Below are positions 1 to 64,000 of a DNA stretch of 64,000 nucleotides, in pieces. The position numbers were made by a program, and so were the translations under genes. A model generated the notes under the pieces. The model was not told the DNA's origin. It did not search any database and saw only the letters and a list, made by a program, of their open reading frames with translations. Positions within the stretch are counted from its first letter, which is position 1, and each line of letters opens with the position of its first letter. The stretch comes from Methanoregulaceae archaeon (lineage in GTDB: Bacteria > Armatimonadota > Fimbriimonadia > Fimbriimonadales > Fimbriimonadaceae), in NCBI GenBank assembly GCA_020850325.1, contig JADZEW010000031.1, forward strand, positions 1-64,000, given 5' to 3'.

Positions 1-2
1 CA

Positions 3-68
3 CGAAGAGCCATCGCCGTCGTGCAGAGAAACACCCCTTGGGAGAAGAACATCGAACTGAGCGCTTGA
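3..68 (+). CDS. possible 3' end of an upstream gene (partial)
   Basis: A 21-codon open frame runs from the window edge to a TGA at 66-68. A gene for the anthranilate/aminodeoxychorismate synthase large subunit would be a natural neighbour of the amidotransferase that follows, but the visible residues carry no diagnostic motif. The upstream sequence is needed to decide; another frame also stops within 60 bases. Confidence 0.2.
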   Translation, partial: RRAIAVVQRNTPWEKNIELSA

Positions 69-85
69 CTTCCTCTTACGCTATC

Positions 86-129
86 TTGCAGGGGAAGGCC
101 TGTGAGCGAAGCGAACAGGGATGGGGTCG
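86..129 (+). repeat. dispersed 40-bp repeat, copy 1
   Basis: About 40 bases are 35/40 identical to 43530-43574. The core GCGAAGCGAACAG is invariant and sits between short complementary arms (CCTGT and ACAGG here). It lies directly before a GC-rich palindrome. It is non-coding and its function is unknown. Confidence 0.65.
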
Positions 130-144
130 TCGTGTCGCCGCAAG

Positions 145-186
145 CGAGTTCCCCCCGACCCCCTCCCCGCTAGCGGAGAGGGGGAG
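145..186 (+). repeat. GC-rich palindromic element P, copy 1
   Basis: The arms CCCCCTCCCCGC and GCGGAGAGGGGG pair with one mismatch around a 2-nt loop. Related copies lie at 11736, 39566, 40929 and 47627. This copy ends about 15 bases before the trpG start and abuts its putative -10 hexamer. Confidence 0.75.
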
Positions 187-192
187 TAAGCT
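187..192 (+). promoter_or_regulatory. -10-like hexamer of trpG
   Basis: TAAGCT lies 8 nt before the GTG start. This fits the TANNNT-to-start spacing seen across the window and suggests a leaderless mRNA. Confidence 0.4.
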
Positions 193-200
193 ATGCGCCC

Positions 201-794
201 GTGATTCTCGTCATCGACAACTACGACTCGTTCACCTACAACTTGGTCCAGTATCTGGGCCAGGCCGGAGCCGAAGTGGTCGTCCGCCGCAACGACGAGA
301 TCGACCTCGACGCGATCCAAGCCATGAAGCCCGACGGCATCATGCTTTCCCCGGGGCCGTGCACCCCCAAAGAATCGGGCGTCTGCCTCGACGTCCTTGC
401 CGCCGCGCTCCAGGGTGAACTCAAGCAACCGATCTTCGGCGTTTGTCTGGGCCATCAAGCCATCGGCGAAGTCGCGGGTGGGATCGTGAAGCAAGCCCGG
501 CGCATTATGCATGGCAAGACGTCGATGGTGAAGCACGATGGCCAAGGGCTCTTCGCGGGTATGCCGAATCCGTTCCGTGCCGTGCGCTACCACTCGCTCG
601 TGGTCACTCACGAGTCAGTTCCGAAGGGGTTCGTCGTGACCGCAACCGCCGAGGATGACGGAGAGATCATGGGCATGCGTCACGAGACGTTGCCGATCGA
701 AGGCGTCCAGTTTCACCCTGAATCGGTGCTGACCGAGGAAGGCTTCCGCATCGTCGAGAACTTCGTGAAGCGGGTCGGCCAGAGGGTGGCGTGA
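201..794 (+). CDS. trpG: anthranilate/aminodeoxychorismate synthase glutamine amidotransferase subunit
   Basis: This 197-residue class I glutamine amidotransferase supplies ammonia from glutamine to the partner synthase in tryptophan (TrpG) or folate (PabA) synthesis. The NYDSFTYNL start is typical of the family. The nucleophile Cys82 lies in GVCLGHQAIG, and His172/Glu174 lie in FHPES, so the catalytic triad is complete. Length is normal. The start is GTG with a TANNNT hexamer 8 nt upstream and no clear ribosome-binding site. The stop overlaps the next gene by 4 nt. TrpG and PabA cannot be separated by sequence alone, and many bacteria use one protein for both. The large subunit, if adjacent, would be off the left edge. 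Confidence 0.92.
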   Translation: MILVIDNYDSFTYNLVQYLGQAGAEVVVRRNDEIDLDAIQAMKPDGIMLSPGPCTPKESGVCLDVLAAALQGELKQPIFGVCLGHQAIGEVAGGIVKQARRIMHGKTSMVKHDGQGLFAGMPNPFRAVRYHSLVVTHESVPKGFVVTATAEDDGEIMGMRHETLPIEGVQFHPESVLTEEGFRIVENFVKRVGQRVA

Positions 795-3175
795 AGCTGA
801 CGCAATGGAACGTGGATTACGGCTCGGGACCGCAAGCGGTGACGATTCCTCACGCGTGGCGGCAGGAGGTCCCGGTTACCTGGGAGGGCCCCGCTATCTA
901 CCGCACATCGCTCGACCGTCCCTCGGTTGGGCCGTACTTCCTCCGCTTCGAGGGCGTCAGTTATGCCGCATCGGTGTGGGTGAATGGGGCAGAGATCGGA
1001 ACCCACGAGGGTTTGTGGGATGCGTTCGAGTTCGAGCTGCCTGATGCGGCGCGGTGGGATATTGAGGTGCGCGTCATTAAGAACGGCGGTCCGACGTATC
1101 CCGTCCGCGAGGTCGCGAGCGGCTTCATCCCGTTCGTTTATCACACATTCGGCGGTATTTACAAGCCGGTGTCTGTTGTGCCCGAGATCGTGCCAAGCGA
1201 GGGCCGGGCGGAAGCGAGACGGGTCGCCTGGGCAGAGGGGACCCAGGTTTGGGTCGCAGATCGCTCTCGGCCTACCCCGTCGGTCGAAGACGCGGCCAAC
1301 GAGTGGCTGCGCCGCCGGCGCGGGGAGGAAGTCGAACCCAAACCCGCGAATCTCGGGGCCCGGCCATTTTACGCGCGCGGTGTGCTGACGTGGGGCTGGT
1401 ACCCCGAAGTTGGCCACCACAACCCGGATGATGCGACGATTCTCCGCGAAATCGCCCAAGTCCAGCGCCTCGGATTCAATCTGGTCAAGTTCTGCCTGTG
1501 GGTTCCGCCGCATCGCTACCTTGAGCTTCTGCACGACGCGGGGCTCTACGCGTGGATCGAACTTCCGCTGTGGGATCCGACCTCTGACCCTGACGCTCAA
1601 CGACGCATGGCCGACGAACTGGAGCGGATCGTCATCCAGTATCGCCATCATCCCAACGTCGTGTACTGGACCGTGGGTTGCGAACTCCATGAGACGACCA
1701 CGGCGCGGTATCGCCAAGAACTGACCGATCGGATTCGCGAGCTCCTCCATACCCCGGACGGGCCGGCCGCGCTGGTGAAGGACAACTCTGGCAGCGCCGA
1801 GATGTACGGCGGCGATCTGCGCGAATACGGCGATTTCTACGACTTCCACCCCTACTGCGAGACTCCGCTGTACCCGGAGGTGTTGGACTCGCTGCTCCCG
1901 GGCCCCCGGCCGGCGATGCCGGTCGTCCTGGGCGAGTTCAACGACATCGATGTGCACCGCGACCTGGCCCGCATCAGCCAAGAACAGCCCTACTGGATCA
2001 GCCAAGACCCGGCGCTCAACGATCAAGGCGTTCGCTGGCAACACGATCTCCCGGGCGTGCTCCCGGTCAACCGTTTCGCGGTCGAACCGGAAGAGAGCCG
2101 CAGCGCGGCGCTGATGGCCAGTTCCAAAACGAAGGCGATCTTCATCCGCAAGTTCGTGCAGGAGCAGGTGCGTGCGCGGCAAGACATCGCCGGTTATGTC
2201 GTTACCGGATGGCGGGATACCCCGATCAGTTCGGCGGGGATGATCGATGACTGGGATCAGCTGCGCTACGCCCCGGAGGATCTTGCGCCGTGGAACGGGC
2301 CAACGTGTTTGTTCCCGATCCTGGTGCGCCGTCCCCCGTGGGTCCGAGGCGGCAACCGCCCGGGATGGCGCGATCCCTTCAACCACTTCGCGGGCCGGGT
2401 GTTCTGGCGCATCGGTGCTCATGCCGAAGAGCAGGTGGAGGGAAGCCTCGAGTGGGACTTTCTCCACTACACCTGGGATGGAGATCGTCGGCCTGTGGGC
2501 CGGGTGGCGTTTGGCACCGACGAAGAGCTCGAACTCGCCAGTCTCACGAGTCGGGAGATTGGCCAGCTCAGCGTCGACGTCGAACGTCCGGGTGGCTATC
2601 TGCTCAGGGCGCGATTTGGCGGGGCAGAGAACACCTGGCCCTTGTGGATCGTAGCCCCGTTCCAGCCCGACGAGTTCGCGGAGTGGTCGCTCGACGACCC
2701 GCGCGGCGTGTTTGACGACCTCAAAGGATCGGGTGAAGGCGGCTTGATTACGACCCGGCTCGGCGCCTCCGCCGAGCGAGCCATGCTCTTCTTGCTCGAT
2801 GAAGGAACCCGTCCGATGCCCTTCTGGCGAGAAGCCGCCTACGAGTTTCGCAACGATCGCTTCTGGGAGCCGACGGGATTGCGGGACGCATGGGCGAGGT
2901 GGCTCCCGATGACTCCGGAAGCCGCCCTCGACATGGGCCAACTCGCCGTCGCCTATCCCGGATGGGAGTTCGAGACGCTGATGAATCGGATCGATGTGCG
3001 GACGTACGCAGAGCATCCGATTTTGGTCCGGGCTCAGAGGGGGACGTCTGAGATGCTGGTCACGACCTTGCGACCGTTCGGCGGACTTGGAGTTTCGCCG
3101 CGAGGCGTGACGAGAAATCCGAGTGGCGTCGAACTGCTGAGGCACAACATACGGTGGCTGACGGCAACCCGTTAG
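791..3175 (+). CDS. glycoside hydrolase family 2-type beta-glycosidase
   Basis: 794 residues, starting at a GTG that overlaps the trpG stop (GTGA), so probably translationally coupled. The first ~170 residues form the galactose-binding-like sandwich of GH2 enzymes (VWVNGAEIGTHEGLWDAFEF). A TIM barrel follows, with the acid/base candidate Glu298 in WTVGCELHE (the usual Asn before Glu is Cys here) and the nucleophile candidate Glu382 in LGEFND. The C-terminal ~300 residues are divergent. No signal peptide is visible, so it is probably cytoplasmic. Substrate cannot be told: beta-galactosidase, glucuronidase and mannosidase all share this fold. Pairing with trpG looks like co-transcription rather than a shared pathway. 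Confidence 0.75.
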   Translation: MKLTQWNVDYGSGPQAVTIPHAWRQEVPVTWEGPAIYRTSLDRPSVGPYFLRFEGVSYAASVWVNGAEIGTHEGLWDAFEFELPDAARWDIEVRVIKNGGPTYPVREVASGFIPFVYHTFGGIYKPVSVVPEIVPSEGRAEARRVAWAEGTQVWVADRSRPTPSVEDAANEWLRRRRGEEVEPKPANLGARPFYARGVLTWGWYPEVGHHNPDDATILREIAQVQRLGFNLVKFCLWVPPHRYLELLHDAGLYAWIELPLWDPTSDPDAQRRMADELERIVIQYRHHPNVVYWTVGCELHETTTARYRQELTDRIRELLHTPDGPAALVKDNSGSAEMYGGDLREYGDFYDFHPYCETPLYPEVLDSLLPGPRPAMPVVLGEFNDIDVHRDLARISQEQPYWISQDPALNDQGVRWQHDLPGVLPVNRFAVEPEESRSAALMASSKTKAIFIRKFVQEQVRARQDIAGYVVTGWRDTPISSAGMIDDWDQLRYAPEDLAPWNGPTCLFPILVRRPPWVRGGNRPGWRDPFNHFAGRVFWRIGAHAEEQVEGSLEWDFLHYTWDGDRRPVGRVAFGTDEELELASLTSREIGQLSVDVERPGGYLLRARFGGAENTWPLWIVAPFQPDEFAEWSLDDPRGVFDDLKGSGEGGLITTRLGASAERAMLFLLDEGTRPMPFWREAAYEFRNDRFWEPTGLRDAWARWLPMTPEAALDMGQLAVAYPGWEFETLMNRIDVRTYAEHPILVRAQRGTSEMLVTTLRPFGGLGVSPRGVTRNPSGVELLRHNIRWLTATR

Positions 3176-3187
3176 CCAATCCGTTGG

Positions 3188-3193
3188 TATAAT
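3188..3193 (+). promoter_or_regulatory. consensus -10 box upstream of the tfoX-like gene
   Basis: A perfect TATAAT lies about 55 nt before the ATG at 3251. The -35 region is weak. Short GC hairpins lie in the presumed leader. Confidence 0.5.
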
Positions 3194-3250
3194 CTCTTAT
3201 CGGCTGATGCCGATCTACTCTGGCCCCCTCGGGCCGAGTGGGTGGAAGCC

Positions 3251-3598
3251 ATGGTCTACCGTCCCCTTCGCTATGAGCAGATGATGCGCGCGGCGGAGTC
3301 GTTTGACGTCCGAGCGCGACGCATGTTTGGCGGAATGGGTGTTTATACCGGCGAGAAGATGTTTGCCTTCTTGATCGGTGATGACATCGGTCTCAAGCTG
3401 TGCCCGGATGACCTCGAAGAAGCGATGTGCCTTCCCGGCGCTGCCCCCCTCAAACCCGACCCTAACTCCGAGCCGATGCGCGAGTACGTCAAGATGCCGC
3501 GAGACATCTTGGACAACTACGAAATCTTCATGATGTGGGTAGAGCGCAGCGCGCTCTACGCCCGCTCGAAGATTTCCCAATCCGCCGCCGGCGATTAG
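3251..3598 (+). CDS. TfoX N-terminal-domain protein
   Basis: 115 residues covering only the TfoX/Sxy N-terminal domain, with the family hallmarks RRMFGGMGVY, MFAFLIGDDIGLKL and a C-terminal MPRDIL...YEIFMMWVERS segment. In gamma-proteobacteria Sxy/TfoX activates competence with CRP, but single-domain N-terminal homologues are widespread and mostly uncharacterised, so no competence role is claimed. I chose ATG 3251; an in-frame GTG at 3242 would add three residues. A consensus -10 box lies ~55 nt upstream. It is transcribed towards a convergent isomerase gene, with a hairpin repeat between them. Confidence 0.75.
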   Translation: MVYRPLRYEQMMRAAESFDVRARRMFGGMGVYTGEKMFAFLIGDDIGLKLCPDDLEEAMCLPGAAPLKPDPNSEPMREYVKMPRDILDNYEIFMMWVERSALYARSKISQSAAGD

Positions 3599-3621
3599 AC
3601 GGACACGCGATCGATTGTAGC

Positions 3622-3643
3622 CGCGGGATGACACGTGCCCGCG
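3622..3643. repeat. ATG...GTG-loop hairpin repeat, copy a
   Basis: The stem CGCGGG/CCCGCG is perfect and encloses the 10-nt loop ATGACACGTG. It lies between the convergent tfoX-like and isomerase genes. It belongs to a family whose loop begins ATG and ends GTG while the stem sequence covaries (other copies at 47508, 47591, 48244 and 48292). Confidence 0.75.
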
Positions 3644-3660
3644 ATGCGCCCGCTCCCTTG

Positions 3661-4785
3661 CTATCCGTTGTAGATGATCTTCTTGACCAAGTTGATCGTC
3701 TGCACCGCGTCCCCGGTCGCCTGCCTTCGCTGCAGCTCGTTCCGTTGCGCGTAAATGAGAAGCGCCTTTTTCATGCAGTTCGCGAAGAACTCGCGGGAGA
3801 GCCGCATTGACTCCACCTGCTCCGTGCGATACGTGAACTGATCCTCGCCAAACCAACCGGGGTACCCGGTATCGATGGCCGCGTAGCAGAACTCGACGAG
3901 CCGCCACACGTCGTCCGTGCCTGCGATGCGGTCCTCGTCGTTCGAGTTGTACTTGGCTCCGTTGATATGGAAATTGGCGATCGGAATGCCAAGCGTCTTC
4001 AGCAGGTAAAGCGACTCTGCTGGGGTGTTGCCGACCATCTGCTCGTGGCCGTAGTCGATCGCCACGCCCATCACCGGCTTGCCCAGCGTGCGGTTCACCT
4101 CGATACACACGCACGCAGCCTTGGCGACGGTGTTGATGATCATGTTGCCTTCGCGGGGCTCTTTCTGCTTGGGTTCGGTGCCAAAGGCGAGCCCCAGGTG
4201 ATCGCAGTGCTCGGCAAACTCCGTGCATGCGTCGATGAACCAGCGCAGCCGCTGACCGTAATCGACCTCAAAGTGATAATCCCACCCGTCCGAGCCGGGC
4301 CACAGGCCGCAGCTGACACACCCGATCTCCGCGCCGATGTCGATGCCGAGGTTGATCTGATCACGGCACAGCTTCCGAATGCCGGGGTCGGGATGGGTCA
4401 CGCCGCCGTACTTGAACCGCGGATCGGTCCACGTGTTGAAGTTCATGTTGGTGGGGGTGACCCCGTGGCGATTAAGGGCGGCGCGCACCTCATCGATAAC
4501 CCTGTCATCCCGGGAATCCTGGTCATCGATAAACACCTTGTCGTGGAACTCGATGCCCACGATGCCCGCCTTCGAGACTCGCTCGATCTGGGGGATGATG
4601 CCATCGCGGAAGTCGGGATTGTCGGAGTTATAGCCGATCGGGCAGAAGCGATCGAAGAACTCGCCTGCGCACCAGTGACCGGCGGCAAAGCGAATATCGA
4701 ACTCAGCGAAGAGCTGGTCGACCCGCTCCCCCTCTAAGTAACCGGCATAGTTGGCAGCGACCGACGACAGGCCATCCAAGTTCAT
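3661..4785 (-). CDS. xylose isomerase-like TIM-barrel sugar isomerase/epimerase
   Basis: 374 residues of the AP-endonuclease/xylose-isomerase TIM-barrel superfamily, resembling rhamnose/xylose isomerases. Metal-ligand candidates appear in the expected order at barrel strand ends: Glu in LAFGTEPKQKEP, Asp and His in VAIDYGHEQ, His in NFHINGAKY and Asp in GTDDVWR. An early His (AGHWCAGEFFDRF) and VGIEFHDKVF also fit sugar-isomerase active sites. There is no signal peptide, so it should be cytosolic. It probably interconverts an aldose and a ketose, but the substrate is not readable. It stands alone, with Ku on its upstream side. Confidence 0.7.
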   Translation of the reverse strand: MNLDGLSSVAANYAGYLEGERVDQLFAEFDIRFAAGHWCAGEFFDRFCPIGYNSDNPDFRDGIIPQIERVSKAGIVGIEFHDKVFIDDQDSRDDRVIDEVRAALNRHGVTPTNMNFNTWTDPRFKYGGVTHPDPGIRKLCRDQINLGIDIGAEIGCVSCGLWPGSDGWDYHFEVDYGQRLRWFIDACTEFAEHCDHLGLAFGTEPKQKEPREGNMIINTVAKAACVCIEVNRTLGKPVMGVAIDYGHEQMVGNTPAESLYLLKTLGIPIANFHINGAKYNSNDEDRIAGTDDVWRLVEFCYAAIDTGYPGWFGEDQFTYRTEQVESMRLSREFFANCMKKALLIYAQRNELQRRQATGDAVQTINLVKKIIYNG

Positions 4786-4807
4786 GCCCGGGTTTTACCT
4801 GCTGAGC

Positions 4808-5587
4808 CTAAGCGGACTTGCGGGCCTTGGCCTGCTCGATACTCGCGCGGAGGGCTTCCATGAGGTCCATGACCTGCGCCGGCTCGTCGGGCGGAGTGAT
4901 GAGCTCCTTGCCCTCGAGCTTGGCGGCGATCACCTCGGTGAGTGCCTCGCGGTAAGCATCCTTGTACTCCTTCGCATCGAAGTCCCCAGCAAGCATCTCG
5001 ACCAAGTTCTCGGCGAGGCCCTGTTCGGCGGCCGTGAGCTGAACTTCGTTGAGCTCCTTGCCCAGTTCAACTCGAAGCTCGTCCGCGTAGAACAGGGTCT
5101 CGAGCATCAGGTTGCCGCCTTGCGGGCGAAGCGCACAAAGCTGTTCGCGCTTGCGGATGGTGATGTGGGCGACCGCGGTGAGCCCCTTGGCGCGCATGGC
5201 GTGCATGAGTAGCGCAAACGGCTTCTTGCCCAGGTCCTCGGGCTCCAGCACGTACGAGGAGTCGTAGAAGACGGGGTCGATCTGCTCGCCTTTCACGAAC
5301 TGCGCGACCTCGATCGTGCGCTTGCTGGGCAGAGGCACCTTCTCGAAGTCCTCCTCCGACATCTCCACGTACTGCCCCTTGGTGTACTCGTAGCCCTTGA
5401 TGACCTCGTCACCGGCGACTTCGCGTTGGCAGTGCGGGCACCAGCGAAGCCGCTTGAGCCGGCTCTTGCATACCTGGTGCAACTCGTTGAAAGCGATGTC
5501 CTTCGACGACGTGGCGGGATACATCCGCACCGGGATGCTCACCATGCCGAAGCTCACAACGCCATTCCAAATGGATCGGGCAGCCAT
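4808..5587 (-). CDS. ku: Ku protein, non-homologous end joining
   Basis: 259 residues, the normal length of bacterial Ku. It begins MAARSIWNGVVSFGMVSIPVRMY, the standard N-terminus of the Ku core, followed by the ring-forming beta-barrel (KRLRWCPHCQREVAGDEVIKG; PFALLMHAMRAKG). It ends in a basic/helical tail (IEQAKARKSA) of the type known to contact LigD or DNA. Ku homodimers thread onto double-strand ends and recruit LigD. The ligD gene is 16 kb away (21629-24349) on the same strand, so the system is split over two loci. TATCCT ends 6 nt before the ATG, suggesting a leaderless transcript. Confidence 0.95.
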   Translation of the reverse strand: MAARSIWNGVVSFGMVSIPVRMYPATSSKDIAFNELHQVCKSRLKRLRWCPHCQREVAGDEVIKGYEYTKGQYVEMSEEDFEKVPLPSKRTIEVAQFVKGEQIDPVFYDSSYVLEPEDLGKKPFALLMHAMRAKGLTAVAHITIRKREQLCALRPQGGNLMLETLFYADELRVELGKELNEVQLTAAEQGLAENLVEMLAGDFDAKEYKDAYREALTEVIAAKLEGKELITPPDEPAQVMDLMEALRASIEQAKARKSA

Positions 5588-5593
5588 TCGTCA

Positions 5594-5599
5594 AGGATA
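5594..5599 (-). promoter_or_regulatory. -10-like hexamer of ku
   Basis: TATCCT on the minus strand, 6 nt before the ATG; no ribosome-binding site lies between. Confidence 0.5.
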
Positions 5600-5648
5600 C
5601 AACACTCGCCGCGCCCTTTCGACCAGATTCCTCGTCTGGAAGGGCAAG

Positions 5649-5933
5649 GTGGCAACCCTAGACGGCAATCTTTGGGAGTTCAACTTCGCGAAAGTCAAGA
5701 TCGTTGACGTCAGCGATGACTACCGGTTCATGCAACCGCCGATGCCTTCTGATTTCTATCCGGTGTTGCAGGAGCTGTGGCTTTTGGCCCATGACCTCGA
5801 CCACATGCTCGCCCGCGATGACCTGCTCCAGGGCTATTTGTACGACTGGCACGAGGGGCCGCTTGACGGCTTGGGCGAGTGGACGGTTGGGGTCGTGAAC
5901 GCCCAACTCGCCAGCGAACTCATGCACGGCTAG
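5649..5933 (+). CDS. small hypothetical protein
   Basis: An open frame divergent from ku. The long upstream part of the frame lies antisense to ku and is unlikely to be coding. I chose GTG 5649, preceded by a purine-rich GGAAGGG, giving 94 residues (MATLDGNLWEFNFAK...). The acidic, aromatic composition (VDVSDDYRFMQPP; LLAHDLDHMLARDDLL) looks like a genuine soluble protein. No family is recognised. A start nearer 5590 without a canonical codon cannot be excluded. Confidence 0.45.
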   Translation: MATLDGNLWEFNFAKVKIVDVSDDYRFMQPPMPSDFYPVLQELWLLAHDLDHMLARDDLLQGYLYDWHEGPLDGLGEWTVGVVNAQLASELMHG

Positions 5934-6164
5934 GTTTGCGGATTTCTGATTCTTGATTTAAGATCTCAGATCTAAATCCCCAACGGTGCGGCGGCGTGTT
6001 CAGATTTCCTAAGTATATTTACCGGGATTCGCGTTCGAGATTCATGAACTCTTGGGGTTGCTTGATTCAAGAAAGTTGAGTCCTTTCATCGAAAAACTGA
6101 AGGCGTTGACGAGCGTCACTGCACTTTGGTTTAGAAATTCTACTTTTCACTTTTTCTAAGACCC
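5934..6164. other. AT-rich intergenic stretch with a near-perfect palindrome
   Basis: This 231-base gap is clearly richer in A+T than its surroundings. It holds a near-perfect dyad at 5955-5978 (GATTTAAGATCT, one base, AGATCTAAATC). No gene or RNA was recognised. The dyad could be an operator or a weak terminator for the 5649 gene. Confidence 0.4.
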
Positions 6165-6692
6165 ATGCGCTTTGTCGGAATCGATGTGGGAGCTGAAACC
6201 AAGGGGTTTCATGTGGCGGTTGCTGAGCAGGATCGGGTGGTCCGGCTGTTCCGGACCCAGCATCCGCAGGAGATCGTCGCGCGGCTAGGTTTGCCCGAGG
6301 TGATCGCGATCGATGCGCCGTCGCGGGCGTTGATCAAGGGCCCCGAAACCCGTCAAGCCGAGCGCGAACTCCACCGCGCCGGCTATCGCATCCAGTGGAC
6401 CCGCCGCCAGCCGCCTGCCCCGCCCTGGATGGTGAACGGCGAGCGGCTGTGGGCCGCGCTCCGTGCTGCCTTTTCAGAGGCCACGATCATCGAGACCTTT
6501 CCAACCGCCGCCTGGAACCGGCTGTCCCTCTCCACATTGGAGGTTCCCATCGCAATCTGGGCCGACGTCGATCGTCCCACCCGCGCCGACAGTCTCGACG
6601 CGATCGTGGCCGCGGATGTCGCCCGTCGCTGGTCGATGGGACAGGCTACGCAATACGGCCAAGACGACGAACTGGCACTTATCTGGGTCTAG
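6165..6692 (+). CDS. DUF429 family protein (RNase H-like fold)
   Basis: 175 residues. The N-terminus MRFVGIDVGAETKGFHVAV is the first strand and acidic residue of the DUF429 family, followed by VIAIDAPSRA, which carries a second conserved Asp. ETFPTAAWNRL and SLDAIVAADVARRW are the family's C-terminal motifs. DUF429 proteins have an RNase H-like fold and are predicted nucleases; none is well characterised. The ATG is in good context after an AT-rich upstream region. A secreted protein gene follows 30 bases later. Confidence 0.75.
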   Translation: MRFVGIDVGAETKGFHVAVAEQDRVVRLFRTQHPQEIVARLGLPEVIAIDAPSRALIKGPETRQAERELHRAGYRIQWTRRQPPAPPWMVNGERLWAALRAAFSEATIIETFPTAAWNRLSLSTLEVPIAIWADVDRPTRADSLDAIVAADVARRWSMGQATQYGQDDELALIWV

Positions 6693-6722
6693 CTGCCCGG
6701 TTGCGATGCCGATAACCAAGGT

Positions 6723-8714
6723 ATGCGTTGGGCACTCTCTTTGTTGCTCGCTGGTTTGGCTCTCTTGGGCTCATCCCAAGTGGTCGCTTGGTCGACCAAA
6801 GTGGGCCAGCACACCGATGAGTCCGGAGGATCGTTGAGTGCCTGGCCGCATCTGATGGCGGGGTTCACTTCAGCGGGCTCGATGACGCTCAGCCGCCTGG
6901 ATCCGGTGACGGGAGACCTCGTATGGCGAAGTGTGGCGGGGCCGGGAACGGTTACGGCCGTGGTGCAAGAGTCAGTGCAACGTGTTCACCTGTTTGGCAC
7001 TTCGTCGAGTGGACGAGCGCAGGTGCATACGTTCAACTCGAACAATGGAAACCTGCTGGGCACGGTGGATTTGGGAGAGTTTCAGATTGAGTGGGCGCAA
7101 TACGGTTGTGTCTTCGGAAAGAACGAGCACACGTCGGTTCTACTTCGTTTTGACATGCCAACCCGCACGGTGACTTGGAGCCGGACGGGGCCAATGATCG
7201 TGGCAATGACTGACGCTTACGGTATCTTCGCCTTGGAGCAAAATGGCGCGGGTTATACGCTCCTGAAACTCCGCGAGAGCACGGGGGAGGTCGAGCGCAC
7301 TAACGTAATCCAGGGCGTAGGCGGCTTCCTGAGCCGCGTCCATGACATCCGCTTTGGCTCGTACAGGATTGGAGTCGGATCCGACTTTGCCCAAATCGTG
7401 TTCCTTGGTGACGCACCGGGAGGACGCGGCCGGCTATTGTCGTGCTGGGCGAATCCTAACGATGGTGGCCCTGTTTGGCAGTATGTGGACCTGAGCAGTC
7501 CGGGCTACCTTGCTCGGCTGGGCTATGTCGGCTACTACATGGGCGTGAGAGAGGAGACCGCCTCTGGTTCTCAGAAGTCGATGGAGTATGGCGTAGAACC
7601 CTCCTACGCATATGGAACGCCATCTAGCAAACGGTTACTCGGAACCTACCTGCACGAGTCGGGCCTCGAGTCGGTGTACGTTGCTGGCTCGCGCCGCGAC
7701 ATCAGCCTATGGCGCGTGGGCGCCCTTGGTGAAGATCGAGGCCATCCGGTCGGCGTCGACGGCGGCTTGAACGTGGACGACATTCCGATCGCGAAGGCCT
7801 CCAATGCCTTGCTCGGGGACTACGTGTTGTTCGAGGCCCGTGACCAGGGGCAGTCAAGTGTGTACGTGATGCGGCCTCAGAAGGTGTCGGCTGGTTTCGG
7901 AGCCATCGGAGGCGATCCGGCCACGTTTGGCGTGAGACTGTCATCGCCCGCCACAAAGCCCGTTACGTTCAAGATTTCCGCCGTTCCGGGCCAGCCCGCA
8001 GGCGCAGGAACGCAGACGATCAGCTTCGCGGTTGGCGACGAGGCGAAGTCCGTGCAGATCCCCACGTTGCCCGTCAGCGAGGACCAGTTTGCGTTCATGG
8101 AAATGAGTTACAACAACATCCGACATCGGGTGTACGGTCAGCTGCGTCGCCCAAAGATGGCCCTGTTCACGATGAGTGCTAACTACGGCCGAGGCGGCGA
8201 TGTGCTCACGGGCACGGTTGAACTAACCGGCCAAGCTCCTGTGGGTGGCATGCCTGTCCAGATATCAGACAGCAGTGGCCTTGTGGGTACGCCGGCGTTT
8301 GTGACGGTTCCGCACGGCCAACGCGAAGCAACTTTCCCGATCACCCTCTTTGCCCCGACGGTTACGACCACCGTTACCGTGACCGCACTTGACGGCCAGA
8401 TACAGCTGAGGCGAACGCTTACTCTGTTGCGGAGCGAACTCCACGCGATCAGCCTGTCGAACGCTTGGGTCAAGGGCGGAACCGCCCTGGCACTCACGAT
8501 CGACCTCGATGCGCCCGCGCCAGCGGGAGGGCTCGTGTGCTCGGTAGCGACGGAAGGCGCGGTGCTCCCTCGGCCGCCAGTGACGGTGCCGCTCGGTTCG
8601 CGGACTTTCGCGGCGACGCTCTACACCAGTGTGGTGACGGCGGACACGCCCTCGATTGTCCACGTCTCCGCCCAGGGAAGAGTGCGTACGAAGGCCGTCT
8701 TGGTCCGCCCGTAA
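6723..8714 (+). CDS. secreted propeller-like protein with C-terminal Ig-like repeats
   Basis: 663 residues. A clear signal peptide (MRWALSLLLAGLALLGSSQVVA) is followed by ~370 residues of short beta-strand repeats resembling PQQ/beta-propeller blades (DPVTGDLVWRSVAGP; TFNSNNGNLLGTVDLG). The C-terminal ~290 residues form two or three Ig-like units with the motif APVGGMPVQI or APAPAGGLVC, the same motif seen in the M12 metalloprotease at 59.4-62.4 kb. No catalytic residues or anchor are visible. It is probably exported; its role is unknown. A hairpin cluster follows the stop. Confidence 0.6.
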   Translation: MRWALSLLLAGLALLGSSQVVAWSTKVGQHTDESGGSLSAWPHLMAGFTSAGSMTLSRLDPVTGDLVWRSVAGPGTVTAVVQESVQRVHLFGTSSSGRAQVHTFNSNNGNLLGTVDLGEFQIEWAQYGCVFGKNEHTSVLLRFDMPTRTVTWSRTGPMIVAMTDAYGIFALEQNGAGYTLLKLRESTGEVERTNVIQGVGGFLSRVHDIRFGSYRIGVGSDFAQIVFLGDAPGGRGRLLSCWANPNDGGPVWQYVDLSSPGYLARLGYVGYYMGVREETASGSQKSMEYGVEPSYAYGTPSSKRLLGTYLHESGLESVYVAGSRRDISLWRVGALGEDRGHPVGVDGGLNVDDIPIAKASNALLGDYVLFEARDQGQSSVYVMRPQKVSAGFGAIGGDPATFGVRLSSPATKPVTFKISAVPGQPAGAGTQTISFAVGDEAKSVQIPTLPVSEDQFAFMEMSYNNIRHRVYGQLRRPKMALFTMSANYGRGGDVLTGTVELTGQAPVGGMPVQISDSSGLVGTPAFVTVPHGQREATFPITLFAPTVTTTVTVTALDGQIQLRRTLTLLRSELHAISLSNAWVKGGTALALTIDLDAPAPAGGLVCSVATEGAVLPRPPVTVPLGSRTFAATLYTSVVTADTPSIVHVSAQGRVRTKAVLVRP

Positions 8715-8720
8715 CACTTG

Positions 8721-8821
8721 GCATGGGGCGTCTCGCCCATGCGTAGCCGGGGCGTCCCGCCCCGGTCCGGTCCGGACACGACCGAGACGGTCGTGATACG
8801 CATTGGCGAGACGCCAAATGC
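8721..8821. repeat. cluster of four hairpins with CGTCYCG loops
   Basis: Four hairpins in 100 bases. Stems GCATGGG (8721) and CCGGGG (8747) enclose loops containing CGTCTCG and CGTCCCG. Stems CACGACCG (8777) and GCATTGGCG (8800) enclose the reverse complement, AGA flanked by CG. The set is therefore two units followed by two units in inverted orientation, with variable stems and constant apical bases. It lies between two genes on the same strand and could also act as a terminator. Confidence 0.65.
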
Positions 8822-8857
8822 CACGGCAGGTGAGACGCCAATCCCACGCAAACCTGC

Positions 8858-8863
8858 TAGACT
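8858..8863 (+). promoter_or_regulatory. -10-like hexamer of the GNAT gene
   Basis: TAGACT ends 9 nt before the ATG at 8873. Confidence 0.45.
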
Positions 8864-8872
8864 TGGAGCAGC

Positions 8873-9937
8873 ATGCGCGTGATCGTGCACCGGACGCCAG
8901 ACTGGCCCCGAACGCTGCGCGACGATTGGCGCGCGCTGTTCGACGCGGACTCAACCGCGACTCCCTTCCAGAGTTGGGAGTGGAACAGCATTTGGTGGAA
9001 CCGCTTTCGCCGGGGCCGCTCGCCCTACCTGCTCGCCGCTTACGAAGGCGACGATCTGGTCGGCCTCCTTCCCCTCATTCGCGCCATCGGGCCGTGGCGA
9101 ACCCTGCGCAGCATGGCGGTCGGACCGTCCGACTACCTCGGCTCCATCGCCCAGCCAAGCCTGCGGCAAGTCGTGGTCGCTGAGTTCCTTGAGCACCTCA
9201 AAGAAGCGCCGGCGGACATGGTCGATCTGCACCAATGGACCGAACCTACCGGCGTCGGTGATCCCGTAGATCAGGCCACCTGTCTGCGTCTCGAACTCCC
9301 CCCGACCTTCGAAGGCTATCTGGGCGGCCTCAGCAAGAGTCTCCGCTACGACGTTCGCCGGCTTGAGCGCACCGATTCGTTGAAGATCCATCAGCCCGAA
9401 GTCGCGGTAGGGCTAGACGTGCTGTTCGATCTGCATGTGAAGCGATGGCGCTCCCGCGGCCTGCCCGGCGTGTTTGGGCGGCGCATCCGTAAGTTTCACG
9501 TGGAGTGGGCCGAGGTGGCGAAATCCAACGGATGGCTCCGGCTTTCCGTACTTGAACACGAGGGCCAATCGATTGGCGCGATCTACGCCATGACACGCGG
9601 CGAGCGATGCTACTACTATCAAGCGGGATTTGATCCGGCGGCGAGCAGGCTTTCGCCGGGCACGCTTCTGGTTGCCTCTACCATCCGCCACGCGATCGAG
9701 GAAGGGGTGACCACGTTCGACTTCTGCCGCGGCGATGAGCCCTATAAGCGGCGCTGGAAGCCTCAGTCGGCGGTGGTAAACCAGCGGCTGCTGTTTGCAA
9801 CCAAGCAGGGCCTCGGCCGGCTCGGCGAGCGCTGGAACCGCATGGCATGGCGGGTAGAGAACCATCTCAGAGAACGCTTTGAGGGGGGTAGCCTCAGTCT
9901 TGTTCGGAAGAAGTCGCCGGAGTCGCCCGCCGCATGA
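8873..9937 (+). CDS. CelD/BcsL-like GNAT acyltransferase
   Basis: 354 residues of the large two-lobed GNAT type (Acetyltransf_6, as in CelD/BcsL and FemAB-like enzymes). Landmarks are the N-terminal WNSIWWNRF...LVGLLPLI lobe, the central SKSLRYDVRRLER helix, and the C-terminal AIYAMTRGERCYYYQAGFDPAASRLSPGTLL with TTFDFCRGDEPYKRRW, the acetyl-CoA-binding half. Such proteins modify extracellular polysaccharides or their precursors. Overlap by 4 nt with a GT2 glycosyltransferase supports a role in a surface glycan. Predicted cytoplasmic. Confidence 0.75.
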   Translation: MRVIVHRTPDWPRTLRDDWRALFDADSTATPFQSWEWNSIWWNRFRRGRSPYLLAAYEGDDLVGLLPLIRAIGPWRTLRSMAVGPSDYLGSIAQPSLRQVVVAEFLEHLKEAPADMVDLHQWTEPTGVGDPVDQATCLRLELPPTFEGYLGGLSKSLRYDVRRLERTDSLKIHQPEVAVGLDVLFDLHVKRWRSRGLPGVFGRRIRKFHVEWAEVAKSNGWLRLSVLEHEGQSIGAIYAMTRGERCYYYQAGFDPAASRLSPGTLLVASTIRHAIEEGVTTFDFCRGDEPYKRRWKPQSAVVNQRLLFATKQGLGRLGERWNRMAWRVENHLRERFEGGSLSLVRKKSPESPAA

Positions 9938-10626
9938 AGGTCGCCGTCATCATCCCCGCCTATAACGAGGAACCCCGTATCGGCAATGTGCTGCGGGCCG
10001 TGACGCGCGCCACCCTTCCTCATGAGATCATCGTCGTCAGCGACGCCAGCCAGGACCGGACCGCGCAGGTCGCTCGCGGCTACGGCGTGCGGGTGCTCGA
10101 ACTGCCGTTCAACACCGGCAAGGGCGGCGCGATGGCCGCCGGGGCCGCCGCTACCGACGCCGAGATCATCACGTTCGTTGATGCCGACCTCAGCGGCCTG
10201 AAACCCGAGCACGTGGACCAAATCATCCGGCCGCTCCTCGAGAACCGATGCGACATGTGCATCGGAGTGTTCCGCGGCGGCAAGTTTTGGAGCGATACCG
10301 CCCAGCGCATCTCGCCCTACATCAGCGGCCAGCGGGCGATGAAGCGCGACCTCTTCAACTCGATTCCCTTCCTCTCCGAGATTCGCATGGGGGTCGAGGT
10401 TACGATCAACACCTACGCCAAGCGCCACCGGGCGCGCGTCTTCCGGACCGTGCTTCGCGGCGTCAGCAACACCTATAAGGAGCGCAAGCTCGGACTGGTC
10501 AAGGGAGTCGCCGCGCGCACGAAGATGTACGCCGAGATTGTGCGCGCCATGGGCCGCATCAACCGCAAGGAGCGGCTGCGCGCCCGTAAGACGGCGCACC
10601 GCAAAACGTGGAAGAGACGTAAGTAG
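9934..10626 (+). CDS. family 2 glycosyltransferase
   Basis: 230 residues. MKVAVIIPAYNEEPRIGNVL is the classic GT2 nucleotide-binding start. EIIVVSDASQDRT and ITFVDADLSGL supply the Asp and DXD-like metal/UDP-sugar-binding motifs. The length matches single-domain dolichol-phosphate-mannose-synthase-like enzymes without membrane segments. The C-terminus is very basic (RINRKERLRARKTAHRKTWKRRK), probably membrane- or polyanion-associating. It overlaps the upstream GNAT gene (ATGA), so the pair is one operon. The sugar and acceptor are unknown. Confidence 0.85.
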   Translation: MKVAVIIPAYNEEPRIGNVLRAVTRATLPHEIIVVSDASQDRTAQVARGYGVRVLELPFNTGKGGAMAAGAAATDAEIITFVDADLSGLKPEHVDQIIRPLLENRCDMCIGVFRGGKFWSDTAQRISPYISGQRAMKRDLFNSIPFLSEIRMGVEVTINTYAKRHRARVFRTVLRGVSNTYKERKLGLVKGVAARTKMYAEIVRAMGRINRKERLRARKTAHRKTWKRRK

Positions 10627-10627
10627 G

Positions 10628-11716
10628 ATGATGATGCTGGCGATGTTGGCGGGTGTTGTGCTGGGGTCGGCGCCCCAGTCGGCGACGGTTCCCTCGGATT
10701 GGCCGGCGACGGCGGAGGGCAAGCGCGTGATCGTGGTGTGGAACCGCGCCGTTCCCGAGGGCGAGGAACTCGCGAAGTACTACGCCTGGAAGCGCGGTGT
10801 CCCCAAGAGCCAGGTGGTCATGATCAGCGTCATCGGCGCCGAGACGATGAACTCCGACGAGTTCGAAGCCAAGATCGTCACCGAGATCCAGCCGCGCACG
10901 AAGAAGCTTTCCGGTGTCGATTTCATCGTCCTGGCCAAGGGGATGCCGCTGCGCATCTTCGACTTAGAGATTCGTCAGCACTACTCGCTGGATTCCTACA
11001 TCTCGACGATGGACATGGACCTCAAGCCGATGGTGAACCCGTCGGCGGCGGACGTCCAGCGGATCGCGAGCCCTTACTACAACAAGGATGAGCCGTTCAG
11101 CCGGAAGAAGTTTGGGTTCTACTTGGTGACTCGGCTCGACGGCTACTCTTTCGCCGATGCGAAGCGCCTGGTCGATAACTCGATCAACGCGCGCGGGGAC
11201 AAGGGACCCTTCCACCTCGACGCGATGCCGAACTTCAATGTGAACGATGGCTACGGAGCGATGAACGCTTCGCTGGCTGAGGCGGCGCGAGTGCTGGGCG
11301 AACGCGGATTCCAAGTGAACTTCGAGAAGACGGCGGAGTTTGCGCGCCCCCCCGCGGCGGTCATGGGTTACGCGAGCTGGGGCTCGAACGACCACAAGTT
11401 CGTGAAAGAGAACTACCTTGCGGTTCGCTTCAAGCCGGGTGCGCTCGCCGAGACGTTTGTCAGCACCAGCGGGCGCACGATGAAGCCGGTGACCGAGGGG
11501 CAGAGCGTGATCACCGATCTCATCAAGAACGGGGTCACCGGGGTGAAGGGATACGTGAACGAGCCGTACACGATGGCCCTCGCCCGTCCGCACATCTTGT
11601 TTGATCGGTACACGAAGGGGCACAACCTGGCGGAGAGTTTCGCGATGTCGTCGCCGCTGCTCAAGTGGCGGGATATCGTGTTCGGCGACCCGCTGTGTCG
11701 GCCGTACAAGAAGTAG
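10628..11716 (+). CDS. TIGR03790 family exported protein
   Basis: 362 residues from the first of three consecutive ATGs (10628, 10631, 10634), immediately after the GT2 stop. It has a short signal peptide (MMMLAMLAGVVLGSAPQSA) and then the family pattern GKRVIVVWNRAVPEGEELAKYYAWKRGVPKSQVV. Later come a DFIVLAKGMPLRI strand and a C-terminal GVTGVKGYVNEPY...GHNLAESFAMSSPLLKWRDIVFGDPLCRPY block typical of TIGR03790. The function of the family is unknown; the C-terminal block resembles caspase-like/C25 folds, but I see no safe His/Cys dyad. It is probably co-transcribed with the GNAT-GT2 pair. Confidence 0.7.
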   Translation: MMMLAMLAGVVLGSAPQSATVPSDWPATAEGKRVIVVWNRAVPEGEELAKYYAWKRGVPKSQVVMISVIGAETMNSDEFEAKIVTEIQPRTKKLSGVDFIVLAKGMPLRIFDLEIRQHYSLDSYISTMDMDLKPMVNPSAADVQRIASPYYNKDEPFSRKKFGFYLVTRLDGYSFADAKRLVDNSINARGDKGPFHLDAMPNFNVNDGYGAMNASLAEAARVLGERGFQVNFEKTAEFARPPAAVMGYASWGSNDHKFVKENYLAVRFKPGALAETFVSTSGRTMKPVTEGQSVITDLIKNGVTGVKGYVNEPYTMALARPHILFDRYTKGHNLAESFAMSSPLLKWRDIVFGDPLCRPYKK

Positions 11717-11735
11717 TCGCGCGGGCACCCGGAGA

Positions 11736-11781
11736 CTCCCCCTCTCCTCGATTTCGGGGAGAGGGGCTGGGGGGTGAGGGG
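11736..11781 (-). repeat. GC-rich palindromic element P, copy 2
   Basis: The arms CCCCTCTCC and GGGAGAGGGG are followed by the conserved tail CTGGGGGGTGAGGGG. It lies just downstream of the TIGR03790 gene, where it could also act as a terminator. Confidence 0.75.
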
Positions 11782-11878
11782 TTCTCGTGACGGCTGGGCT
11801 ACGCCCTTCACCCCGGTCGATCACGCTCACCAGCCATCTCCCCACCATTGAGGAGAGGGCACCCCGTGTTCCGACTGC

Positions 11879-12514
11879 TCAGTTGGGCCGACCGTGTTTC
11901 CGGAGATAAGCCCGGAGTAGTTCGCCGCCATCTGGCTTCGCGTCCTTGACGCGGTAACGCCGACCCATGTTCACGTCTCCGGACTCCAAGATTCGAGCCA
12001 GCCGCACCCGAATGAAGGACATCGGAATCGCCGAGTGATCCGTTGTGTAGCCGAGCGGGGTCTTAACCGGATCCCACGGAAGTCCGAGGGGTGCGAACCA
12101 AGAACCCTCCAGAACTTGAATCGTGTCCGCGTAACAGGGAGGTTGATCCGCTTTCGTGGACGATACATAAACCGGCCGGGGCCACATGGCCGCATCGAAG
12201 GATTCCAGCATCGAGTATTGAATGTCCTCGTCCAAGAAGATCCGAATGTTGTGCACCGCGATCAGAATCGCGTGCTCAGGTCTGACCAGGCTGTCATCCA
12301 GGTCTTGATATGCAAAGGGGAAGAAGTAGCTTAACGGGCAATAGCCCTCGAATCCGACAATCAACCCGCAGGCATCCACCCCAGGAATCTCAAAACGCAG
12401 GCCTGGGCGTCGCTTGATTCTTTTCCGGCGTCTAGGGCTAGCTTCTGGCTTCAAAGGCCCATGCCTCCCTGCCGAGCGCGCTTGCTTCTTCACGGGTGGG
12501 CTCCGAACTGCCAC
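11879..12514 (-). CDS. hypothetical protein
   Basis: 211 residues from GTG 12514, or 204 from GTG 12493. Either start overlaps the end of the upstream membrane protein gene. The N-terminal ~40 residues are strongly basic (PRRRKRIKRRPG); the rest is a globular alpha/beta-looking sequence (GVDACGLIVGFEGYCPLSYFFPF; LVRPEHAILIAVHNIRIFLDEDIQYSMLESF). No family is recognised. Its placement behind the coiled-coil membrane protein and a strong promoter suggests a two-gene operon. Confidence 0.55.
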   Translation of the reverse strand: MAVRSPPVKKQARSAGRHGPLKPEASPRRRKRIKRRPGLRFEIPGVDACGLIVGFEGYCPLSYFFPFAYQDLDDSLVRPEHAILIAVHNIRIFLDEDIQYSMLESFDAAMWPRPVYVSSTKADQPPCYADTIQVLEGSWFAPLGLPWDPVKTPLGYTTDHSAIPMSFIRVRLARILESGDVNMGRRYRVKDAKPDGGELLRAYLRKHGRPN

Positions 12515-12761
12515 TGCGGAGTTCCTGCACCTCGGACTCGAGTCTCTCTGACTTTCTCTTCAACTCGATCACCTGCTCTTGATACTTCAGGACCGCATCA
12601 TTGAACTCTCCAACCGACTCGCTAAGCTCGCGCATGACATACCCCACGATGAAAATTGCGAGGGTTAACGCCCAAGGAGTGATGACGACAAAAGCGATTC
12701 GCTCAAGTTTGCATTTAAAGCACCGGCATCTTGAACAGGGTTGGACTTGGGTGGACGACAT
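12438..12761 (-). CDS. small membrane protein with coiled coil
   Basis: 107 residues. A Cys-rich start (PCSRCRCFKCK) is followed by one membrane segment (IAFVVITPWALTLAIFIVGYVM) and then a long charged coiled coil (SESVGEFNDAVLKYQEQVIELKR...). The start ATG 12761 has a purine-rich AGGAG ribosome-binding site and a near-consensus promoter 40-65 bases upstream. No family is recognised. The Cys cluster could bind a metal at the membrane face. It overlaps the downstream hypothetical gene by up to 77 bases. Confidence 0.65.
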   Translation of the reverse strand: MSSTQVQPCSRCRCFKCKLERIAFVVITPWALTLAIFIVGYVMRELSESVGEFNDAVLKYQEQVIELKRKSERLESEVQELRSGSSEPTREEASALGREAWAFEARS

Positions 12762-12797
12762 AGGCTCTCCTCTCGGTACGACTGCCGATCTCCATCG

Positions 12798-12826
12798 ATC
12801 ATACAGCGATCGTCCAAGTCTGTCAA
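12798..12826 (-). promoter_or_regulatory. near-consensus sigma-70 promoter
   Basis: On the minus strand TTGACA (12821-12826) is followed by a 17-base spacer and TATGAT (12798-12803). This is one of the two strongest promoters in the window; the transcript would carry a ~30-nt leader with an AGGAG site. Confidence 0.85.
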
Positions 12827-12839
12827 GCCACCGGCAAGC

Positions 12840-12845
12840 CACAAT
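12840..12845 (+). promoter_or_regulatory. -10-like hexamer of the CBS/DUF1385 gene
   Basis: CACAAT ends 6 nt before GTG 12852 and helps fix that start. Confidence 0.4.
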
Positions 12846-12851
12846 CATGGG

Positions 12852-13946
12852 GTGAATCCCGAAGCGCTGGCCATGCCCGTCGGGGCATCCATGCGGTCCA
12901 CCGAGATGCTGCATGCCGAAGACTCGCTCGCCCGAGCGGGGGCGTTGCTGCGGCATACCGCGTATCCGTTCGTGCCGATCGTTCACGAGGGAGCCCTGCT
13001 CGGGGCGGTTTCGGAGGCCAGCTTTGCCGCTGCGCTTGCCGAGGGAGAGTCGCTTGTCAATCCGTGCCTGCGGGCACTGATGGTGCCACCGACCATCTCG
13101 CCAAGAGCAAGTGGCGCCGAGGCATTGCGCCGTTTGGTCGATGATCCGCATTCCGCACTGCTGGTGGTCGACGACGAGCAACGGGTGTACGGAGTCATCA
13201 GTGCCAGCGATCTCACCGATGACAACCATCGCGCGCCGACTCCCCACCAGATCGGCGGGATGGCCACCCCATTCGGCGTTTATCTGACGACCGGATCGGT
13301 GAGCGGCGGCGTGCCGCAGTGGGCGCTGATTTCGGTAGGCGCGATGCTGTTTACGATCTTCGTCCTCACCGATCAGCTGTCGGTGAGTCTGGCCGACTCC
13401 CTCGGCGACCCGGTGCTTTCGGGCTACGCGATCACCTGGCTGCCGGTCATCCTTTTCCTGGCGACGATCCGCCTGCTGCCGCTCTCGGGAACCCACGCCG
13501 CCGAGCACATGGTGGTTCATGCCATCGAGCGCGGCGAGGAACTCCGCCCTGAGATCGTCAAGCGGATGCCCCGCGTGCACCCCCGATGCGGGACGAACTT
13601 GGCGGTGGGAGCCTCGATCTTCTTGGGGTTGTTTAACTGGGAGTGGGTTGCCGACCAGGAGATTCGCCTTCTGGTTGCGCTCCTCGCAACGTTCATCCTC
13701 TACCGGCCGCTGGGCTCGATGGTGCAACTGCTCATCACGACCCGCCCTCCGAATGATCGCCAGATCGAGTCGGGCATCCGCGCGGGGAAGGAGTTGCTCG
13801 CTCGGTATCGCACGGCCCACGGCCCCCAGCCGACGCCCTTCACCCGCATCCTGCACAGCGGCATGCTGCACGTGATGGCGGGTTCGCTGATGACCTATGC
13901 GGTCTTTCACCTAATGGGCATGTTCCTCGGCTGGCCGCCCATCTAA
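12852..13946 (+). CDS. CBS-domain pair fused to DUF1385 membrane protein
   Basis: 364 residues from GTG 12852; the upstream open frame overlaps a divergent promoter and is rejected. Residues ~1-125 are two CBS motifs (AYPFVPIVHEGALLGAVSE; HSALLVVDDEQRVYGVISASDL), a ligand-binding regulatory module. The rest is DUF1385: membrane segments around WALISVGAMLFTIFVL and ITWLPVILFLATIRLL, then the family signature GTHAAEHMVVHAIERGEEL...MPRVHPRCGTNLAVG. DUF1385 proteins are predicted metal-dependent membrane enzymes with unknown substrates. The N-terminal CBS fusion suggests adenosine-nucleotide control. Confidence 0.75.
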   Translation: MNPEALAMPVGASMRSTEMLHAEDSLARAGALLRHTAYPFVPIVHEGALLGAVSEASFAAALAEGESLVNPCLRALMVPPTISPRASGAEALRRLVDDPHSALLVVDDEQRVYGVISASDLTDDNHRAPTPHQIGGMATPFGVYLTTGSVSGGVPQWALISVGAMLFTIFVLTDQLSVSLADSLGDPVLSGYAITWLPVILFLATIRLLPLSGTHAAEHMVVHAIERGEELRPEIVKRMPRVHPRCGTNLAVGASIFLGLFNWEWVADQEIRLLVALLATFILYRPLGSMVQLLITTRPPNDRQIESGIRAGKELLARYRTAHGPQPTPFTRILHSGMLHVMAGSLMTYAVFHLMGMFLGWPPI

Positions 13947-13954
13947 CGTCTCGG

Positions 13955-13960
13955 TACACT
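13955..13960 (+). promoter_or_regulatory. -10-like hexamer of tilS
   Basis: TACACT ends 7 nt before ATG 13968. Confidence 0.5.
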
Positions 13961-13967
13961 CTCCGCT

Positions 13968-15356
13968 ATGCTCCTCGAGCGGTTCCGACGACACCTGGAC
14001 GAGCGGGGCTTGGTCCCCACTTCGGGTCCGGTCTTGGTCGGATACTCGGGCGGCGCTGACTCTACAACGCTTCTCCACTTACTCCACCGCGCCGGAGTGG
14101 ATGTGATCGCTGCGCACCTCCATCACGGCCAGCGCGAGGAGGCGGAGATGGAGATGCGGCTCTGCGAAGCGTTCTGCGGCGAACTCGGAGTGGCGTTTGT
14201 TTCGGGCCGGGCGGACGTACCGATGATCGGCGAGCAGATGGGCATCGGGCTCGAAGAAGCGGGTCGCCATGCGCGGTACGAGTTCTTTCGGCAAGCCGCA
14301 TTTCGGCTGGGCGCAGGAGCGATCGCCACCGCCCACACCCGCGACGACCACGTCGAGACCGTCCTTTTGAATCTCACTCGCGGCAGCGGCATGGCGGGGC
14401 TGGCCGGAATTCCCGAACGTCGCGACTCGGTGATCCGCCCGCTGCTCCTCTTCACCCGGGCCGAAACCCGCGCCTACTGCGACGAGCACGCCCTGTGGAC
14501 GCACGACGACCCCGCGAACCGGGACATCAGCTTCGCCCGGGCTCGAGTGCGACATCGGGTGATCCCTGAACTTCGCGCAATCAACCCCGAGGTCGACGCC
14601 GCGGTGGCCCGCATGGCCGAGACTCTGGATCAAGAGCATCGCTTCCTCGACGCCATGGCCGCGCGCGCTCTGGAAGATGCCGAGTGTCCGCTCAATGGCG
14701 AACTGCGGTTCATGACCCTCGACTGCGAAGTAGCCTTTCATCGTCGGCTTGTTGAAGCGATGCCGTCGGTGCTGTTCCGACGTGCCATCCGCCTCGCCAC
14801 GGGGGCGATGGGGCAGGCATTAGACCACCACCAGACCCTAAGCGTTGAGGAGGGACTGCAGCACGGGGAGAATGGTTCCGTGACCGCCGAGGGGGGCCGG
14901 GTGTGCGTAGAGTGGGACGCCGATCTCCTTCACGTGCGCGATTTGAGCCCCGACGAGCCGTTCCGTTTCCCGCTGACCGTGCCCGGCGCGACTGACGCCG
15001 AGTCGTTTGGCTGGACGCTTGAGGCCACCCCGTGCGAGGCATCGGTCGCCAACCGGCGGGAGGCGATGCAGGTGACGCTCGATCTCGATTCCGTCCGCTT
15101 GCCGCTCAACTTTCGTTCGCTTGAACCCGGCGACCGAATCGATCCGCTCGGCTTTGAGGGGCATCGAAAGGTCAGCGATTTGCTTTCTGAGGCAGGATTG
15201 ACCTTGGCTGCGCGTCGGAGACTGCCGATGATCTGTGATATCCTAGGAGTGGTTTGGGTTCCTGGAGTGAGCGTATCGAACCGCGCAAGCTGGCAACCGA
15301 ATTCAAAGCGCGGACTGCGATTGAACTTCAGACCCTACGAATCCGTGAGTCCTTAG
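13968..15356 (+). CDS. tilS: tRNA(Ile)-lysidine synthase
   Basis: 462 residues. It adds lysine to C34 of tRNA-Ile(CAU) using ATP, switching decoding from AUG to AUA. The PP-loop motif SGGADS is at residues 27-32; AHLHHGQR, the ATAHTRDDHVETVL metal/tRNA motif and a TilS-type C-terminal domain (LEPGDRIDPLGFEGHRKVSDLLSEAGL) follow in the usual order and length. TACACT lies 7 nt before the ATG. It sits directly before ftsH, an arrangement conserved in many bacteria, though ftsH here has its own TTG start after a 68-base gap. Confidence 0.95.
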   Translation: MLLERFRRHLDERGLVPTSGPVLVGYSGGADSTTLLHLLHRAGVDVIAAHLHHGQREEAEMEMRLCEAFCGELGVAFVSGRADVPMIGEQMGIGLEEAGRHARYEFFRQAAFRLGAGAIATAHTRDDHVETVLLNLTRGSGMAGLAGIPERRDSVIRPLLLFTRAETRAYCDEHALWTHDDPANRDISFARARVRHRVIPELRAINPEVDAAVARMAETLDQEHRFLDAMAARALEDAECPLNGELRFMTLDCEVAFHRRLVEAMPSVLFRRAIRLATGAMGQALDHHQTLSVEEGLQHGENGSVTAEGGRVCVEWDADLLHVRDLSPDEPFRFPLTVPGATDAESFGWTLEATPCEASVANRREAMQVTLDLDSVRLPLNFRSLEPGDRIDPLGFEGHRKVSDLLSEAGLTLAARRRLPMICDILGVVWVPGVSVSNRASWQPNSKRGLRLNFRPYESVSP

Positions 15357-15424
15357 GTCTCGCGGAAACGGTGGGGCGGCCTTGAGCGTAGGGATATACC
15401 GGTCCCCGCCGGATTGGAGACGAT

Positions 15425-17386
15425 TTGAATAAGCCTGCAAAGCTCATCATCATGACCGCCGTCCTTGCGATGCTGGTCATCGTAGCGTTCAACGCCATGG
15501 GCACGAGCACGAACGTGTTCGCAATGAACGCGCCGAAGGAACTCACGCTATCTCAGCTCTACCGTGAGCTGAACTTGGACAAGCCCGATGAGCCTGCCAA
15601 CGTTGAGAGTGTCGAGTGGCAGCAGAAGGAAATCCGCGGCAAGCTGAAGGACGGAACCAAGTTCACCGTCCGCGGCAACGATGAGGACTCTCCCGCAGGT
15701 CGCGACCTCGCCGACGCGTTGCGCCGCAAGGGGGTCGATGTCAAGTTGATGCCTCCGCCCGTCATGGCGGGCGTGATTGGCATGCTCAGTTTCTTGCTGG
15801 TGCCGATTCTGTTCTTCGCCTTGCTTTACTTCTTCGTGCTCCGCCCGCAAATGGGCGCCGGCAACCAGGCGATGAGCTTCGGGCGTTCCCGCGCCAAGCG
15901 CGTGGGTGAGTCAGGCCCCAAGATCACGTTTGAGGACGTCGCTGGAATCGAAGAAGCCAAGCAAGAACTTTTCGAGATTGTCGACTTCCTGAAAAACACA
16001 AAGAAGTACACCGCGCTCGGCGCGAAGATTCCGAAGGGCATTCTGTTGACCGGCCCTCCCGGAGTCGGCAAGACCCACCTCGCCCGCGCGATCGCTGGCG
16101 AAGCCGGTGTGCCGTTCTTCCATATCTCCGGATCCGACTTCGTCGAGATGTTCGTCGGTGTCGGCGCGGCGCGTGTGCGCGATCTGTTCGAGACCGCCAA
16201 GGCACATCGCCCGTCGCTGATCTTCGTCGATGAAATCGACGCCGTGGGTCGCCAGCGTGGCGCTGGCCTCGGCGGTGGACACGACGAGCGCGAGCAGACG
16301 CTCAACCAGTTGCTTGTCGAAATGGATGGCTTTGACCCGAACTCCGGCGTCATCATGATCGCGGCGACGAACCGTCCTGACGTCCTCGACCCTGCCTTGT
16401 TGCGACCGGGCCGTTTTGACCGCCAGATCGTGGTCGATGCGCCCGATGCGAAGGGCCGCGAGGCGATCCTCAAGATCCACTCGAAGGGCAAACCGTTTGA
16501 TTCGGAGATCGACTTGGCCGCGATCAGCATGCGAACTCCCGGATTTACGGGTGCTGACCTTGCGAATATGCTCAATGAGGCCGCTCTCCTCGCCGCACGC
16601 CGTGGGCGCGTGAAGATCGTGCAAGATGACATGGACGAGGCTCTCGACCGCGTGATCGCCGGTCCGCAGCGCAAGAGCCGCGTCATCGACACCAAGGAGC
16701 GCGAGGTCATCGCCTACCATGAAGCGGGTCACGCCGTGGTCGGAGAGTTGTTGGAGTACAGCGACCCGGTCCACAAGGTGACCATCCTTCCGCGCGGCCT
16801 GTCGCTGGGTTCGACTTGGCACATCCCCGAAGCGGATAAGTATCTCGTGTCGCGCGACGAACTTGAGGACGATATCGTGTCGCTGTTGGGCGGCCGGGTT
16901 GCCGAAGAGATTGTTTACAACCGCGTTTGGACGGGGGCGAGCAATGACCTGGAGCGCGTGACCCGCATCGCACGCGCCATGGTTTGCGAATACGGCATGA
17001 GCGAGCGGCTGGGCACGCTGGCGCTAGGTCGCCGCGCACACAATCCATTCCTCGGCCGCGATTACCATGACGAGCGCAACTACTCGGAGGATATCGCAAA
17101 GATGATCGACGAGGAGGTCCGCGCCATCGTCGATACTTGCCACGCAAAGGCGACTCAGATTCTGACCGACAACCGAGTCAAGCTCGACGCTGTTGTTCAA
17201 GCCCTGCTCGAGCGGGAAACGCTCGACCGTGAAGAGTTCTTGGCGGTGTTGGGCGGTAATCCGCTTCCCGCGGTGAAGAACGACGATGGCACGAGCGGCG
17301 GTGCGGCGGCGCCGACGACGGACGGCTCGAAGGAGACCGACCTTGGTCCCAAGCCTCTGCCCCGGTTTGAGCCCGGTCCGGCCTAA
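15425..17386 (+). CDS. ftsH: ATP-dependent zinc metalloprotease FtsH
   Basis: 653 residues, full length. The N-terminal membrane segment ([19 protein letters not shown]), periplasmic domain and second membrane segment ([23 protein letters not shown]) precede the AAA module. This has Walker A GPPGVGKT (210-217), Walker [16 protein letters not shown], and [20 protein letters not shown] containing the arginine finger. The peptidase site HEAGH is at 432-436. It degrades membrane and short-lived cytosolic proteins as a hexamer. The start is TTG with a GGAG site 8 nt upstream; ATG 15452 would remove part of the first membrane helix and is less likely. The C-terminal tail is Gly/Ala/Pro-rich. Confidence 0.97.
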
Positions 17387-17437
17387 TCGGAGCGAGGATC
17401 AGGTAACGTTCAGTTGGCATCTTAAGGCAACCAGTGC

Positions 17438-17443
17438 TATACT
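17438..17443 (+). promoter_or_regulatory. -10 box of the TPR gene
   Basis: TATACT lies 18 nt before ATG 17462, giving a leader of about 10 nt. Confidence 0.45.
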
Positions 17444-17461
17444 GCGAAGTCACACACGGCC

Positions 17462-17830
17462 ATGTCGCTCTCCATGGATATTGCTGCAGTCTATCAACGA
17501 GGATTCGATCTGCGGTGCAACGGCCAGTACCCTGAGGCCCGAGCCGAACTGCAGAAAGTTCTCGACGCCAACCCAAACCACTGCGATGCGCTGTGGCAGA
17601 TCGGGTTGATCCAAGGATTTGAAGGCGACTTCGACGGTTCTCTCAGCACACTCCAGCGCGTGGTGGGCCTGTGTCCGAATCACCTTTTCGCCCGATACGA
17701 CATGGCGATGACGATGATGATGCTGGGCTTCTTTGATGAAGCCTGTGGCCACTTCCGAGCCATCGTGGCCGCCGATCCGACTCACGAGGCCGCGTCCAAA
17801 GCCCAGAATCAGCTGGCCTACTGCCCGTAA
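17462..17830 (+). CDS. TPR-repeat protein
   Basis: 122 residues composed of about three tetratricopeptide repeats (AAVYQRGFDLRCNGQYPEARAEL; ALWQIGLIQGFEGDFDGSLSTL; ARYDMAMTMMMLGFFDEACGHF). These usually mediate protein contacts. It has no signal peptide and no catalytic domain. The stop overlaps the start of the next gene (TAATG), so it is co-transcribed with the GNAT protein. The partner is unknown. Confidence 0.75.
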   Translation: MSLSMDIAAVYQRGFDLRCNGQYPEARAELQKVLDANPNHCDALWQIGLIQGFEGDFDGSLSTLQRVVGLCPNHLFARYDMAMTMMMLGFFDEACGHFRAIVAADPTHEAASKAQNQLAYCP

Positions 17831-18774
17831 TGTCCGGATTGCCCGAGGGTTATCGGGTTCGTCCTTTCACGCCCGATGACTCGAGTGCGGTCGCTGAGTT
17901 CTTCAACCGCGTTGAGCAAGAGCCCGAGAGTGCCGATTCCTTACGGAGTCGTTTTGAGAAATACCCCTCCACGATGTCGGTGCAACGCCTGATCGTCGAG
18001 CACTATGGGACTCCTGTCGCCTACGGCCACAGCGTGGCCCTTCACGAGGCGGGTGGAACTCAACCGCTGGTGTTCATCATTCGCGCCGACGTGGTGCCCA
18101 AGCACGAAGGGCGCGGCATTGGGCGCCACCTGTTTTGGCTCAGCGAGTCTTTCGCCCGAGATAAGGGCGCGGCCTGGCTCATGTCCAAAGTTCGAGACGA
18201 CCTTGATCGCGGACTCCGGTTTCTGGAGAAGTTGGGATACCGGCAAGAGCAGCACCTCTACGGGGTGATTCTCGACCTCGAAGGATGGGATCAGCCGCTG
18301 GTCCTGCCGGAGGGAATCGAGATCAAGTCCTGGGCGGACTACCCCGACGACGCGGTACACCGAAGAAGGCTCTACGAGTGCACGATTGCCGCCGATGCGG
18401 ATACCCCCGGCATCGAGCTCTGGGGACTGGTCGAGTACGACGATTGGGACAAGTACACCTTCGAGAGCCGATGGTTCCGCCCGGCAGGGTGTCTCATCGC
18501 GGTGGACAAGTCTGGCGAGTGGGTGGGCGTTTCGGTCGCGGGGCCGACCGATGAAGACAACGTCTCGACCGACTTCACTGGCGTGATTCGGTCGCACCGC
18601 GGCCTAGGAATCGCCCGTGCTTTGAAAGTCGCCGGAGCCCAGTGGGCCAAGTCGATCGGGGCAAAGCGAATCCACACCTACAACGATGACCGCAACGGGC
18701 CGATGCGCCATATCAACTTCGATCTCGGCTTTCAGCCGCAAACGGGTTGGCGCATGATGAGAAAGGACCCTTAG
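17830..18774 (+). CDS. tandem-GNAT acetyltransferase
   Basis: 314 residues with two GNAT domains. The first (YRVRPFTPDDSSAVAEFF...VPKHEGRGIGRHLF) has the acetyl-CoA-binding R/Q-x-x-G-x-G/A loop EGRGIG. The second (IEIKSWADYPDDAV...VIRSHRGLGIARALKVAGAQWAKSIG) has HRGLGIA. AKRIHTYNDDRNGPMRHINFDLGF is the end of domain two. Tandem GNATs of this arrangement include mycothiol synthase-like proteins and many unassigned enzymes; the substrate is not evident. It overlaps the TPR gene by one base. Confidence 0.8.
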   Translation: MSGLPEGYRVRPFTPDDSSAVAEFFNRVEQEPESADSLRSRFEKYPSTMSVQRLIVEHYGTPVAYGHSVALHEAGGTQPLVFIIRADVVPKHEGRGIGRHLFWLSESFARDKGAAWLMSKVRDDLDRGLRFLEKLGYRQEQHLYGVILDLEGWDQPLVLPEGIEIKSWADYPDDAVHRRRLYECTIAADADTPGIELWGLVEYDDWDKYTFESRWFRPAGCLIAVDKSGEWVGVSVAGPTDEDNVSTDFTGVIRSHRGLGIARALKVAGAQWAKSIGAKRIHTYNDDRNGPMRHINFDLGFQPQTGWRMMRKDP

Positions 18775-18819
18775 TCCCCACCCTCGCAACGCGGCCTCCG
18801 ATCCCGTCGTCAAACGGGT

Positions 18820-19071
18820 ATGAACATCGTTTACTGGATCATCGTCGGTTTTGTGGCCGGCGTGCTGGCAAAGGCGCTAGTCAAGGGAGATCGCCACGAG
18901 CCAAAGGGGTGCCTGTTTACGATCGTGCTTGGCATCTGCGGTTCGGTTGCGACGGGCTTCGCGATGCAGTTGCTAGGTTTCACGGGCCAAGGTGGGCTTA
19001 TTCCGACGATCATCGGTGCCACGATTGGAGCAGTCGTGCTGATCCTCCTCCTGCGCAACCTCGTCAAGTAG
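18820..19071 (+). CDS. transglycosylase-associated (GlsB/YeaQ/YmgE) membrane protein
   Basis: 83 residues with three membrane segments and the family pattern (IIVGFVAGVLAKALVKG; GCLFTIVLGICGSVATGFAMQLLGF; IPTIIGATIGAVVLILLLRNLV). The family is widespread, small and often stress-induced; biochemical function is unknown despite the name. The ATG follows a 45-base gap. No clear ribosome-binding site or TANNNT hexamer is seen. Confidence 0.8.
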   Translation: MNIVYWIIVGFVAGVLAKALVKGDRHEPKGCLFTIVLGICGSVATGFAMQLLGFTGQGGLIPTIIGATIGAVVLILLLRNLVK

Positions 19072-19074
19072 GTG

Positions 19075-19080
19075 TACGAT
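19075..19080 (+). promoter_or_regulatory. -10-like hexamer of the 19088 gene
   Basis: TACGAT ends 7 nt before GTG 19088. Confidence 0.45.
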
Positions 19081-19087
19081 TCCCGGC

Positions 19088-19552
19088 GTGGACAGCCTGA
19101 CCGTCGTCAAGGACGTCTCGATCATCATCGCCGGGGTGGTCACGCTCATCACCTTCATGATGGGCGTGATCCAATATGCGCGACAAGGCCATGACGCGCG
19201 AGCCAGTCAGTTCATCAACATGCGTCGCCGGTTCCTTGAGGATCCTGCGTTTCGCGAACTGCTGAATCTGCTTGCGAAGGATGATCCTCGTCTTGCGCAG
19301 ATGCCCATTCAGGATCGCCGCAACTTTGTCGGCTTCTTCGAGGAGGTCGCGCTCATGGTGAATTCGAAGATCATCAAGCCGGGGGTTGCCCACTACATGT
19401 TCGGCTATTACATCCTGCTCGTGGATCGCAGCGAACACTTCTGGGAAGGGCTTGACCGCACGAGCGTTTACTGGGAGGTATTTCGCCAGTTCGCGGAGCA
19501 GATGAAGTCGGTCAAGAACGATTCCTTGGCCCTTCCGGAGATGCGGCTGTGA
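19088..19552 (+). CDS. hypothetical single-pass membrane protein
   Basis: 154 residues starting at GTG. One N-terminal membrane helix (VSIIIAGVVTLITFMMGVIQYA) precedes a cytoplasmic helical region (MRRRFLEDPAFRELLNLLAKDDPRL...VEVFRQFAEQM-like). The layout resembles DUF4760-type proteins, but I cannot assign the family firmly. It overlaps rnhB by 4 nt (GTGA), so it is co-transcribed with RNase HII. Confidence 0.65.
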   Translation: MDSLTVVKDVSIIIAGVVTLITFMMGVIQYARQGHDARASQFINMRRRFLEDPAFRELLNLLAKDDPRLAQMPIQDRRNFVGFFEEVALMVNSKIIKPGVAHYMFGYYILLVDRSEHFWEGLDRTSVYWEVFRQFAEQMKSVKNDSLALPEMRL

Positions 19553-20130
19553 TTGCCGGCGTCGACGAAGCGGGCCGAGGCCCGCTCGCCGGACCCGTCG
19601 TTGCGGCAGCCGTAATCCTTCCGGAAGGAATGAACCTCGAAGGGATCGACGACTCCAAGAAGCTGGACCCAGCACTTCGCGAGGAACTTGCGTTGCGAAT
19701 CCGCGCCGAAGCGATTTGGGCGATTGCCGAAATCGAGGTCGCCCAGATCGATCGCGACAACATCTTCTGGGCAACGATGCGCGCAATGGAGCGCGCGGTT
19801 GCTCTCTTACCGCAAGCGCCGTCTGAAGTCTGGGTCGACGGCAATCGGGTGCCGCCGGGCTTGGCGAGCATCGGGACGGCCATCGTCGACGGAGACGCGC
19901 TCCACGTATGCATCGGGGCGGCGTCGATCATCGCCAAGTGCCACCGCGATGCGCTGATGCGGACCTACCACGAGCAGTATCCCGACTACGGGTTTGATCG
20001 CCACTTCGGCTACGCGACGCCCGAGCATCTGGCCGCGCTCGCCGAGCACGGGCCGTGCCCGATCCATCGGCGGTCCTTCGCCCCGGTGCGAGCCAAGGAG
20101 CAACTGTGCTTCGATCTCGGCGAGAGCTAG
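19549..20130 (+). CDS. rnhB: ribonuclease HII
   Basis: 193 residues, normal length. VIAGVDEAGRGPLAGPVV carries the first Asp-Glu pair of the active site. DDSKKL, VWVDGNR (catalytic Asp) and IIAKCHRDALM (with the usual KV/KC and Asp) complete the set. It cleaves RNA in RNA-DNA hybrids and removes single ribonucleotides. The GTG start overlaps the previous stop. The 3' end overlaps the yraN start by about 25 bases. Confidence 0.95.
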   Translation: MIAGVDEAGRGPLAGPVVAAAVILPEGMNLEGIDDSKKLDPALREELALRIRAEAIWAIAEIEVAQIDRDNIFWATMRAMERAVALLPQAPSEVWVDGNRVPPGLASIGTAIVDGDALHVCIGAASIIAKCHRDALMRTYHEQYPDYGFDRHFGYATPEHLAALAEHGPCPIHRRSFAPVRAKEQLCFDLGES

Positions 20131-20549
20131 GGGCGGAGGCCGAAGACCAAGCGGCCCAGCATTTGCTGGGCTTGGGCTACACACTCATCACCCGACGCCA
20201 CTCCGCCCGGGGCGGAGAACTCGATGTGGTTGCGCTGGATGGCGACGTCATCGTCTTTGTCGAGGTGAAGGCGCGGCGCGATGGCCGGGTGCCCGAGGAG
20301 TCGATCACGCCGACCAAAGCGGCTCGTCTGCGCCGCGCGGCCCGCGCCTACTTGCAAGAGGCTGGGAACCCCGAGCACCCCTACCGCTTCGATGTCATCG
20401 CGATCGACCGCGAGGGCTTGCGCCATCACGTCGGCGTAATGATGGACTCAGCCGAGATGCTTGAGCATGTCGCGGAGGACCGTGGTGGCCCCGTTGACGA
20501 TGAACTGGACGCCGATGACCGCGGTCAGCAGCGCGAGGACTTTGCTTAG
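20106..20549 (+). CDS. yraN: YraN/UPF0102 nuclease-like protein
   Basis: 147 residues from GTG 20106. The fold is endonuclease-like with GELDVVALDGDVIVFVEVKAR, the D-x(n)-E-x-K pattern of restriction-like nucleases, and ITPTKAARLRRAARAYL. rnhB-yraN is a common pair. Typical YraN ends near residue 120. Here the last ~34 residues (after VMMDSAEMLEHV) are acidic and read antisense to the 3' end of marC, so they may be a late extension. The biochemical role of the family is unproven. Confidence 0.88.
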   Translation: MLRSRRELGAEAEDQAAQHLLGLGYTLITRRHSARGGELDVVALDGDVIVFVEVKARRDGRVPEESITPTKAARLRRAARAYLQEAGNPEHPYRFDVIAIDREGLRHHVGVMMDSAEMLEHVAEDRGGPVDDELDADDRGQQREDFA

Positions 20550-21071
20550 GATCTCCTGACCCGATTGCCCGAGCTTGGCGATGATCACCGGTGCCGCTCG
20601 CAAGGTGATGAATACCAAAACGACGCAGATCACGATGCTCAAGATCAAAGCGGCTTGATGCATCGGCGCCCGCGCTTGGCCCGACAGCACCATCACGGTC
20701 GAGATCGAGCCGGCTCCCGCGATCAGCGGAATCCCGAGCGGTACGATCGAGGGATCATCCACCGCGGCGACTTCCTCGGCGTGTCCGCCTGAACCGCTCA
20801 GGTGCCGCATCGACGAGATGGCCAGCAGCAAGCCGCCCACGATCTGGAAAGCGGGCACGGTGATGCCGAAGAAGGAGAAGATCGCCCCGCCCGCGATGGC
20901 GAACAGCAGCAGCGTCACTCCCGCGGCCATGCACGCGCGGAAGGCAATCTGTTTTCGCTTGTCGGGCGTGTTCTTGGTGAGATCCACAAACAGCGGCGCC
21001 GTCGCGATGGGATCGAGCATCGCGATCATCGAAGAAAACGCCAGCAAGCCGAACTGCAACGGCGGAGTCAC
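20448..21071 (-). CDS. MarC family integral membrane protein
   Basis: 207 residues, about six membrane helices, with the UPF0056/MarC pattern (FSSMIAMLDPIATAPLFVDLT; GIPLIAGAGSISTVMVL). It was once linked to multiple antibiotic resistance, but that role was withdrawn for E. coli MarC; transport function is unproven. GTG 21071 overlaps the lrp-type gene by 4 nt, so the two form an operon. Its 3' end converges with yraN, overlapping by 102 bases. Confidence 0.85.
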   Translation of the reverse strand: MTPPLQFGLLAFSSMIAMLDPIATAPLFVDLTKNTPDKRKQIAFRACMAAGVTLLLFAIAGGAIFSFFGITVPAFQIVGGLLLAISSMRHLSGSGGHAEEVAAVDDPSIVPLGIPLIAGAGSISTVMVLSGQARAPMHQAALILSIVICVVLVFITLRAAPVIIAKLGQSGQEILSKVLALLTAVIGVQFIVNGATTVLRDMLKHLG

Positions 21072-21541
21072 GACTCCACCTCGGGGATCGGAATGGCGGT
21101 CGTGCTTTTCGGAGAAGAAAGCACAAACGTGCTCTTGACGCGCTGCAAGTCGGCCACCGCGGTGAGCTTCTCTAGCACGAACTGTTCGTAGTCGCGCGGG
21201 CTCGCCGCAACCACTTTGAGAAGGAAGTCGTCGTCACCGGCGACGTGGTGGACCTCGATGATCTCGGGCAACTCGGCGACGGCCTTCAGAAATGCGGCGT
21301 TGGTCTCGCTGGTGTGAGACCGCAGACTGACCGCCACGATGACCGTGACCGAGAGCCCCAGCTTCTCGCGATCGACCAGCCCCACATAGCCCGTCAAGTA
21401 GCCAGCGGCTTCCAGCTTGTTGACGCGGGCGAGGGTTGGGCCGGGCGTGAGCCCCACGCGGCCAGCGAGTTCGACGTTGGTCACCCGCCCATCCTGTTGA
21501 AGGATGTCCAGGATCTGCCGATCCATTGCGTCTAGGCTCAT
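21068..21541 (-). CDS. Lrp/AsnC family transcriptional regulator
   Basis: 157 residues. The N-terminal helix-turn-helix (LDAMDRQILDILQQDGRVTNVELAGRVGLTPGPTLARVNKLEAAGYL) is followed by the RAM ligand-binding domain (VIVAVSLRSH...VHHVAGDDDFLLKVVAASPRDYEQFV). Such regulators form octamers and sense amino acids. It is co-transcribed with marC, which it may control. TACAAT lies 7 nt before the ATG, and a large dyad (21572-21610) covers the -35 region, consistent with autoregulation. Confidence 0.92.
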   Translation of the reverse strand: MSLDAMDRQILDILQQDGRVTNVELAGRVGLTPGPTLARVNKLEAAGYLTGYVGLVDREKLGLSVTVIVAVSLRSHTSETNAAFLKAVAELPEIIEVHHVAGDDDFLLKVVAASPRDYEQFVLEKLTAVADLQRVKSTFVLSSPKSTTAIPIPEVES

Positions 21542-21548
21542 GGCACAG

Positions 21549-21554
21549 ATTGTA
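21549..21554 (-). promoter_or_regulatory. -10 box of lrp-marC
   Basis: TACAAT on the minus strand, ending 7 nt before the ATG. Confidence 0.6.
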
Positions 21555-21571
21555 CCGTGCCATCAGGCAAC

Positions 21572-21610
21572 TGCGCATTGATATATTCCGTGATACGGGA
21601 ATATTGCGCA
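21572..21610 (-). promoter_or_regulatory. candidate Lrp operator (inverted repeat)
   Basis: TGCGCA occurs at both ends, and ATATTCC and GGAATAT pair around a 7-base centre. The AT-rich dyad spans the expected -35 of the lrp-marC promoter and lies between ligD and lrp. An Lrp-type autoregulatory site is inferred from position and symmetry. Confidence 0.55.
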
Positions 21611-21628
21611 ATAAAATGCTGTGATTGG

Positions 21629-24349
21629 TTAAAGTTTAGTCAGGTCCACTTTCGCATTCAGCATGCCCGCCCAGGCGTCGCCGCGTGTCGCGATCCACTG
21701 CTCGGCATCGCGCATCAGGAAGTCCTCCGGATACACCGACGGCAACTCATCCCACGAAACCGGCATCGACATCGACTGATTGGGCAGGGCGCGCGGCGAG
21801 TAGGCGGCCCCGAGGGTCTTGCCCAGCGCGTTCATGTTGAAGTCGAGAAACACCTTGCCGGTGCGCTTGGGCACGCTCCACTCCACGGTCGTCTCGCGGG
21901 GGTGCGCAGCAACGATCGCGTTGCAGATGGTCGCGCACATTGCCCTGGCGGCTTGGGTGTCGATGTTGCGCACGATCGGCACGAAGATGTGCAGCCCAGT
22001 CTTGCCCGTGGTCTTGACGTAGCTGGGCCAGCCGAGCGCATCGAGCATCTGCTTGATCCAAATCGCGACGGTCTTGCACTTCTCGAAAGAGGCTCGGTGC
22101 AGCTCAGGCTCCTCACCTGGCTTCTCAAGCCCGGAGTAGATGTACGGGTCGAGATCGAACCGGATGAAGTCGGGGTAGTTCAGGATCGAAGCCTCGAGCG
22201 CTTCGTCCGAGTCCTTGAAGTCGAGCGAAAGGTCATCGCCGTCTGGGCCGGGCACGGCACGTCCGGCCGGGACGTGGAACTCCAGCGTGCCGAGTTGGCC
22301 CATCCAGAGCAGCGTGGAGAGGCGGTTGCAGTTCACGTACTCCTGGTTGCGCTTGTTCGTGTCGCCCCACAGTTCGATGATATCGACGAAGTCCGGGCGC
22401 CCCTGGCCCGATTCGATGTGCTTCTGGAAGAACTTCTCTCCGTGGATTCCGTTCGGCCAACGGATCATCGTCATCGGCCGGTCACGGGTGTGCTCCAGCA
22501 TCCACGGCGAGATCAACGTTAGGTAGCGAAGGAGATCGCGCTTGGTGAACGCGGCATGCTGCTCAGTTGCTGGCCAGAGTGGCTTGTCCAAGCTGGTGAG
22601 CGACAGCTTGATGCCATCCACTTCGAGGATCAGCGTCTTCTCCCGGCCGTTCAGCTGCGCGAGTACGCTGTTGTTCATGGGGGCCGATTCAGGAGTCGTC
22701 TCCCGTTCATCGGCCTCGGCGGGGGGGCGCACCACCACCGGCGGACCGACGTCGGAAGCTTCGATGTCCGGCCTTTCGCGAAGAAACACGGGCGTGCGAA
22801 TGTGGCCGCTCGGCATGATCTCGCCGAACTTGACCTCCACGACGATCTCGGGCCGGAGCCAGGTGATCGGCACGTCCATATCAACCGGCGTCCCGAACGG
22901 ATTCTCGGCGGCCACCAAGGGCCGCAGCTTCTCGGAGAGTTGACCCAGAGTGATGTCGTTGAATCCGCTTCCCACTCGGCCCGCGTAGGTGAGGACGTCG
23001 TTGTCGAAGTAGCCGAGCACCAGGGCCCCGAAGGTCGAGGCGCGGCTGCCCTCACCGGCGGCAATGCCGCCGACCACGAACTCTGCGCTCGTCGAGAACT
23101 TGATCTTCAGCCAGTTCGCGGAGCGCTTGCCGCTGGCGTCGTACCGTGCGTCGCCCTTCTTTGCCATTGCTCCCTCGAATCCGGCCGCGACCACCGCCCG
23201 ATAGAAGGCCAGGCCATGGTCGTCGAGATGTTCGATGAGCTTTACGCGCTCGGTGGGAAGGAGGAGGCGGCGCAGGTGCTCGCGCCGACGCCGGGTGCCA
23301 TAGCCCCGCAGGTCGTAGCCATCGAGGTGGAGCACATCGAACGCATAGAACAGGCACGGATAGGCTCGATCGGCGGCCTCCAGCGCGGCGGCATCCTTCA
23401 GGTGGAACCGCTTCATCATCGGCGTGAAGCCGGGGCGGCCGTCTTCGAATGCGACGATCTCGCCGTCGAGGATCATTTGGCCGCGCTGCTCGCTCAGGTG
23501 ACGGGCCAGTTCGGGGAACTGGGAAGTCTGCTCCAATCCATAGCGGGTGAAGATTTTCACCTCGCCATCGCGGATATGGGCGAGGGCGCGGATGCCGTCG
23601 AGTTTGGGTTCAAACATCCATCCTGCGCGGTCGAAGGGCTCCGCCGCGCTGTCCGCCTTCATCGGGTTGAGCTTGTTCGGCCAGGGTTCGGGCTTCTCGA
23701 GCAGCAGGGACTCAAGGCTGACCGGCGGACTAGCTTGGCCGCGGGCGACATCTTCCAGAGTTCGCCCGGAAAGAACCGAGGTTGTGGCCGCCATAAGTTC
23801 TCCGGGTGCGTTTGCCCAGCGGTCTCGGTGCTTAAAGAACAGCCAGCCTTCCTTGGTTTTCACCAGCGCCCACGAGCCGTGCATCCGTTCGCCCCGGAAA
23901 AACACGCTGAGCTTGCCCTCTTCGAGGGCGCTGAGCGCCTTGGTTTCGAGGTCGGCCCGCCAGGTGGGATCGCTCCACCGCCAACTAACTTCGGACTGGG
24001 GGTCGCAAAGTTCGTCGGGATACCAGGAGCCGAGGTCCCACACGATCATCTCGCCGGCGCCGTACTCACCCTTCGGGATCACGCCTTCGAAGACCGCGTA
24101 CCCATAGGGGTGGTCTTCGGTTTCGGCGGCGAACCGCTTGTCTTCAGGCACGGTTGATGGACCCCGCGGGACGGCCCAGCTCTTAAGCGCGCCGCCGAGT
24201 TCGAGGCGAAGGTCGTAGTGCAGGTTGGTGGCGGCGTGCTTCTGGATGCAGAAGAGGAGAGGGCCGGTGCTCGGGGCACGGGTCTCCATCGGCTCTGGGG
24301 TCTTCCCGGGAGTCCGTTTGGCTCGATATTCCGAGAGCCGATCCGCCAC
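21629..24349 (-). CDS. ligD: multifunctional NHEJ ligase LigD
   Basis: 906 residues with three domains in the Pseudomonas-type order. The 3'-phosphoesterase comes first (FCIQKHAATNLHYDLRLEL...GEYGAGEMIVWD). The ATP-dependent DNA ligase has the adenylated Lys249 in EPKLDGIR, plus DGEIVAF and FEGAMAKKGDARY. The primase-polymerase follows (GEKFFQKH; IRFDLDP; KTTGKTGLHIFVPI). It processes, fills and seals ends with Ku (4808-5587). GTG 24349 is preceded by TAAAAT 6 nt upstream, so the transcript is probably leaderless. The Lrp operator lies just past its stop. Confidence 0.96.
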   Translation of the reverse strand: MADRLSEYRAKRTPGKTPEPMETRAPSTGPLLFCIQKHAATNLHYDLRLELGGALKSWAVPRGPSTVPEDKRFAAETEDHPYGYAVFEGVIPKGEYGAGEMIVWDLGSWYPDELCDPQSEVSWRWSDPTWRADLETKALSALEEGKLSVFFRGERMHGSWALVKTKEGWLFFKHRDRWANAPGELMAATTSVLSGRTLEDVARGQASPPVSLESLLLEKPEPWPNKLNPMKADSAAEPFDRAGWMFEPKLDGIRALAHIRDGEVKIFTRYGLEQTSQFPELARHLSEQRGQMILDGEIVAFEDGRPGFTPMMKRFHLKDAAALEAADRAYPCLFYAFDVLHLDGYDLRGYGTRRRREHLRRLLLPTERVKLIEHLDDHGLAFYRAVVAAGFEGAMAKKGDARYDASGKRSANWLKIKFSTSAEFVVGGIAAGEGSRASTFGALVLGYFDNDVLTYAGRVGSGFNDITLGQLSEKLRPLVAAENPFGTPVDMDVPITWLRPEIVVEVKFGEIMPSGHIRTPVFLRERPDIEASDVGPPVVVRPPAEADERETTPESAPMNNSVLAQLNGREKTLILEVDGIKLSLTSLDKPLWPATEQHAAFTKRDLLRYLTLISPWMLEHTRDRPMTMIRWPNGIHGEKFFQKHIESGQGRPDFVDIIELWGDTNKRNQEYVNCNRLSTLLWMGQLGTLEFHVPAGRAVPGPDGDDLSLDFKDSDEALEASILNYPDFIRFDLDPYIYSGLEKPGEEPELHRASFEKCKTVAIWIKQMLDALGWPSYVKTTGKTGLHIFVPIVRNIDTQAARAMCATICNAIVAAHPRETTVEWSVPKRTGKVFLDFNMNALGKTLGAAYSPRALPNQSMSMPVSWDELPSVYPEDFLMRDAEQWIATRGDAWAGMLNAKVDLTKL

Positions 24350-24355
24350 GCGCGG

Positions 24356-24361
24356 ATTTTA
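24356..24361 (-). promoter_or_regulatory. -10 box of ligD
   Basis: TAAAAT on the minus strand, ending 6 nt before GTG 24349. Confidence 0.6.
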
Positions 24362-24512
24362 CGTTGGGCGGGCGGGAGATCGTTGGGCAACTTGGCCCGA
24401 AGGTCCCAGGGTGCCTCGTCATCTCAGTCAAGATATCATCAGTTTCAATCCAACGCTGACGTACTGCCGTGAAACCTCGTCATAATATGAAAAACATGAT
24501 AAGGAGGATTCG

Positions 24513-24758
24513 ATGACCTGCGATGACATGTTCTACGGTTCGGTAACGGTGGGGGAGCGTGGGCAGATCGTGATTCCGGCGGAGGCGCGCGCGGAGCTTG
24601 GGTTCCAACCTGGAGACAAGCTGCTCGTGATGCGACACCCGCTCCACAAGGGGCTCATGGTCTTCAAGATCGACGCCGTACACGAGTTTGTTGGCGAACT
24701 GCAGCGAGGCTTGGACCGCGTTAAGGATCACGAGGTCAGAGGGGATAACGAGGCATGA
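24513..24758 (+). CDS. AbrB/SpoVT-type DNA-binding protein
   Basis: 81 residues. The swapped-hairpin AbrB fold is clear: YGSVTVGERGQIVIPAEARAELGFQPGDKLLVMRH. The C-terminal part is a short helix (VHEFVGELQRGLDRV). A strong AAGGAGG site lies 8 nt before the ATG, unlike most neighbours. It is the first gene of the TolC-adaptor-RND operon and overlaps tolC by 4 nt, so it is probably the operon's regulator. An AT-rich dyad-like stretch (24481-24502) just upstream is a candidate operator. Confidence 0.88.
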   Translation: MTCDDMFYGSVTVGERGQIVIPAEARAELGFQPGDKLLVMRHPLHKGLMVFKIDAVHEFVGELQRGLDRVKDHEVRGDNEA

Positions 24759-26071
24759 TTGCACCCATTCCGGTTCTCTTCACCGCCCCAATCAAGGCGG
24801 TCATCTTTCGTTTGCCGAGCGAGGTCCAATCGGGGCCGCTCTCGCTGACCGATGCGCTGCGGATCGCCGAAGAGAACGCATTTGCGCTGAAGATTAGTGC
24901 CACGCAGATCGAGAAGGCCCGACAGCAGGCGGCACAGGCACGTGGCCAACTCGGGCCACGGCTGACCGCAGAGGGCACCTACACACGCTTCGACAAGGCG
25001 CTGACCGCTAACTTTGGTGGCGCATCGATCACCACCCGCCCGATCGACAACAAGGACGCCAAGCTCAACTTCTCGATGCCGCTCGACATCGCGGGGGTCA
25101 CGGGCAAGGCCGTGCGTGCGGCGCAACTCAACATCGCGGTTCAAGAAGCGAACCTCGAGGCGGCCCGTAACGACCTCCACCAGAATGTGAAGCGTGCGTT
25201 CTTTGGCGTGCTTCAATCACAGGCGGCAATCACCGTTAGTGAGGAAGCGCTCGCCCGCGCCAAGGATCGGCTCAAGAATGTGCGGGCCGAAATGGTCGCC
25301 GGGACCCGCGCGAAAGTCGATGTGATTCGAATCGAGACGACCGTCGCCCAAGCTGAAGCTGATCTAACCGTTGCCCAAAACCAGCTCAAGCTCGCGAAGA
25401 GCTCGCTCAACAACGTGCTCGGTCGGGCGATCGAGGCTCCGCTGGAAATCAGTAACCCTGCGTTTTGGCGGCCCGCGCCGATGAGTGAAGAGGACCTCTT
25501 CAAGACGGCAAAGGAATCTCGCCCCGAACTGAAAGCGGTCGCGCTCCAGCAAGAAGTGCTGGCGTTCGTTCGTCTGGCGGAAGAGCGGGGCGGCGTACCG
25601 AGCCTGAACTTCTCGGCCGTGCACAGTCGCACGTTCGGTAGTACGGGCTTCGGCTCCTCGACGGCAAGCACCACCGGGGTGGTCGCGCTCTCTATCCCCA
25701 TCTGGGACTCGGGCATCACCCGAGCCCGAGTTAAGGCGGCTCGGCAAGACGAGGAGCAGGTCAAACTTCAGGGTGAACAGCTGACTCTGGCGATCTCCCT
25801 GCAGGTGCGACAGGCTTACGCGAATCTCATGAATGCGGCAGCGCGGCGCACACTCGCCGAGCAGCAGGTGAAGCTGGCGGAGGAATCCTACCGCCTCACC
25901 ACCGTGAAGTTTGAGGCGGGCGAGGGCATCCCGCTCGAGGTCGCCGACGCCGGCACCCAACTGACCCAAGCCAAGACGCTCTTGGTGAACGCCCAATACG
26001 ATTATCTCCGCGCTATCGCTGACTTAGAGCACGCGATCGGCAAGGAACTGCAACCCGAGGGAACCCGATGA
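24755..26071 (+). CDS. TolC-family outer membrane efflux protein
   Basis: 438 residues. The family layout is two repeats of long helices with extracellular beta hairpins: LSLTDALRIAEENAFALKISATQIEKARQQAAQARGQLGPRL in the first half, and QVRQAYANLMNAAARRTLAEQQVKLAEESYRLTTVKFEAGEGIPLEVADAGTQL in the second. It forms the trimeric outer-membrane channel of the efflux complex. The N-terminus (MIAPIPVLFTAPIKAVIF) is only weakly signal-like. It overlaps the AbrB-type gene upstream and the adaptor downstream by 4 nt each. Confidence 0.9.
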   Translation: MIAPIPVLFTAPIKAVIFRLPSEVQSGPLSLTDALRIAEENAFALKISATQIEKARQQAAQARGQLGPRLTAEGTYTRFDKALTANFGGASITTRPIDNKDAKLNFSMPLDIAGVTGKAVRAAQLNIAVQEANLEAARNDLHQNVKRAFFGVLQSQAAITVSEEALARAKDRLKNVRAEMVAGTRAKVDVIRIETTVAQAEADLTVAQNQLKLAKSSLNNVLGRAIEAPLEISNPAFWRPAPMSEEDLFKTAKESRPELKAVALQQEVLAFVRLAEERGGVPSLNFSAVHSRTFGSTGFGSSTASTTGVVALSIPIWDSGITRARVKAARQDEEQVKLQGEQLTLAISLQVRQAYANLMNAAARRTLAEQQVKLAEESYRLTTVKFEAGEGIPLEVADAGTQLTQAKTLLVNAQYDYLRAIADLEHAIGKELQPEGTR

Positions 26072-27525
26072 ATCTGAAGACAATCGCTTTGGCCGCACTT
26101 GCCGCCTCGCTCTCCGTAGGCTGTGTGAATCGTGCCGCCCAGGAACAGGCGAAAAAGACCCAAGCCATCGTTACGAGCCCCAAGAAGTCCGTGACCGTCG
26201 CCGACGTGGTGTCGAGAGACATCGACGAGACTCTCGAGGTCACCGGCGAACTCGCAACCAGCCAGGATGTCCAGGTCGGTGCGAAAGTCGGGGGGCGGCT
26301 GAGTGTCGTCTACGTGCGAGAGGGTGATCGTGTGTCTACCGGCCAGTTGGTGGCCGAGGTCGATGGAGCCAATCAGCGCATTCAGGTTCAGCAGGCCCAG
26401 GCTCAAGTGGCGGCTGCGAATGCCGCCTTGGCTCAGGCTCGGGCAAATGCGGTCGTCGGTCCCAGCCGATCGAGCGCGGCGGTCGCGCAGGCTCAGGCTC
26501 AGCTGAGATCGGCCCGCGCGCAGCTGCAGAAGGCGCTGAACGGGGCCCGCCCCGAAGAGCGCGCACAAGCTGACGCCGCCGTGGCCGCTGCCAAGTCGAA
26601 TCTCGACACCGCGCAGAAAGAACTCGATCGCGTCCGATCCCTGTTCAACGAGCAGGTGGTCAGTCAGCAGCGCCTCGACCAAGCCGAGAACGCCTTCAAC
26701 GGCGCGAAGGCCCAGTATCAGCAGGCGATCGAGCAGCAGCGCCTGGTGAGGAACATGGTTCGCCCGGAAGATATCGATTCTGCCCGCGAGGCGGTTCGCC
26801 AAGCCGAGGAAGGGGTACGCACCGCCGAGGCCAACAAGCGGCTGGATGTTCTCCTTACGCAGCAGGTCCAGGCCGCCCAAGCCAACCTCAGCGCCGCTCG
26901 CGCCCAGCTGGCGCTCGCCCAGCAATCGCTGAACGATCTCCAGGTCCGCGCCCCCTATTCCGGGCAAGTGAGCGGCCGTCCGCTGCAAGCCGGAACGGTC
27001 GTCGCTCCGGGTTCACCCATCGTGCGCATCGTCGGTGGCGAGGGAACCTACTTCGAGGGTGATTTGCCCGCGACGATGTTGGCTCAGGTGAGAGTTGGTG
27101 GCTCGGTTCAGGTGACCGTCGATGGGCTGGCGGATCAGACGTTCACCGGCACACTCTCCTCAATCAGCCCAAGTGCATCGAGCATCGGTCGCATCTTTAA
27201 GGCGCGAATCACGCTTGCCGGCATGCCATCAGGCGTGCGGCCCGGGATGTTCGCCCGGGGCGTTGTGGTCCTACGGACCGTCCGAGGGGCCACCGTGGTC
27301 CCAACGGTCGCTTTGGTGAAGCGTGGCGATCGCACGGTGGTGTTCATCGACGAGGGCGGCAAAGCCAAAGAAGTTAACGTAGTTCCGGGACTTCGTACCA
27401 ACGGGGTGACCCAGGTCAGCGGAGTCGAGCCGGGCGCAAAGGTCATCGTCACGGGTCAGAACGACCTCGAGACCGGCGCGGACCTCGACGTACAGACGAA
27501 GCAGGCTGACGGAGGCCAGGCGTGA
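26068..27525 (+). CDS. RND efflux periplasmic adaptor lipoprotein
   Basis: 485 residues. The lipobox LSVGC gives a lipoprotein signal cleaved before Cys19. A lipoyl half-domain (VGGRLSVVYVREGDRVSTGQLVAEVD) precedes an unusually long Ala/Gln-rich coiled-coil hairpin (~residues 105-305). The second lipoyl half (VRAPYSGQVSGRPLQAGTVVAPGSPIVRI), beta-barrel and membrane-proximal domains follow. It links the inner-membrane RND pump to the TolC-type channel. It overlaps both neighbours by 4 nt. Confidence 0.92.
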   Translation: MNLKTIALAALAASLSVGCVNRAAQEQAKKTQAIVTSPKKSVTVADVVSRDIDETLEVTGELATSQDVQVGAKVGGRLSVVYVREGDRVSTGQLVAEVDGANQRIQVQQAQAQVAAANAALAQARANAVVGPSRSSAAVAQAQAQLRSARAQLQKALNGARPEERAQADAAVAAAKSNLDTAQKELDRVRSLFNEQVVSQQRLDQAENAFNGAKAQYQQAIEQQRLVRNMVRPEDIDSAREAVRQAEEGVRTAEANKRLDVLLTQQVQAAQANLSAARAQLALAQQSLNDLQVRAPYSGQVSGRPLQAGTVVAPGSPIVRIVGGEGTYFEGDLPATMLAQVRVGGSVQVTVDGLADQTFTGTLSSISPSASSIGRIFKARITLAGMPSGVRPGMFARGVVVLRTVRGATVVPTVALVKRGDRTVVFIDEGGKAKEVNVVPGLRTNGVTQVSGVEPGAKVIVTGQNDLETGADLDVQTKQADGGQA

Positions 27526-30500
27526 ATCTAACCCGAGTCGCGATTGCGCGGCCCGTCTTCATGCTGATGCTGATGCTGGCCGCCGTGTTTATCGGCCGTC
27601 TGTCGTATCAGTCGATGCGCGTCGAGCAAAACCCCGACGTGCAGTTCGGTGTCATCACCGTGACCACGATCTACCCGGGCGCCGGCCCCGACGAAATCAA
27701 TACCTTGATCTCTCGAAAGGTCGAGGAAGCGATGGCCGGCGTTCCCGGTATTCGCGAAGTCACGAGTACGTCCCAGGAGGGAATCTCCTCGGTCGTGGGC
27801 AACTTCGAGGTCGGTACCAACATGGACACCGCCCTGAACGACGCACGGGCCAAGGTGGACTCGATCGTCGGACAGCTGCCGCAGGGCATCGAGAAGCCGA
27901 CCGTCGGCAAGCTCGACTCCAGCAGCGAGCCGGTCGTCTACATGGTCGCACGAAACGACAACCTCTCCAACCGAGAACTGCGCGACCTCGTCGATGATCG
28001 GATCAAGGACCGCATCGCCCAGATCCCCGGCGTCGCGAGCGTCAACGTCTCGGGCGGCGAGGTTCGGGAGATTCAGGTCCGCTTGCGCAAGGATGCCTTG
28101 GTGTCGTACGGCGTGGGCATTGCCCAAGTCATGCGCGCGGTTCAAGGGGCATCGCTCAACGTGCCCAGCGGCCGGGTGATCCAAGGCGACACCGAGTACA
28201 GCGTCCGCGTTTTGGGCGAGTACACGTCGATCGAGGAGATCGGCGAGACCGTCCTCAGCATCTCCGACCCCGACAATCCGATGGCGAAGGGCAAGCTGGT
28301 CAAGCTCAACCAGATCGCCGACATCGTCGATACCTCTCGGGAGCGCACCCAGTATTCGCGCCTGAATGGCTCCGACGCGGTCGTCATGATCGTGCAGAAG
28401 GCGCGTGAAGGCAACGCCGTCGAGATCGCCAAGCGGATGTTCGGCAGCGTCGAAGCGCCGATCGTCACCGCCGAGTCGGTCGCGGCCAAGAAGGAGTCGG
28501 GCCAAACCCTCTCGCTCATCGAGCAGATTCTCGATCAGTACGGTGTTCAGCTCGTCGTCACGACGAATCAAGCCGTGATCATCCAGGAGTCGGTCAGCGA
28601 CCTCAACTTCACCCTGATCTTCGGCATCTTCCTCGTTTCGGCGATTGTCTACATCTTCCTCCACAACCTGAGGGGCACGATCATCGTGTCGATCGCGATT
28701 CCGGTTTGTATCTTCGCGACCTTCATCGCGATGAAGATGCTCGGGTTCACGATCAACAACCTGTCGATGCTCGCGTTGTCCCTTGCGATCGGCGTGTTGG
28801 TCGACGACGCGATCGTCGTTCTGGAGAACATCTATCGGCACCTTCGGATGGGCGAAGACCCCCGCGACGCGGCGCTCAACGGCCGCGCGGAAATCGGACT
28901 CGCGGCCATCGCCATCACCCTCGCGGACGTCGTCGTCTTCTTGCCGATCGGCTTCATGGGCGGCATCCTGGGCCAGTTCTTCCGCCCGCTCGGCATCGGC
29001 TTTGCGATTGCGGTCTTGGTGTCGCTGTTCGTTTCGTTCACCATCACGCCGATGCTGGCGGCTCGGTGGTACCGCGCCGGTGAAGACATGGAGCACTTCG
29101 AGCGCGGCTTCGCCGGTTGGTTCGAGAGGCGCTTCGACGCGTTCACCGGCGCGTATCGTCGGACGCTCGCGTGGGCACTCGATCACCGATGGTTCGTGTT
29201 CATCACCGGGAATCTCGCTCTGGTCGCGATCATCATGGTCATCGTCGGCACCTTCGCGGGAGCCGGTGAGGCGGGTGTTGGGGCCGCCGTGCAAGCGGGC
29301 ATCCCGCTCGTCGCAGTCTCGCTGGCGATCGGGTTCATCGTGTTTGTGGTGAACCTCTTCCGAGGCTATCGAAAGCCCCAGTTCATTCTCTACGGATTGC
29401 TGTTTGGCCTGATCTTCCCGGCTTCTGCCGGGCTCGGCGGAGCCTGGGCGCAATGGAAGCAAGAGGCGGTCTTCAAGTTCGCGTTCTTCCCGCCCAGCGA
29501 TAACGGACGCGTCAACGTCGACATCGAACTGCCGCCTGGCTCAAGTTTGGCGGCCACGCAGCGGGTGGTCGAGTACGTGGAGGGAATCGTCACGAAGCAC
29601 CCAGACACGAAGTCGGTGCTCGCCAATGTCGGCACGGTGGGCGCAGGCGGATTTGGCGGAACAACCTCCGGCTCGAACCGCGCGTCGGTCATCGTCGCCC
29701 TGCGCGATAAGAAGGCGTTCCTGCCGTGGCAGAACCACGGAGTCATGCGGACAAAGAAGGATACGGACATTGCCGCGGAGCTGACCGAGCAACTGGGCCG
29801 CGTCGCTGGAGCGAGGGTCACCGTCTCCTCGGCGGGGGGCGTAGGTTTTGGTGCTCCCATCCAAATGTCGTTCGGCGGCGACAACCGCGAAGTGTTGGTG
29901 CGGACGGTTGATGCCATCCGCCGTGGACTCGAGAATGGTGCCATCGAGGGCGTCATCAACCCCGACATCTCCTCGAAGCCGGGCAAGCCGGAACTCCGGG
30001 CCTTGCCTGATCGCACCCGCCTCGCGGATGCCAACCTGACCGTCGCGGATGTCGCGAACACGATGCGCATCCTCTACGAAGGCAACGACGACACCAAGTA
30101 TCGCGTCGCCGGCCGCGAGTACGACATCCGCGTGATGATGGATTACGTGGATCGCGATAACCCTGACATCGTCGGCAAGCTGCCCGTGTCGTTCTATCAA
30201 GGCAATCCGATCTTCCTCTCCGAGGTCGCGGAGATCGTCCCCGGCATTGGGGTCGACAAGCTCGACCGGCGCGACCGCGCCGACGAGGTCCGTCTCACCG
30301 CCGACTTGCTTCCCGGTTACTCCGCCGGCAACGTGCAGAATCAGATCGACGACTGGCTGGAGAAAGAGAACCTGGTTCCGGAGGGAGTCAAGATCAAGCC
30401 GCTCGGCCAGGCCGACGTCCAGGCGCGAGAAGGCGGCTACCTGTTCGGGGCGCTCGGCATCGGCTTGTTGCTGGTCTATATGCTGCTGGCCTCGCTCTAC

Positions 30501-30968
30501 GACAACCTGCTTTATCCGTTCATCATCCAGCTCGCCCAGCCTCAGGCGATGGTCGGTGCCCTGCTCGCGCTCATGATCAGCGACAAAACGCTGAACATCG
30601 TCGGCTTCATCGGCATCATTACACTGGTCGGCTTGGTGGGTAAGAACGCGATTCTGCTGGTGGACTACACGAACACGCTTCGGGCACGGGGTAAGAGCCG
30701 CCGAGAGGCGATCCTCGAAGCCGGACCCACCCGGTTGCGTCCGATTATGATGACCACGCTCGCGCTGATCCTCGGCGTCTTGCCGGTCGCGTTGGCGATT
30801 GGACGAGGTTCCGAGTTCCGCGAGACCATCGGTATCACGATCATCGGCGGAATCTCGCTCTCGACGATCCTTACGCTTGTGGTTATCCCGTGTTCCTACA
30901 CGATCTTCGACGACGTGTCGCGCTCGTTCTCGCGGCGACGTGGCATCAAGCTCGAGGACGAGGTCTAG
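27522..30968 (+). CDS. RND-family efflux pump, HAE1-type
   Basis: 1148 residues, slightly longer than AcrB-type pumps. Its N-terminus VAIARPVFMLMLMLAAVFIG, two large periplasmic loops and twelve helices match the family. The proton-relay residues are present: Asp428-Asp429 in GVLVDDAIVV and Lys1041 in LVGKNAILLVDYTN. An extra hydrophobic stretch (ITGNLALVAIIMVIVGTF...AGIPLVAVSLAIGFIVFVVNLF) before the second periplasmic domain accounts for the added length. It exports hydrophobic drugs or lipids using proton import. It ends the operon and overlaps pcp, on the other strand, by 4 nt. Confidence 0.94.
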   Translation: MNLTRVAIARPVFMLMLMLAAVFIGRLSYQSMRVEQNPDVQFGVITVTTIYPGAGPDEINTLISRKVEEAMAGVPGIREVTSTSQEGISSVVGNFEVGTNMDTALNDARAKVDSIVGQLPQGIEKPTVGKLDSSSEPVVYMVARNDNLSNRELRDLVDDRIKDRIAQIPGVASVNVSGGEVREIQVRLRKDALVSYGVGIAQVMRAVQGASLNVPSGRVIQGDTEYSVRVLGEYTSIEEIGETVLSISDPDNPMAKGKLVKLNQIADIVDTSRERTQYSRLNGSDAVVMIVQKAREGNAVEIAKRMFGSVEAPIVTAESVAAKKESGQTLSLIEQILDQYGVQLVVTTNQAVIIQESVSDLNFTLIFGIFLVSAIVYIFLHNLRGTIIVSIAIPVCIFATFIAMKMLGFTINNLSMLALSLAIGVLVDDAIVVLENIYRHLRMGEDPRDAALNGRAEIGLAAIAITLADVVVFLPIGFMGGILGQFFRPLGIGFAIAVLVSLFVSFTITPMLAARWYRAGEDMEHFERGFAGWFERRFDAFTGAYRRTLAWALDHRWFVFITGNLALVAIIMVIVGTFAGAGEAGVGAAVQAGIPLVAVSLAIGFIVFVVNLFRGYRKPQFILYGLLFGLIFPASAGLGGAWAQWKQEAVFKFAFFPPSDNGRVNVDIELPPGSSLAATQRVVEYVEGIVTKHPDTKSVLANVGTVGAGGFGGTTSGSNRASVIVALRDKKAFLPWQNHGVMRTKKDTDIAAELTEQLGRVAGARVTVSSAGGVGFGAPIQMSFGGDNREVLVRTVDAIRRGLENGAIEGVINPDISSKPGKPELRALPDRTRLADANLTVADVANTMRILYEGNDDTKYRVAGREYDIRVMMDYVDRDNPDIVGKLPVSFYQGNPIFLSEVAEIVPGIGVDKLDRRDRADEVRLTADLLPGYSAGNVQNQIDDWLEKENLVPEGVKIKPLGQADVQAREGGYLFGALGIGLLLVYMLLASLYDNLLYPFIIQLAQPQAMVGALLALMISDKTLNIVGFIGIITLVGLVGKNAILLVDYTNTLRARGKSRREAILEAGPTRLRPIMMTTLALILGVLPVALAIGRGSEFRETIGITIIGGISLSTILTLVVIPCSYTIFDDVSRSFSRRRGIKLEDEV

Positions 30969-31498
30969 CGCGCCAGCAGCGGGCCGAGAATACATCGCCG
31001 AATCGCATCCGCCATCTCCTCCACCCCGAACCCGGGGCGGGGGAGAGGCACGTGCAAAAAGCCGGTCCGGCGATCGGGGAACCTCCGCGCGGCTTCAAAC
31101 GACAAGTAGTTGCACAGATAGGAGCCCGTGTCCACGCTGGGCTCGAAATCGGGTCCATCCACCCATTGCTCGAAGCCAGCCCACAAGGACGAATGGAGGT
31201 GAGCGGGCGAGTCAGCATGAACCGGCCCCGGTCCCATGACCACGTCCGCCACATCCGGCGTGGGTCCGATGTGGTTTCGGGCAACGGTCTCGATCCGCAT
31301 CCGTCCGGCGATGCCCGCTACGCCGATCATGAGCAGCGCATCATGGTCCATCGCTGCGAACTCATCGAGGAACGCATCAGCGGCAGAGAACGTGACGTCG
31401 ATAACGCGATACGGCAACCCGAGTCGCGCGGCGATGAGCCCGGATGGATTCTCCGTGACGTTCAGGAAAGGACCGTAACCGGTAACAAACAGGTTCAT
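30965..31498 (-). CDS. pcp: pyroglutamyl-peptidase I-like (peptidase C15)
   Basis: 177 residues, shorter than the usual ~210. It begins NLFVTGYGPFLNVTENPSG, the family signature. The triad is readable as Glu70 in RIETVARN, Cys129 in GSYLCNYL and His149 in GFLHVPLP. It removes N-terminal pyroglutamate from peptides in the cytosol. The region between Asp34 and Glu70 is compressed relative to typical enzymes. It overlaps the DinB-like gene by 4 nt. Confidence 0.85.
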   Translation of the reverse strand: MNLFVTGYGPFLNVTENPSGLIAARLGLPYRVIDVTFSAADAFLDEFAAMDHDALLMIGVAGIAGRMRIETVARNHIGPTPDVADVVMGPGPVHADSPAHLHSSLWAGFEQWVDGPDFEPSVDTGSYLCNYLSFEAARRFPDRRTGFLHVPLPRPGFGVEEMADAIRRCILGPLLAR

Positions 31499-31926
31499 TC
31501 GATCGGCTCACGCAGGAAGAAGATGAGGTCGGTGTCCGGGAAGCCTTCAAACCCCTCGGACTCGGCCAAGCCCCGCAGTTGGCCGCGGTGGTACGTGCCG
31601 TGATTGACGACATGCATCGCGATCTCGCGAACGGTGTTTCGAAACCGGGTGCCTTCGGAGTTCTGATACTCGACGACCCCGTCCAAGTCGCCTTCTTCGA
31701 CCACGTACTTCCAGAGACCACTGAGTGTCGTGAACAGCACTCCGAGCTGTACATCGCCTTCTTGGGGTGGGACTTCGACGCCGAGCCGGTTCAGCCACGA
31801 TCGCTGAGCCATCAGCATGTGTTCGAGAATCTCGTGGGCGCGGGCGAGGTCGCGAAGGCCCGCGATCGCGCTCAGCCATCGGCGCGTCGCCCAGAGGTCG
31901 TAATCAAACAGCAGAGACAGGTCCAC
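31495..31926 (-). CDS. DinB-like four-helix-bundle protein
   Basis: 143 residues of the DinB/YfiT-like metal-binding fold. It starts LLFDYDLWATRRWLSAI; His in EILEHMLMAQRSWLNRL and the paired His in VNHGTYHRGQLRGL are the usual three metal ligands. Members include thiol-dependent S-transferases, but most are unassigned. GTG 31926 lies inside the 3' end of the dihydroorotase gene, with TAGAGT 6 nt upstream, so it may have its own leaderless promoter as well as read-through. Confidence 0.85.
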   Translation of the reverse strand: MDLSLLFDYDLWATRRWLSAIAGLRDLARAHEILEHMLMAQRSWLNRLGVEVPPQEGDVQLGVLFTTLSGLWKYVVEEGDLDGVVEYQNSEGTRFRNTVREIAMHVVNHGTYHRGQLRGLAESEGFEGFPDTDLIFFLREPIE

Positions 31927-33247
31927 GATCGAACTCTACCACCTGGCCTGAAGCGGCCCCCTGTCGCTCGCCGTCTCGAAGGGCAACTCGTCCACGCAAG
32001 ATCGTGTGGACGGGCTTGCCCTTCAGCGTCTCGCCGGTGTAAGGGCTCCACCCGCACTTCGATTGCAGCCACGACGCCTCGACCACCCAATCGTGATCAA
32101 GATCAACGATCGCGAGGTCGGCGTCGTAGCCGGGCGCGATCAATCCTTTATCTCGAATCCCGTAGATCTGAGCCGGACGCATCGAGGTCATCTTGGCGAT
32201 GGTCGGGAGGTCGATCACCTTATCGCGCAGGGCGATTGTGATCATCACCGGGAGCAGCGTCTGCACGCCCGGCATCCCGCTCGGCGACTTGGGATACGGA
32301 TGATCCTTCTCTTCTCGGGTGTGGGGGGCGTGGTCGCTTCCGATCACATCGAAGAATCCGTGTCCGAGCGCCTGCATCAGCTCCAGCCGGTGGTAGTTCG
32401 AACGAAGGGGTGGGTTCATTTGGGCGTAGGTGCCCAGCCGATCGTAACAATCCGGTGCGGAGAACCACAGGTGCTGGGGGGTGATCTCGGTGGTGACATC
32501 GACCCCTTCCCGCTTCGCGGCGGCGATAAGGGGGAGTTCGTCGGCGGTGGAGAGGTGGAGGATGTGGATCGGGTGGCCAGTTTCGGCGGAGAGCTTGAGG
32601 ACTCGCTCGGTGGCCAGTCGGGCGCATTCCACATCGCGCAGGAACGGATGCTCGTGGGCGGTCGGGTGCTCGGAGATCAGCGCCTTGCGCTCCTCGAGTC
32701 GCGGGTGGTCTTCGCTGTGGATCGGCGTGCGGTAGCGGGTGGCTTCAAAGACGCGGCGGATGTGATCGTCATCGGGAACGAGCAAAGACCCGGTCGAACT
32801 GCCGACGAAGATCTTGACGCCCGGGGTTCCGGGCAGAACCTCAAGTTCGGCAAGTTGGTCGATGTTGTCGGTAGCCGCGCCAACAAAGAATGCGTAATCA
32901 ACCCAGGCTCGCCCTGCGGCACGGTTGAGCTTGTCCTGCAGGGCTTCGGCGGTGGTCGTCGCCGGGTTCGTGTTCGGCATCTCGAAGATGGTGGTGACCC
33001 CGCCATGAAGCGCGGCCCGCGTGCCCGACTCGATGTCCTCTTTGTGCTCCATCCCCGGCTCGCGGAAGTGGACCTGGGTATCGATCACGCCGGGAAAGAT
33101 ATGGAGTCCGGTCGCGTCGAGCGTCTCGCTCGCCGGGTCGTTCACCTCGCCGACCGCGACGATTTGGCCGTCGCGAATCCCAATATCCCCCCGCGCAACC
33201 CCATCGGGAGTCACGATCTTGCCGCCGTGAATCAAGAGATCCAGCAC
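31904..33247 (-). CDS. pyrC: dihydroorotase
   Basis: 447 residues of the amidohydrolase superfamily; it closes carbamoyl-aspartate to dihydroorotate in pyrimidine synthesis. VHFREPGMEHKEDIESGTRAAL, the Lys in GVKIFVGSSTG (carbamylated metal bridge), HSED, HILHLST and DVIGSDHAPH are all present. The first metal ligand position reads DTQVH rather than DxHxH, a substitution I recall from a DDQVHFREPG-type subgroup of dihydroorotases. GTG 33247 is preceded by TAGACT 6 nt upstream. It ends 23 bases inside the DinB-like gene. Confidence 0.9.
   Translation of the reverse strand: MLDLLIHGGKIVTPDGVARGDIGIRDGQIVAVGEVNDPASETLDATGLHIFPGVIDTQVHFREPGMEHKEDIESGTRAALHGGVTTIFEMPNTNPATTTAEALQDKLNRAAGRAWVDYAFFVGAATDNIDQLAELEVLPGTPGVKIFVGSSTGSLLVPDDDHIRRVFEATRYRTPIHSEDHPRLEERKALISEHPTAHEHPFLRDVECARLATERVLKLSAETGHPIHILHLSTADELPLIAAAKREGVDVTTEITPQHLWFSAPDCYDRLGTYAQMNPPLRSNYHRLELMQALGHGFFDVIGSDHAPHTREEKDHPYPKSPSGMPGVQTLLPVMITIALRDKVIDLPTIAKMTSMRPAQIYGIRDKGLIAPGYDADLAIVDLDHDWVVEASWLQSKCGWSPYTGETLKGKPVHTILRGRVALRDGERQGAASGQVVEFDRGPVSAV
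31933..31938 (-). promoter_or_regulatory. -10-like hexamer of the DinB-like gene
   Basis: TAGAGT on the minus strand, ending 6 nt before GTG 31926. Confidence 0.45.
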
Positions 33248-33253
33248 AGGGAA

Positions 33254-33259
33254 AGTCTA
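33254..33259 (-). promoter_or_regulatory. -10-like hexamer of pyrC
   Basis: TAGACT on the minus strand, ending 6 nt before GTG 33247. Confidence 0.5.
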
Positions 33260-33391
33260 CTGACTTCGGAGATTGCTTGGCGTGTTGGCATGTTGGGGTG
33301 TTGGGTTGGAGATGCGCTTCTCGGTCCGCGCCGTCAACATTGGCTCGACACAGCGGAGCTCTCCTATTGAACGGTGTGGCCCCTGGCTCGG

Positions 33392-33397
33392 TATCAT
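33392..33397 (+). promoter_or_regulatory. -10-like hexamer of the tricorn-type gene
   Basis: TATCAT ends 6 nt before ATG 33404 and decides that start over an upstream GTG at 33374. Confidence 0.55.
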
Positions 33398-33403
33398 CCG
33401 ACC

Positions 33404-36400
33404 ATGCTGTCCCTCGCGTTGGGCATCGATCTGGCCGCACCTCAGGCCGCGCCGTCGTTCATCCGCTATCCTGACCTCCACGGAAGCCACGTGGCCTTCA
33501 CCTCGGAAGGCGATATCTGGATCGGCGATCTTGAAACCCGGACCGCCAAGCGGCTCACCAGCGACCCCGGGGCCGAGCGCAACGCCAGCTTCTCGCCCGA
33601 TGGCAAGAGCCTCGCGTTCGAAGGTGAGTACGACTCGCGCCAGGCCTATGTGATGCCCACGAGCGGCGGCATTCCTCGGCGGCTCACCTACGCCGAAGGT
33701 TTCCGAGCGGTCACCGACTGGAGCGCCGACGGCAAGAACGTCATCTTCCGCACCACAAACGTGCCCACCAACTACCAGATGGCCTCCGTGCCGGTAACCG
33801 GGGGCGTGCCCAAGCCGTTCCCGCTCGAGTTTGTGTCGCACATGACGTTCGCTCCGGACGGCCAGCGGTATGCGTTCACGCGGTTCAACCGCTGGTACAG
33901 CGCGTGGTTCCACTACGATGGCGGCATGCAGAACCAGATTTGGGTGCGCGAGCCCGGCCCGACGCAGTTCCGGCAGATCACCAACACGCCCGGTACCAAC
34001 GAGTTTCCGGCCTGGTGCGGCGATCGCATCTACTTCGTGAATGAAACCAAGGGCAAGTTCACGCTGATGTCGGTGCCCGCGGCGGGGGGCGAGGTTCGCG
34101 CCGAGCTTCCGCCGAGTGATACCGAGATTCGCGAGATGGACACCGACGGTAAGAGGCTGATCTTCGAGCGGGGCGTGGGAGCTGAGGTCTTCGACCCTGC
34201 GACCCGCAAGGCAACCCCGATCAGCTTCCAGATGGCGAGTGACGAAATCCACGCCCGCCCGCGTACGGTTCCGATGGACGGCTTCGTGCAGGGTGCCTCG
34301 ATCTCGCCCACCGGCAAGCGCGTCTGGGTGGAGTCGCGGGGACAGATCGTCTCCCTGCCCGCTGGCGAAGGCGCGGCGTACGTGTGGAAGTCGAAGCCGG
34401 GCGTTCGATTCCGGAACCCGGTCAGTTCGCCCGATGGCAAGTCGATCGCCTACTTCAGCGACGCCAGCGGCGAGTTTCAGCTGTATGTCGCCAAGAGCGA
34501 CGGCAGCGGCGAGAAGCAGCTCACCAAGGACAGCGGGCGGCAGCTCCTCGCGCCGCGCTTTTCGCCGGACGGCAAGTGGATCGCGCTCACCGACTCAAAG
34601 ATGAACCTGCGTATTGTCAGTGTCGAGTCAGGGGAGGACAAGGTGGTCGCGAACGTGCCGATGACGTGGTTCGGCGTGCCGTTCGTTTTCTCGCCCGACT
34701 CCAAGTGGATCACCTACTCCCAGGTCGCGCCCGTCACTTTGCACAACGTGGTCCAGCTGTACGAGATCGAGACCGGGAAAACCACCGCCGTCAGCGACGG
34801 GCGGGGAAGCGATTCGACCCCCGCCTTCAGCAGCGATGGAAAGTGGCTAGTCTTCGTCGCAAGCCGACGGATGTCCGCCGACTGGGATCCGGTGCTTAAT
34901 CAGATGAATCTGGCTCCGACCGGCATCGTCACCTTGGTCTCGCTTGCCGCGGAGACCGAGGATCCCTTCGCGCCTAAGAACACCGACGAAGGCACCCCGA
35001 CCGCTCCGGCCAAGAAGCCGGACGAGAAGCCGCAGCCGATGAAGGTGGACCTTGAGGGCATCTGGGATCGGCGTATCGAACTGCCGCTGCCACCCTCGGT
35101 CTACAGCAAGGTCGACATGGTGGGCAACCGGGTGCTTGCGGCCAGCGCCCCCACGGGAGGAGCACCGACCATTCAGTTCTTCGATATCGCGACCAAGCAG
35201 ACCGGCGCGGTTATCGAAGGCGCGGGGTTCGAGCTGTCGGCCGATCAGACCAAGTTGCTGGTGCCCGGCGCGACGGCGTTCACCGTGATCGGGGTGACGG
35301 GCGATGATCGCAAGGCCGTCACCTCCTTGGGACTGCGCCTCAGCGTGGATCCCAAGGCCGAGTGGCGGCAGATGTTCTACGACTCCTGGCGGCTGCTTCG
35401 CGACTACTTCTATGTGCCGAACATGCACGGAGTCGATTGGCCGGCGATCGCGAAGAAGTACGCGGCCTACCTGCCTTCGGTCCGCTCGCGGGACGAACTG
35501 GACGAACTCCTCCGCTGGATGCAGTCCGAGCTCGGCTCTTCGCACCAATATCTCGCGCCCGGAGATTTGATCGATAACAAGCGTCGAGTTCCGGGTGCGC
35601 ATCTCGGCGTCGACCTCGAAGCCGATCCCAGCGGCTACTACCGCCTCAGCAAGATTCTCCGTGGCGATGGCTTCCGCGCCTCTGAGCGCTCGCCGCTGGT
35701 GGGCGTGGGCAAGAACGTGAAAGAGGGCATGATCGTGCTCGAGATCGCGGGCGTGCCGGCGAAGGTGGGCACCGATCCTTACCTCGGTCTGCAGGGCCGT
35801 GCCGGCCAAGTGGTGTCGGTGGTGGTGAACAACAAGCCGACGAGGGAGGGGGCAACCACGCTCTACGTCCGTCCGATCCCCTCCGAAACGCGCCTTCGCT
35901 ACCTGGATTGGGTCGAAAGCAATCGTCGCTATGTCGAGAAGGCAAGCGGCGGGCGACTGGGCTACGTTCACTTGGCGGCGATGACCACGCAAGACATGAA
36001 CGACTTTGTCAAGCAGTACTTCGGCCAGCGGGACAAGGAAGGCATCGTGGTCGACACCCGGTTCAACAACGGCGGCAACGTCCAGAGCGTAATCAACCAG
36101 ATTCTGGCGTCGCGGCTCACCGGGTTCTTCAACATGCGCGATAGCTCTCTATCGTGGACTCGCCAAGGCGACTACTTCGAGGGGCCGATGGTGTGCTTGC
36201 AGAACGAGTTCAACATCTCGTGCGGCGAGGAGTTTCCTCACCGATTCCGCGATCTGAAGCTGGGGCCGGTAATCGGGCGCCGTACGATGGGTGGGGAAGT
36301 TGGCTCCTCGCCGGGCTGGCCGTTGCTGGATGGCGGTGTGGTCAGCGTGCCGAACTACGGCATGTGGACCCCCGAAGACGGCTGGGTTATCGAAGGCGAG

Positions 36401-36562
36401 GGCGTATCGCCCGACATCGATGTGCCGAGCAACCCCAACGCCTTCGTGTCGGGGAAGGACCCGCAGCTCGACGCGGGCATCAGCTACCTGCTCGAAGACC
36501 TGCGCAAGAACCCACGGGCCAAGCCGAAGCAGCCGCTCAACCGAACCCGGATCGGCGGCTAG
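33404..36562 (+). CDS. tricorn-type serine protease (S41B)
   Basis: 1052 residues. Residues ~20-620 are WD40/PD40 beta-propeller repeats (GERNASFSPDGKSLAFEGEY-like; APRFSPDGKWIALTDS). A tricorn core, a PDZ domain (GVGKNVKEGMIVLEIAGVPAK) and an S41 peptidase domain follow. The tricorn catalytic residues align as Ser713-His714 (GSSHQYL), nucleophile Ser939 (NEFNISCGEEF) and Glu997 (VIEGEGVSPDI). Tricorn trims peptides made by other proteases. The N-terminus has only a weak hydrophobic stretch, so periplasmic versus cytoplasmic location is open. It is convergent with the GNAT gene, overlapping by 4 nt. Confidence 0.88.
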   Translation: MLSLALGIDLAAPQAAPSFIRYPDLHGSHVAFTSEGDIWIGDLETRTAKRLTSDPGAERNASFSPDGKSLAFEGEYDSRQAYVMPTSGGIPRRLTYAEGFRAVTDWSADGKNVIFRTTNVPTNYQMASVPVTGGVPKPFPLEFVSHMTFAPDGQRYAFTRFNRWYSAWFHYDGGMQNQIWVREPGPTQFRQITNTPGTNEFPAWCGDRIYFVNETKGKFTLMSVPAAGGEVRAELPPSDTEIREMDTDGKRLIFERGVGAEVFDPATRKATPISFQMASDEIHARPRTVPMDGFVQGASISPTGKRVWVESRGQIVSLPAGEGAAYVWKSKPGVRFRNPVSSPDGKSIAYFSDASGEFQLYVAKSDGSGEKQLTKDSGRQLLAPRFSPDGKWIALTDSKMNLRIVSVESGEDKVVANVPMTWFGVPFVFSPDSKWITYSQVAPVTLHNVVQLYEIETGKTTAVSDGRGSDSTPAFSSDGKWLVFVASRRMSADWDPVLNQMNLAPTGIVTLVSLAAETEDPFAPKNTDEGTPTAPAKKPDEKPQPMKVDLEGIWDRRIELPLPPSVYSKVDMVGNRVLAASAPTGGAPTIQFFDIATKQTGAVIEGAGFELSADQTKLLVPGATAFTVIGVTGDDRKAVTSLGLRLSVDPKAEWRQMFYDSWRLLRDYFYVPNMHGVDWPAIAKKYAAYLPSVRSRDELDELLRWMQSELGSSHQYLAPGDLIDNKRRVPGAHLGVDLEADPSGYYRLSKILRGDGFRASERSPLVGVGKNVKEGMIVLEIAGVPAKVGTDPYLGLQGRAGQVVSVVVNNKPTREGATTLYVRPIPSETRLRYLDWVESNRRYVEKASGGRLGYVHLAAMTTQDMNDFVKQYFGQRDKEGIVVDTRFNNGGNVQSVINQILASRLTGFFNMRDSSLSWTRQGDYFEGPMVCLQNEFNISCGEEFPHRFRDLKLGPVIGRRTMGGEVGSSPGWPLLDGGVVSVPNYGMWTPEDGWVIEGEGVSPDIDVPSNPNAFVSGKDPQLDAGISYLLEDLRKNPRAKPKQPLNRTRIGG

Positions 36563-36993
36563 AGCGACTTGGCCATACGTCGGTGGGGAATCGTCACTTC
36601 GGTGAACGGTTCCCCTTCGATCGTATAGCCGAGGCGAAGGTAGAAGTCGACCGCGGTATCGCGGGCGTTCAGCACCATGCGGGTGAAGCCGCGGGCTCGG
36701 GCGGTGGTTTCGCTGAACTCGACGAGGATGCGGCCGAGCCCCTGCCCTTGATGGTCCGGCCGCACCGCGACCTGCCGCATCTTGATCTCACCCTCGGACA
36801 GTGGGGTGAGCACGAGGCACGCGAGCGGCTCAGGAATTCCGAACTCCCACAAGGCACAATGCAAGTCCGTCACTTCCGCCGCCAGTTGCTCGGGGGTGAA
36901 GTCCAGCCCCAGCGGCTTGCGCAGCACTTCGTAGCGCAGCGAGACCGTGGCCTCGTATTCTGGCGTGCCGTGATCGACGAGTCGGCACTCCAC
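36559..36993 (-). CDS. GNAT family N-acetyltransferase
   Basis: 144 residues. LRYEVLRKPLGL at the start, MRQVAVRPDHQGQGLGRILVEFSETTARARGF with the acetyl-CoA loop, and VLNARDTAVDFYLRLGYTIEGEPF at the end match small ElaA/YjcF-like GNATs. The substrate is unknown. It starts at GTG 36993, two bases after the stop of the endonuclease-family gene, so the two are co-transcribed. Confidence 0.85.
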   Translation of the reverse strand: MECRLVDHGTPEYEATVSLRYEVLRKPLGLDFTPEQLAAEVTDLHCALWEFGIPEPLACLVLTPLSEGEIKMRQVAVRPDHQGQGLGRILVEFSETTARARGFTRMVLNARDTAVDFYLRLGYTIEGEPFTEVTIPHRRMAKSL

Positions 36994-36995
36994 GC

Positions 36996-38006
36996 TTAGC
37001 CTCGGATGTCCACGAAGACCGGCAGATGGTCGGAGGCCCCGGTGCCCTTCTCGGTGTAGACGGCTCGCCCCTCGGCGTTCTTGGACGTTCGGCCGGTGGT
37101 GCCTTCAAGGGCATCCTTTCCGGAGAAGATCATGGGCGTAGCCGCGCGCGGGGCGAGTCCTGGGCTCACGAGAATCTGGTCGAACAGCACGCCCTCGGTG
37201 AGCACGTCGTCTGGGAAGCGATACTCCTTGCCCCGGAATCGCTCGTTCTCCGACTTCGCGCGGTTCATGATCGGCTCCAGCGGCTGACCCTGGTAGACCT
37301 TGTTCAGGCCGAGCGTGACGTAGTCCTTATCGTACAGCGGCTCCATCAGGTTGACCATGAGCGGCTTGCTGCTCGAGACGCGTCCTCCCTCAACGGCGAG
37401 GTTGCCGGTTTCGAGGATGTTGACGCTGACGTCATCGGGGGCGTCGTTCAAGTCGCCGAGGACGACGTGGTGCTCCTTCGGACGCTGGGCGATCCACGCG
37501 GCGAGCATTCCCATCGCCATCTGGCGTTGCGGATCGGTGTTCATGCGTCCGCCGCCCCGGCTCTTGTTGTGGAGCACGTACACGGAGAACTTCTCGCCGG
37601 TCGGCCCCACGACCACCGCCCACAGCACGTCGCGCTTGCCGGGGAAGGGGAAGTCGAGTTCCTTGCCGCGAAACAGCGTGGTGTAGGATTCGACGCGGTA
37701 CGGCTTACGGACGACGAGCGCGACCTCTTGGTCCTCGTCGACTTCGTCCATGATCGCGATAGTGTAGTTGCTATCGAAGAACTGTTCGAGCGCCTTGCGG
37801 CTCGAGATCTCCTGCAGACCAATGACGTCGGCGTTGACGCTGCGGAAGATGTTCTTAAGGCGGTTGACCCGATCGGGATGCGCGTCTTCGCTCAGCCACT
37901 GGATGTTGTAGGTGGCGAACCGGGCGGAGTCGGATCGAGTTTGGGGAATGCATGCCACGCCCACCGCGAGCACGGCGGTGACGAGCAGGGAACGCAACCA
38001 ACGCAT
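36996..38006 (-). CDS. exported endonuclease/exonuclease/phosphatase family protein
   Basis: 336 residues from ATG 38006. TACCCT ends 7 nt upstream of it; a longer frame from 38033 would cross that hexamer and is rejected. The start MRWLRSLLVTAVLAVGVAC gives a lipobox-like signal (AVGVAC). The EEP fold shows FATYNIQWLSED, DVIGLQEI (metal-binding Glu), VYVLHNKSR, VVLGDLNDAPDD and the terminal SDHLPVFVDI. It may act on nucleic acids, sphingolipids or phosphoinositides outside the cytoplasm; the substrate is open. Confidence 0.82.
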   Translation of the reverse strand: MRWLRSLLVTAVLAVGVACIPQTRSDSARFATYNIQWLSEDAHPDRVNRLKNIFRSVNADVIGLQEISSRKALEQFFDSNYTIAIMDEVDEDQEVALVVRKPYRVESYTTLFRGKELDFPFPGKRDVLWAVVVGPTGEKFSVYVLHNKSRGGGRMNTDPQRQMAMGMLAAWIAQRPKEHHVVLGDLNDAPDDVSVNILETGNLAVEGGRVSSSKPLMVNLMEPLYDKDYVTLGLNKVYQGQPLEPIMNRAKSENERFRGKEYRFPDDVLTEGVLFDQILVSPGLAPRAATPMIFSGKDALEGTTGRTSKNAEGRAVYTEKGTGASDHLPVFVDIRG

Positions 38007-38013
38007 GGGCATG

Positions 38014-38019
38014 AGGGTA
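38014..38019 (-). promoter_or_regulatory. -10-like hexamer of the EEP gene
   Basis: TACCCT on the minus strand, ending 7 nt before ATG 38006. Confidence 0.45.
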
Positions 38020-38047
38020 CCCCTCACGCCCACCGTTGAGCCGATTC

Positions 38048-38329
38048 TTAACCCATGCGATCGGCGATCGCGCGGCGGATCATCGCGTCCGCGATGTCAT
38101 CGCCCGAGGGATTGTAGGTGCCCGCGTCGACGCGCGCCTTCAGTTCGGCGATGCGATCTTCGCGATCGGGCATGTTCAGGACTTCCTGAACGACTTGCCG
38201 AACGAGTTCGGCGTCTTCGGGTCGAGGATAGCTTGCCGGATTCAGGTCCATATCTTGGATCTCACGGATGAGTCCGCGCTGAACCAGCAGCTCCCTAACC
38301 ATTTTCACTTGTGCGTCTGATATCTGCAT
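38048..38329 (-). CDS. flgM: FlgM-like anti-sigma-28 factor
   Basis: 93 residues. The C-terminal half DREDRIAELKARVDAGTYNPSGDDIADAMIRRAIADRM has the FlgM pattern: a helix, the GTY turn, then an I-A-x-x-M/L helix that wraps the flagellar sigma factor FliA. The N-terminal half (VKMVRELLVQRGLIREIQDMD) is unlike classical FlgM and may be lineage-specific. A strong GGAAGGAG site precedes the ATG by 8 nt. The ~260-base leader region upstream contains a GEMM-class riboswitch, so second-messenger control of flagellar gene expression is likely. No other flagellar gene is in the window. Confidence 0.7.
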   Translation of the reverse strand: MQISDAQVKMVRELLVQRGLIREIQDMDLNPASYPRPEDAELVRQVVQEVLNMPDREDRIAELKARVDAGTYNPSGDDIADAMIRRAIADRMG

Positions 38330-38414
38330 CTTGAGAACTCCTTCCGTGTTCCGCTTGGATCGAGTTGACCTGACCCTCAGACGGCTTACGGATGCTCGTT
38401 GATTCGATCTATCA

Positions 38415-38508
38415 GACAGGCGTCCCGGCTATCTCTCCTCCGCTCCAGCAGCTTTGAGATCCTAGGCTTTGCGTGATCGAGGTCACCCTCGTCTTGCCTT
38501 TTTCTGTC
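38415..38508 (-). ncRNA. GEMM / cyclic-di-GMP-I-type riboswitch
   Basis: On the minus strand the aptamer reads in order: GGCAA (from 38498); a stem CGAGG/CCTCG capped by the GNRA tetraloop GTGA (38478-38491); the invariant core ACGCAAAGCC (38465-38474); a stem whose 3' strand leads into ATAGCCGGG (38424-38432); and the closing GCC of P1. This matches the c-di-GMP-I (GEMM-I) consensus in sequence order and in the tetraloop/receptor arrangement. GACAG at 38504-38508 can extend P1 with CTGTC (38415-38419), or instead pair with CTGTC at 38511-38515, giving a plausible alternative fold. It lies 85 nt upstream of the flgM-like ATG. Confidence 0.82.
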
Positions 38509-38593
38509 GAGACAGGTTTTGCCTGCCGTTGGTTATGTATCGGCACCCCCTCAAGAGTTCATTAGGGGCTCCCAAGCACTTTTTCGAGTTTTT

Positions 38594-40528
38594 TTAATTT
38601 GTTTCCCGATCCATGCGTTCGGGTGCGCTGATGCCGAGCAGGCTGAACACCGATCGCAGCGCATTTCGGGTGGCCACGCACAGTGAGATGCGGGCGCGGC
38701 TGAGCTCAGGATGCTCCGGCTGGATCACGCGACAGGCATCGTAGAAGTGGTGATACGCCCTGGCCAGGTCAATGGCGTAGGTCGCAAGGCGGTGCACGCC
38801 GTAGTCCTCGGCGGCTCGGCTGACCTCGTAGGGGAGGTCGGCGATCATCTTGATCAGCGCGAGCTCCTTCGGGTGATCGATTAGGCTCGGATTCGACTCG
38901 GCGGTGAGGCCGGCCTCGGCGGCCTTGGCGATGACGCTGCAGATGCGGGCATGGGCGTACTGCACATAGAACACCGGGTTCTCGTCGCTCTGTCGCTCGG
39001 CGAGGTCGAGGTCGAAGTCGAAGGTCGTATCGTGCGAGCGCATCAAGTAGAAGAAGCGCGCGACATCTTTGCCGACTTCCTGCTGCTCGGCCTTGCTGGC
39101 GTTGGGTTTCACGGTCCGCCCGATCTCGTCGACGAGATCGATGATCGCGTAGATGTTTCCGTCGCGCTTCCGCATCGGAGCGGGCTTGCCCTCCTTCATG
39201 AAGCGCACGAGTTGGAAAATGACGACTTCGAGCTTCTCTTTCGACCGGGCGAGCGCAGCTTGGCATGCGTCTCGGTCAGCAGGGGAGTCGTAGAGCTTGG
39301 CTTCGAGCTCGGTCAGCGGAGCGGCGTCCGAGTTGTTGCTCGGGGCCATTTCCAGAGCCGCGACAACGGCATGCAACCGCCCGATGTAGCCGTGATGGTC
39401 GGGCCCGAGGATCGTGATCAGCTTTTCCGCGTCTGCCGGCCGGTTGAACTTGTCCTTGTGATAAGCGACGTCGCTGGCGATGTAGGTGAGCCGCCCGTCT
39501 TGGCGCTTGAGGACGCGGTCTTGGTCATCGCCGAACTTGGTTGATCGGAGCCAGAGGGTCGCGTTCTCCCCCTCTCCGCTTGCGGGGAGGGGGCTGGGGG
39601 GTGGGGTCAACTCCCCGTCATCCTCAGTCGCGCCCGCTTGCGTCTCGATCTCGACATCCTCGAGCACGCTGCCCTTACCGAGCTTGAGCTTGTTGCGGAT
39701 CGGCCGCGTATCGGCGGCACCCTTCGCCGCGAGTTCATCGATGTCCTGGGCGACGATGCCCCGGTCGTGGAGCGACTGCTCGGAGAACCAGGTGTCGAAC
39801 TCGGTGGCGAATACGGAGAGGTCCGTGTGCTGCCGCTTCAGCATGAGCGCTTGGCTCTGCTGCTGGAACCAGTCGACGGTCTCTCCGCCCGCGGTGGTCA
39901 AACTGCTCGCGACTTCTTGAACATAGTCGCCTTTGTAGCCGTTGTCTGGCACCGGGCGTCCTTCGACAAGCGCTTTCACGCTCTCCGCGAACAGTCGCAT
40001 CTGCTCGCTGTTCACGCCGTCGTTGATGTAGTACTCGCGGTGGACGGTGTTGCCCGCCGCCTCGAGCACGCTGCACAGCGTCGAACCGAACGCGGCACCT
40101 CGCCCCGAGCCGATCGTGATCGGCCCGTTCGGGTTCACCGAAACAAACTCGACGTTGATTCGCTTTGGACTCGGGTTGTCGCGGCCAGCCGCATGGGCGA
40201 GTTGCTCACCCTCGGCGAGCAGCGGAGTCAGCCAGCCCGCGATGTAGCCCGGTGTCAGGCGGAAGTTGATAAACCCGGGTCCGGCGACGTCGATCGACTC
40301 AAAGACCGACGCATCGGTAACCGCCTCGCGGACCATCTCGGCGAGTTCGCGGGGGTTCTTGCCCGCGGGCTTCGAGGCCACGAGCGCAAAGTTGGTGGCG
40401 AAGTCGCCGTGGGCAGGGTCGCGGGGGTCGGCGATCTCGGCGCGAGGCAGGCCCGATGGCAGACGCCCCTCGCTGACGAGCGCGTCGATGGCATGCTGGA
40501 GCCGCTGGGTGAGATCGTGCCGAATCAC
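38594..40528 (-). CDS. argS: arginyl-tRNA synthetase with altered HIGH motif and in-frame insert
   Basis: 644 residues, longer than the usual 550-590. The N-terminal Arg-S domain, Rossmann catalytic domain and C-terminal DALR anticodon-binding helices (LARAYHHFYDACRVI...LGISAPERM) are all present, as is the MRKRDGN counterpart of KMSKS. The HIGH motif region reads NPNGPITIGSGRGAAFG, where family members have HVGH, so both histidines are missing. Residues ~307-321 are encoded by a palindromic repeat inserted in frame. The start is GTG with TACAAC 6 nt upstream. It is downstream of secG. It may be divergent but active, or a paralogue. Confidence 0.92.
   Translation of the reverse strand: MIRHDLTQRLQHAIDALVSEGRLPSGLPRAEIADPRDPAHGDFATNFALVASKPAGKNPRELAEMVREAVTDASVFESIDVAGPGFINFRLTPGYIAGWLTPLLAEGEQLAHAAGRDNPSPKRINVEFVSVNPNGPITIGSGRGAAFGSTLCSVLEAAGNTVHREYYINDGVNSEQMRLFAESVKALVEGRPVPDNGYKGDYVQEVASSLTTAGGETVDWFQQQSQALMLKRQHTDLSVFATEFDTWFSEQSLHDRGIVAQDIDELAAKGAADTRPIRNKLKLGKGSVLEDVEIETQAGATEDDGELTPPPSPLPASGEGENATLWLRSTKFGDDQDRVLKRQDGRLTYIASDVAYHKDKFNRPADAEKLITILGPDHHGYIGRLHAVVAALEMAPSNNSDAAPLTELEAKLYDSPADRDACQAALARSKEKLEVVIFQLVRFMKEGKPAPMRKRDGNIYAIIDLVDEIGRTVKPNASKAEQQEVGKDVARFFYLMRSHDTTFDFDLDLAERQSDENPVFYVQYAHARICSVIAKAAEAGLTAESNPSLIDHPKELALIKMIADLPYEVSRAAEDYGVHRLATYAIDLARAYHHFYDACRVIQPEHPELSRARISLCVATRNALRSVFSLLGISAPERMDRETN
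39566..39606 (-). repeat. GC-rich palindromic element P, copy 3, inside argS
   Basis: The arms CCCCCTCTCCGC and GCGGGGAGGGGG plus the tail CTGGGGGGTGGGG match copy 2. It is read in frame by argS as a Pro/Ser/Gly-rich segment (TPPPSPLPASGEGE) with no stop codon. Confidence 0.85.
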
Positions 40529-40534
40529 CCTAAG

Positions 40535-40540
40535 GTTGTA
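40535..40540 (-). promoter_or_regulatory. -10-like hexamer of argS
   Basis: TACAAC on the minus strand, ending 6 nt before GTG 40528. Confidence 0.35.
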
Positions 40541-40562
40541 CCCGCGTCAGGTTCAAGCGGAC

Positions 40563-40802
40563 TTAGGAGGGCAAGTTGTTGCCAACGACGTCGAGGATGA
40601 TGGTGAGCACCATGAAGCCGATGCCCAAGCCCAGCGTCATCCGCGAGATCAGGTCGTCGATGCTGGCTTTTCCCTTGAACGACGTGCGGATGCTTCCACC
40701 GCCCGACATGGCGTCGCCCTTACCCGTGGCGAACACGAGCAACGCGAACAGCACCGCCACGGCGACGGCAAGACCAAACAGGATGTTGTAGAAGACCAAC
40801 AC
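40563..40802 (-). CDS. secG: preprotein translocase subunit SecG
   Basis: 79 residues from GTG 40802. There are two membrane helices (VFYNILFGLAVAVAVLFALLVFA; LGLGIGFMVLTIILDVVG) separated by a Gly/Ser-rich loop (ATGKGDAMSGGGSIRTSF), the SecG pattern. It supports SecYE in protein export. A longer frame to 40865 lacks a reasonable start. TATACT lies 9 nt before the GTG. It is immediately upstream of argS. Confidence 0.85.
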   Translation of the reverse strand: MLVFYNILFGLAVAVAVLFALLVFATGKGDAMSGGGSIRTSFKGKASIDDLISRMTLGLGIGFMVLTIILDVVGNNLPS

Positions 40803-40811
40803 GGCTCGCGG

Positions 40812-40817
40812 AGTATA
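40812..40817 (-). promoter_or_regulatory. -10 box of secG
   Basis: TATACT on the minus strand, ending 9 nt before GTG 40802. Confidence 0.55.
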
Positions 40818-40928
40818 CCATCCGAGGGGGCGCATACCGAGTGTAGAGTGTCGAGTGCCTTGCACCGATCACGGACATCCACGAGGCGCGAGGGTGGTTC
40901 GTACTTCGCGTTAAACAGTCTTGCTCTC

Positions 40929-40971
40929 CACCCCCAACCCCCTCCTCTCACCGGAGTGAAAGGAGGGGGCT
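40929..40971 (+). repeat. GC-rich palindromic element P, copy 4
   Basis: The arms CCCCCTCCTCTCAC and GTGAAAGGAGGGGG pair with one mismatch around CGG. The left flank ACCCCCAA is conserved. It lies just past the glycosylasparaginase stop. Confidence 0.75.
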
Positions 40972-40976
40972 CGGAA

Positions 40977-42053
40977 TCAGAATGCGACCACGAGGTCTTC
41001 GTGCCGAGGTCCGGCCTCGTCGCACACCGCGTAGCGGCCGCCACCAAACATCACCACGCCCGCGTGGCGGCCCTTCGCATCCAGCACATAGAACTGCAGG
41101 TTGAACGCTGGACGCCCCGACTCAAGCTGCAGCCGCTTTTCGGTGTTGGCGGCGACCCGCTTCAGAGCCGCGATGCCCGCATCCTTGGGATGCGCACCGC
41201 GCCGCAGTTCCTCGACGATTAGGTAAGAACTCAGGTTGTACAGGTTGGCTTCGCCGCGCCCGGTCGAACCCGCTGCGCCTACGGCTTGATCAACATATAG
41301 CCCAGCGCCCAAGATCGGCGAATCACCTACGCGGCCGGGAATCTTGAAGGCGAGGCCGCTGGTCGTCGTCACCCCGGCTACGTCGCCCTTGTCGTTGATT
41401 CCGTTGCAGTTGATCGTGCCGTAGTAGTGCTCGGGGTCAATCCAGCCGTCCTCGATCATCGAGAGCGCGGCCGCATCGCCGTCGCGCTTGGCGGGGTCCA
41501 GATAATGGCCAGGATCGGTGCGTCGCATCCACTCCAGCCACGCTCGGCGGGAAGCATCCGTATTCAAGTCGGATTCGATGGTGAAACCCATGCGTCGGGC
41601 GAACTCCCGCGCTCCGGGGCCAACCAGCAAGTGGTGGTCGGTGTGCTGCATCACTGCGCGAGCAACCAAACTCGGCGTCCGCACGCCCTCGAGACACGCG
41701 ACCCCGCCCGCCCACTTCTTGCGGCCGTGCATGAGGCAGCTGTCGAGCTGGACCACGCCCTCGGCGTTCGGCAATCCGCCGTAGCCGACCGAGGTGTCCG
41801 CGGGATCGAGCTCGACGATGTTCACTCCCGCGACCAGCGCATCCAGCACGTCGGTGCCGCCGGTCATCATCCGAAAGGCGCGTTGCACGCACGTCTCGTT
41901 GGTATCGTGCTTGACCGTGTTGCCGTTGCCGGAGGCAATCACGACCGGCTTGATCGACGACTGGGGAACCCAAATGTGGGGGAAGTTCTTGACGACGGGC
42001 GCGGCGGTGAGCCCCGCTGCGGTGGCAATGAGTTCGCGACGCGTGATGCTCAT
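40977..42053 (-). CDS. N4-(beta-N-acetylglucosaminyl)-L-asparaginase-like Ntn hydrolase
   Basis: 358 residues of the glycosylasparaginase/isoaspartyl-peptidase Ntn family. A twin-arginine-like leader (MSITRRELIATAAGLTAAP) suggests Tat export. The autoproteolysis site is at Thr213 in HYYGTINCNG, whose Thr becomes the N-terminal nucleophile. GLAFKIPGRVGDSPILGAGLYVD is the conserved beta-subunit block that binds the substrate carboxylate. It cleaves the Asn-GlcNAc link of glycopeptides in characterised members; the true substrate here is unknown. TAAACT lies 6 nt before the ATG. An intergenic palindrome follows the stop. Confidence 0.87.
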   Translation of the reverse strand: MSITRRELIATAAGLTAAPVVKNFPHIWVPQSSIKPVVIASGNGNTVKHDTNETCVQRAFRMMTGGTDVLDALVAGVNIVELDPADTSVGYGGLPNAEGVVQLDSCLMHGRKKWAGGVACLEGVRTPSLVARAVMQHTDHHLLVGPGAREFARRMGFTIESDLNTDASRRAWLEWMRRTDPGHYLDPAKRDGDAAALSMIEDGWIDPEHYYGTINCNGINDKGDVAGVTTTSGLAFKIPGRVGDSPILGAGLYVDQAVGAAGSTGRGEANLYNLSSYLIVEELRRGAHPKDAGIAALKRVAANTEKRLQLESGRPAFNLQFYVLDAKGRHAGVVMFGGGRYAVCDEAGPRHEDLVVAF

Positions 42054-42059
42054 GGCGCC

Positions 42060-42065
42060 AGTTTA
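42060..42065 (-). promoter_or_regulatory. -10-like hexamer of the glycosylasparaginase gene
   Basis: TAAACT on the minus strand, ending 6 nt before ATG 42053. Confidence 0.5.
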
Positions 42066-42098
42066 GCGGAATCCGAAATCTTCTTTGGCAGGGTCTCG

Positions 42099-42104
42099 TA
42101 GTTT
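42099..42104 (+). promoter_or_regulatory. -10-like hexamer of the photolyase gene
   Basis: TAGTTT ends 6 nt before ATG 42111. Confidence 0.45.
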
Positions 42105-42110
42105 CCCGTT

Positions 42111-43517
42111 ATGGCTGCGAAAATGGCACTGGCTTGGATCCGCCGCGACCTACGGTTGTCGGATCACGCGGTGCTGTCCGAGGCCACCGCATCCGCCGAT
42201 CAGACCGCGGTGCTGTTCGTCTTCGAAACGAACATTCTCGACTCGTTGGAACCCGACGATCGGCGGGTGAGCTTCATCCGCAAGTCGCTGGTCGAGGTCG
42301 ATGAGGGACTTCGCCGGGCTGGCTCGCGACTGATTGTGCGCATCGGCGATCCGCTGGTCATCGTGCCCGAAGTCGCCCGACAGCTCGGCGCGGATACGGT
42401 CTACGCCGGGCGGGATTTTGAGCCGTACGCGATCGAGCGCGATGCCGACGCGGGCTGCCTGCTGAGCCGCGACGGCATCCGCTTCGAACAGCCGTTGGAC
42501 CACGTGATTCAGGGTGCCGACGAGCTGTTCAACCAGACCGGCGAGCCGTTCCGCGTGTTCACCCCCTACAGCAAGGCATGGTTGGCGCGGTATCAGCCGG
42601 AGATGGCGGCTGAGCGGGCGGTCGATCTTACCAAGCTGGTTCCAGCCGAACAAATCGAAGGTCTGAGCGAGCCGTGGGATTGGGTCGACATCGGATTCGT
42701 CGAGAACGACCTTTGGGTTCAGCCGGGCGAGTCGGGGGCGAAGCGCCAGTTCCGGCATTTCCTGCCCGCGATCGAGTCGTATGCCACCCTGCGCGATTTC
42801 CCCGCGCTTGAGGCCACGTCGGGCCTGAGCGTGCATCTCCGATTTGGCACGCTCTCGATCCGCGAGTGCGTGCGCGAAGCGGTGGCGAGGTTGCCGCATT
42901 CGCAGAAGTGGCTGAGCGAACTCATCTGGCGCGAGTTCTATTCGATGATCCTTGGGCAGTTCCCGCACGTGGTCGAGTCCACCTTCCAGCCCGCCTATCG
43001 CGAGTTGGAGTGGCCGGGCGATCCCGCGCACTTCGACGCTTGGAAGGAGGGCCGCACCGGCTACCCGATCGTCGATGCCGCCATGCGCTGCCTGAACGCG
43101 ACGGGGTGGATGCACAATCGCCTCCGCATGGTGGTGGCGTCGTTCCTTACCAAGGACTTGCTCCTCGACTGGCGGCTCGGCGAGGCGTACTTCGCGCAGA
43201 AGCTCCTTGATTTCGAGCTCGCCAGCAACAATGGCGGCTGGCAGTGGGCGGCCTCGACGGGCGTCGACGCGCAGCCGTACTTCCGCATCTTCAACCCGTT
43301 GCTGCAATCCAAGAAGTTCGATCCCGACGGCGTGTTCATCCGCCGCTGGTGTCCGGAACTGGCGTCGCTGAAGAACGAGTGGATTCACTGCCCATCCGAA
43401 GCGCCGATGTTCAACCAGATGGACGCGGGCTGTGAGATCGGGGTCCACTATCCAGCGCCGATCGTTCGTCACGCGGAGCAGAAAGAGCGCGCGGTTGCTT
43501 TGCTCTCGCGAGGGTAG
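42111..43517 (+). CDS. phr: deoxyribodipyrimidine photolyase (class I)
   Basis: 468 residues. The N-terminal antenna domain starts ALAWIRRDLRLSDHAVL, and the C-terminal FAD-binding helices carry GRTGYPIVDAAMRCLNATGWMHNRLRMVVASFLTKDLLLDWRLGEAYF and FELASNNGGWQWAASTGVDAQPYFRIFNP. It repairs UV-induced pyrimidine dimers with blue light. The Asn in NNGGWQW and the Trp-rich region fit a CPD photolyase rather than a cryptochrome, though sequence alone is not decisive. TAGTTT lies 6 nt before the ATG. Confidence 0.94.
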   Translation: MAAKMALAWIRRDLRLSDHAVLSEATASADQTAVLFVFETNILDSLEPDDRRVSFIRKSLVEVDEGLRRAGSRLIVRIGDPLVIVPEVARQLGADTVYAGRDFEPYAIERDADAGCLLSRDGIRFEQPLDHVIQGADELFNQTGEPFRVFTPYSKAWLARYQPEMAAERAVDLTKLVPAEQIEGLSEPWDWVDIGFVENDLWVQPGESGAKRQFRHFLPAIESYATLRDFPALEATSGLSVHLRFGTLSIRECVREAVARLPHSQKWLSELIWREFYSMILGQFPHVVESTFQPAYRELEWPGDPAHFDAWKEGRTGYPIVDAAMRCLNATGWMHNRLRMVVASFLTKDLLLDWRLGEAYFAQKLLDFELASNNGGWQWAASTGVDAQPYFRIFNPLLQSKKFDPDGVFIRRWCPELASLKNEWIHCPSEAPMFNQMDAGCEIGVHYPAPIVRHAEQKERAVALLSRG

Positions 43518-43529
43518 TTCATCAGCTAC

Positions 43530-43574
43530 CTGGCAGGCGAACGCCTGTGTGCGAAGCGAACAGCGATGGGGTGG
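43530..43574 (+). repeat. dispersed 40-bp repeat, copy 2
   Basis: 35 of 40 bases match 86-129. Two of the five differences are the paired changes GGGG to GGCG and AGGC to ACGC, which fall in facing positions of the AGGCG/CGCCT hairpin here. The rest of the 43518-43723 gap holds a TACACT box (~43675) upstream of the next gene and nothing else I recognise. Confidence 0.65.
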
Positions 43575-43723
43575 ACTCTTACTCTCCACTTGTTAGGTGG
43601 GGGATTACTAGTTCTTCCCGATGTCCCAAAAAATGACGACACCGGCCATGGCTAGTATCAAAGGGGGGCGGGTTACACTCAATTCCTCAGTGATCAGCTG
43701 CTTGATCCCGGAGTGCCTGTCCA

Positions 43724-46483
43724 ATGAAAGCTCTTGTTGTGTTCGCTTGTATTGCCAGTCTCGTGGCATCCAGTCTCGGCCAAGATACGTTCTCTTGGCG
43801 CTACTATCGACCCGGCAACACCGGCATTCAGGGCGACATTTGCGAGACGCTCTGGGTCGCACCCGATGGAAATCCGTGGATTGGCGGCTACGACGCAGGG
43901 TTTGAAGAAGGGGGAATCGCAAAGTTCATCCAATCTGAGAACCGGTGGCAGAACCTCTCGAACGTGGATTATCCCGTCATCGGGCACCCCGAGAACACAG
44001 GAACCGCCCGGATTTCCGACATCGATATCGATGCCAACGGAAACATGTGGATGGCGACCGGTACGGGCGGCCTCTTCTACAACCCGTCCGCGGGCCCCAG
44101 TTCGCTTCGGCGGTTCGGAGCTGACAACTCGCTGATTCCCGGTGGCTGGAATCGCGGGGTCGAAGTCGCGCCCGACGGCACGGTGTGGTTCTCGTCGTAC
44201 AGCACGGTCTGGGGTTCGGGTGGGATCGCGAGATATACGCCGGCCACAAATCAATGGCTGGTGTTCGAGTCGTACGGCGGGGGGCCGCTGGCCATCCAGC
44301 CCAAACCCGGCAGCGGCTACTACGTCTGGACCATGCTCGGTCCCGAAGTTGCCCGCTTCGATAGTTCGACTTCGACTTGGACGGTGCTTCCCAAGGTCAA
44401 CGACAACCCGAGCCATCTCATCGGAAACAACCTGACCGATTCGGCGGGCAATACGTGGATGTACAAGTGGACCGATGCGACGATGAATGAGATCCGCTTG
44501 GACCTTCGTCGGCCCAATGGCACCTGGGCGAACGTGCCCCATGCCCCGTTCGATGTTCCCTTCAACAGTGCTCAAGGGCTCCGGGCGATTGCTCCGAATC
44601 AGGCGCTCGTCGTCGATGGCGGGGGAACGGCGTATCGGTTCGATGGCACCAGCTGGATTTCGCTGGGCTGGTGGCAGAACACGTCGTGGAACTACGACAT
44701 CGATCAAGATGCGAGTGGAAACGTGTGGGTGTGCGGCATTGGCGGAGCCGCGAGGCGAGATGCGGGGAGCGGGGTGTGGCAGCGCTATCGCATTACGAAC
44801 ACGAGTCAGTTCGATTCGTTCAACAACGACCTCACGTTGGGAGCGGACGGCACGATGTACGCGACCGCCAACGCAGGTCCCGGTTACGGCGGCATGGTGA
44901 AGTACGACGGCCAGCGTTGGGTGGGCTTCAACAATCACCACTACGGCCTCGGTATCGACTGGCCGTTCCCGACCGACAACAGCGAGCGGGTGTACAAGCG
45001 TCCTTCCAACGGAGAGTTGGTCGTCAACCCGATGTTCAACGGTCTGCATAGGTTTGACGGCACCAGTTGGTCCAACCTCAACGTGGGGACCTCCTCGGTC
45101 GATGACATGGTGGAGGACTCACTTGGCCGGCTGTGGGTGACCTTCTACGGCAACCTGAAGTTTCTATCTGGAAATGGCTGGGTACAAGTCGCGAACGACA
45201 TCCTTGGCGACAAGCTAAGAAGTGATCCTAGCCGACCGGGGACGGTGGTAGCCATGGGCTGGACGAGCATTATCCGAACGGACGGCTTGACGACCCGGAC
45301 ATGGACCATTGAAGACTTTCCGATGCTCGACCCCCAGAGCGATCAGTTCAAGGGCATCGCGGTCGCAGAAAACGGGATTCTGTGGATCGGTGCCTACACC
45401 GTCAATCTTCCTGACAACAGCGTGATCATCAAGCTGAACATGAATACTGGCGCGTACACGACTTACCGTGAGAGCCAAGGGTGGCCCTTCCCCGGCGAGT
45501 ATGCCATGCCCCTCGCGGCGACGCCCGACGGCAAGGTCTGGATGCAATACGACTCGGACTACCTCGTTGCCCAGCGCGGCATGTTTTGGTTCGACGGCAC
45601 GAACATCGGCGTGTTCCCGGCTCCCTCGGGCGGCGAGCCGCAATGGGGCGGCCTCCCGCATGCGGCAATCTACGATCTCGAGGTCCGGCCCATCACCTCA
45701 GGCTATGAGCTTTGGATGAGCTGTGCCAGCCGAGGCATTGCCGTTTTGAAAGTGATCAACGCCCAGCAGACGCCGGCGATCACAACGATCGCCCCTACCA
45801 ACGTTGTCGCTAATCAAGGCAACTTCACGCTCACGGTGAACGGTTCGAACTTCGTCAGCGGCACTTCCACCGTCCGGTGGAACGGCGTTGCCCAACCGAC
45901 AACCTTTGTCAGCACAACGCAACTCACCGCTACCATCGCGAACTCGACGAACCAGACGATCGCCTTCGTTCCGATCACCGTGGCCAACGGTACCCTGGTC
46001 TCCAACGCGGTTAATCTGCAAGTTCGAGGAACCGTCAGTCCGGCCTCATTTGCCGTGCTGAAGGGTGGGATTGTGGCGGGTGGACTCTTCGAACTCCAGG
46101 CGAGCGACGATCTTCGGCTCCGTGTTCGACCGGACTTCACAGGCGCGCGCCTCGATCCTAACATCGTGATCGAAGGCGCTTTCCCAGCGCCCGTGGCGGC
46201 GCCGTCTGAGCTTCACTTTAAGGCAGAGGTGAACGCAACTCAGGGTCCCAATGTGCTGAAGGTGCAAGGCTTCGATTACGTGAGCAACGTCTGGGTCGAC
46301 CTCGTGACGACGACGACGAGCATGATCGACACCACGTATGTCCACGCGATCACTTCCAACGCGAGCCGATACGCGTCGGGCGGCCAAATGAAGATGCGGG
46401 TTTGGGTTCGCGCCTTGGGATCCAATGGCTCGCGCGGTTGGGAGACCCAAGTCGACCGGATGTTCATTGAAGTTCACCCGTGA
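43724..46483 (+). CDS. secreted beta-propeller protein with IPT/TIG domain
   Basis: 919 residues. The signal peptide is MKALVVFACIASLVASSLGQ. About 15 short repeats with a W-x-A-PDG-x-W or D-x-G-N-x-W core (VAPDGNPWIGGYDAG; DIDANGNMWMATGTGG; LAATPDGKVWMQYDSD) form one or two beta-propellers of the Reg_prop/Vgb type. An IPT/TIG domain follows near residues 690-775 (ITTIAPTNVVANQGNFTLTVNGSNFVSGTSTVRWNG), then a C-terminal beta-sandwich. The TIG segment is very close to one in the M12 protease at 59-62 kb. It is probably exported; no enzyme motif is seen. Confidence 0.7.
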   Translation: MKALVVFACIASLVASSLGQDTFSWRYYRPGNTGIQGDICETLWVAPDGNPWIGGYDAGFEEGGIAKFIQSENRWQNLSNVDYPVIGHPENTGTARISDIDIDANGNMWMATGTGGLFYNPSAGPSSLRRFGADNSLIPGGWNRGVEVAPDGTVWFSSYSTVWGSGGIARYTPATNQWLVFESYGGGPLAIQPKPGSGYYVWTMLGPEVARFDSSTSTWTVLPKVNDNPSHLIGNNLTDSAGNTWMYKWTDATMNEIRLDLRRPNGTWANVPHAPFDVPFNSAQGLRAIAPNQALVVDGGGTAYRFDGTSWISLGWWQNTSWNYDIDQDASGNVWVCGIGGAARRDAGSGVWQRYRITNTSQFDSFNNDLTLGADGTMYATANAGPGYGGMVKYDGQRWVGFNNHHYGLGIDWPFPTDNSERVYKRPSNGELVVNPMFNGLHRFDGTSWSNLNVGTSSVDDMVEDSLGRLWVTFYGNLKFLSGNGWVQVANDILGDKLRSDPSRPGTVVAMGWTSIIRTDGLTTRTWTIEDFPMLDPQSDQFKGIAVAENGILWIGAYTVNLPDNSVIIKLNMNTGAYTTYRESQGWPFPGEYAMPLAATPDGKVWMQYDSDYLVAQRGMFWFDGTNIGVFPAPSGGEPQWGGLPHAAIYDLEVRPITSGYELWMSCASRGIAVLKVINAQQTPAITTIAPTNVVANQGNFTLTVNGSNFVSGTSTVRWNGVAQPTTFVSTTQLTATIANSTNQTIAFVPITVANGTLVSNAVNLQVRGTVSPASFAVLKGGIVAGGLFELQASDDLRLRVRPDFTGARLDPNIVIEGAFPAPVAAPSELHFKAEVNATQGPNVLKVQGFDYVSNVWVDLVTTTTSMIDTTYVHAITSNASRYASGGQMKMRVWVRALGSNGSRGWETQVDRMFIEVHP

Positions 46484-46508
46484 TGCTGCGGGCCTCAGCG
46501 AACCGCGT

Positions 46509-46514
46509 CACAAT
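46509..46514 (+). promoter_or_regulatory. -10-like hexamer of dus
   Basis: CACAAT ends 8 nt before GTG 46523. Confidence 0.35.
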
Positions 46515-46522
46515 CTAAGCCA

Positions 46523-47482
46523 GTGCTCGATGCTAGTCGCCCCGCGCTCGTCCTCGCTCCTATGGACGGCATCACTGACGCCCCGATGCGGGCGCTTCAG
46601 GGGCTGGGCGGCGCGTTCACCTACGCGGTGTCCGAGTTCATTCGCGTGAGCGGTGAGCCGCTCCCGAAGAAGGTTTTTCTGCGCGAGGTTCCCGAACTCG
46701 CCCACGGCGGGCTCACCCCGACCGGACTGCTGGTCCAGGTTCAGATCCTCGGCGGCGATCCCGAGCCCATGGCCGTGTCGGCGGCGAATGCGGTCCGCGC
46801 GGGAGCGACCGCGATCGACATCAACTTCGGCTGCCCTGCGCCGACCGTGAACCGCAACGACGGCGGTGCCTCACTTCTTCGGTACCCATGTCGGATTCGC
46901 GACATCGTAGCCGCGGTGCGGGGGGCGGTTCCTGCCGAGATTCCCGTGTCGGCGAAGCTGCGCCTTGGCTGGGATACGACCGACGCAATCCACGAAAACG
47001 CGGCGATGGCCGCCGAAGGCGGGGCATCGTGGCTCACGATCCACGCCCGGACGCGGGTGCAGAGCTATCAGCCCCCGGTTTACTGGGAGCCGATCGCCCA
47101 GGTTCGAAAAAGTCTAGACATCCCGATCATCGCGAATGGCGACCTGTGGACCCTCGACGACTTCCATCGCTGCCAGGACGAAACGGGCTGCATCCACTTC
47201 ATGATCGGTCGCGGGGCGCTGGCGAATCCCGAGCTGCCGCATCAAATCGCGAGCGAACTGGGCATCGCCTGGGCCGCATCGGCGTTGGACACGGATTGGG
47301 AGCGTCTCTTCCGGACCCTCCTCGCGTACACCGAGATGTACGGCGATCGGATCAAGCCGCGAGCCTTGATGAGACTCAAGCAGTGGCTGAAGATTGCCCA
47401 CAACCACGGCGAGTTCGATCGATTTGACGTACTGAAGCACGCTGAGTCGGTGGACGAGTTCTTTGAGCTGTTGGCCGCCTAG
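46523..47482 (+). CDS. dus: tRNA-dihydrouridine synthase
   Basis: 319 residues of the FMN-dependent Dus family; it reduces uridines in tRNA. LAPMDGITDAPMRALQ opens the TIM barrel. DINFGCPAPTVNRNDGGASLL holds the catalytic Cys (Cys104) in its usual place, and VSAKLRLGWD, LTIHARTRVQ, IPIIANGDL and HFMIGRGALANPEL follow. The APTVNRNDGGASLL wording is nearest DusC. It begins at GTG 46523 with CACAAT 8 nt upstream. Confidence 0.92.
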   Translation: MLDASRPALVLAPMDGITDAPMRALQGLGGAFTYAVSEFIRVSGEPLPKKVFLREVPELAHGGLTPTGLLVQVQILGGDPEPMAVSAANAVRAGATAIDINFGCPAPTVNRNDGGASLLRYPCRIRDIVAAVRGAVPAEIPVSAKLRLGWDTTDAIHENAAMAAEGGASWLTIHARTRVQSYQPPVYWEPIAQVRKSLDIPIIANGDLWTLDDFHRCQDETGCIHFMIGRGALANPELPHQIASELGIAWAASALDTDWERLFRTLLAYTEMYGDRIKPRALMRLKQWLKIAHNHGEFDRFDVLKHAESVDEFFELLAA

Positions 47483-47507
47483 GGTTCATCGTCACATCTG
47501 TTTGTGG

Positions 47508-47531
47508 GCGAGGGATGTGTTGTGCCCTCGC
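47508..47531. repeat. ATG...GTG-loop hairpin repeat, copy b
   Basis: The stem GCGAGGG/CCCTCGC has 7 perfect pairs and the loop is ATGTGTTGTG. It lies just downstream of dus. Confidence 0.75.
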
Positions 47532-47590
47532 GGAACCAATCTAGTGATGATATGGCGCCGGCACTAGCGACGTGCGGAAGATCACGTGGG

Positions 47591-47612
47591 GCAGGGATGT
47601 CTCGTGCCCTGC
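47591..47612. repeat. ATG...GTG-loop hairpin repeat, copy c
   Basis: The stem GCAGGG/CCCTGC has 6 perfect pairs and the loop is ATGTCTCGTG. It lies 60 bases after copy b, with the same GTGGG-type left flank. Confidence 0.75.
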
Positions 47613-47626
47613 AAAACACATCTCCC

Positions 47627-47674
47627 CACCCCCCGACCCCTCCCCGCGAGACGATCACTCGCGGAGAGGGGGAG
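47627..47674 (+). repeat. GC-rich palindromic element P, copy 5, forming the gmhB 3' end
   Basis: The arms CCCCTCCCCGCGAG and CTCGCGGAGAGGGG pair with one mismatch around a 7-base loop. Read on the minus strand, its right arm encodes the last residues (TPPLRE) and the stop codon of the gmhB-like gene. Confidence 0.8.
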
Positions 47675-48215
47675 TTTGGGAGATCACGTAATCGACGGCT
47701 TCCACCAACGTCGGGAAGGCGGCCTCGGGCGCGTAATTCCACCCCGACACGTCGGCGTCCGGTGCCGTCACCCCGGTGTGGACCAGCAAGGGTCGGCAGC
47801 CCGCCCGCGATCCGGCTTCGATGTCCGTCCACTTGTCGCCGATCATGAACGCCCCGGCCGGGTCGAAGCCGAACTCCTCACCCGCGGCGAGGATCATGCC
47901 CGGCGACGGCTTCCGCCACGGGTGCTTGTCGCGGTCGTGCCAGGTGCAGTAGTAGAACTTGCGAATCTCGAACCCGCGCTCTCGCAGCGGCGCTTGGATA
48001 GCCTCCGTAATCCGATCGAGCTCCTCCTGGGTGGTGATTCCGAGCGCGACCCCTTGTTGGTTCGAGACGATGTAGATATCGAACCCCGCGTGGTGCAGCC
48101 GCTCCAGGCAGTCGACGGTGTAGGGGAAGATCTCGAGCTGATCGAGGTAGGCGAGATACGGCGTGATGTCGCGGTTCAGCACGCCATCGCGGTCGATGAA
48201 GATCGGCTTTCTCAT
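47655..48215 (-). CDS. gmhB: HAD-superfamily D-glycero-D-manno-heptose bisphosphate phosphatase-like
   Basis: 186 residues of the HAD-IIIA/histidinol-phosphatase-GmhB family. Motif I is FIDRDGVLNRD, motif II is IVSNQQGVA, and motif III/IV is KPSPGMI...GDKWTDIEAG. The YYCTWHDRDKHPWRKPSPG stretch resembles the GmhB zinc loop but with one Cys, so zinc binding is doubtful. GmhB dephosphorylates heptose bisphosphate for LPS core or S-layer glycans. The last six residues come from a palindromic repeat. A GAGGA site precedes the ATG at 12-14 nt. Confidence 0.82.
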   Translation of the reverse strand: MRKPIFIDRDGVLNRDITPYLAYLDQLEIFPYTVDCLERLHHAGFDIYIVSNQQGVALGITTQEELDRITEAIQAPLRERGFEIRKFYYCTWHDRDKHPWRKPSPGMILAAGEEFGFDPAGAFMIGDKWTDIEAGSRAGCRPLLVHTGVTAPDADVSGWNYAPEAAFPTLVEAVDYVISQTPPLRE

Positions 48216-48243
48216 ATCTCAGCGTCCTCGGTGCATTTGTAGC

Positions 48244-48314
48244 CGCCGGATGCATTGTGCCGGCGTGAAGCCACGCGCGAGTTCAGTTCTGCGCGGGCAC
48301 GAGTACATCCCGCG
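48244..48314. repeat. ATG...GTG-loop hairpin repeats, copies d and e (head to head)
   Basis: Copy d (48244-48265) has stem CGCCGG/CCGGCG and loop ATGCATTGTG. Copy e (48292-48314), on the opposite strand, has stem CGCGGG/CCCGCG and loop ATGTACTCGTG. Both are flanked by GTAGC on their own left side, so the pair forms a 75-base imperfect inverted repeat between gmhB and the MFS gene. Confidence 0.8.
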
Positions 48315-48372
48315 GCTACGAACGTGCGACGAACGGCACCGAACCAACCCGAGCCAACCCGAGCCCTGGAGA

Positions 48373-49680
48373 TCATGGCACCCCCTCGAGGTGTCGGCGG
48401 TTTCGGTAGCTCCACATCAGTCCCACCGCCACGCAGATACCGCCTAGCAGCATGATCAGCGGCACGCCCTGGAATGACGACCTCGGGTCGCCCTTCGACT
48501 CCCGCGCGATCCAACCAAAGAGCAGCATGCCGAAGGGGCCGATGCCCGAAATGGCCCAAACGTGCATCGAGATGACCCGACCCCGCAGCCGCTCCGGTGA
48601 GAGCAGCTGGAAGAGGCTGTTCGTGGTGTTGAACTGGATGATCGAGGAGCCTCCGAGCACCGCAAACAAGGGGAACGCGACCCACGGCGTGCGGGCAAAT
48701 GGGATGATCAGCAACCCGACCGCCAATGAACTCATCGCGATCTGAATCAGACGGGCCTTGCCCGGCAAGTGCGCGACCGCAGTGGTGATCAACAGCCCGA
48801 GGATCGCCCCGACACCGACCGACGTCATCGCGCCGCCGACCAGTTTGGAGCTGGCCTCGCGAACCTGCTCGCTGCTGAGGGTCGCGAAGGCCGCGCCGTA
48901 TTGAAGCTCGACCAGCTGCCGCGCGAAGGCGGGCATCAGCGCCAAGTACGCGATGCCGAACGCCGAAACGATGCCTTCCATCACGAACAGCGTGCGCAGC
49001 CGCATGTCTTTGAACGTGTAACGCATGCCCTCGAGCATGAGATCGAGGATAGGCTGTGGCTCGCGGGCGATCGGGCGGAGGTCCGCTCGGATCAGCATCG
49101 CCGCCGAAATGAGCCCCAAGTAGCTGAAGCCGTTGATGGCGTAACACATCTGCGGGCCCACCTGCGTGTAGAGAATCGCGCCGATGCCCGGGCCGATGAT
49201 CCGCGCAACGTTGAACGTAAGCGCATTGAGCGGCACCGCCGCGGAAATCTCCTCGGGGGGCACCACCTTGCCGAGGATGGACTGCCGGGTCGGCATCTCG
49301 AAACAGCCGACCACGCCGAAGGTCAGCGCGACCATCAGGATGTGCCAGTAGGCGATGAATCCGAAGTAGGCAGCCGCAGCTAGAAAGAGGGCACCAGCGC
49401 TCATGCAGGCCTGGGTGGAGACGAGGATATTGCGCTTGTTGAAGGTGTCGGCGAGCGTTCCCGCAAAGGGGCCAAGCACCGCCGCCGGCGCCATGCCGCA
49501 GAAGGTGACGAGGGCCAGCTTGGCCTCGTCGCCCGTGAGTTCGTACACGAGCATGCCCTGCGCGACATTCTGAATCCAACTTCCCGTGAACGAGAAGAAC
49601 GCGCCAAACCACAGCAGGCGGAAGTCGCGATAACGGAAAACGCGGGCGATGTTCGATCGGGGGCGCAGATCGGCGCTCAA
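48373..49680 (-). CDS. MFS transporter
   Basis: 435 residues from TTG 49680, chosen because TAGACT ends 7 nt upstream; the longer frame to 49857 runs through low-complexity repeats and is rejected. The start is RVFRYRDFRLLWFGAFFSFTGSWIQNVAQGMLVYELT, typical of the EntS/MFS_3 group. About 12 helices follow, with LGPFAGTLADTFNKRNILV as the inter-helix 2-3 signature and SPERLRGRVISMHVWAISG as its second-half counterpart. It probably exports small molecules such as siderophores or drugs; the substrate is unknown. Confidence 0.88.
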   Translation of the reverse strand: MSADLRPRSNIARVFRYRDFRLLWFGAFFSFTGSWIQNVAQGMLVYELTGDEAKLALVTFCGMAPAAVLGPFAGTLADTFNKRNILVSTQACMSAGALFLAAAAYFGFIAYWHILMVALTFGVVGCFEMPTRQSILGKVVPPEEISAAVPLNALTFNVARIIGPGIGAILYTQVGPQMCYAINGFSYLGLISAAMLIRADLRPIAREPQPILDLMLEGMRYTFKDMRLRTLFVMEGIVSAFGIAYLALMPAFARQLVELQYGAAFATLSSEQVREASSKLVGGAMTSVGVGAILGLLITTAVAHLPGKARLIQIAMSSLAVGLLIIPFARTPWVAFPLFAVLGGSSIIQFNTTNSLFQLLSPERLRGRVISMHVWAISGIGPFGMLLFGWIARESKGDPRSSFQGVPLIMLLGGICVAVGLMWSYRNRRHLEGVP

Positions 49681-49687
49681 CGCAGGG

Positions 49688-49693
49688 AGTCTA
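49688..49693 (-). promoter_or_regulatory. -10-like hexamer of the MFS gene
   Basis: TAGACT on the minus strand, ending 7 nt before TTG 49680. Confidence 0.5.
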
Positions 49694-49737
49694 CTCGGGG
49701 GGAGGAATGGGGCGTGTGGGATGGGGAGTTTGGAATC

Positions 49738-49766
49738 GGGATGTGGGATGTGGGATGTGGGATGTT
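49738..49766. repeat. short tandem repeat, GGGATGTG units
   Basis: An 8-bp unit, GGGATGTG, is repeated about 3.5 times between the MFS gene and the cassette array. It is prone to slippage and non-coding. Confidence 0.75.
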
Positions 49767-49896
49767 GCTTGATCCCGCAAGGGATCGCAGAGCTTAGCCC
49801 CGTGGTCGAAGACCCGGGGATTGGACCCGCCCAGATCCGCACCCTGGCAGGGTGCAAGAGTTTGCGACCCCTATGGGGTTGCCGTACAATGAAGGC
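49767..49896 (+). repeat. upstream cassette repeat, copy 1
   Basis: It contains GATCCC/GGGATC, GTGGTCGAAGACCCGGGG, CAGATCCGCACCCT, AGGGTGCAAGAG and GCGACCCC, and ends with TACAATGAAGGC directly before an ATG. The TACAAT (49885-49890) is 6 nt from the start. Copies 2 (50410) and 3 (51965) share the same ordered blocks. Confidence 0.8.
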
Positions 49897-50334
49897 ATGA
49901 GGAAGCGCAGGTGGTGGATCGCGGGGCTAACCCTAACCCTCCTCGCAGCGTGCATGTTTTGGTGGAAGTGGAGCGAGAGACCCCCGTATGCGTTCATGGA
50001 AGGTGACCAGCTCTACTTCGTCGAGGACTGGGATTACCGGAATCCCCGACCGGTGGTGACGTACACGTCCAGTCGCTCATTTGCGGAAGTCCGCAAGCGG
50101 GCAATCGGCGAGTTGGGGAGGCCGTCCGTCGATAGCAAGGATCGCTTAAAGTTCGGGAACGTGTCGGTTGTCCCCGCAGACAAGTGGGACGTGAACTCGA
50201 CTACGGATTCGGCGTACCCGGCCCTTCCGAAGGGAGCCCAGACGGTCATCCGGATATCACGAGAGGCAACGAATGCAGACACCGTGCGGGCAAACTCGTT
50301 TCGGATGAGCTATGCGGGGGGCACCCCCCTATGA
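49897..50334 (+). CDS. exported hypothetical protein, cassette family member 1
   Basis: 145 residues from ATG 49897. The cassette-type leader MRKRRWWIAGLTLTLLAACMFWWKW is a signal peptide or membrane anchor with a lipobox-like LAAC. The body (YAFMEGDQLYFVEDWDYRNPRPVVTYTSSRSFAEVRKRAIGEL...) is a soluble alpha/beta-looking domain with no recognised family. It lacks a ribosome-binding site; TACAAT is 6 nt upstream. The end overlaps the next leader remnant by 4 nt. Confidence 0.65.
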   Translation: MRKRRWWIAGLTLTLLAACMFWWKWSERPPYAFMEGDQLYFVEDWDYRNPRPVVTYTSSRSFAEVRKRAIGELGRPSVDSKDRLKFGNVSVVPADKWDVNSTTDSAYPALPKGAQTVIRISREATNADTVRANSFRMSYAGGTPL

Positions 50335-50411
50335 ATCGGCGGAAGTGGTGGTTCATCGCCCTCTCCCTCGCCCTCTCCCTCTCCCTCGCCATCCTCGCCG
50401 CGTGCGTTTGA
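50331..50411 (+). pseudogene. leader-only remnant, cassette family member 2
   Basis: ATG 50331 opens 26 codons that are nothing but the cassette leader (MNRRKWWFIALSLALSLSLA...AACV), expanded by a CTCTCC-type hexanucleotide repeat, then TGA. The next upstream repeat begins at once. It looks like a member that has lost its body. It could still be expressed as a small membrane peptide. Confidence 0.6.
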
Positions 50412-50606
50412 TCCCGATGGGATCGCAGAGGTTGGCCGCGTGGTCGAAAACCCGAGGGTGGGTCGCCACCCAGATCCGTACCCTGGAGGGTGCAAGAGTC
50501 TGCGACCCCGCTGGGGTCGTGGGTTCCGGCGCTGGTCCCGGGGTCTCCCGGAGTTGACCCCGGGCTCATCTCTGGGGCCCCTCCAGGGTTGCCGTACAAT
50601 GAAGTC
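50410..50606 (+). repeat. upstream cassette repeat, copy 2
   Basis: It has the same ordered blocks as copy 1, plus an extra GGCGCTG...CCCGGGGTCTCCCGGAG module shared with copy 3. It ends TACAATGAAGTC before ATG 50607 (TACAAT at 50595-50600, 6 nt spacing). Confidence 0.8.
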
Positions 50607-50945
50607 ATGAAGCGGCGGACCAAAGCGCTCCTCGGCCTCATCTTCACCCTTCCTCTTGCGGCCTTCGTTGGCCAGTGTCTATTCGTTTCGAAAGTTATCG
50701 ACCCTGGCTGGGGACCGCACGGGGACAGGCCCTGGAGTCAGCCACATTGGCTCGCCCGCTACGGTCTCTCAGACGCGGCCGTTTGGGACTTCCCGTCCCG
50801 ATTGGCAATGGCACTTGCGATTGTTGGCCTAGCCATACTCATCGCATCCTTCATGCGAAGGAACGCCTTGTTTGCGTTCGCCGGTGCGCTGTGTGTTGTG
50901 GCTTTGCCGCTGCTGTGGCTCCACTTTATGATTGTCAGCTTCTGA
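50607..50945 (+). CDS. small membrane protein, cassette family member 3
   Basis: 112 residues. The cassette leader MKRRTKALLGLIFTLPLAAFVG is followed by a different body: a short Trp/Pro-rich extracytoplasmic segment and two further membrane helices (LAMALAIVGLAILIASFM; ALFAFAGALCVVALPLLWLHF). No family is recognised. TACAAT lies 6 nt before the ATG. The body shares nothing visible with members 1 or 5, so only the 5' cassette is common. Confidence 0.6.
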   Translation: MKRRTKALLGLIFTLPLAAFVGQCLFVSKVIDPGWGPHGDRPWSQPHWLARYGLSDAAVWDFPSRLAMALAIVGLAILIASFMRRNALFAFAGALCVVALPLLWLHFMIVSF

Positions 50946-50965
50946 GCAACCGCTACAATGTAGCC

Positions 50966-51131
50966 ATGAAGCGGCGGCCTTGGGTTTGTCGGACTATCCT
51001 TCGCCCTCTTCGCCGCGTGCGTGGGAGCGTGGAAGTGGAGCGATCCGGCATTAGAGAAATCCCGTGGCACGACCGTCGCCTGCGCGCTGATCTATTGCGC
51101 GCTACATGCGGACCGGGTCACCGTTCAGTAG
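50966..51131 (+). pseudogene. frameshifted cassette family member 4
   Basis: TACAAT (50954-50959), six bases, then ATG 50966 and the codons MKRRPW. After that the frame slips: the neighbouring frame reads GFVGLSFALFAACVGAWKW, the usual leader, then about 28 residues to a TAG at 51129-51131. The upstream repeat is reduced to the TACAAT end. Its 3' end overlaps the minus-strand gene at 51102. Confidence 0.65.
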
Positions 51132-51866
51132 ACGCTGCAAATCCAAGTACCCAAAGAAGTCTGATAGCTTTCGATACAAAATCAGCCCACGAGCAGCACA
51201 TTGCTTGGAATCTTCTATCCTTCCGGCCAACCGCAGGCGACTCGCTACGAGCGTTCTAGCGCGCAACCCGATCCACCGTTCCTGTACCCCCAGCTGTGCT
51301 TCGAGAGTTTCAAGGGTCGCTGATTGCTCTGCACGGTCGATGCTTGCCCAAATGAAGCCTACGTGGCAGAGCAACCGCGCGAAGCGATTGCTCCGGCTTT
51401 CATCCACACCCTCGTCCATTCCGCGTCTAAACGTCTTCGCAGCAAGCCCCCTCCACCGGGCGCGATCCTCATCTTGGGGCGGCTTGCTAAGTGCCTGTAG
51501 GAATCTTCCCAATCCACGTCCGAGGGCGTCGAGAGACGTATTTGCTCGGGCATCTGCTTCCGGCTCCCACATGTTGCCCTGTCCGAAATACTCCTCGAGA
51601 AGGGCGAACACCTCTTGAGCATGAGGGAGGCTGCTTATGGGCATGACATGAAAGGGCGGCTCGGATCCCTGGGTTCTGTCAGCGAACATGTAAACGATTC
51701 TCGTCTCGGCATCGAAAGAGCGCTCCCGATAGAAACCATAGTAGTAGTGGATCCAATCTGCTTCAAAGACTCCCATCTGGGGAAAACGCGCATTGCTTTG
51801 GGTCCTGCCTGCTTGTGAGGTTAGAGCGAGAAGAAGTAGCGGAACGAGGATGCGGATCGTTCTCAT
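51102..51866 (-). CDS. exported hypothetical protein
   Basis: 254 residues from ATG 51866. The signal peptide MRTIRILVPLLLLALTSQAGRTQS is clear. The body is helical and rich in Arg/Glu/Leu (RFARLLCHVGFIWASIDRAEQSATLETLEAQLG; LARTLVASRLRLAGRIEDSKQCAARGLILYRKL-like), reminiscent of TPR-like alpha-alpha repeats but without a safe match. It sits on the opposite strand inside the cassette array and lacks the cassette leader, so it may be an insertion into, or the host of, the array. Confidence 0.6.
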   Translation of the reverse strand: MRTIRILVPLLLLALTSQAGRTQSNARFPQMGVFEADWIHYYYGFYRERSFDAETRIVYMFADRTQGSEPPFHVMPISSLPHAQEVFALLEEYFGQGNMWEPEADARANTSLDALGRGLGRFLQALSKPPQDEDRARWRGLAAKTFRRGMDEGVDESRSNRFARLLCHVGFIWASIDRAEQSATLETLEAQLGVQERWIGLRARTLVASRLRLAGRIEDSKQCAARGLILYRKLSDFFGYLDLQRLLNGDPVRM

Positions 51867-51921
51867 GAGTGACAGTTTGCCCTGTTCGGGAGCTATTCCT
51901 TCACTTTGATATGCCTGGCCG

Positions 51922-52146
51922 GTGAAACGCCGCAACTGGTGAATCATCGGTCTGGCCCTCGCCCTCCCTAGCCGCGTGGTCGAAGACCCGGGGTTTGGAC
52001 CCGACCAGATCCGCACCCTAAAGGGGTGCGAGAGACTCTGCGACCCCGCTGGGGTCGTGGTTTCGGCGCTGTCCCCGGGTCTCCCGGAGTCGACCCGGGG
52101 CTAAGATCTTTGACCCCGCTGGGGTCGAGATACGTACAATGAAGGC
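51922..52146 (+). repeat. decayed leader plus upstream cassette repeat, copy 3
   Basis: At 51922 GTG opens KRRNW, then TGA replaces the second Trp codon of the usual leader, while the following codons still read IIGLALALP. This is a leader killed by one nonsense change. From ~51965 the standard repeat blocks follow, with a doubled GACCCCGCTGGGGTC palindrome, ending TACAATGAAGGC (TACAAT 52135-52140) before ATG 52147. Confidence 0.7.
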
Positions 52147-53151
52147 ATGAGGCAGTGCAGATGGTGGTTCATCGGGCTCGCCCTTGCGCTTCTCGCTGGG
52201 AAAGCGAGCGCGTCCCAAGACCTTTACGTTCCGCTGCCCGGCCACGTCGAGGCGATGTCGTGGAACCCGACCGGAGGACAACTTCTCTATGCGACCCATG
52301 ATGCCGTGTATGTGTGGCCGTGGGGGAAGCGGATCGAACTGCCGATGGCCGACCCCGACCAGGCTCGGACACCCAGCCAGGTTCGTTACAACAAGCGAGG
52401 CGACAAGGCACTGGTCTTTGGCAACTACACGTGGAGCATCCACGTCGTCGATCTGGTCAAGGGAACGGCAAAGGAGATCCCGGGCGACTGTCAGACCGCC
52501 TTTTGGGTGGGCGATGAGGTTGCGCGAATCCGGCCCCACATCAAAGACGACGCCTGGACCGAGCGCCAGTACGTTCAAGTCGGCTCACGCAAGCGGGACC
52601 TGCCGCGGTCGATGTCCTTCTCGGCGGTGGATTCCTCGGGCACGGTGTTCTTGGCCAAGGAGCAGAAGTCCATGGGTGCGATCGCGCTTTACCGCTTCGA
52701 TCCCAGAACGCTTCGCGTTCAGCTGCTGAGACGTCATCGAGGACCCCACTACATCGAATACACCGAAAGAGATCAGTTGGACTGGGATCCGAAGACGAGA
52801 ACCGCCGCGATCGGTCTCACCGCGGATACGGGGGCGACCTTGGCGGCGCTGTGGTTGTCATCTCGCCAGGGCTTGACGCCCTATGGCAAGAGAGACGAAA
52901 TGCTGTTCTTGTCGAATCAAGCGAGATTCAATGGTGCCGGGCTCATGGTTCCAAGTAGGTCCCAAATCGATCTGTTCGATCTGAGGAGAGGGCGTCGCCA
53001 GGTCCCGCTGGCGTTACCGCCTTGGCAGGGCCAGGACGATTTCGAGGGAATCTACGCCGCCGCCCTAAGCCCCGACGGCACCCGGCTGGCATGGTCGCAG
53101 GATAAGGGGAATGGGCACGCGCTGTACATTAGGAACCTGAAACTCCGCTGA
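52147..53151 (+). CDS. exported propeller-like protein, cassette family member 5
   Basis: 334 residues. The cassette leader MRQCRWWFIGLALALLAGKASA is followed by a beta-rich body with WD/PD40-like strands (VEAMSWNPTGGQLLYATHDAVYVW; AALSPDGTRLAWSQDKGNGHALYIRNLKL). It is probably a small beta-propeller in the periplasm or outside the cell; no enzyme motif is visible. It is the largest intact member and the last in the array. TACAAT is 6 nt before the ATG, and there is no ribosome-binding site. Confidence 0.65.
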   Translation: MRQCRWWFIGLALALLAGKASASQDLYVPLPGHVEAMSWNPTGGQLLYATHDAVYVWPWGKRIELPMADPDQARTPSQVRYNKRGDKALVFGNYTWSIHVVDLVKGTAKEIPGDCQTAFWVGDEVARIRPHIKDDAWTERQYVQVGSRKRDLPRSMSFSAVDSSGTVFLAKEQKSMGAIALYRFDPRTLRVQLLRRHRGPHYIEYTERDQLDWDPKTRTAAIGLTADTGATLAALWLSSRQGLTPYGKRDEMLFLSNQARFNGAGLMVPSRSQIDLFDLRRGRRQVPLALPPWQGQDDFEGIYAAALSPDGTRLAWSQDKGNGHALYIRNLKLR

Positions 53152-53200
53152 TTGGACCAAGGGGTTCATCGTTCTCCCTCGTCGATACCGACATTCCGTG

Positions 53201-53206
53201 TAGACT
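53201..53206 (+). promoter_or_regulatory. -10-like hexamer of the aminotransferase gene
   Basis: TAGACT ends 7 nt before ATG 53214. Confidence 0.5.
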
Positions 53207-53213
53207 GAAAGGG

Positions 53214-54431
53214 ATGCTCGGCCTCTCAAAGCGCGCCCAGGCCATGCCGCCGTCGCCCATTCGGAAGCTCGCACCTTTTGCCGCGGCTGCCAAGGCTCGC
53301 GGCGTCGAGATCTTCCACCTGAACATCGGCCAGCCCGATGTGCCCAGCCCCGAGGGCTTCTGGCGAGCGGTCCGCGAAACGCCGCTCGACGTGCTCGAAT
53401 ACAGCCCGTCCGACGGCATTCCCGAACTCAAGACCAAGGTCGCCGGCTACTACCGCTCCATCGGGCTCGAAGTCGGCCCCGAGAACGTGATCGTGACCAC
53501 CGCGGGCAGCGAAGCGCTCAGCTTTGCCTTGCTCAGCGTGCTTGGCGAAGGCGACGAAGTCATCATCCCCGAACCGCTCTACGCGAACTACATCGGCTTC
53601 GCAACCGCCGCCGGGGTCAAGGTTCAGCCCCTGCGCACCTATCTCGACGACGACTTCCGACTTCCGGGCATCGAAGCCTTCGAAGCCGCGATCACTCCGC
53701 GGACGAAGGCGATCCTCGTGTGCAATCCGGGCAACCCCACCGGCGCGGTGTACACCAGCGACCAGATGGAGGCCCTGCGCGACCTCTGCCTGAAGCACAA
53801 CCTCTATCTCATCGGCGACGAGGTGTACCGCGATTTCAACTACACCGACGAGCCCGTGCGCTCAGTGCTCACCCTCGAAGGGCTGGAACAGCAAGCGATC
53901 ATGATCGACTCGGTCAGCAAGCGGTATTCGCTCTGCGGCGCGCGGGTCGGCTTCCTCGTGACGCGAAACAAGGACATCTTGGACGCGGCTTTGCGCATGG
54001 CCCAAGCTCGGCTCTCTCCGCCGACCCTCGAGCAGATCGGCGTCATCGGCGCGCTGGACACCCCGGCGTCGTATTTCCACGACGTGCGCGAAGAGTTCCG
54101 CCACCGCCGCGATACCTTAGTCAGAAGGCTGCGCGCGATGCCCGGTGTTAAGGTCCCGCAGATCAACGGCGCGTTCTACGCCACGGTGCGGCTGCCCATC
54201 GACGACTCCGACCGTTTCTGTCAGTGGTTGCTAGACTCGTTCAACCACAACGGCAAGACGGTGATGCTCGCTCCGGCGACCGGTTTCTACTCGACCCCCG
54301 GCGCAGGCATCGACGAAGTCCGCATCGCCTACGTGCTGCGCGCGGAGCGGCTGGAAGAGGCCATGGACGTGCTCGAGGCGGCCCTGGCCGTCTATCCGGG
54401 CCGACGGGAAGCCGTGGGAGGCAAGGTCTAA
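53214..54431 (+). CDS. class I/II PLP-dependent aminotransferase
   Basis: 405 residues, fold type I. NIGQPDVPSPEGFW and EYSPSDGIPELK begin the substrate region. CNPGNPTGAVYT carries the conserved Asn-Pro-Gly-Asn-Pro-Thr-Gly loop, GDEVYRDF the Asp-x-x-Tyr contacts, and Lys236 in DSVSKRYSLCGARVGF is the Schiff-base lysine. EVRIAYVL ends with the carboxylate-binding Arg. It is an aspartate-type aminotransferase; the exact amino acid is open. TAGACT is 7 nt upstream of the ATG, and the stop overlaps accA by one base. Confidence 0.92.
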   Translation: MLGLSKRAQAMPPSPIRKLAPFAAAAKARGVEIFHLNIGQPDVPSPEGFWRAVRETPLDVLEYSPSDGIPELKTKVAGYYRSIGLEVGPENVIVTTAGSEALSFALLSVLGEGDEVIIPEPLYANYIGFATAAGVKVQPLRTYLDDDFRLPGIEAFEAAITPRTKAILVCNPGNPTGAVYTSDQMEALRDLCLKHNLYLIGDEVYRDFNYTDEPVRSVLTLEGLEQQAIMIDSVSKRYSLCGARVGFLVTRNKDILDAALRMAQARLSPPTLEQIGVIGALDTPASYFHDVREEFRHRRDTLVRRLRAMPGVKVPQINGAFYATVRLPIDDSDRFCQWLLDSFNHNGKTVMLAPATGFYSTPGAGIDEVRIAYVLRAERLEEAMDVLEAALAVYPGRREAVGGKV

Positions 54432-55432
54432 TGGCCGCCAAGTCTTGGAAGGAGTGGGAGAAGCCCCTCATCGAACTTGAGGACGCGCTGGCGAAGCTGG
54501 TCGAGCGCTCCAAGATCGCGCCCGAAGCCGAGCGCGCCGAGATCGAGGCGAAGGTCGCCGAGTATGAGCGGCGTCGCGATCACTACATCGACGTGATGTA
54601 CAGCCGCCTTGGCCCGTGGGAAAAGGTGCTGGTGGCGCGCGCGGAGAAGCGCCCGTACACGCTGGACTACGTGCAGGCGCTGTTTACCGACTTTATCGAA
54701 CTCGACGGCGACCGTCGGTATGGTGCCGATCACGCGATTGTCGGCGGACCGGCGATGTTTGAGGGGCGTCCGGTGATGGTCGTCGGCCACCAGAAGGGTC
54801 GAAACATCCAGGAGCGCCAGTATCGAAACTTCGCAATGGCGAAGCCAGAGGGCTACCGCAAGGCGATGCGTCTGTTTGAGATGGCGAATCGGTTCGGCCT
54901 GCCCGTCGTCACGTTTGTGGATACGCCCGCCGCCGATCCGGGGGTCGAGAGCGAGGCGCGCGGCATCTCGGAGGCTCTGGCGGCTTCGATGCTGCGGATG
55001 TTCGAACTGCGCGTGCCCACCATCTCGGTGGTGGTTGGCGAAGGGGGCAGCGGCGGCGCGCTCGCGATTGCGGTCGCAAACTCGATTCTGATGCAGGAGC
55101 ATGCGATTTACTCGGTGATTCCGCCCGAAGGCTGCGCGGCGATTCTATGGCGGGCCCCCGAAAAGGCCCCGCAAGCCTCGGCGGCGCTGCGGCTGACCGC
55201 CCAGAGTGCCCTCGAACTGGGTTTGATCGACGAGATTCTTCCCGAGCCTCGCGGCGGAGCCCATCGCGATCCTGCCGAGGCGGCGGCGATCATCCGCGAG
55301 GCCCTAAGAACAGAGCTTAGCGACCAATCGAAGCGGACCGGCGACCAACTCAAGGCGGAGCGATACGAGAAGTTCCGCGCGATGGGCCACTTAATTTCTC
55401 CGCCCGTCGAGCAGCCTCCGCTCATCGCGTAG
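54431..55432 (+). CDS. accA: acetyl-CoA carboxylase carboxyltransferase subunit alpha
   Basis: 333 residues from ATG 54431. KSWKEWEKPLIELEDALAKLVERSK is the N-terminal helix of AccA. FIELDGDRRYGADHAIVGG, VVGHQKGRN, MRLFEMANRFGLPVVTFVDTPAADPGVESEARGISEA and VVGEGGSGGALAIAVAN are the crotonase-fold carboxyltransferase motifs. With AccD it transfers carboxyl from biotin to acetyl-CoA for fatty-acid synthesis; accD is not in the window. It shares its start with the aminotransferase stop (TAATG). Confidence 0.95.
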   Translation: MAAKSWKEWEKPLIELEDALAKLVERSKIAPEAERAEIEAKVAEYERRRDHYIDVMYSRLGPWEKVLVARAEKRPYTLDYVQALFTDFIELDGDRRYGADHAIVGGPAMFEGRPVMVVGHQKGRNIQERQYRNFAMAKPEGYRKAMRLFEMANRFGLPVVTFVDTPAADPGVESEARGISEALAASMLRMFELRVPTISVVVGEGGSGGALAIAVANSILMQEHAIYSVIPPEGCAAILWRAPEKAPQASAALRLTAQSALELGLIDEILPEPRGGAHRDPAEAAAIIREALRTELSDQSKRTGDQLKAERYEKFRAMGHLISPPVEQPPLIA

Positions 55433-55530
55433 GTTCAAACCGGGGGATTTCGTATCCGTACCCCCAATTTCGTTTGACATTCTGCGCCAAAAGCCGGGTA
55501 AACCTCGTCTTGTGCAAAAGAAGCGCAAAA

Positions 55531-55564
55531 ATCAGGTTCGTTTGAATCTGATATGCGTTATACT
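55531..55564 (+). promoter_or_regulatory. promoter and dyad upstream of the small protein
   Basis: TATACT (55559-55564) is preceded by the dyad ATCAGGTTC / GAATCTGAT around four bases (55531-55552), which covers the expected -35. An earlier TTGACA at ~55474 has no good partner. Control by a dyad-binding repressor or activator is inferred. Confidence 0.5.
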
Positions 55565-55620
55565 CAGCACGTTGGATGAGTTGGGAAACCGGCCATCCGT
55601 ATAGAGGAGGAGTTAACGAA

Positions 55621-55815
55621 ATGAAGTTCTACAACCTCAAGACTCGTTCGCACGTCGAAGTCGCGGACGACCAGGTTATGAAGACGAAGATGGTTCGCAA
55701 GACGAAGTCGGGCGAGCAGACGCGATACGCGTTCACGGCGCAGTACGAGGGTGTCAAGCTCTACAAGTTTGTCAACGAGAAGGACTACAAGGCCAGCAGC
55801 GCCAAGGAAGTCTGA
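55621..55815 (+). CDS. small conserved-looking protein, stand-alone and strongly signposted
   Basis: 64 residues from ATG 55621 (MKFYNLKTRSHVEVADDQVMKTKMVRKT...). It is basic, with alternating beta-strand character and a FYNLKTR...RYAFTA...GVKLYKFV pattern, perhaps one small beta-barrel or a nucleic-acid binder. No family is assigned. A GAGGAGG site precedes the ATG, a ~55-nt leader starts at TATACT, and a strong terminator follows 15 bases after the stop. This is the most complete classical transcription unit in the window, which suggests high expression. Confidence 0.75.
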   Translation: MKFYNLKTRSHVEVADDQVMKTKMVRKTKSGEQTRYAFTAQYEGVKLYKFVNEKDYKASSAKEV

Positions 55816-55830
55816 TCACTACAAGAAAGT

Positions 55831-55871
55831 AACGGGCCCGATGCAGATGCATCGGGCCCGTTCTTTCTTTT
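55831..55871 (+). terminator. intrinsic terminator of the 64-residue protein gene
   Basis: AACGGGCCCGATGCA and its complement TGCATCGGGCCCGTT form a perfect 15-bp stem with a 2-base loop, followed by the T-rich CTTTCTTTT. It also faces the convergent M48 protease gene. Confidence 0.92.
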
Positions 55872-55877
55872 GTCTGA

Positions 55878-57677
55878 CTACCGCGGACTGACCGGCGTGA
55901 TCGTCAAGGCCTTGACCTTGTCACCATCAAACAGGACTCCCAGGCTCAGCGGACTGAAGTAGAGCCAGTTCTCCACCTTGCCCATGTCCGAGAGCTCCGT
56001 CTCTTCCCCGATCTCGATCGGCAGGATCGCGTTGAACTCCGCCTTCGTCATTCCAACCCGTAGGGTCATCGATCGGCGGACTGACTCGTCGGTCGGTCGA
56101 ATCACCACCGTTGAGCCCGGAACATACGACGTCACCCGAACCAACTGATCGTCCTGCGTGTAGGCTCGGATGGCTCCCGCCTGCCAGCGAACTTCCATGA
56201 CGTCGGGATACCGGTCGTCGAATCGAACCCGCGCGTCCGGGTTGCCGAACGAGGCGACGGCGTCGTCGTAGGCCATCAGGGCGCTCAGCATTTTGTCGCC
56301 GATGTTGATCGAGATGCCCGAGGTCAGATACATGGGCGGAGCATCGATCTCCTGTGCCTTGATGTTGAGCGACTTGCAGCCGGCCTGATAGTTCGCATGG
56401 ACGACCGCCCAGTTCGGCGATTCCTTCGGCGAGTTCTTCAGCCAGGTGTACATGACATCGACCGCGAGCGCTTCGAGTTCTTTGGATCGACCCTTGACCT
56501 GGAGCCGGCCGAGGTTCTCGGCAAGCGAGGCATTGTAGGTTCGATTGCCCTGTTGCGCATTGATGATCGCCTCGTACGCCTTCTGAAGCTGGTTCAGTCG
56601 ATGGTAGCCAACCGCGGCGTTGTTCGCGTAGCGCATCTTGGTTGAGATGTCTTTGGCCCGGCTGGCCTGATCGGCGAGCCAAGCCGCTCCCTTGAGCACC
56701 GCGTTGGCGTTGCCATCGGGCTCGAGCACCTGAGCGATCGCCATCAACTCGGCGATCCGGGCGTTGCCGGGCAGCTTCTTGGAGGCCTCGTTCAGCCGAG
56801 TGATTACCTCCGCATAGCGGCGGCGGTTTTGGTCGGTGACCATGTCGTCCTTCGAGGTGCCTACGCCCGGATCCTTGAGGATCGGACCGAAATCGACGCG
56901 GAACCATCGTTCGCGCAGCTTAGACGACAACTCGTCGTAATACTGCATCAAGTTGGATTGCGCCGCATTGATGACCGCCTCTCGCAGCTTCGGCTCGAGG
57001 GTTGCGGCCTTGTCGAAGGCATAAACCGCTCCGCCGAAGTCACGGCGGTCCATGAACGCGAGACCAGCATCAAAGGCAAGCAAGGAGCGCAGCACCGCGG
57101 GATCGTCGCTGATTCGTGCGGCACGGGCCTTGGGGTCGGGATGCGTTCCGGTCAGCCGCTCAAACCAACCGCCGCCCTTGCGTCCACGCATCTCTTCGAG
57201 CTTGAGGAGCATGTCGACCATGTCCTTCTTCGAATAGCCAGCGCGCTGCAGCAAGATCGCGCCGCTCGTGTCGGCTTCGGTTTCTTGAGCGCGGTTCCAG
57301 AACTGGCTCAGGTCCTCGGCACGAGGCACCGAACTGTAGACGTGTCCGTCCGACAAGTGAGAAATCTCGTGGGCGACGACCGCGCGAATGATCCGCTGAT
57401 CAGCCTTGACGAAGTCCACCAGCCCGGTAAAGATGACCATCTTTGCTTGCGGCTTCGCCTTTTCGTCTTCTTTGTTGAAGACCGCCGTCGCGTAGGCGTT
57501 GACGCTGTCATCCTCTTCGATCTCGCACTGAATGGGATATTGGTAGCGTGGGTTCTGGGGGGCGAACGCTTCAAGCTCCCGGACCATCTTTTCAAGGTCC
57601 GCTTTCGTAAAGTTGGCGGACAGCGATAACGACGCGAGGCCGCTAAGCAAAACAAGAGAGACTAACTTAGATTTCAA
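55878..57677 (-). CDS. exported M48-family metalloprotease with TPR-like tail
   Basis: 599 residues from TTG 57677, which has GGAGGAAG in ribosome-binding position. The signal peptide is MKSKLVSLVLLSGLASLSLS. The M48 site is His103-Glu104-x-x-His107 (VVAHEISHLSDGH), with the third ligand probably in ETEADTSGAILLQRAGYS. The remaining ~400 residues are helical, TPR-like repeats, then a C-terminal beta segment. The layout resembles BepA-type periplasmic proteases that guard outer-membrane assembly; that role is inference. Confidence 0.82.
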   Translation of the reverse strand: MKSKLVSLVLLSGLASLSLSANFTKADLEKMVRELEAFAPQNPRYQYPIQCEIEEDDSVNAYATAVFNKEDEKAKPQAKMVIFTGLVDFVKADQRIIRAVVAHEISHLSDGHVYSSVPRAEDLSQFWNRAQETEADTSGAILLQRAGYSKKDMVDMLLKLEEMRGRKGGGWFERLTGTHPDPKARAARISDDPAVLRSLLAFDAGLAFMDRRDFGGAVYAFDKAATLEPKLREAVINAAQSNLMQYYDELSSKLRERWFRVDFGPILKDPGVGTSKDDMVTDQNRRRYAEVITRLNEASKKLPGNARIAELMAIAQVLEPDGNANAVLKGAAWLADQASRAKDISTKMRYANNAAVGYHRLNQLQKAYEAIINAQQGNRTYNASLAENLGRLQVKGRSKELEALAVDVMYTWLKNSPKESPNWAVVHANYQAGCKSLNIKAQEIDAPPMYLTSGISINIGDKMLSALMAYDDAVASFGNPDARVRFDDRYPDVMEVRWQAGAIRAYTQDDQLVRVTSYVPGSTVVIRPTDESVRRSMTLRVGMTKAEFNAILPIEIGEETELSDMGKVENWLYFSPLSLGVLFDGDKVKALTITPVSPR

Positions 57678-57813
57678 TCGACTTCCTCCGAGTACCTTGC
57701 CCTAAAGGCTGACTCACGGCGATTTCGACGCGCCACCGCGGGCAGCGTTCCGTCCAGCCATAAAGTTAGGTTCCATTGTATCCGCCAAAACTGAGATGAG
57801 CGGGGCAACAGGG

Positions 57814-57819
57814 TAGCCT
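57814..57819 (+). promoter_or_regulatory. -10-like hexamer of nadB
   Basis: TAGCCT ends 8 nt before ATG 57828. Confidence 0.4.
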
Positions 57820-57827
57820 CTTGCCCT

Positions 57828-59318
57828 ATGTCATCTTATGTCGCGGTCGGCAGCGGGCTCGCCGGGCTCGCCTTCGCGCTGAGGGTTGCGGAGTCCGGCC
57901 ATCGAGTCACCGTTTTGACCAAAGCCCAGGTGGCCGAGGCCAACACCAGTTATGCGCAGGGCGGGATTGCCGCCGCAGTAGGCGAGGCCGATTCTTGGAA
58001 GCTCCACGAGCAAGACACCCTGACCGCCGGAGCGGGGCTCTGTGACCCGGCCGCGGTTCGCTTTCTGGTTCAACATGCTCCAGACGCCATCGACTGGCTG
58101 AAGGCGGTCGGAACCCGATTTGACACCGAAGCCGATGGCGACCTCGCATTGGGCCGTGAGGGCGGTCACTCGCGCCATCGGATCGTGCACTTTGCCGACC
58201 GTACCGGTTGGGAGATCGAGCGTGCTGTCGTTCAGGCGGTTCGGGAGCATCCGAGCATCGAGGTCATCGAGCACGCGTTTGCGACGGCGCTGCTGGTCAA
58301 GAACGGCGTTTGCCATGGCGTCCGTGCGGTGGTGAGCGAACTGGGCGAGCGCACGTATCTCGCGCACGGAACGCTGATCGCCACGGGCGGCGGCGGCATG
58401 ATGTATCAGCACACGACGAACCCCCGGGTGGCAACGGCGGACGGCATCGGTCTTGCCTCAGATGCTGGCGCAGCCATCGCAGACATGGAGTTCATGCAGT
58501 TCCATCCCACGACGCTCTACCACCCGCAGTTGCGCAGCTTCCTCATCACCGAAGCGGTGCGCGGAGCCGGGGCAACGTTGCGCAACCACGAAGGTCGGCG
58601 ATTCATGTACGACTACGATCCGCGCCTCGAACTTGCCCCGCGTGACGTGGTCGCTCGGGCGATGGAAGCCGAGATGCAGCGACTGGGAACGTGGTGCCTT
58701 TATCTGGATTTGACTCACCTCGACCCGGAGAAGATCGAGCACGAGTTTCCGACGATCTACGCGAAGCTGATGGAACTCGGCCTTGACATCCGCAAGGAGT
58801 GGATCCCGGTCGTGCCAGCGCAGCATTACTCGTGTGGGGGCATCGTCACCGACTTGGGTGGGCGCTCGAGCATTCGCGGTCTTTATGCGGCCGGCGAAGT
58901 TGCGCGAACTGGAGTTCACGGAGCCAATCGCTTGGCGAGCAACAGCCTGCTTGAGGCGGTTGTGTTTTCGCAAGCGGCTGCGCTTTCGGCCATGGCTGAT
59001 CCGGTAGAGCCGGAATCGCTCGAAGTAGCGGAGCCCCAGTCCGTGGCGGAATCGGAAGCAGTTCGAATTCGGCACGCGTTGCAGAGCATCATGACGCAGC
59101 GGGTCGCGGTGGTGCGCTCGAACGAAGGTCTCAAGCAGGCTGAGTCAACCGTGGAGAGTCTGATCGAGGCCTACCGTGCGGGGCTTAAGGCCCCTTTCAG
59201 CCAGTACGCCCTAGAAACCCGGAACCTGCTGCTGGCCGCGCGCCACGTGGTTCAGGGGGCTCGGGCCCGCACGGAAAACGTTGGCCTCCACTATAACGTG
59301 GACCTAGACAAAGAGTAA
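57828..59318 (+). CDS. nadB: L-aspartate oxidase
   Basis: 496 residues of the succinate dehydrogenase/fumarate reductase flavoprotein family. VAVGSGLAGLAFALRVAE binds FAD, and NTSYAQGGIAAAVGEADSWKLHEQDTL is the NadB-specific stretch. EFMQFHPTTLY, the active-site HYSCGGIVTD, and GLYAAGEVARTGVHGANRLASNSLLEAVVFS all match. It oxidises aspartate to iminoaspartate, the first step of de novo NAD synthesis; nadA and nadC are not in the window. TAGCCT is 8 nt upstream of the ATG. Confidence 0.95.
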   Translation: MSSYVAVGSGLAGLAFALRVAESGHRVTVLTKAQVAEANTSYAQGGIAAAVGEADSWKLHEQDTLTAGAGLCDPAAVRFLVQHAPDAIDWLKAVGTRFDTEADGDLALGREGGHSRHRIVHFADRTGWEIERAVVQAVREHPSIEVIEHAFATALLVKNGVCHGVRAVVSELGERTYLAHGTLIATGGGGMMYQHTTNPRVATADGIGLASDAGAAIADMEFMQFHPTTLYHPQLRSFLITEAVRGAGATLRNHEGRRFMYDYDPRLELAPRDVVARAMEAEMQRLGTWCLYLDLTHLDPEKIEHEFPTIYAKLMELGLDIRKEWIPVVPAQHYSCGGIVTDLGGRSSIRGLYAAGEVARTGVHGANRLASNSLLEAVVFSQAAALSAMADPVEPESLEVAEPQSVAESEAVRIRHALQSIMTQRVAVVRSNEGLKQAESTVESLIEAYRAGLKAPFSQYALETRNLLLAARHVVQGARARTENVGLHYNVDLDKE

Positions 59319-59344
59319 CGCCGCTGGAATATCCCAGCGGCGTT
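59317..59344. terminator. bidirectional hairpin between nadB and the M12 protease gene
   Basis: AACGCCGCTGG and CCAGCGGCGTT form a perfect 11-bp stem with a 6-base loop, right at the nadB stop and before the convergent gene's stop. There is no long T run, so termination strength is uncertain. Confidence 0.65.
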
Positions 59345-59369
59345 ACCTTGGATTCCTAACCCCCGAGGG

Positions 59370-62300
59370 TTACGGATTCACGTTTAGCAAAGCCCCTGCA
59401 CCCTTGTTGGCGTACAGGGCCCAGACACCGACGAAGACCTGGCTGGAGTAGGTTCTGGTCGTGATCTGGAAGGTGCCCGAAGTCGCTCCTGCCGGGACGA
59501 CAACCGTCGTCGGCACTTGAACGATGCCCGGAACGCCCGATCGGATCTGGACGGTGAGTCCGCCCGCCGGGGCCGGTCCGTTCAGCGTGAACGTGCCGGT
59601 CGAGCCTTGCCCACTATTGACCGAGCTCGGGTCAAGCGTCATCGTAATCGGCTGCGGAGGAATCACCGTTACCGAACCCGACACGCTCAGCCCATTGGCG
59701 GACGCGTTGATCGAGCAGAGTTGCGTGGAAGCAACCGGGCTGCTGTTGACCGTGAATACGCCGCTGTACTTACCGGCCGCGGCGGTCACCGATCCGGGGA
59801 TCGAGATCGCGGCATTGTTCGACGAGAGCGTAATGTTCAGGCCGCCTGCAGGAGCCGGGGCATTAAGGTACACCGCCGCCGTGGCCGACTGGCCACCCGT
59901 CAGCGATCGCGGGAAGACCGCAATCGAAGTCGGGCCGTTGGCGACGACCGTGAACGTTCGCGGAGCGGTCGTACCGCCGCCGGGAGCCGGGTTCACGACG
60001 CGAACTTGAGCTGTACCTGCGGTTGCGATTTCAGCCGCGCTGATCGTCGACTTCAGCTCCGTGGTGCTGATAAAGGTCGTGGATCGCTGAACGCCATTCC
60101 ACGAGATCTTCGAACTGCTCACGTAGTTCTTACCCTTCACGGTAAGCGTGAATGCCCCCGCACCGGCGGCTCGGATCGACGGTGAGATCGAATCGAGGGT
60201 CGGAACCGGGTTGTTGATCGTGAAGTCACGCTCGTTCGAGGTGCCGCCGCCCGGAGGAGGCGTGACCACTCGGACCTTGACAACCTGGGCGAAAGCGATG
60301 TCGCTTGCGCTGACCGTCGCGGTGAGCTGGTTGGCATTGACGAACGTGGTGGGTCGGTTGGCACCGAACCACTGGACCGTCGAGTTGGGAACGAAATTCT
60401 CACCGTTGACGGTCAACGTGAACTCAGCACCACCAGCGGTGGTGCTCGTCGGGTTGATCGATGTGACGACCGGCACGCCAGCCGACGTGTCGGGGGTCAA
60501 AGTGAAGTCCGCGTTCGAAATGTCGTAGAAGCCGCTTCCCGCCGAGCTTTCGACGATGATGCGGGCATTCGTGGTGTCGATGTTGTTGGGAAGCAGGACC
60601 GTCTCGCCGCCGTCGTTCGGAGTGTTGGTGGCCAGCACCAGCGCGGTGCCGTTGCCGTAGCTGTTGCCACCGTCGGTCGAGAGCAGGATGTTCACGGTCG
60701 GAGCGGTGCTACCTCCCTTGTCCCAGTTCACGGTCTGCGAAGAGTTGCCGAGCCAAGACTCGCCACCGTTCGGCGACGTCACCGCAAACGGTGAGCCAGC
60801 AACGGTGACGTTCATCTCATCAATCGCGTGGCCGCCGCCGCTCGGGCGGGTGTCACGAACCGTGATTCGAAACTTCATGCTGCGATCGACGGCGGGAAGC
60901 GCTTCCCAGCGGTCGGTCGTTCCCGCCAAAACGGTGGCGAGCTTGGGGAAGAACCGGGTGTTCGAAGCGCTCGGGTTGATCGACCGGAACAGAACGCCGG
61001 TGACCGACGAGTTGCCGAGGTCGAACTGTTCCCAGCAGAACGTGATCGGGTCGTTGTCGGGATCGTTTCCTGAGGCGCGCAGTTTGAACGGCGTATTGCG
61101 CGGGATCGTGATATCCGCGTTGGCATTCGCTGTGGGAGGCGTGTTGAGGTTGACCGCTTCCGAACCGCCCGATTGGGAGTTGTTGCGCCACGCCACGATC
61201 TGATCGAGATTGTGGGTGTGGAAGTAGGGATCGGAGTTCATTTGAACGTTATCCCCACCGCAGATACCGGCATAAGCCATGATCGTGGTGCCCGAGCCCG
61301 GCTCATAGTCGTTGCCCGGATCGTTGCCGCCTTGGCAGTTCGCGAAGGTGTGCCGGCCGCCAAACTGGTGGCCCATTTCGTGGCACACGTAGTCGACGTC
61401 GAACGGATCGCCGACGGGCGTCGGGAGGCCCGTCACGCCCTGGGCCTTAACGCCGGTGATGCCCACTGAGTTCAGCGCGGCAACGCCGCCGTCACCGGTG
61501 CCAAACACGTGGCCCATATCGTAGTTCGAGTCGCCGACCGAAGCGTCCGTTTCGGTCTGGTTCTCGCCGAGCATCGCGAACACGTTGTCGTTTGTGTAAG
61601 GATCGGTGTTCGAATCGGTCCATGCCTTCGAGTAGACGATGTTCAGCCGGATGGCAACATCAACCATGTAGATGCTGTTGACCCGATTGACGGTGGTCGC
61701 GATCGCGTTCAGCGCCGAAACCTCGCCGCCATGGAACGTGGTGTACTCACCGGTCGCGTTCATTGCCAAGCGATACGCCTTGAGCGTGCCACCCACATTC
61801 ATAATCGAGAACAGCGAAGGATCCCGGAAGTTGAAGCGATAGCTCGAGCCTTCCTGAGTGAGACAGCGCAGTTGTCGGGGAATCGTGTTGTCGCGTCGGT
61901 AGTAAACGAAGACGCCATCCTTCCGACCCTGGGCGACCGGTTCGATGACGAACGAACCGCCGTCCGTGCCGCGAACGAGACCGTGGAACCCATTCGGTCC
62001 GAAGTCGATCCGTCCGTTCTCCCGCGGATTATCAATCGACTGGACCATGTAGGTCTTCACTCCGATCTTCTGCTCCAACGCGGGCGAGAGAATCGGCGAC
62101 TCGACGACTTTATACTTACGCATGGAGCCGTCCGGCATCGGGAGGTCCATCACGGAGAAGTTGGTCATGCCCGCGCCAGACTCGCGAGGGGCCAAGCTGA
62201 GCTGGGCCTGAAGAGAGCCTACATCGACTCGAAAAGTCTGGTAGTTCTCGATCCAGGAGGCGAAGGGCTTCGATCGGGAATCGACTTCAAGCGTGGCTCT

Positions 62301-62396
62301 CCGCCACGTAGCCGACCCGTCGGAGACCTGCGCCGAACCTGTGACCGAAGCCACCGTCGCCAGTGCGGCGAGCATCATACAAAACGTATTGCGCAT
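59370..62396 (-). CDS. secreted M12-type (reprolysin-like) metalloprotease with IPT/TIG and Ig-like domains
   Basis: 1008 residues from ATG 62396; a longer frame crosses the promoter. Signal peptide MRNTFCMMLAALATVASVTGSAQ and a propeptide (RENGRIDFGPNGFHGLVRG) precede the catalytic domain. The zinc site HEMGHQFGGRH is at 339-349, preceded by VDYVC. Then come two IPT/TIG domains (SINPTSTTAGGAEFTLTVNGENFV; SISPSIRAAGAGAFTLTVKGKNYV) and two C-terminal units with the APAPAGGLNI or PAPAGGLTVQI motif shared with the 6.7-kb protein. It is probably an extracellular protease. Confidence 0.85.
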   Translation of the reverse strand: MRNTFCMMLAALATVASVTGSAQVSDGSATWRRATLEVDSRSKPFASWIENYQTFRVDVGSLQAQLSLAPRESGAGMTNFSVMDLPMPDGSMRKYKVVESPILSPALEQKIGVKTYMVQSIDNPRENGRIDFGPNGFHGLVRGTDGGSFVIEPVAQGRKDGVFVYYRRDNTIPRQLRCLTQEGSSYRFNFRDPSLFSIMNVGGTLKAYRLAMNATGEYTTFHGGEVSALNAIATTVNRVNSIYMVDVAIRLNIVYSKAWTDSNTDPYTNDNVFAMLGENQTETDASVGDSNYDMGHVFGTGDGGVAALNSVGITGVKAQGVTGLPTPVGDPFDVDYVCHEMGHQFGGRHTFANCQGGNDPGNDYEPGSGTTIMAYAGICGGDNVQMNSDPYFHTHNLDQIVAWRNNSQSGGSEAVNLNTPPTANANADITIPRNTPFKLRASGNDPDNDPITFCWEQFDLGNSSVTGVLFRSINPSASNTRFFPKLATVLAGTTDRWEALPAVDRSMKFRITVRDTRPSGGGHAIDEMNVTVAGSPFAVTSPNGGESWLGNSSQTVNWDKGGSTAPTVNILLSTDGGNSYGNGTALVLATNTPNDGGETVLLPNNIDTTNARIIVESSAGSGFYDISNADFTLTPDTSAGVPVVTSINPTSTTAGGAEFTLTVNGENFVPNSTVQWFGANRPTTFVNANQLTATVSASDIAFAQVVKVRVVTPPPGGGTSNERDFTINNPVPTLDSISPSIRAAGAGAFTLTVKGKNYVSSSKISWNGVQRSTTFISTTELKSTISAAEIATAGTAQVRVVNPAPGGGTTAPRTFTVVANGPTSIAVFPRSLTGGQSATAAVYLNAPAPAGGLNITLSSNNAAISIPGSVTAAAGKYSGVFTVNSSPVASTQLCSINASANGLSVSGSVTVIPPQPITMTLDPSSVNSGQGSTGTFTLNGPAPAGGLTVQIRSGVPGIVQVPTTVVVPAGATSGTFQITTRTYSSQVFVGVWALYANKGAGALLNVNP

Positions 62397-62429
62397 AGTG
62401 ATCCTGCTCCCAATTCCTTGAGGTGCTTT

Positions 62430-62458
62430 AGTATAGGCCGAACGGCGGCCCAAGTCAA
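62430..62458 (-). promoter_or_regulatory. near-consensus sigma-70 promoter of the M12 protease gene
   Basis: On the minus strand TTGACT (62453-62458), 17 bases, TATACT (62430-62435). The ~30-nt leader carries an AGGA site before ATG 62396. Confidence 0.85.
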
Positions 62459-62612
62459 GGAGAATTACGGGTTCTACCCCTAGGTTTGGACGGATTCAGG
62501 GAGTCCAGTCGTTCGCCGCCGCTGCCTCGCGGGGCTTGTTAAGCTTGCCGAACCTTCAGTTCTTTGGCGAAACGCCGACAGAACATATAGGGTCAAACAA
62601 AGGAAGACAGAA

Positions 62613-63206
62613 ATGCGCAAGCTTATGTTGGGTTCGTTGTTCCTCAGTCTCGTCGCTTACGGAGCGGCTCAGGCGGGCCGTACCCCCGCGAGTAATCCCG
62701 AAGCGGGGCCGCACTTGCCCAGCCAGTCGGCGGCGGACGTGCTTCGTGAGGTGGCCGAGACGGACGGAGCGTTCATTCCCGCCCGGTCGATTTCGACGAC
62801 CTACGATCCCAATAACTTGGCCGCGATGCTCCAGTTCCCGACCGACGACATCGTCGTGGTCAAACTGACCGGTCGCGATCTGCGCGCGGCCTTCGAGCGA
62901 TCGGTTTCGCTCTATCCGCAGCCGAACTCCAGCTTCTTACAGCTCGCCGGATTTGTGGTCGAGTTCTCGGCGGCCGGAGCCCCGGAAAGCCGAGTGATGA
63001 ATGTGACCGTCAACGGCTCGGCGCTCGATGAGAACCGAACCTACACCGTGGCCATGCCCGGCTCGCTTGGGCGCGGCGGGATGGGATACTTCAAGATATG
63101 GGACAAGTCGAAGATCGAACGAACCCTGCCGGGCGCGACGCTCGAATCGGTGCTCAAAGGCCGCAAGTACGCCGCTACCTCACCGCGCTGGGTGTCGCGG
63201 CCCTAG
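62613..63206 (+). CDS. exported stand-alone 5'-nucleotidase C-terminal domain
   Basis: 197 residues. The signal peptide is MRKLMLGSLFLSLVAYGAAQA. The body matches only the C-terminal, substrate-binding domain of 5'-nucleotidase/UshA proteins: VVVKLTGRDLRAAFERSV, SSFLQLAGFVVEFS, VMNVTVNGSALDENRTYTVAMPGSL and GGMGYFKIW. The metallophosphoesterase half is absent and the upstream region has no room for it. It may bind nucleotides or work with a separate catalytic protein. A GGAAGA site precedes the ATG. Confidence 0.78.
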   Translation: MRKLMLGSLFLSLVAYGAAQAGRTPASNPEAGPHLPSQSAADVLREVAETDGAFIPARSISTTYDPNNLAAMLQFPTDDIVVVKLTGRDLRAAFERSVSLYPQPNSSFLQLAGFVVEFSAAGAPESRVMNVTVNGSALDENRTYTVAMPGSLGRGGMGYFKIWDKSKIERTLPGATLESVLKGRKYAATSPRWVSRP

Positions 63207-64000
63207 CCACCGCGGCGGTTCTCGTGACCGCGGCCGCTCGCCCTTCTGCTGAGCCCGAGGTGAAGTTCGATTCGGCGACCGCGTGGAAGCACCTCATCAA
63301 GCAGACCGAGTTCGGTCCGCGATTTCCCGGGAGCGAAGCCCACAAGACCACCCGCGACTGGCTCGTCGACCGGCTGAAGGAGTCGTGCGAAAACGTCCGA
63401 ACCCAAGAGTTCACCCACCAGTGGTCGGTGGGCGATAAGAAGATCACGATGTGGAACGTGATCGGCGAGGTCAACTGGAAGGACGCCAAGACCCGCGTGC
63501 TGCTGCTTGCCCATTGGGACACGCGTCCCTACGCCGACCAGGACCCCGATGACCGCAACCGCGCCAAGCCGATCGTCGGCGCGAACGACGGCGCCAGCGG
63601 CGTGGCGGTGCTCCTCGAAGTGATGAACGCGGTCAAGGGTCGACTTCCCAAGGATGTCGGCGTGATGGTGCTGCTTACCGATGGCGAAGATCTCGGGCCT
63701 TCGTTGGACGAGATGTTCCTCGGCGCCGCGCACTTCGCGAAGAACATGCCCACGCCGAAGCCGGACTACGGGATCTTGTTGGACATGATCGGCGACAAGG
63801 ACCTGCGGGTGCCGATTGAGCGGAATAGCTACGCGTACGCGCCGCGCCTGATTCGCGAGTTGTACGCCCACGCCGCGCAGGTCGGGCTGTCCGAGACGTT
63901 TCCGAATGTGCTTGGCCCGTGGATCGAAGACGACCACATCCCGCTGAACGAAGCTGGCCTGCCGACGATCGACCTCATCGACTTCACCTATGAGCCCTGG
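63098..64000 (+). CDS. M28-family peptidase / glutaminyl cyclase-like (partial, runs off the window)
   Basis: An open frame continues past base 64000. A hydrophobic export segment (RRYLTALGVAALATAAVLVTAAA) is in frame, so the start should lie before it; ATG 63098, overlapping the previous gene by 109 bases, is my choice (GTG 63224 would lose the signal). LLLAHWDTRPYADQDPDDRNRAKPIVGANDGASGVAVLLEV holds the metal-binding His and Asp. LTDGEDLG (Glu pair) and ILLDMIGDKDL (Asp) complete the zinc site. TFPNVLGPWIEDDHIPLNEAGLPTIDLIDFTYEPW is typical of glutaminyl cyclases. Confidence 0.85.
   Translation, partial: MGQVEDRTNPAGRDARIGAQRPQVRRYLTALGVAALATAAVLVTAAARPSAEPEVKFDSATAWKHLIKQTEFGPRFPGSEAHKTTRDWLVDRLKESCENVRTQEFTHQWSVGDKKITMWNVIGEVNWKDAKTRVLLLAHWDTRPYADQDPDDRNRAKPIVGANDGASGVAVLLEVMNAVKGRLPKDVGVMVLLTDGEDLGPSLDEMFLGAAHFAKNMPTPKPDYGILLDMIGDKDLRVPIERNSYAYAPRLIRELYAHAAQVGLSETFPNVLGPWIEDDHIPLNEAGLPTIDLIDFTYEPW

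Follow-up and report, generated by a model that had tools for sequence, protein, structure and literature searches.

Known c-di-GMP-I riboswitches and the sigma-28 checkpoint

Two c-di-GMP-I (GEMM-I) riboswitches offer the closest points of comparison. Cd1 of Clostridioides difficile precedes the flgB operon, and through it c-di-GMP lowers flagellar expression by transcription termination, an OFF response (PMC5386303). Bc1 of Bacillus thuringiensis acts at the level of translation, with involvement of the ribosome site and the start codon (PMC11218506). The locus described here lies in a 64,000-nucleotide stretch of DNA, referred to as the window. Like Cd1, it has a GEMM-I aptamer through which c-di-GMP would lower the expression of flagellar genes; like Bc1, it would be controlled at the level of translation. 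Cd1, however, stands before an early structural operon, has a sigma-A promoter and terminates transcription, whereas the gene regulated here encodes an anti-sigma factor, the promoter is of the sigma-28 type and a translational ON switch is proposed. Upstream of mcpE, Bc1 combines a long platform with two terminators, whereas this leader has no terminator and its switching partner is coding sequence. The known FlgM/sigma-28 checkpoint shares a FlgM family protein, FliA and a sigma-28-type promoter before flgM with this locus, where, unlike in the known checkpoint, an RNA sensor sits between the promoter and flgM.

The aptamer class is already known. What appears to be new is that across nearly the whole order it is coupled to flgM, behind a sigma-28-type promoter, and that coding sequence forms a sequestering helix; searches of open-licence papers for flgM together with a c-di-GMP riboswitch gave C. 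difficile papers and papers on other subjects, and flgM may have been listed among GEMM-associated genes before. Known targets of the second messenger include flagellar gene regulators and structural operons; in this case c-di-GMP appears tied to the sigma-factor checkpoint itself, in an arrangement conserved across an order whose biology has been studied very little. We propose, with a probability of about 0.7, that a sigma-28-dependent transcript has near its start a c-di-GMP riboswitch of class I, which controls flgM translation and turns it ON when its P1 helix takes the place of a helix with the first flgM codons.

A GEMM-I aptamer upstream of flgM

Minus-strand positions 38508-38415 match two covariance models of the c-di-GMP-I class. 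RF01051 gives 34.2 bits (E=7.7e-5 for the whole 3.5 Mb genome, where this is the sole RF01051 match), and RF03167 (c-di-GMP-I-GGC) gives 30.5 bits (E=1.7e-5 in a 301-base search with relaxed thresholds), the best E-value in the clan. Because both scores fall under the Rfam gathering scores (35 and 59 bits, respectively), a default Rfam scan at curated thresholds reports no match for this region, and for this reason relaxed thresholds and relatives were used. The two E-values confirm that the match is beyond chance, and the relatives lift it above doubt. The first-pass annotation had read the element as a GEMM/c-di-GMP-I riboswitch before a flgM-like gene and had named RF01051 as the model to run; the model does match, if at a score just below its gathering cut-off, and the reading holds.

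The order of elements described in that annotation was likewise recovered on the minus strand: P1 GACAG, GGCAA, a GNRA-capped stem, ACGCAAAGCC, a long stem, ATAGCCGGG, GC and CUGUC (Table 1). Together they form a three-stem junction with the conserved GGCA / CGCAAAGC / AGCC..GC core. The core sequence, the three-stem architecture closed by P1, the bases G20, A47 and C92, and the site before a motility-related gene are those of RF01051 GEMM-I; the regulated gene differs in encoding an anti-sigma factor, and the window's family has an extra bulged base in P2 and a GUGA/GCGA loop. Three lines of evidence support the identification as a GEMM-I aptamer preceding flgM: the matches to both covariance models, conservation across nearly the whole order and the invariance of the ligand-contacting bases.

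The protein encoded downstream scores 46.5 bits with PF04316, above the cut-off of 25, and 24.2 bits with the NCBIfam equivalog model TIGR03824, below the cut-off of 40.75, and appears to be a divergent member of the wider FlgM family that would be expected to bind FliA. Its start codon follows P1 by 85 nt. The genome also encodes FliA (236 bits), FlhA, FliG, FliF and flagellins and has eight GGDEF matches, which makes both a flagellar system and c-di-GMP synthesis plausible in this organism.

Table 1. Features of the flgM leader and its surroundings in the window
Feature	Position	Strand	Basis
Putative sigma-28 (FliA)-type promoter: CTAATG (38565-38560), 15-nt spacer, GCCGATAC (38544-38537)	38537..38565	-	12/14 matches to CTAAAG-N15-GCCGATAA
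c-di-GMP-I (GEMM-I) aptamer	38415..38508	-	covariance models; invariant columns in alignment A1
Aptamer P1 5' strand GACAG	38504..38508	-	sequence; P1 pairing counted, 97.5% of cells paired
GGCAA	38498-38494	-	sequence
Aptamer stem P2, GUGA tetraloop (38486-38483), one bulged base (38477)	38475..38493	-	form of most family members
Core segment ACGCAAAGCC	38474-38465	-	sequence
P1 3' strand CUGUC (38419-38415) and extension	38410..38419	-	pairing and covariation analyses
Switching strand GUCUGAUA, pairing in P1 (GUC) or with flgM codons 3-5	38417-38410	-	
Shine-Dalgarno AGGAG, 8 nt before start codon	38338..38342	-	sequence
flgM, 93 aa, anti-sigma-28 factor, only copy in genome	38048..38329	-	PF04316
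Anti-initiation target UAUCAGAC, flgM codons 3-5 (AUA UCA GAC)	38315..38322	-	pairing, covariation, codon bias
argS, flanking the flgM leader region	38594-40528		
Endonuclease/phosphatase-family gene, other flank	36996-38033		

The ligand site

Among the details of how GEMM-I bases contact the ligand, positions 20 and 47 define specificity, and cAMP-GMP sensors (GEMM-Ib) carry A at position 20. In Vc2 numbering, G20, A47 and C92 fall at 38498, 38470 and 38420 of the window, and the core that includes them is invariant in the 34 aptamers of alignment A1. These three bases have been named as contacting c-di-GMP (PMC11218506). Since position 20 is G in the window, as throughout the alignment, c-di-GMP is the better reading of the ligand than cAMP-GMP, judged from sequence together with literature knowledge, and we infer that the window aptamer binds it; the first-pass annotation had named c-di-GMP, or cAMP-GMP for a subclass, and the former is now favoured. 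That the aptamer instead senses another cyclic dinucleotide, be it cAMP-GMP or the ligand of the GGC variant, while using the same flgM switching mechanism, we regard as improbable. The best clan E-value does belong to RF03167, but the base that marks the GGC variant, a G at the A47 equivalent (consensus ACGCGAA), is A in the window (ACGCAAA) and in all relatives aligned, which places the window outside that variant, and the G at position 20 is unlike the A of cAMP-GMP sensors. Two genomes outside the alignment (G056 and G062; loci L019 and L020) read AGCA for GGCA, with A at the G20 equivalent, and their specificity might differ.

Conservation of the aptamer-flgM arrangement

The comparison covered 121 related genomes from Fimbriimonadaceae and other Armatimonadota. 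RF01051 matches in 92 of them, usually once per genome and mostly before flgM, and exceeds its cut-off in 80, for the most part at the orthologous element. At 78 of the 86 loci read, in 77 genomes, the aptamer match is followed at a distance of 13-87 nt by the start of a FlgM-type ORF; the remaining eight comprise additional copies, members of other classes and a doubtful match. The arrangement recurs at loci read later, in a Capsulimonadaceae record (L111) and, outside the order but within the phylum, in G103, G105, G111, G112, G117, G119 and G120. The same RNA before flgM in relatives, with its core kept in the close ones, is what the first-pass annotation led one to expect.

Ten FlgM-bearing genomes that seemed to be without the element were read again: five (G007, G024, G054, G055 and G076) have it below detection, and the flgM loci of the other five, G029, G047 and three genomes of one genus (G004, G033 and G050), contain no aptamer core. 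G029 and G047 (1.5 Mb; L145 and L147), which belong to the window's family, retain FlhA and FliA along with a FlgM-like protein and have neither the MRISD start of FlgM nor the aptamer. Three sister genomes without flagella (G043, G064 and G067) are devoid of the aptamer, FlgM and all GGDEF proteins, parts that were lost together. The closed 5.2 Mb genome G061 (L073) is without FlhA, FliG, FliF and flagellin and keeps FliA, FlgM, the aptamer, the promoter motif and the codon helix described below, along with 11 GGDEF matches; in this genome FliA may regulate functions unrelated to flagella. High-scoring second GEMM-I copies that do not precede flgM occur in G060 (C5, L007; 79.9 bits) and G041 (C15, L013; 67.5 bits).

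A putative sigma-28-type promoter

The textbook sigma-28/sigma-D consensus is CTAAAG-N15-GCCGATAA. This motif or a close match to it stands upstream of the aptamer in almost every genome, with a mean of 11.65 matches out of 14, against 8.50/14 in shuffles and 8.14/14 in random pieces of the same loci. In some genomes it also precedes one flagellin (12/14 in G000, the window genome, and 13/14 in G081), although not all flagellins, and the promoter assignment therefore comes mainly from the flgM leaders. An exact-pattern search of five whole genomes was too strict; one of its matches precedes a flgB-flgC-fliE-like operon. Transcription of the leader would thus start at a sigma-28-type promoter; in C. 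difficile, likewise, flgM depends on sigma-D (PMC5386303).

An alternative helix between P1 and the flgM initiation region

When the P1 3' strand was aligned to the initiation region, a second partner for this strand emerged. In the window, GUCUGAUA (38417-38410) and UAUCAGAC (38322-38315) form eight contiguous pairs with a duplex energy of -12.1 kcal/mol. In the window's family the P1 3' strand reads CUGUCUGAA, complementary to AUU UCA GAC, which are codons 3-5 of flgM; the window has AUA there, in keeping with a change of its own in the opposite strand. Across 24 distinct sequences of the family, 95.8% of cells are paired, and nine cells are altered on both sides, against 2.0 in shuffles, none of 500 of which reaches nine; sliding the partner by 1-3 columns reduces pairing to 27-46%. 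The helix is also present in all seven genomes or records that were read later and had played no part in its discovery (G007, G024, G052, G054, G055, G058 and L109), although two of these, G052 and G058, are closely related to genomes from the first set.

The codon usage at Ser4 carries the imprint of this pairing. Base 6 of the P1 3' strand pairs with the Ser4 wobble base in 29 of 29 cases (U-A 22, C-G 6, G-U 1), and Ser4 is UCA in 22 of the 29, against a background of 6% among the serine codons of these loci. The complementarity might be a by-product of Ile-Ser-Asp conservation or of AT-rich codons near the start, with the aptamer acting through another platform. There is a real bias of this kind, UCA reaching 12% in the N-terminal codons of other ORFs, but 22 of 29 is far above it (Fisher p=3.5e-11; shared ancestry of the sequences makes this and all other p-values here too small). 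Other serine codons of the same genes are UCA in just 4 of 92 cases; where Ser4 is UCG or UCU, it is the non-coding partner base that becomes C or G; and family genomes with another P1 sequence show no preference for UCA (5/22). We consider such a by-product improbable. The reading in which the helix is a switching element, and apparently forces a rare serine codon at Ser4, is the one we retain. A coding sequence that serves as switching partner is an unusual platform, and its use can be read from the sequence, where a rare serine codon covaries with a base outside the coding region; the mechanism can for this reason be tested by a synonymous codon change.

In a second family of the order, the P1 3' strand is CUGUCUCC and its partner is the Shine-Dalgarno sequence GGAGGCAG; several members of a third family have, between the Shine-Dalgarno sequence and the start codon, a GACAG with which CUGUC can pair. 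The codon helix is absent in a sub-group of the window's family whose P1 3' strand begins with CAAA. The common principle, as far as it can be read from these leaders, is that the P1 3' strand would have two partners, P1 and the initiation region. At the level of sequence and folding, the alternative pairing and the aptamer exclude each other, as in a translational ON riboswitch.

A different switching element had been suggested in the first-pass annotation, namely an extra hairpin at 38504-38515 competing with P1. The four-base-pair hairpin (38515-38504, CTGT CTCG ACAG) is present as sequence. It is limited to two species of the window's genus, whose leaders are identical there, and does not appear in the predicted minimum-energy fold. 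Lacking comparative support, it was rejected in favour of flgM codons 3-5 as the better-supported alternative partner of P1.

Direction of the switch

Folding ensembles with and without the aptamer imposed were compared, and the cost of opening positions -14 to +16 was taken as readout. Across 73 leaders, aptamer formation lowers this cost by a median of 3.65 kcal/mol, against 0.01 in shuffled and 0.63 in swapped leaders, the latter value reflecting the tendency of a folding program to prefer the open state once an aptamer is imposed. No leader of the 73 shifts by more than 1 kcal/mol toward the closed state, and the Wilcoxon test of the effect gives p=7e-14. The drop is 2.3 kcal/mol for the window and 4.0 for its sister species; the window's gain exceeds that of most shuffles (rank 0.92) and is unremarkable among swapped leaders (rank 0.33). 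Accessibility of the Shine-Dalgarno sequence alone also supports ON switching across the order (a median log2 of 2.8 versus 0.02 in shuffles), with no change in the window (log2 0.28); this readout does not capture the codon helix, and the opening energy of the entire initiation region was used in its place. The window's own platform is the weakest part of the case, given its modest modelled effect and its long linker of 85 nt, where most of the order has 13-45 nt.

These computed shifts suggest that c-di-GMP most likely turns FlgM on and so lowers sigma-28 activity; the first-pass annotation had proposed that the messenger sets the FlgM level, and the codon helix and the folding models agree with this and supply the proposed direction. 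The opposite sign, in which c-di-GMP lowers FlgM by termination, for example, or by P1 blocking a nearby ribosome site, has a precedent in Cd1, the best-known flagellar GEMM-I riboswitch, which works by termination (PMC5386303), and start codons only 14-25 nt from P1 in several relatives make steric effects possible. We hold it to be unlikely on four grounds. First, the coding (minus) strand of the window leader contains no terminator, and intrinsic termination was rejected on this basis. Second, a covarying helix that competes with P1 predicts release upon ligand binding. Third, none of the 73 leaders becomes less open by more than 1 kcal/mol once the aptamer has formed. Fourth, less FlgM at high c-di-GMP would raise flagellar expression, contrary to the usual role of c-di-GMP.

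Proposed mechanism and circuit

The ON switch that we favour would operate as follows. In the absence of ligand, the 3' strand of P1 and the next few bases would pair with flgM codons 3-5, closing the ribosome-binding site and the start codon within a long-range hairpin, and little FlgM would be made. Binding of c-di-GMP would stabilise P1 and withdraw its 3' strand from the codons, upon which the initiation region would open and FlgM would be produced. FlgM would hold FliA (sigma-28), and high c-di-GMP would in this way lower the FliA regulon, flagellar genes included; the mechanism predicts lower FliA-dependent expression at high c-di-GMP in these organisms. As FliA appears to drive flgM itself, the circuit would also be a negative feedback loop.

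As a general rule, c-di-GMP opposes motility. An ON switch before flgM would agree in sign with this rule and with Cd1, by a different route. A broader interpretation, which we offer tentatively and consider somewhat doubtful, is that the circuit is phylum-wide, with c-di-GMP setting a whole sigma-factor regulon through an anti-sigma RNA switch that sequesters codons 3-5, and that in at least one lineage, represented by the closed genome G061, it has persisted after loss of the flagellum and may control FliA-dependent genes of other kinds.

A repeat within argS

The window contains two copies of a palindromic repeat, CCCCTCCCCGCNAGCGGAGAGGGG, at 39569-39592 and 160-183, where none is expected by chance. 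One copy lies in frame within argS and is translated as part of LTPPPSPLPASGEGENA.
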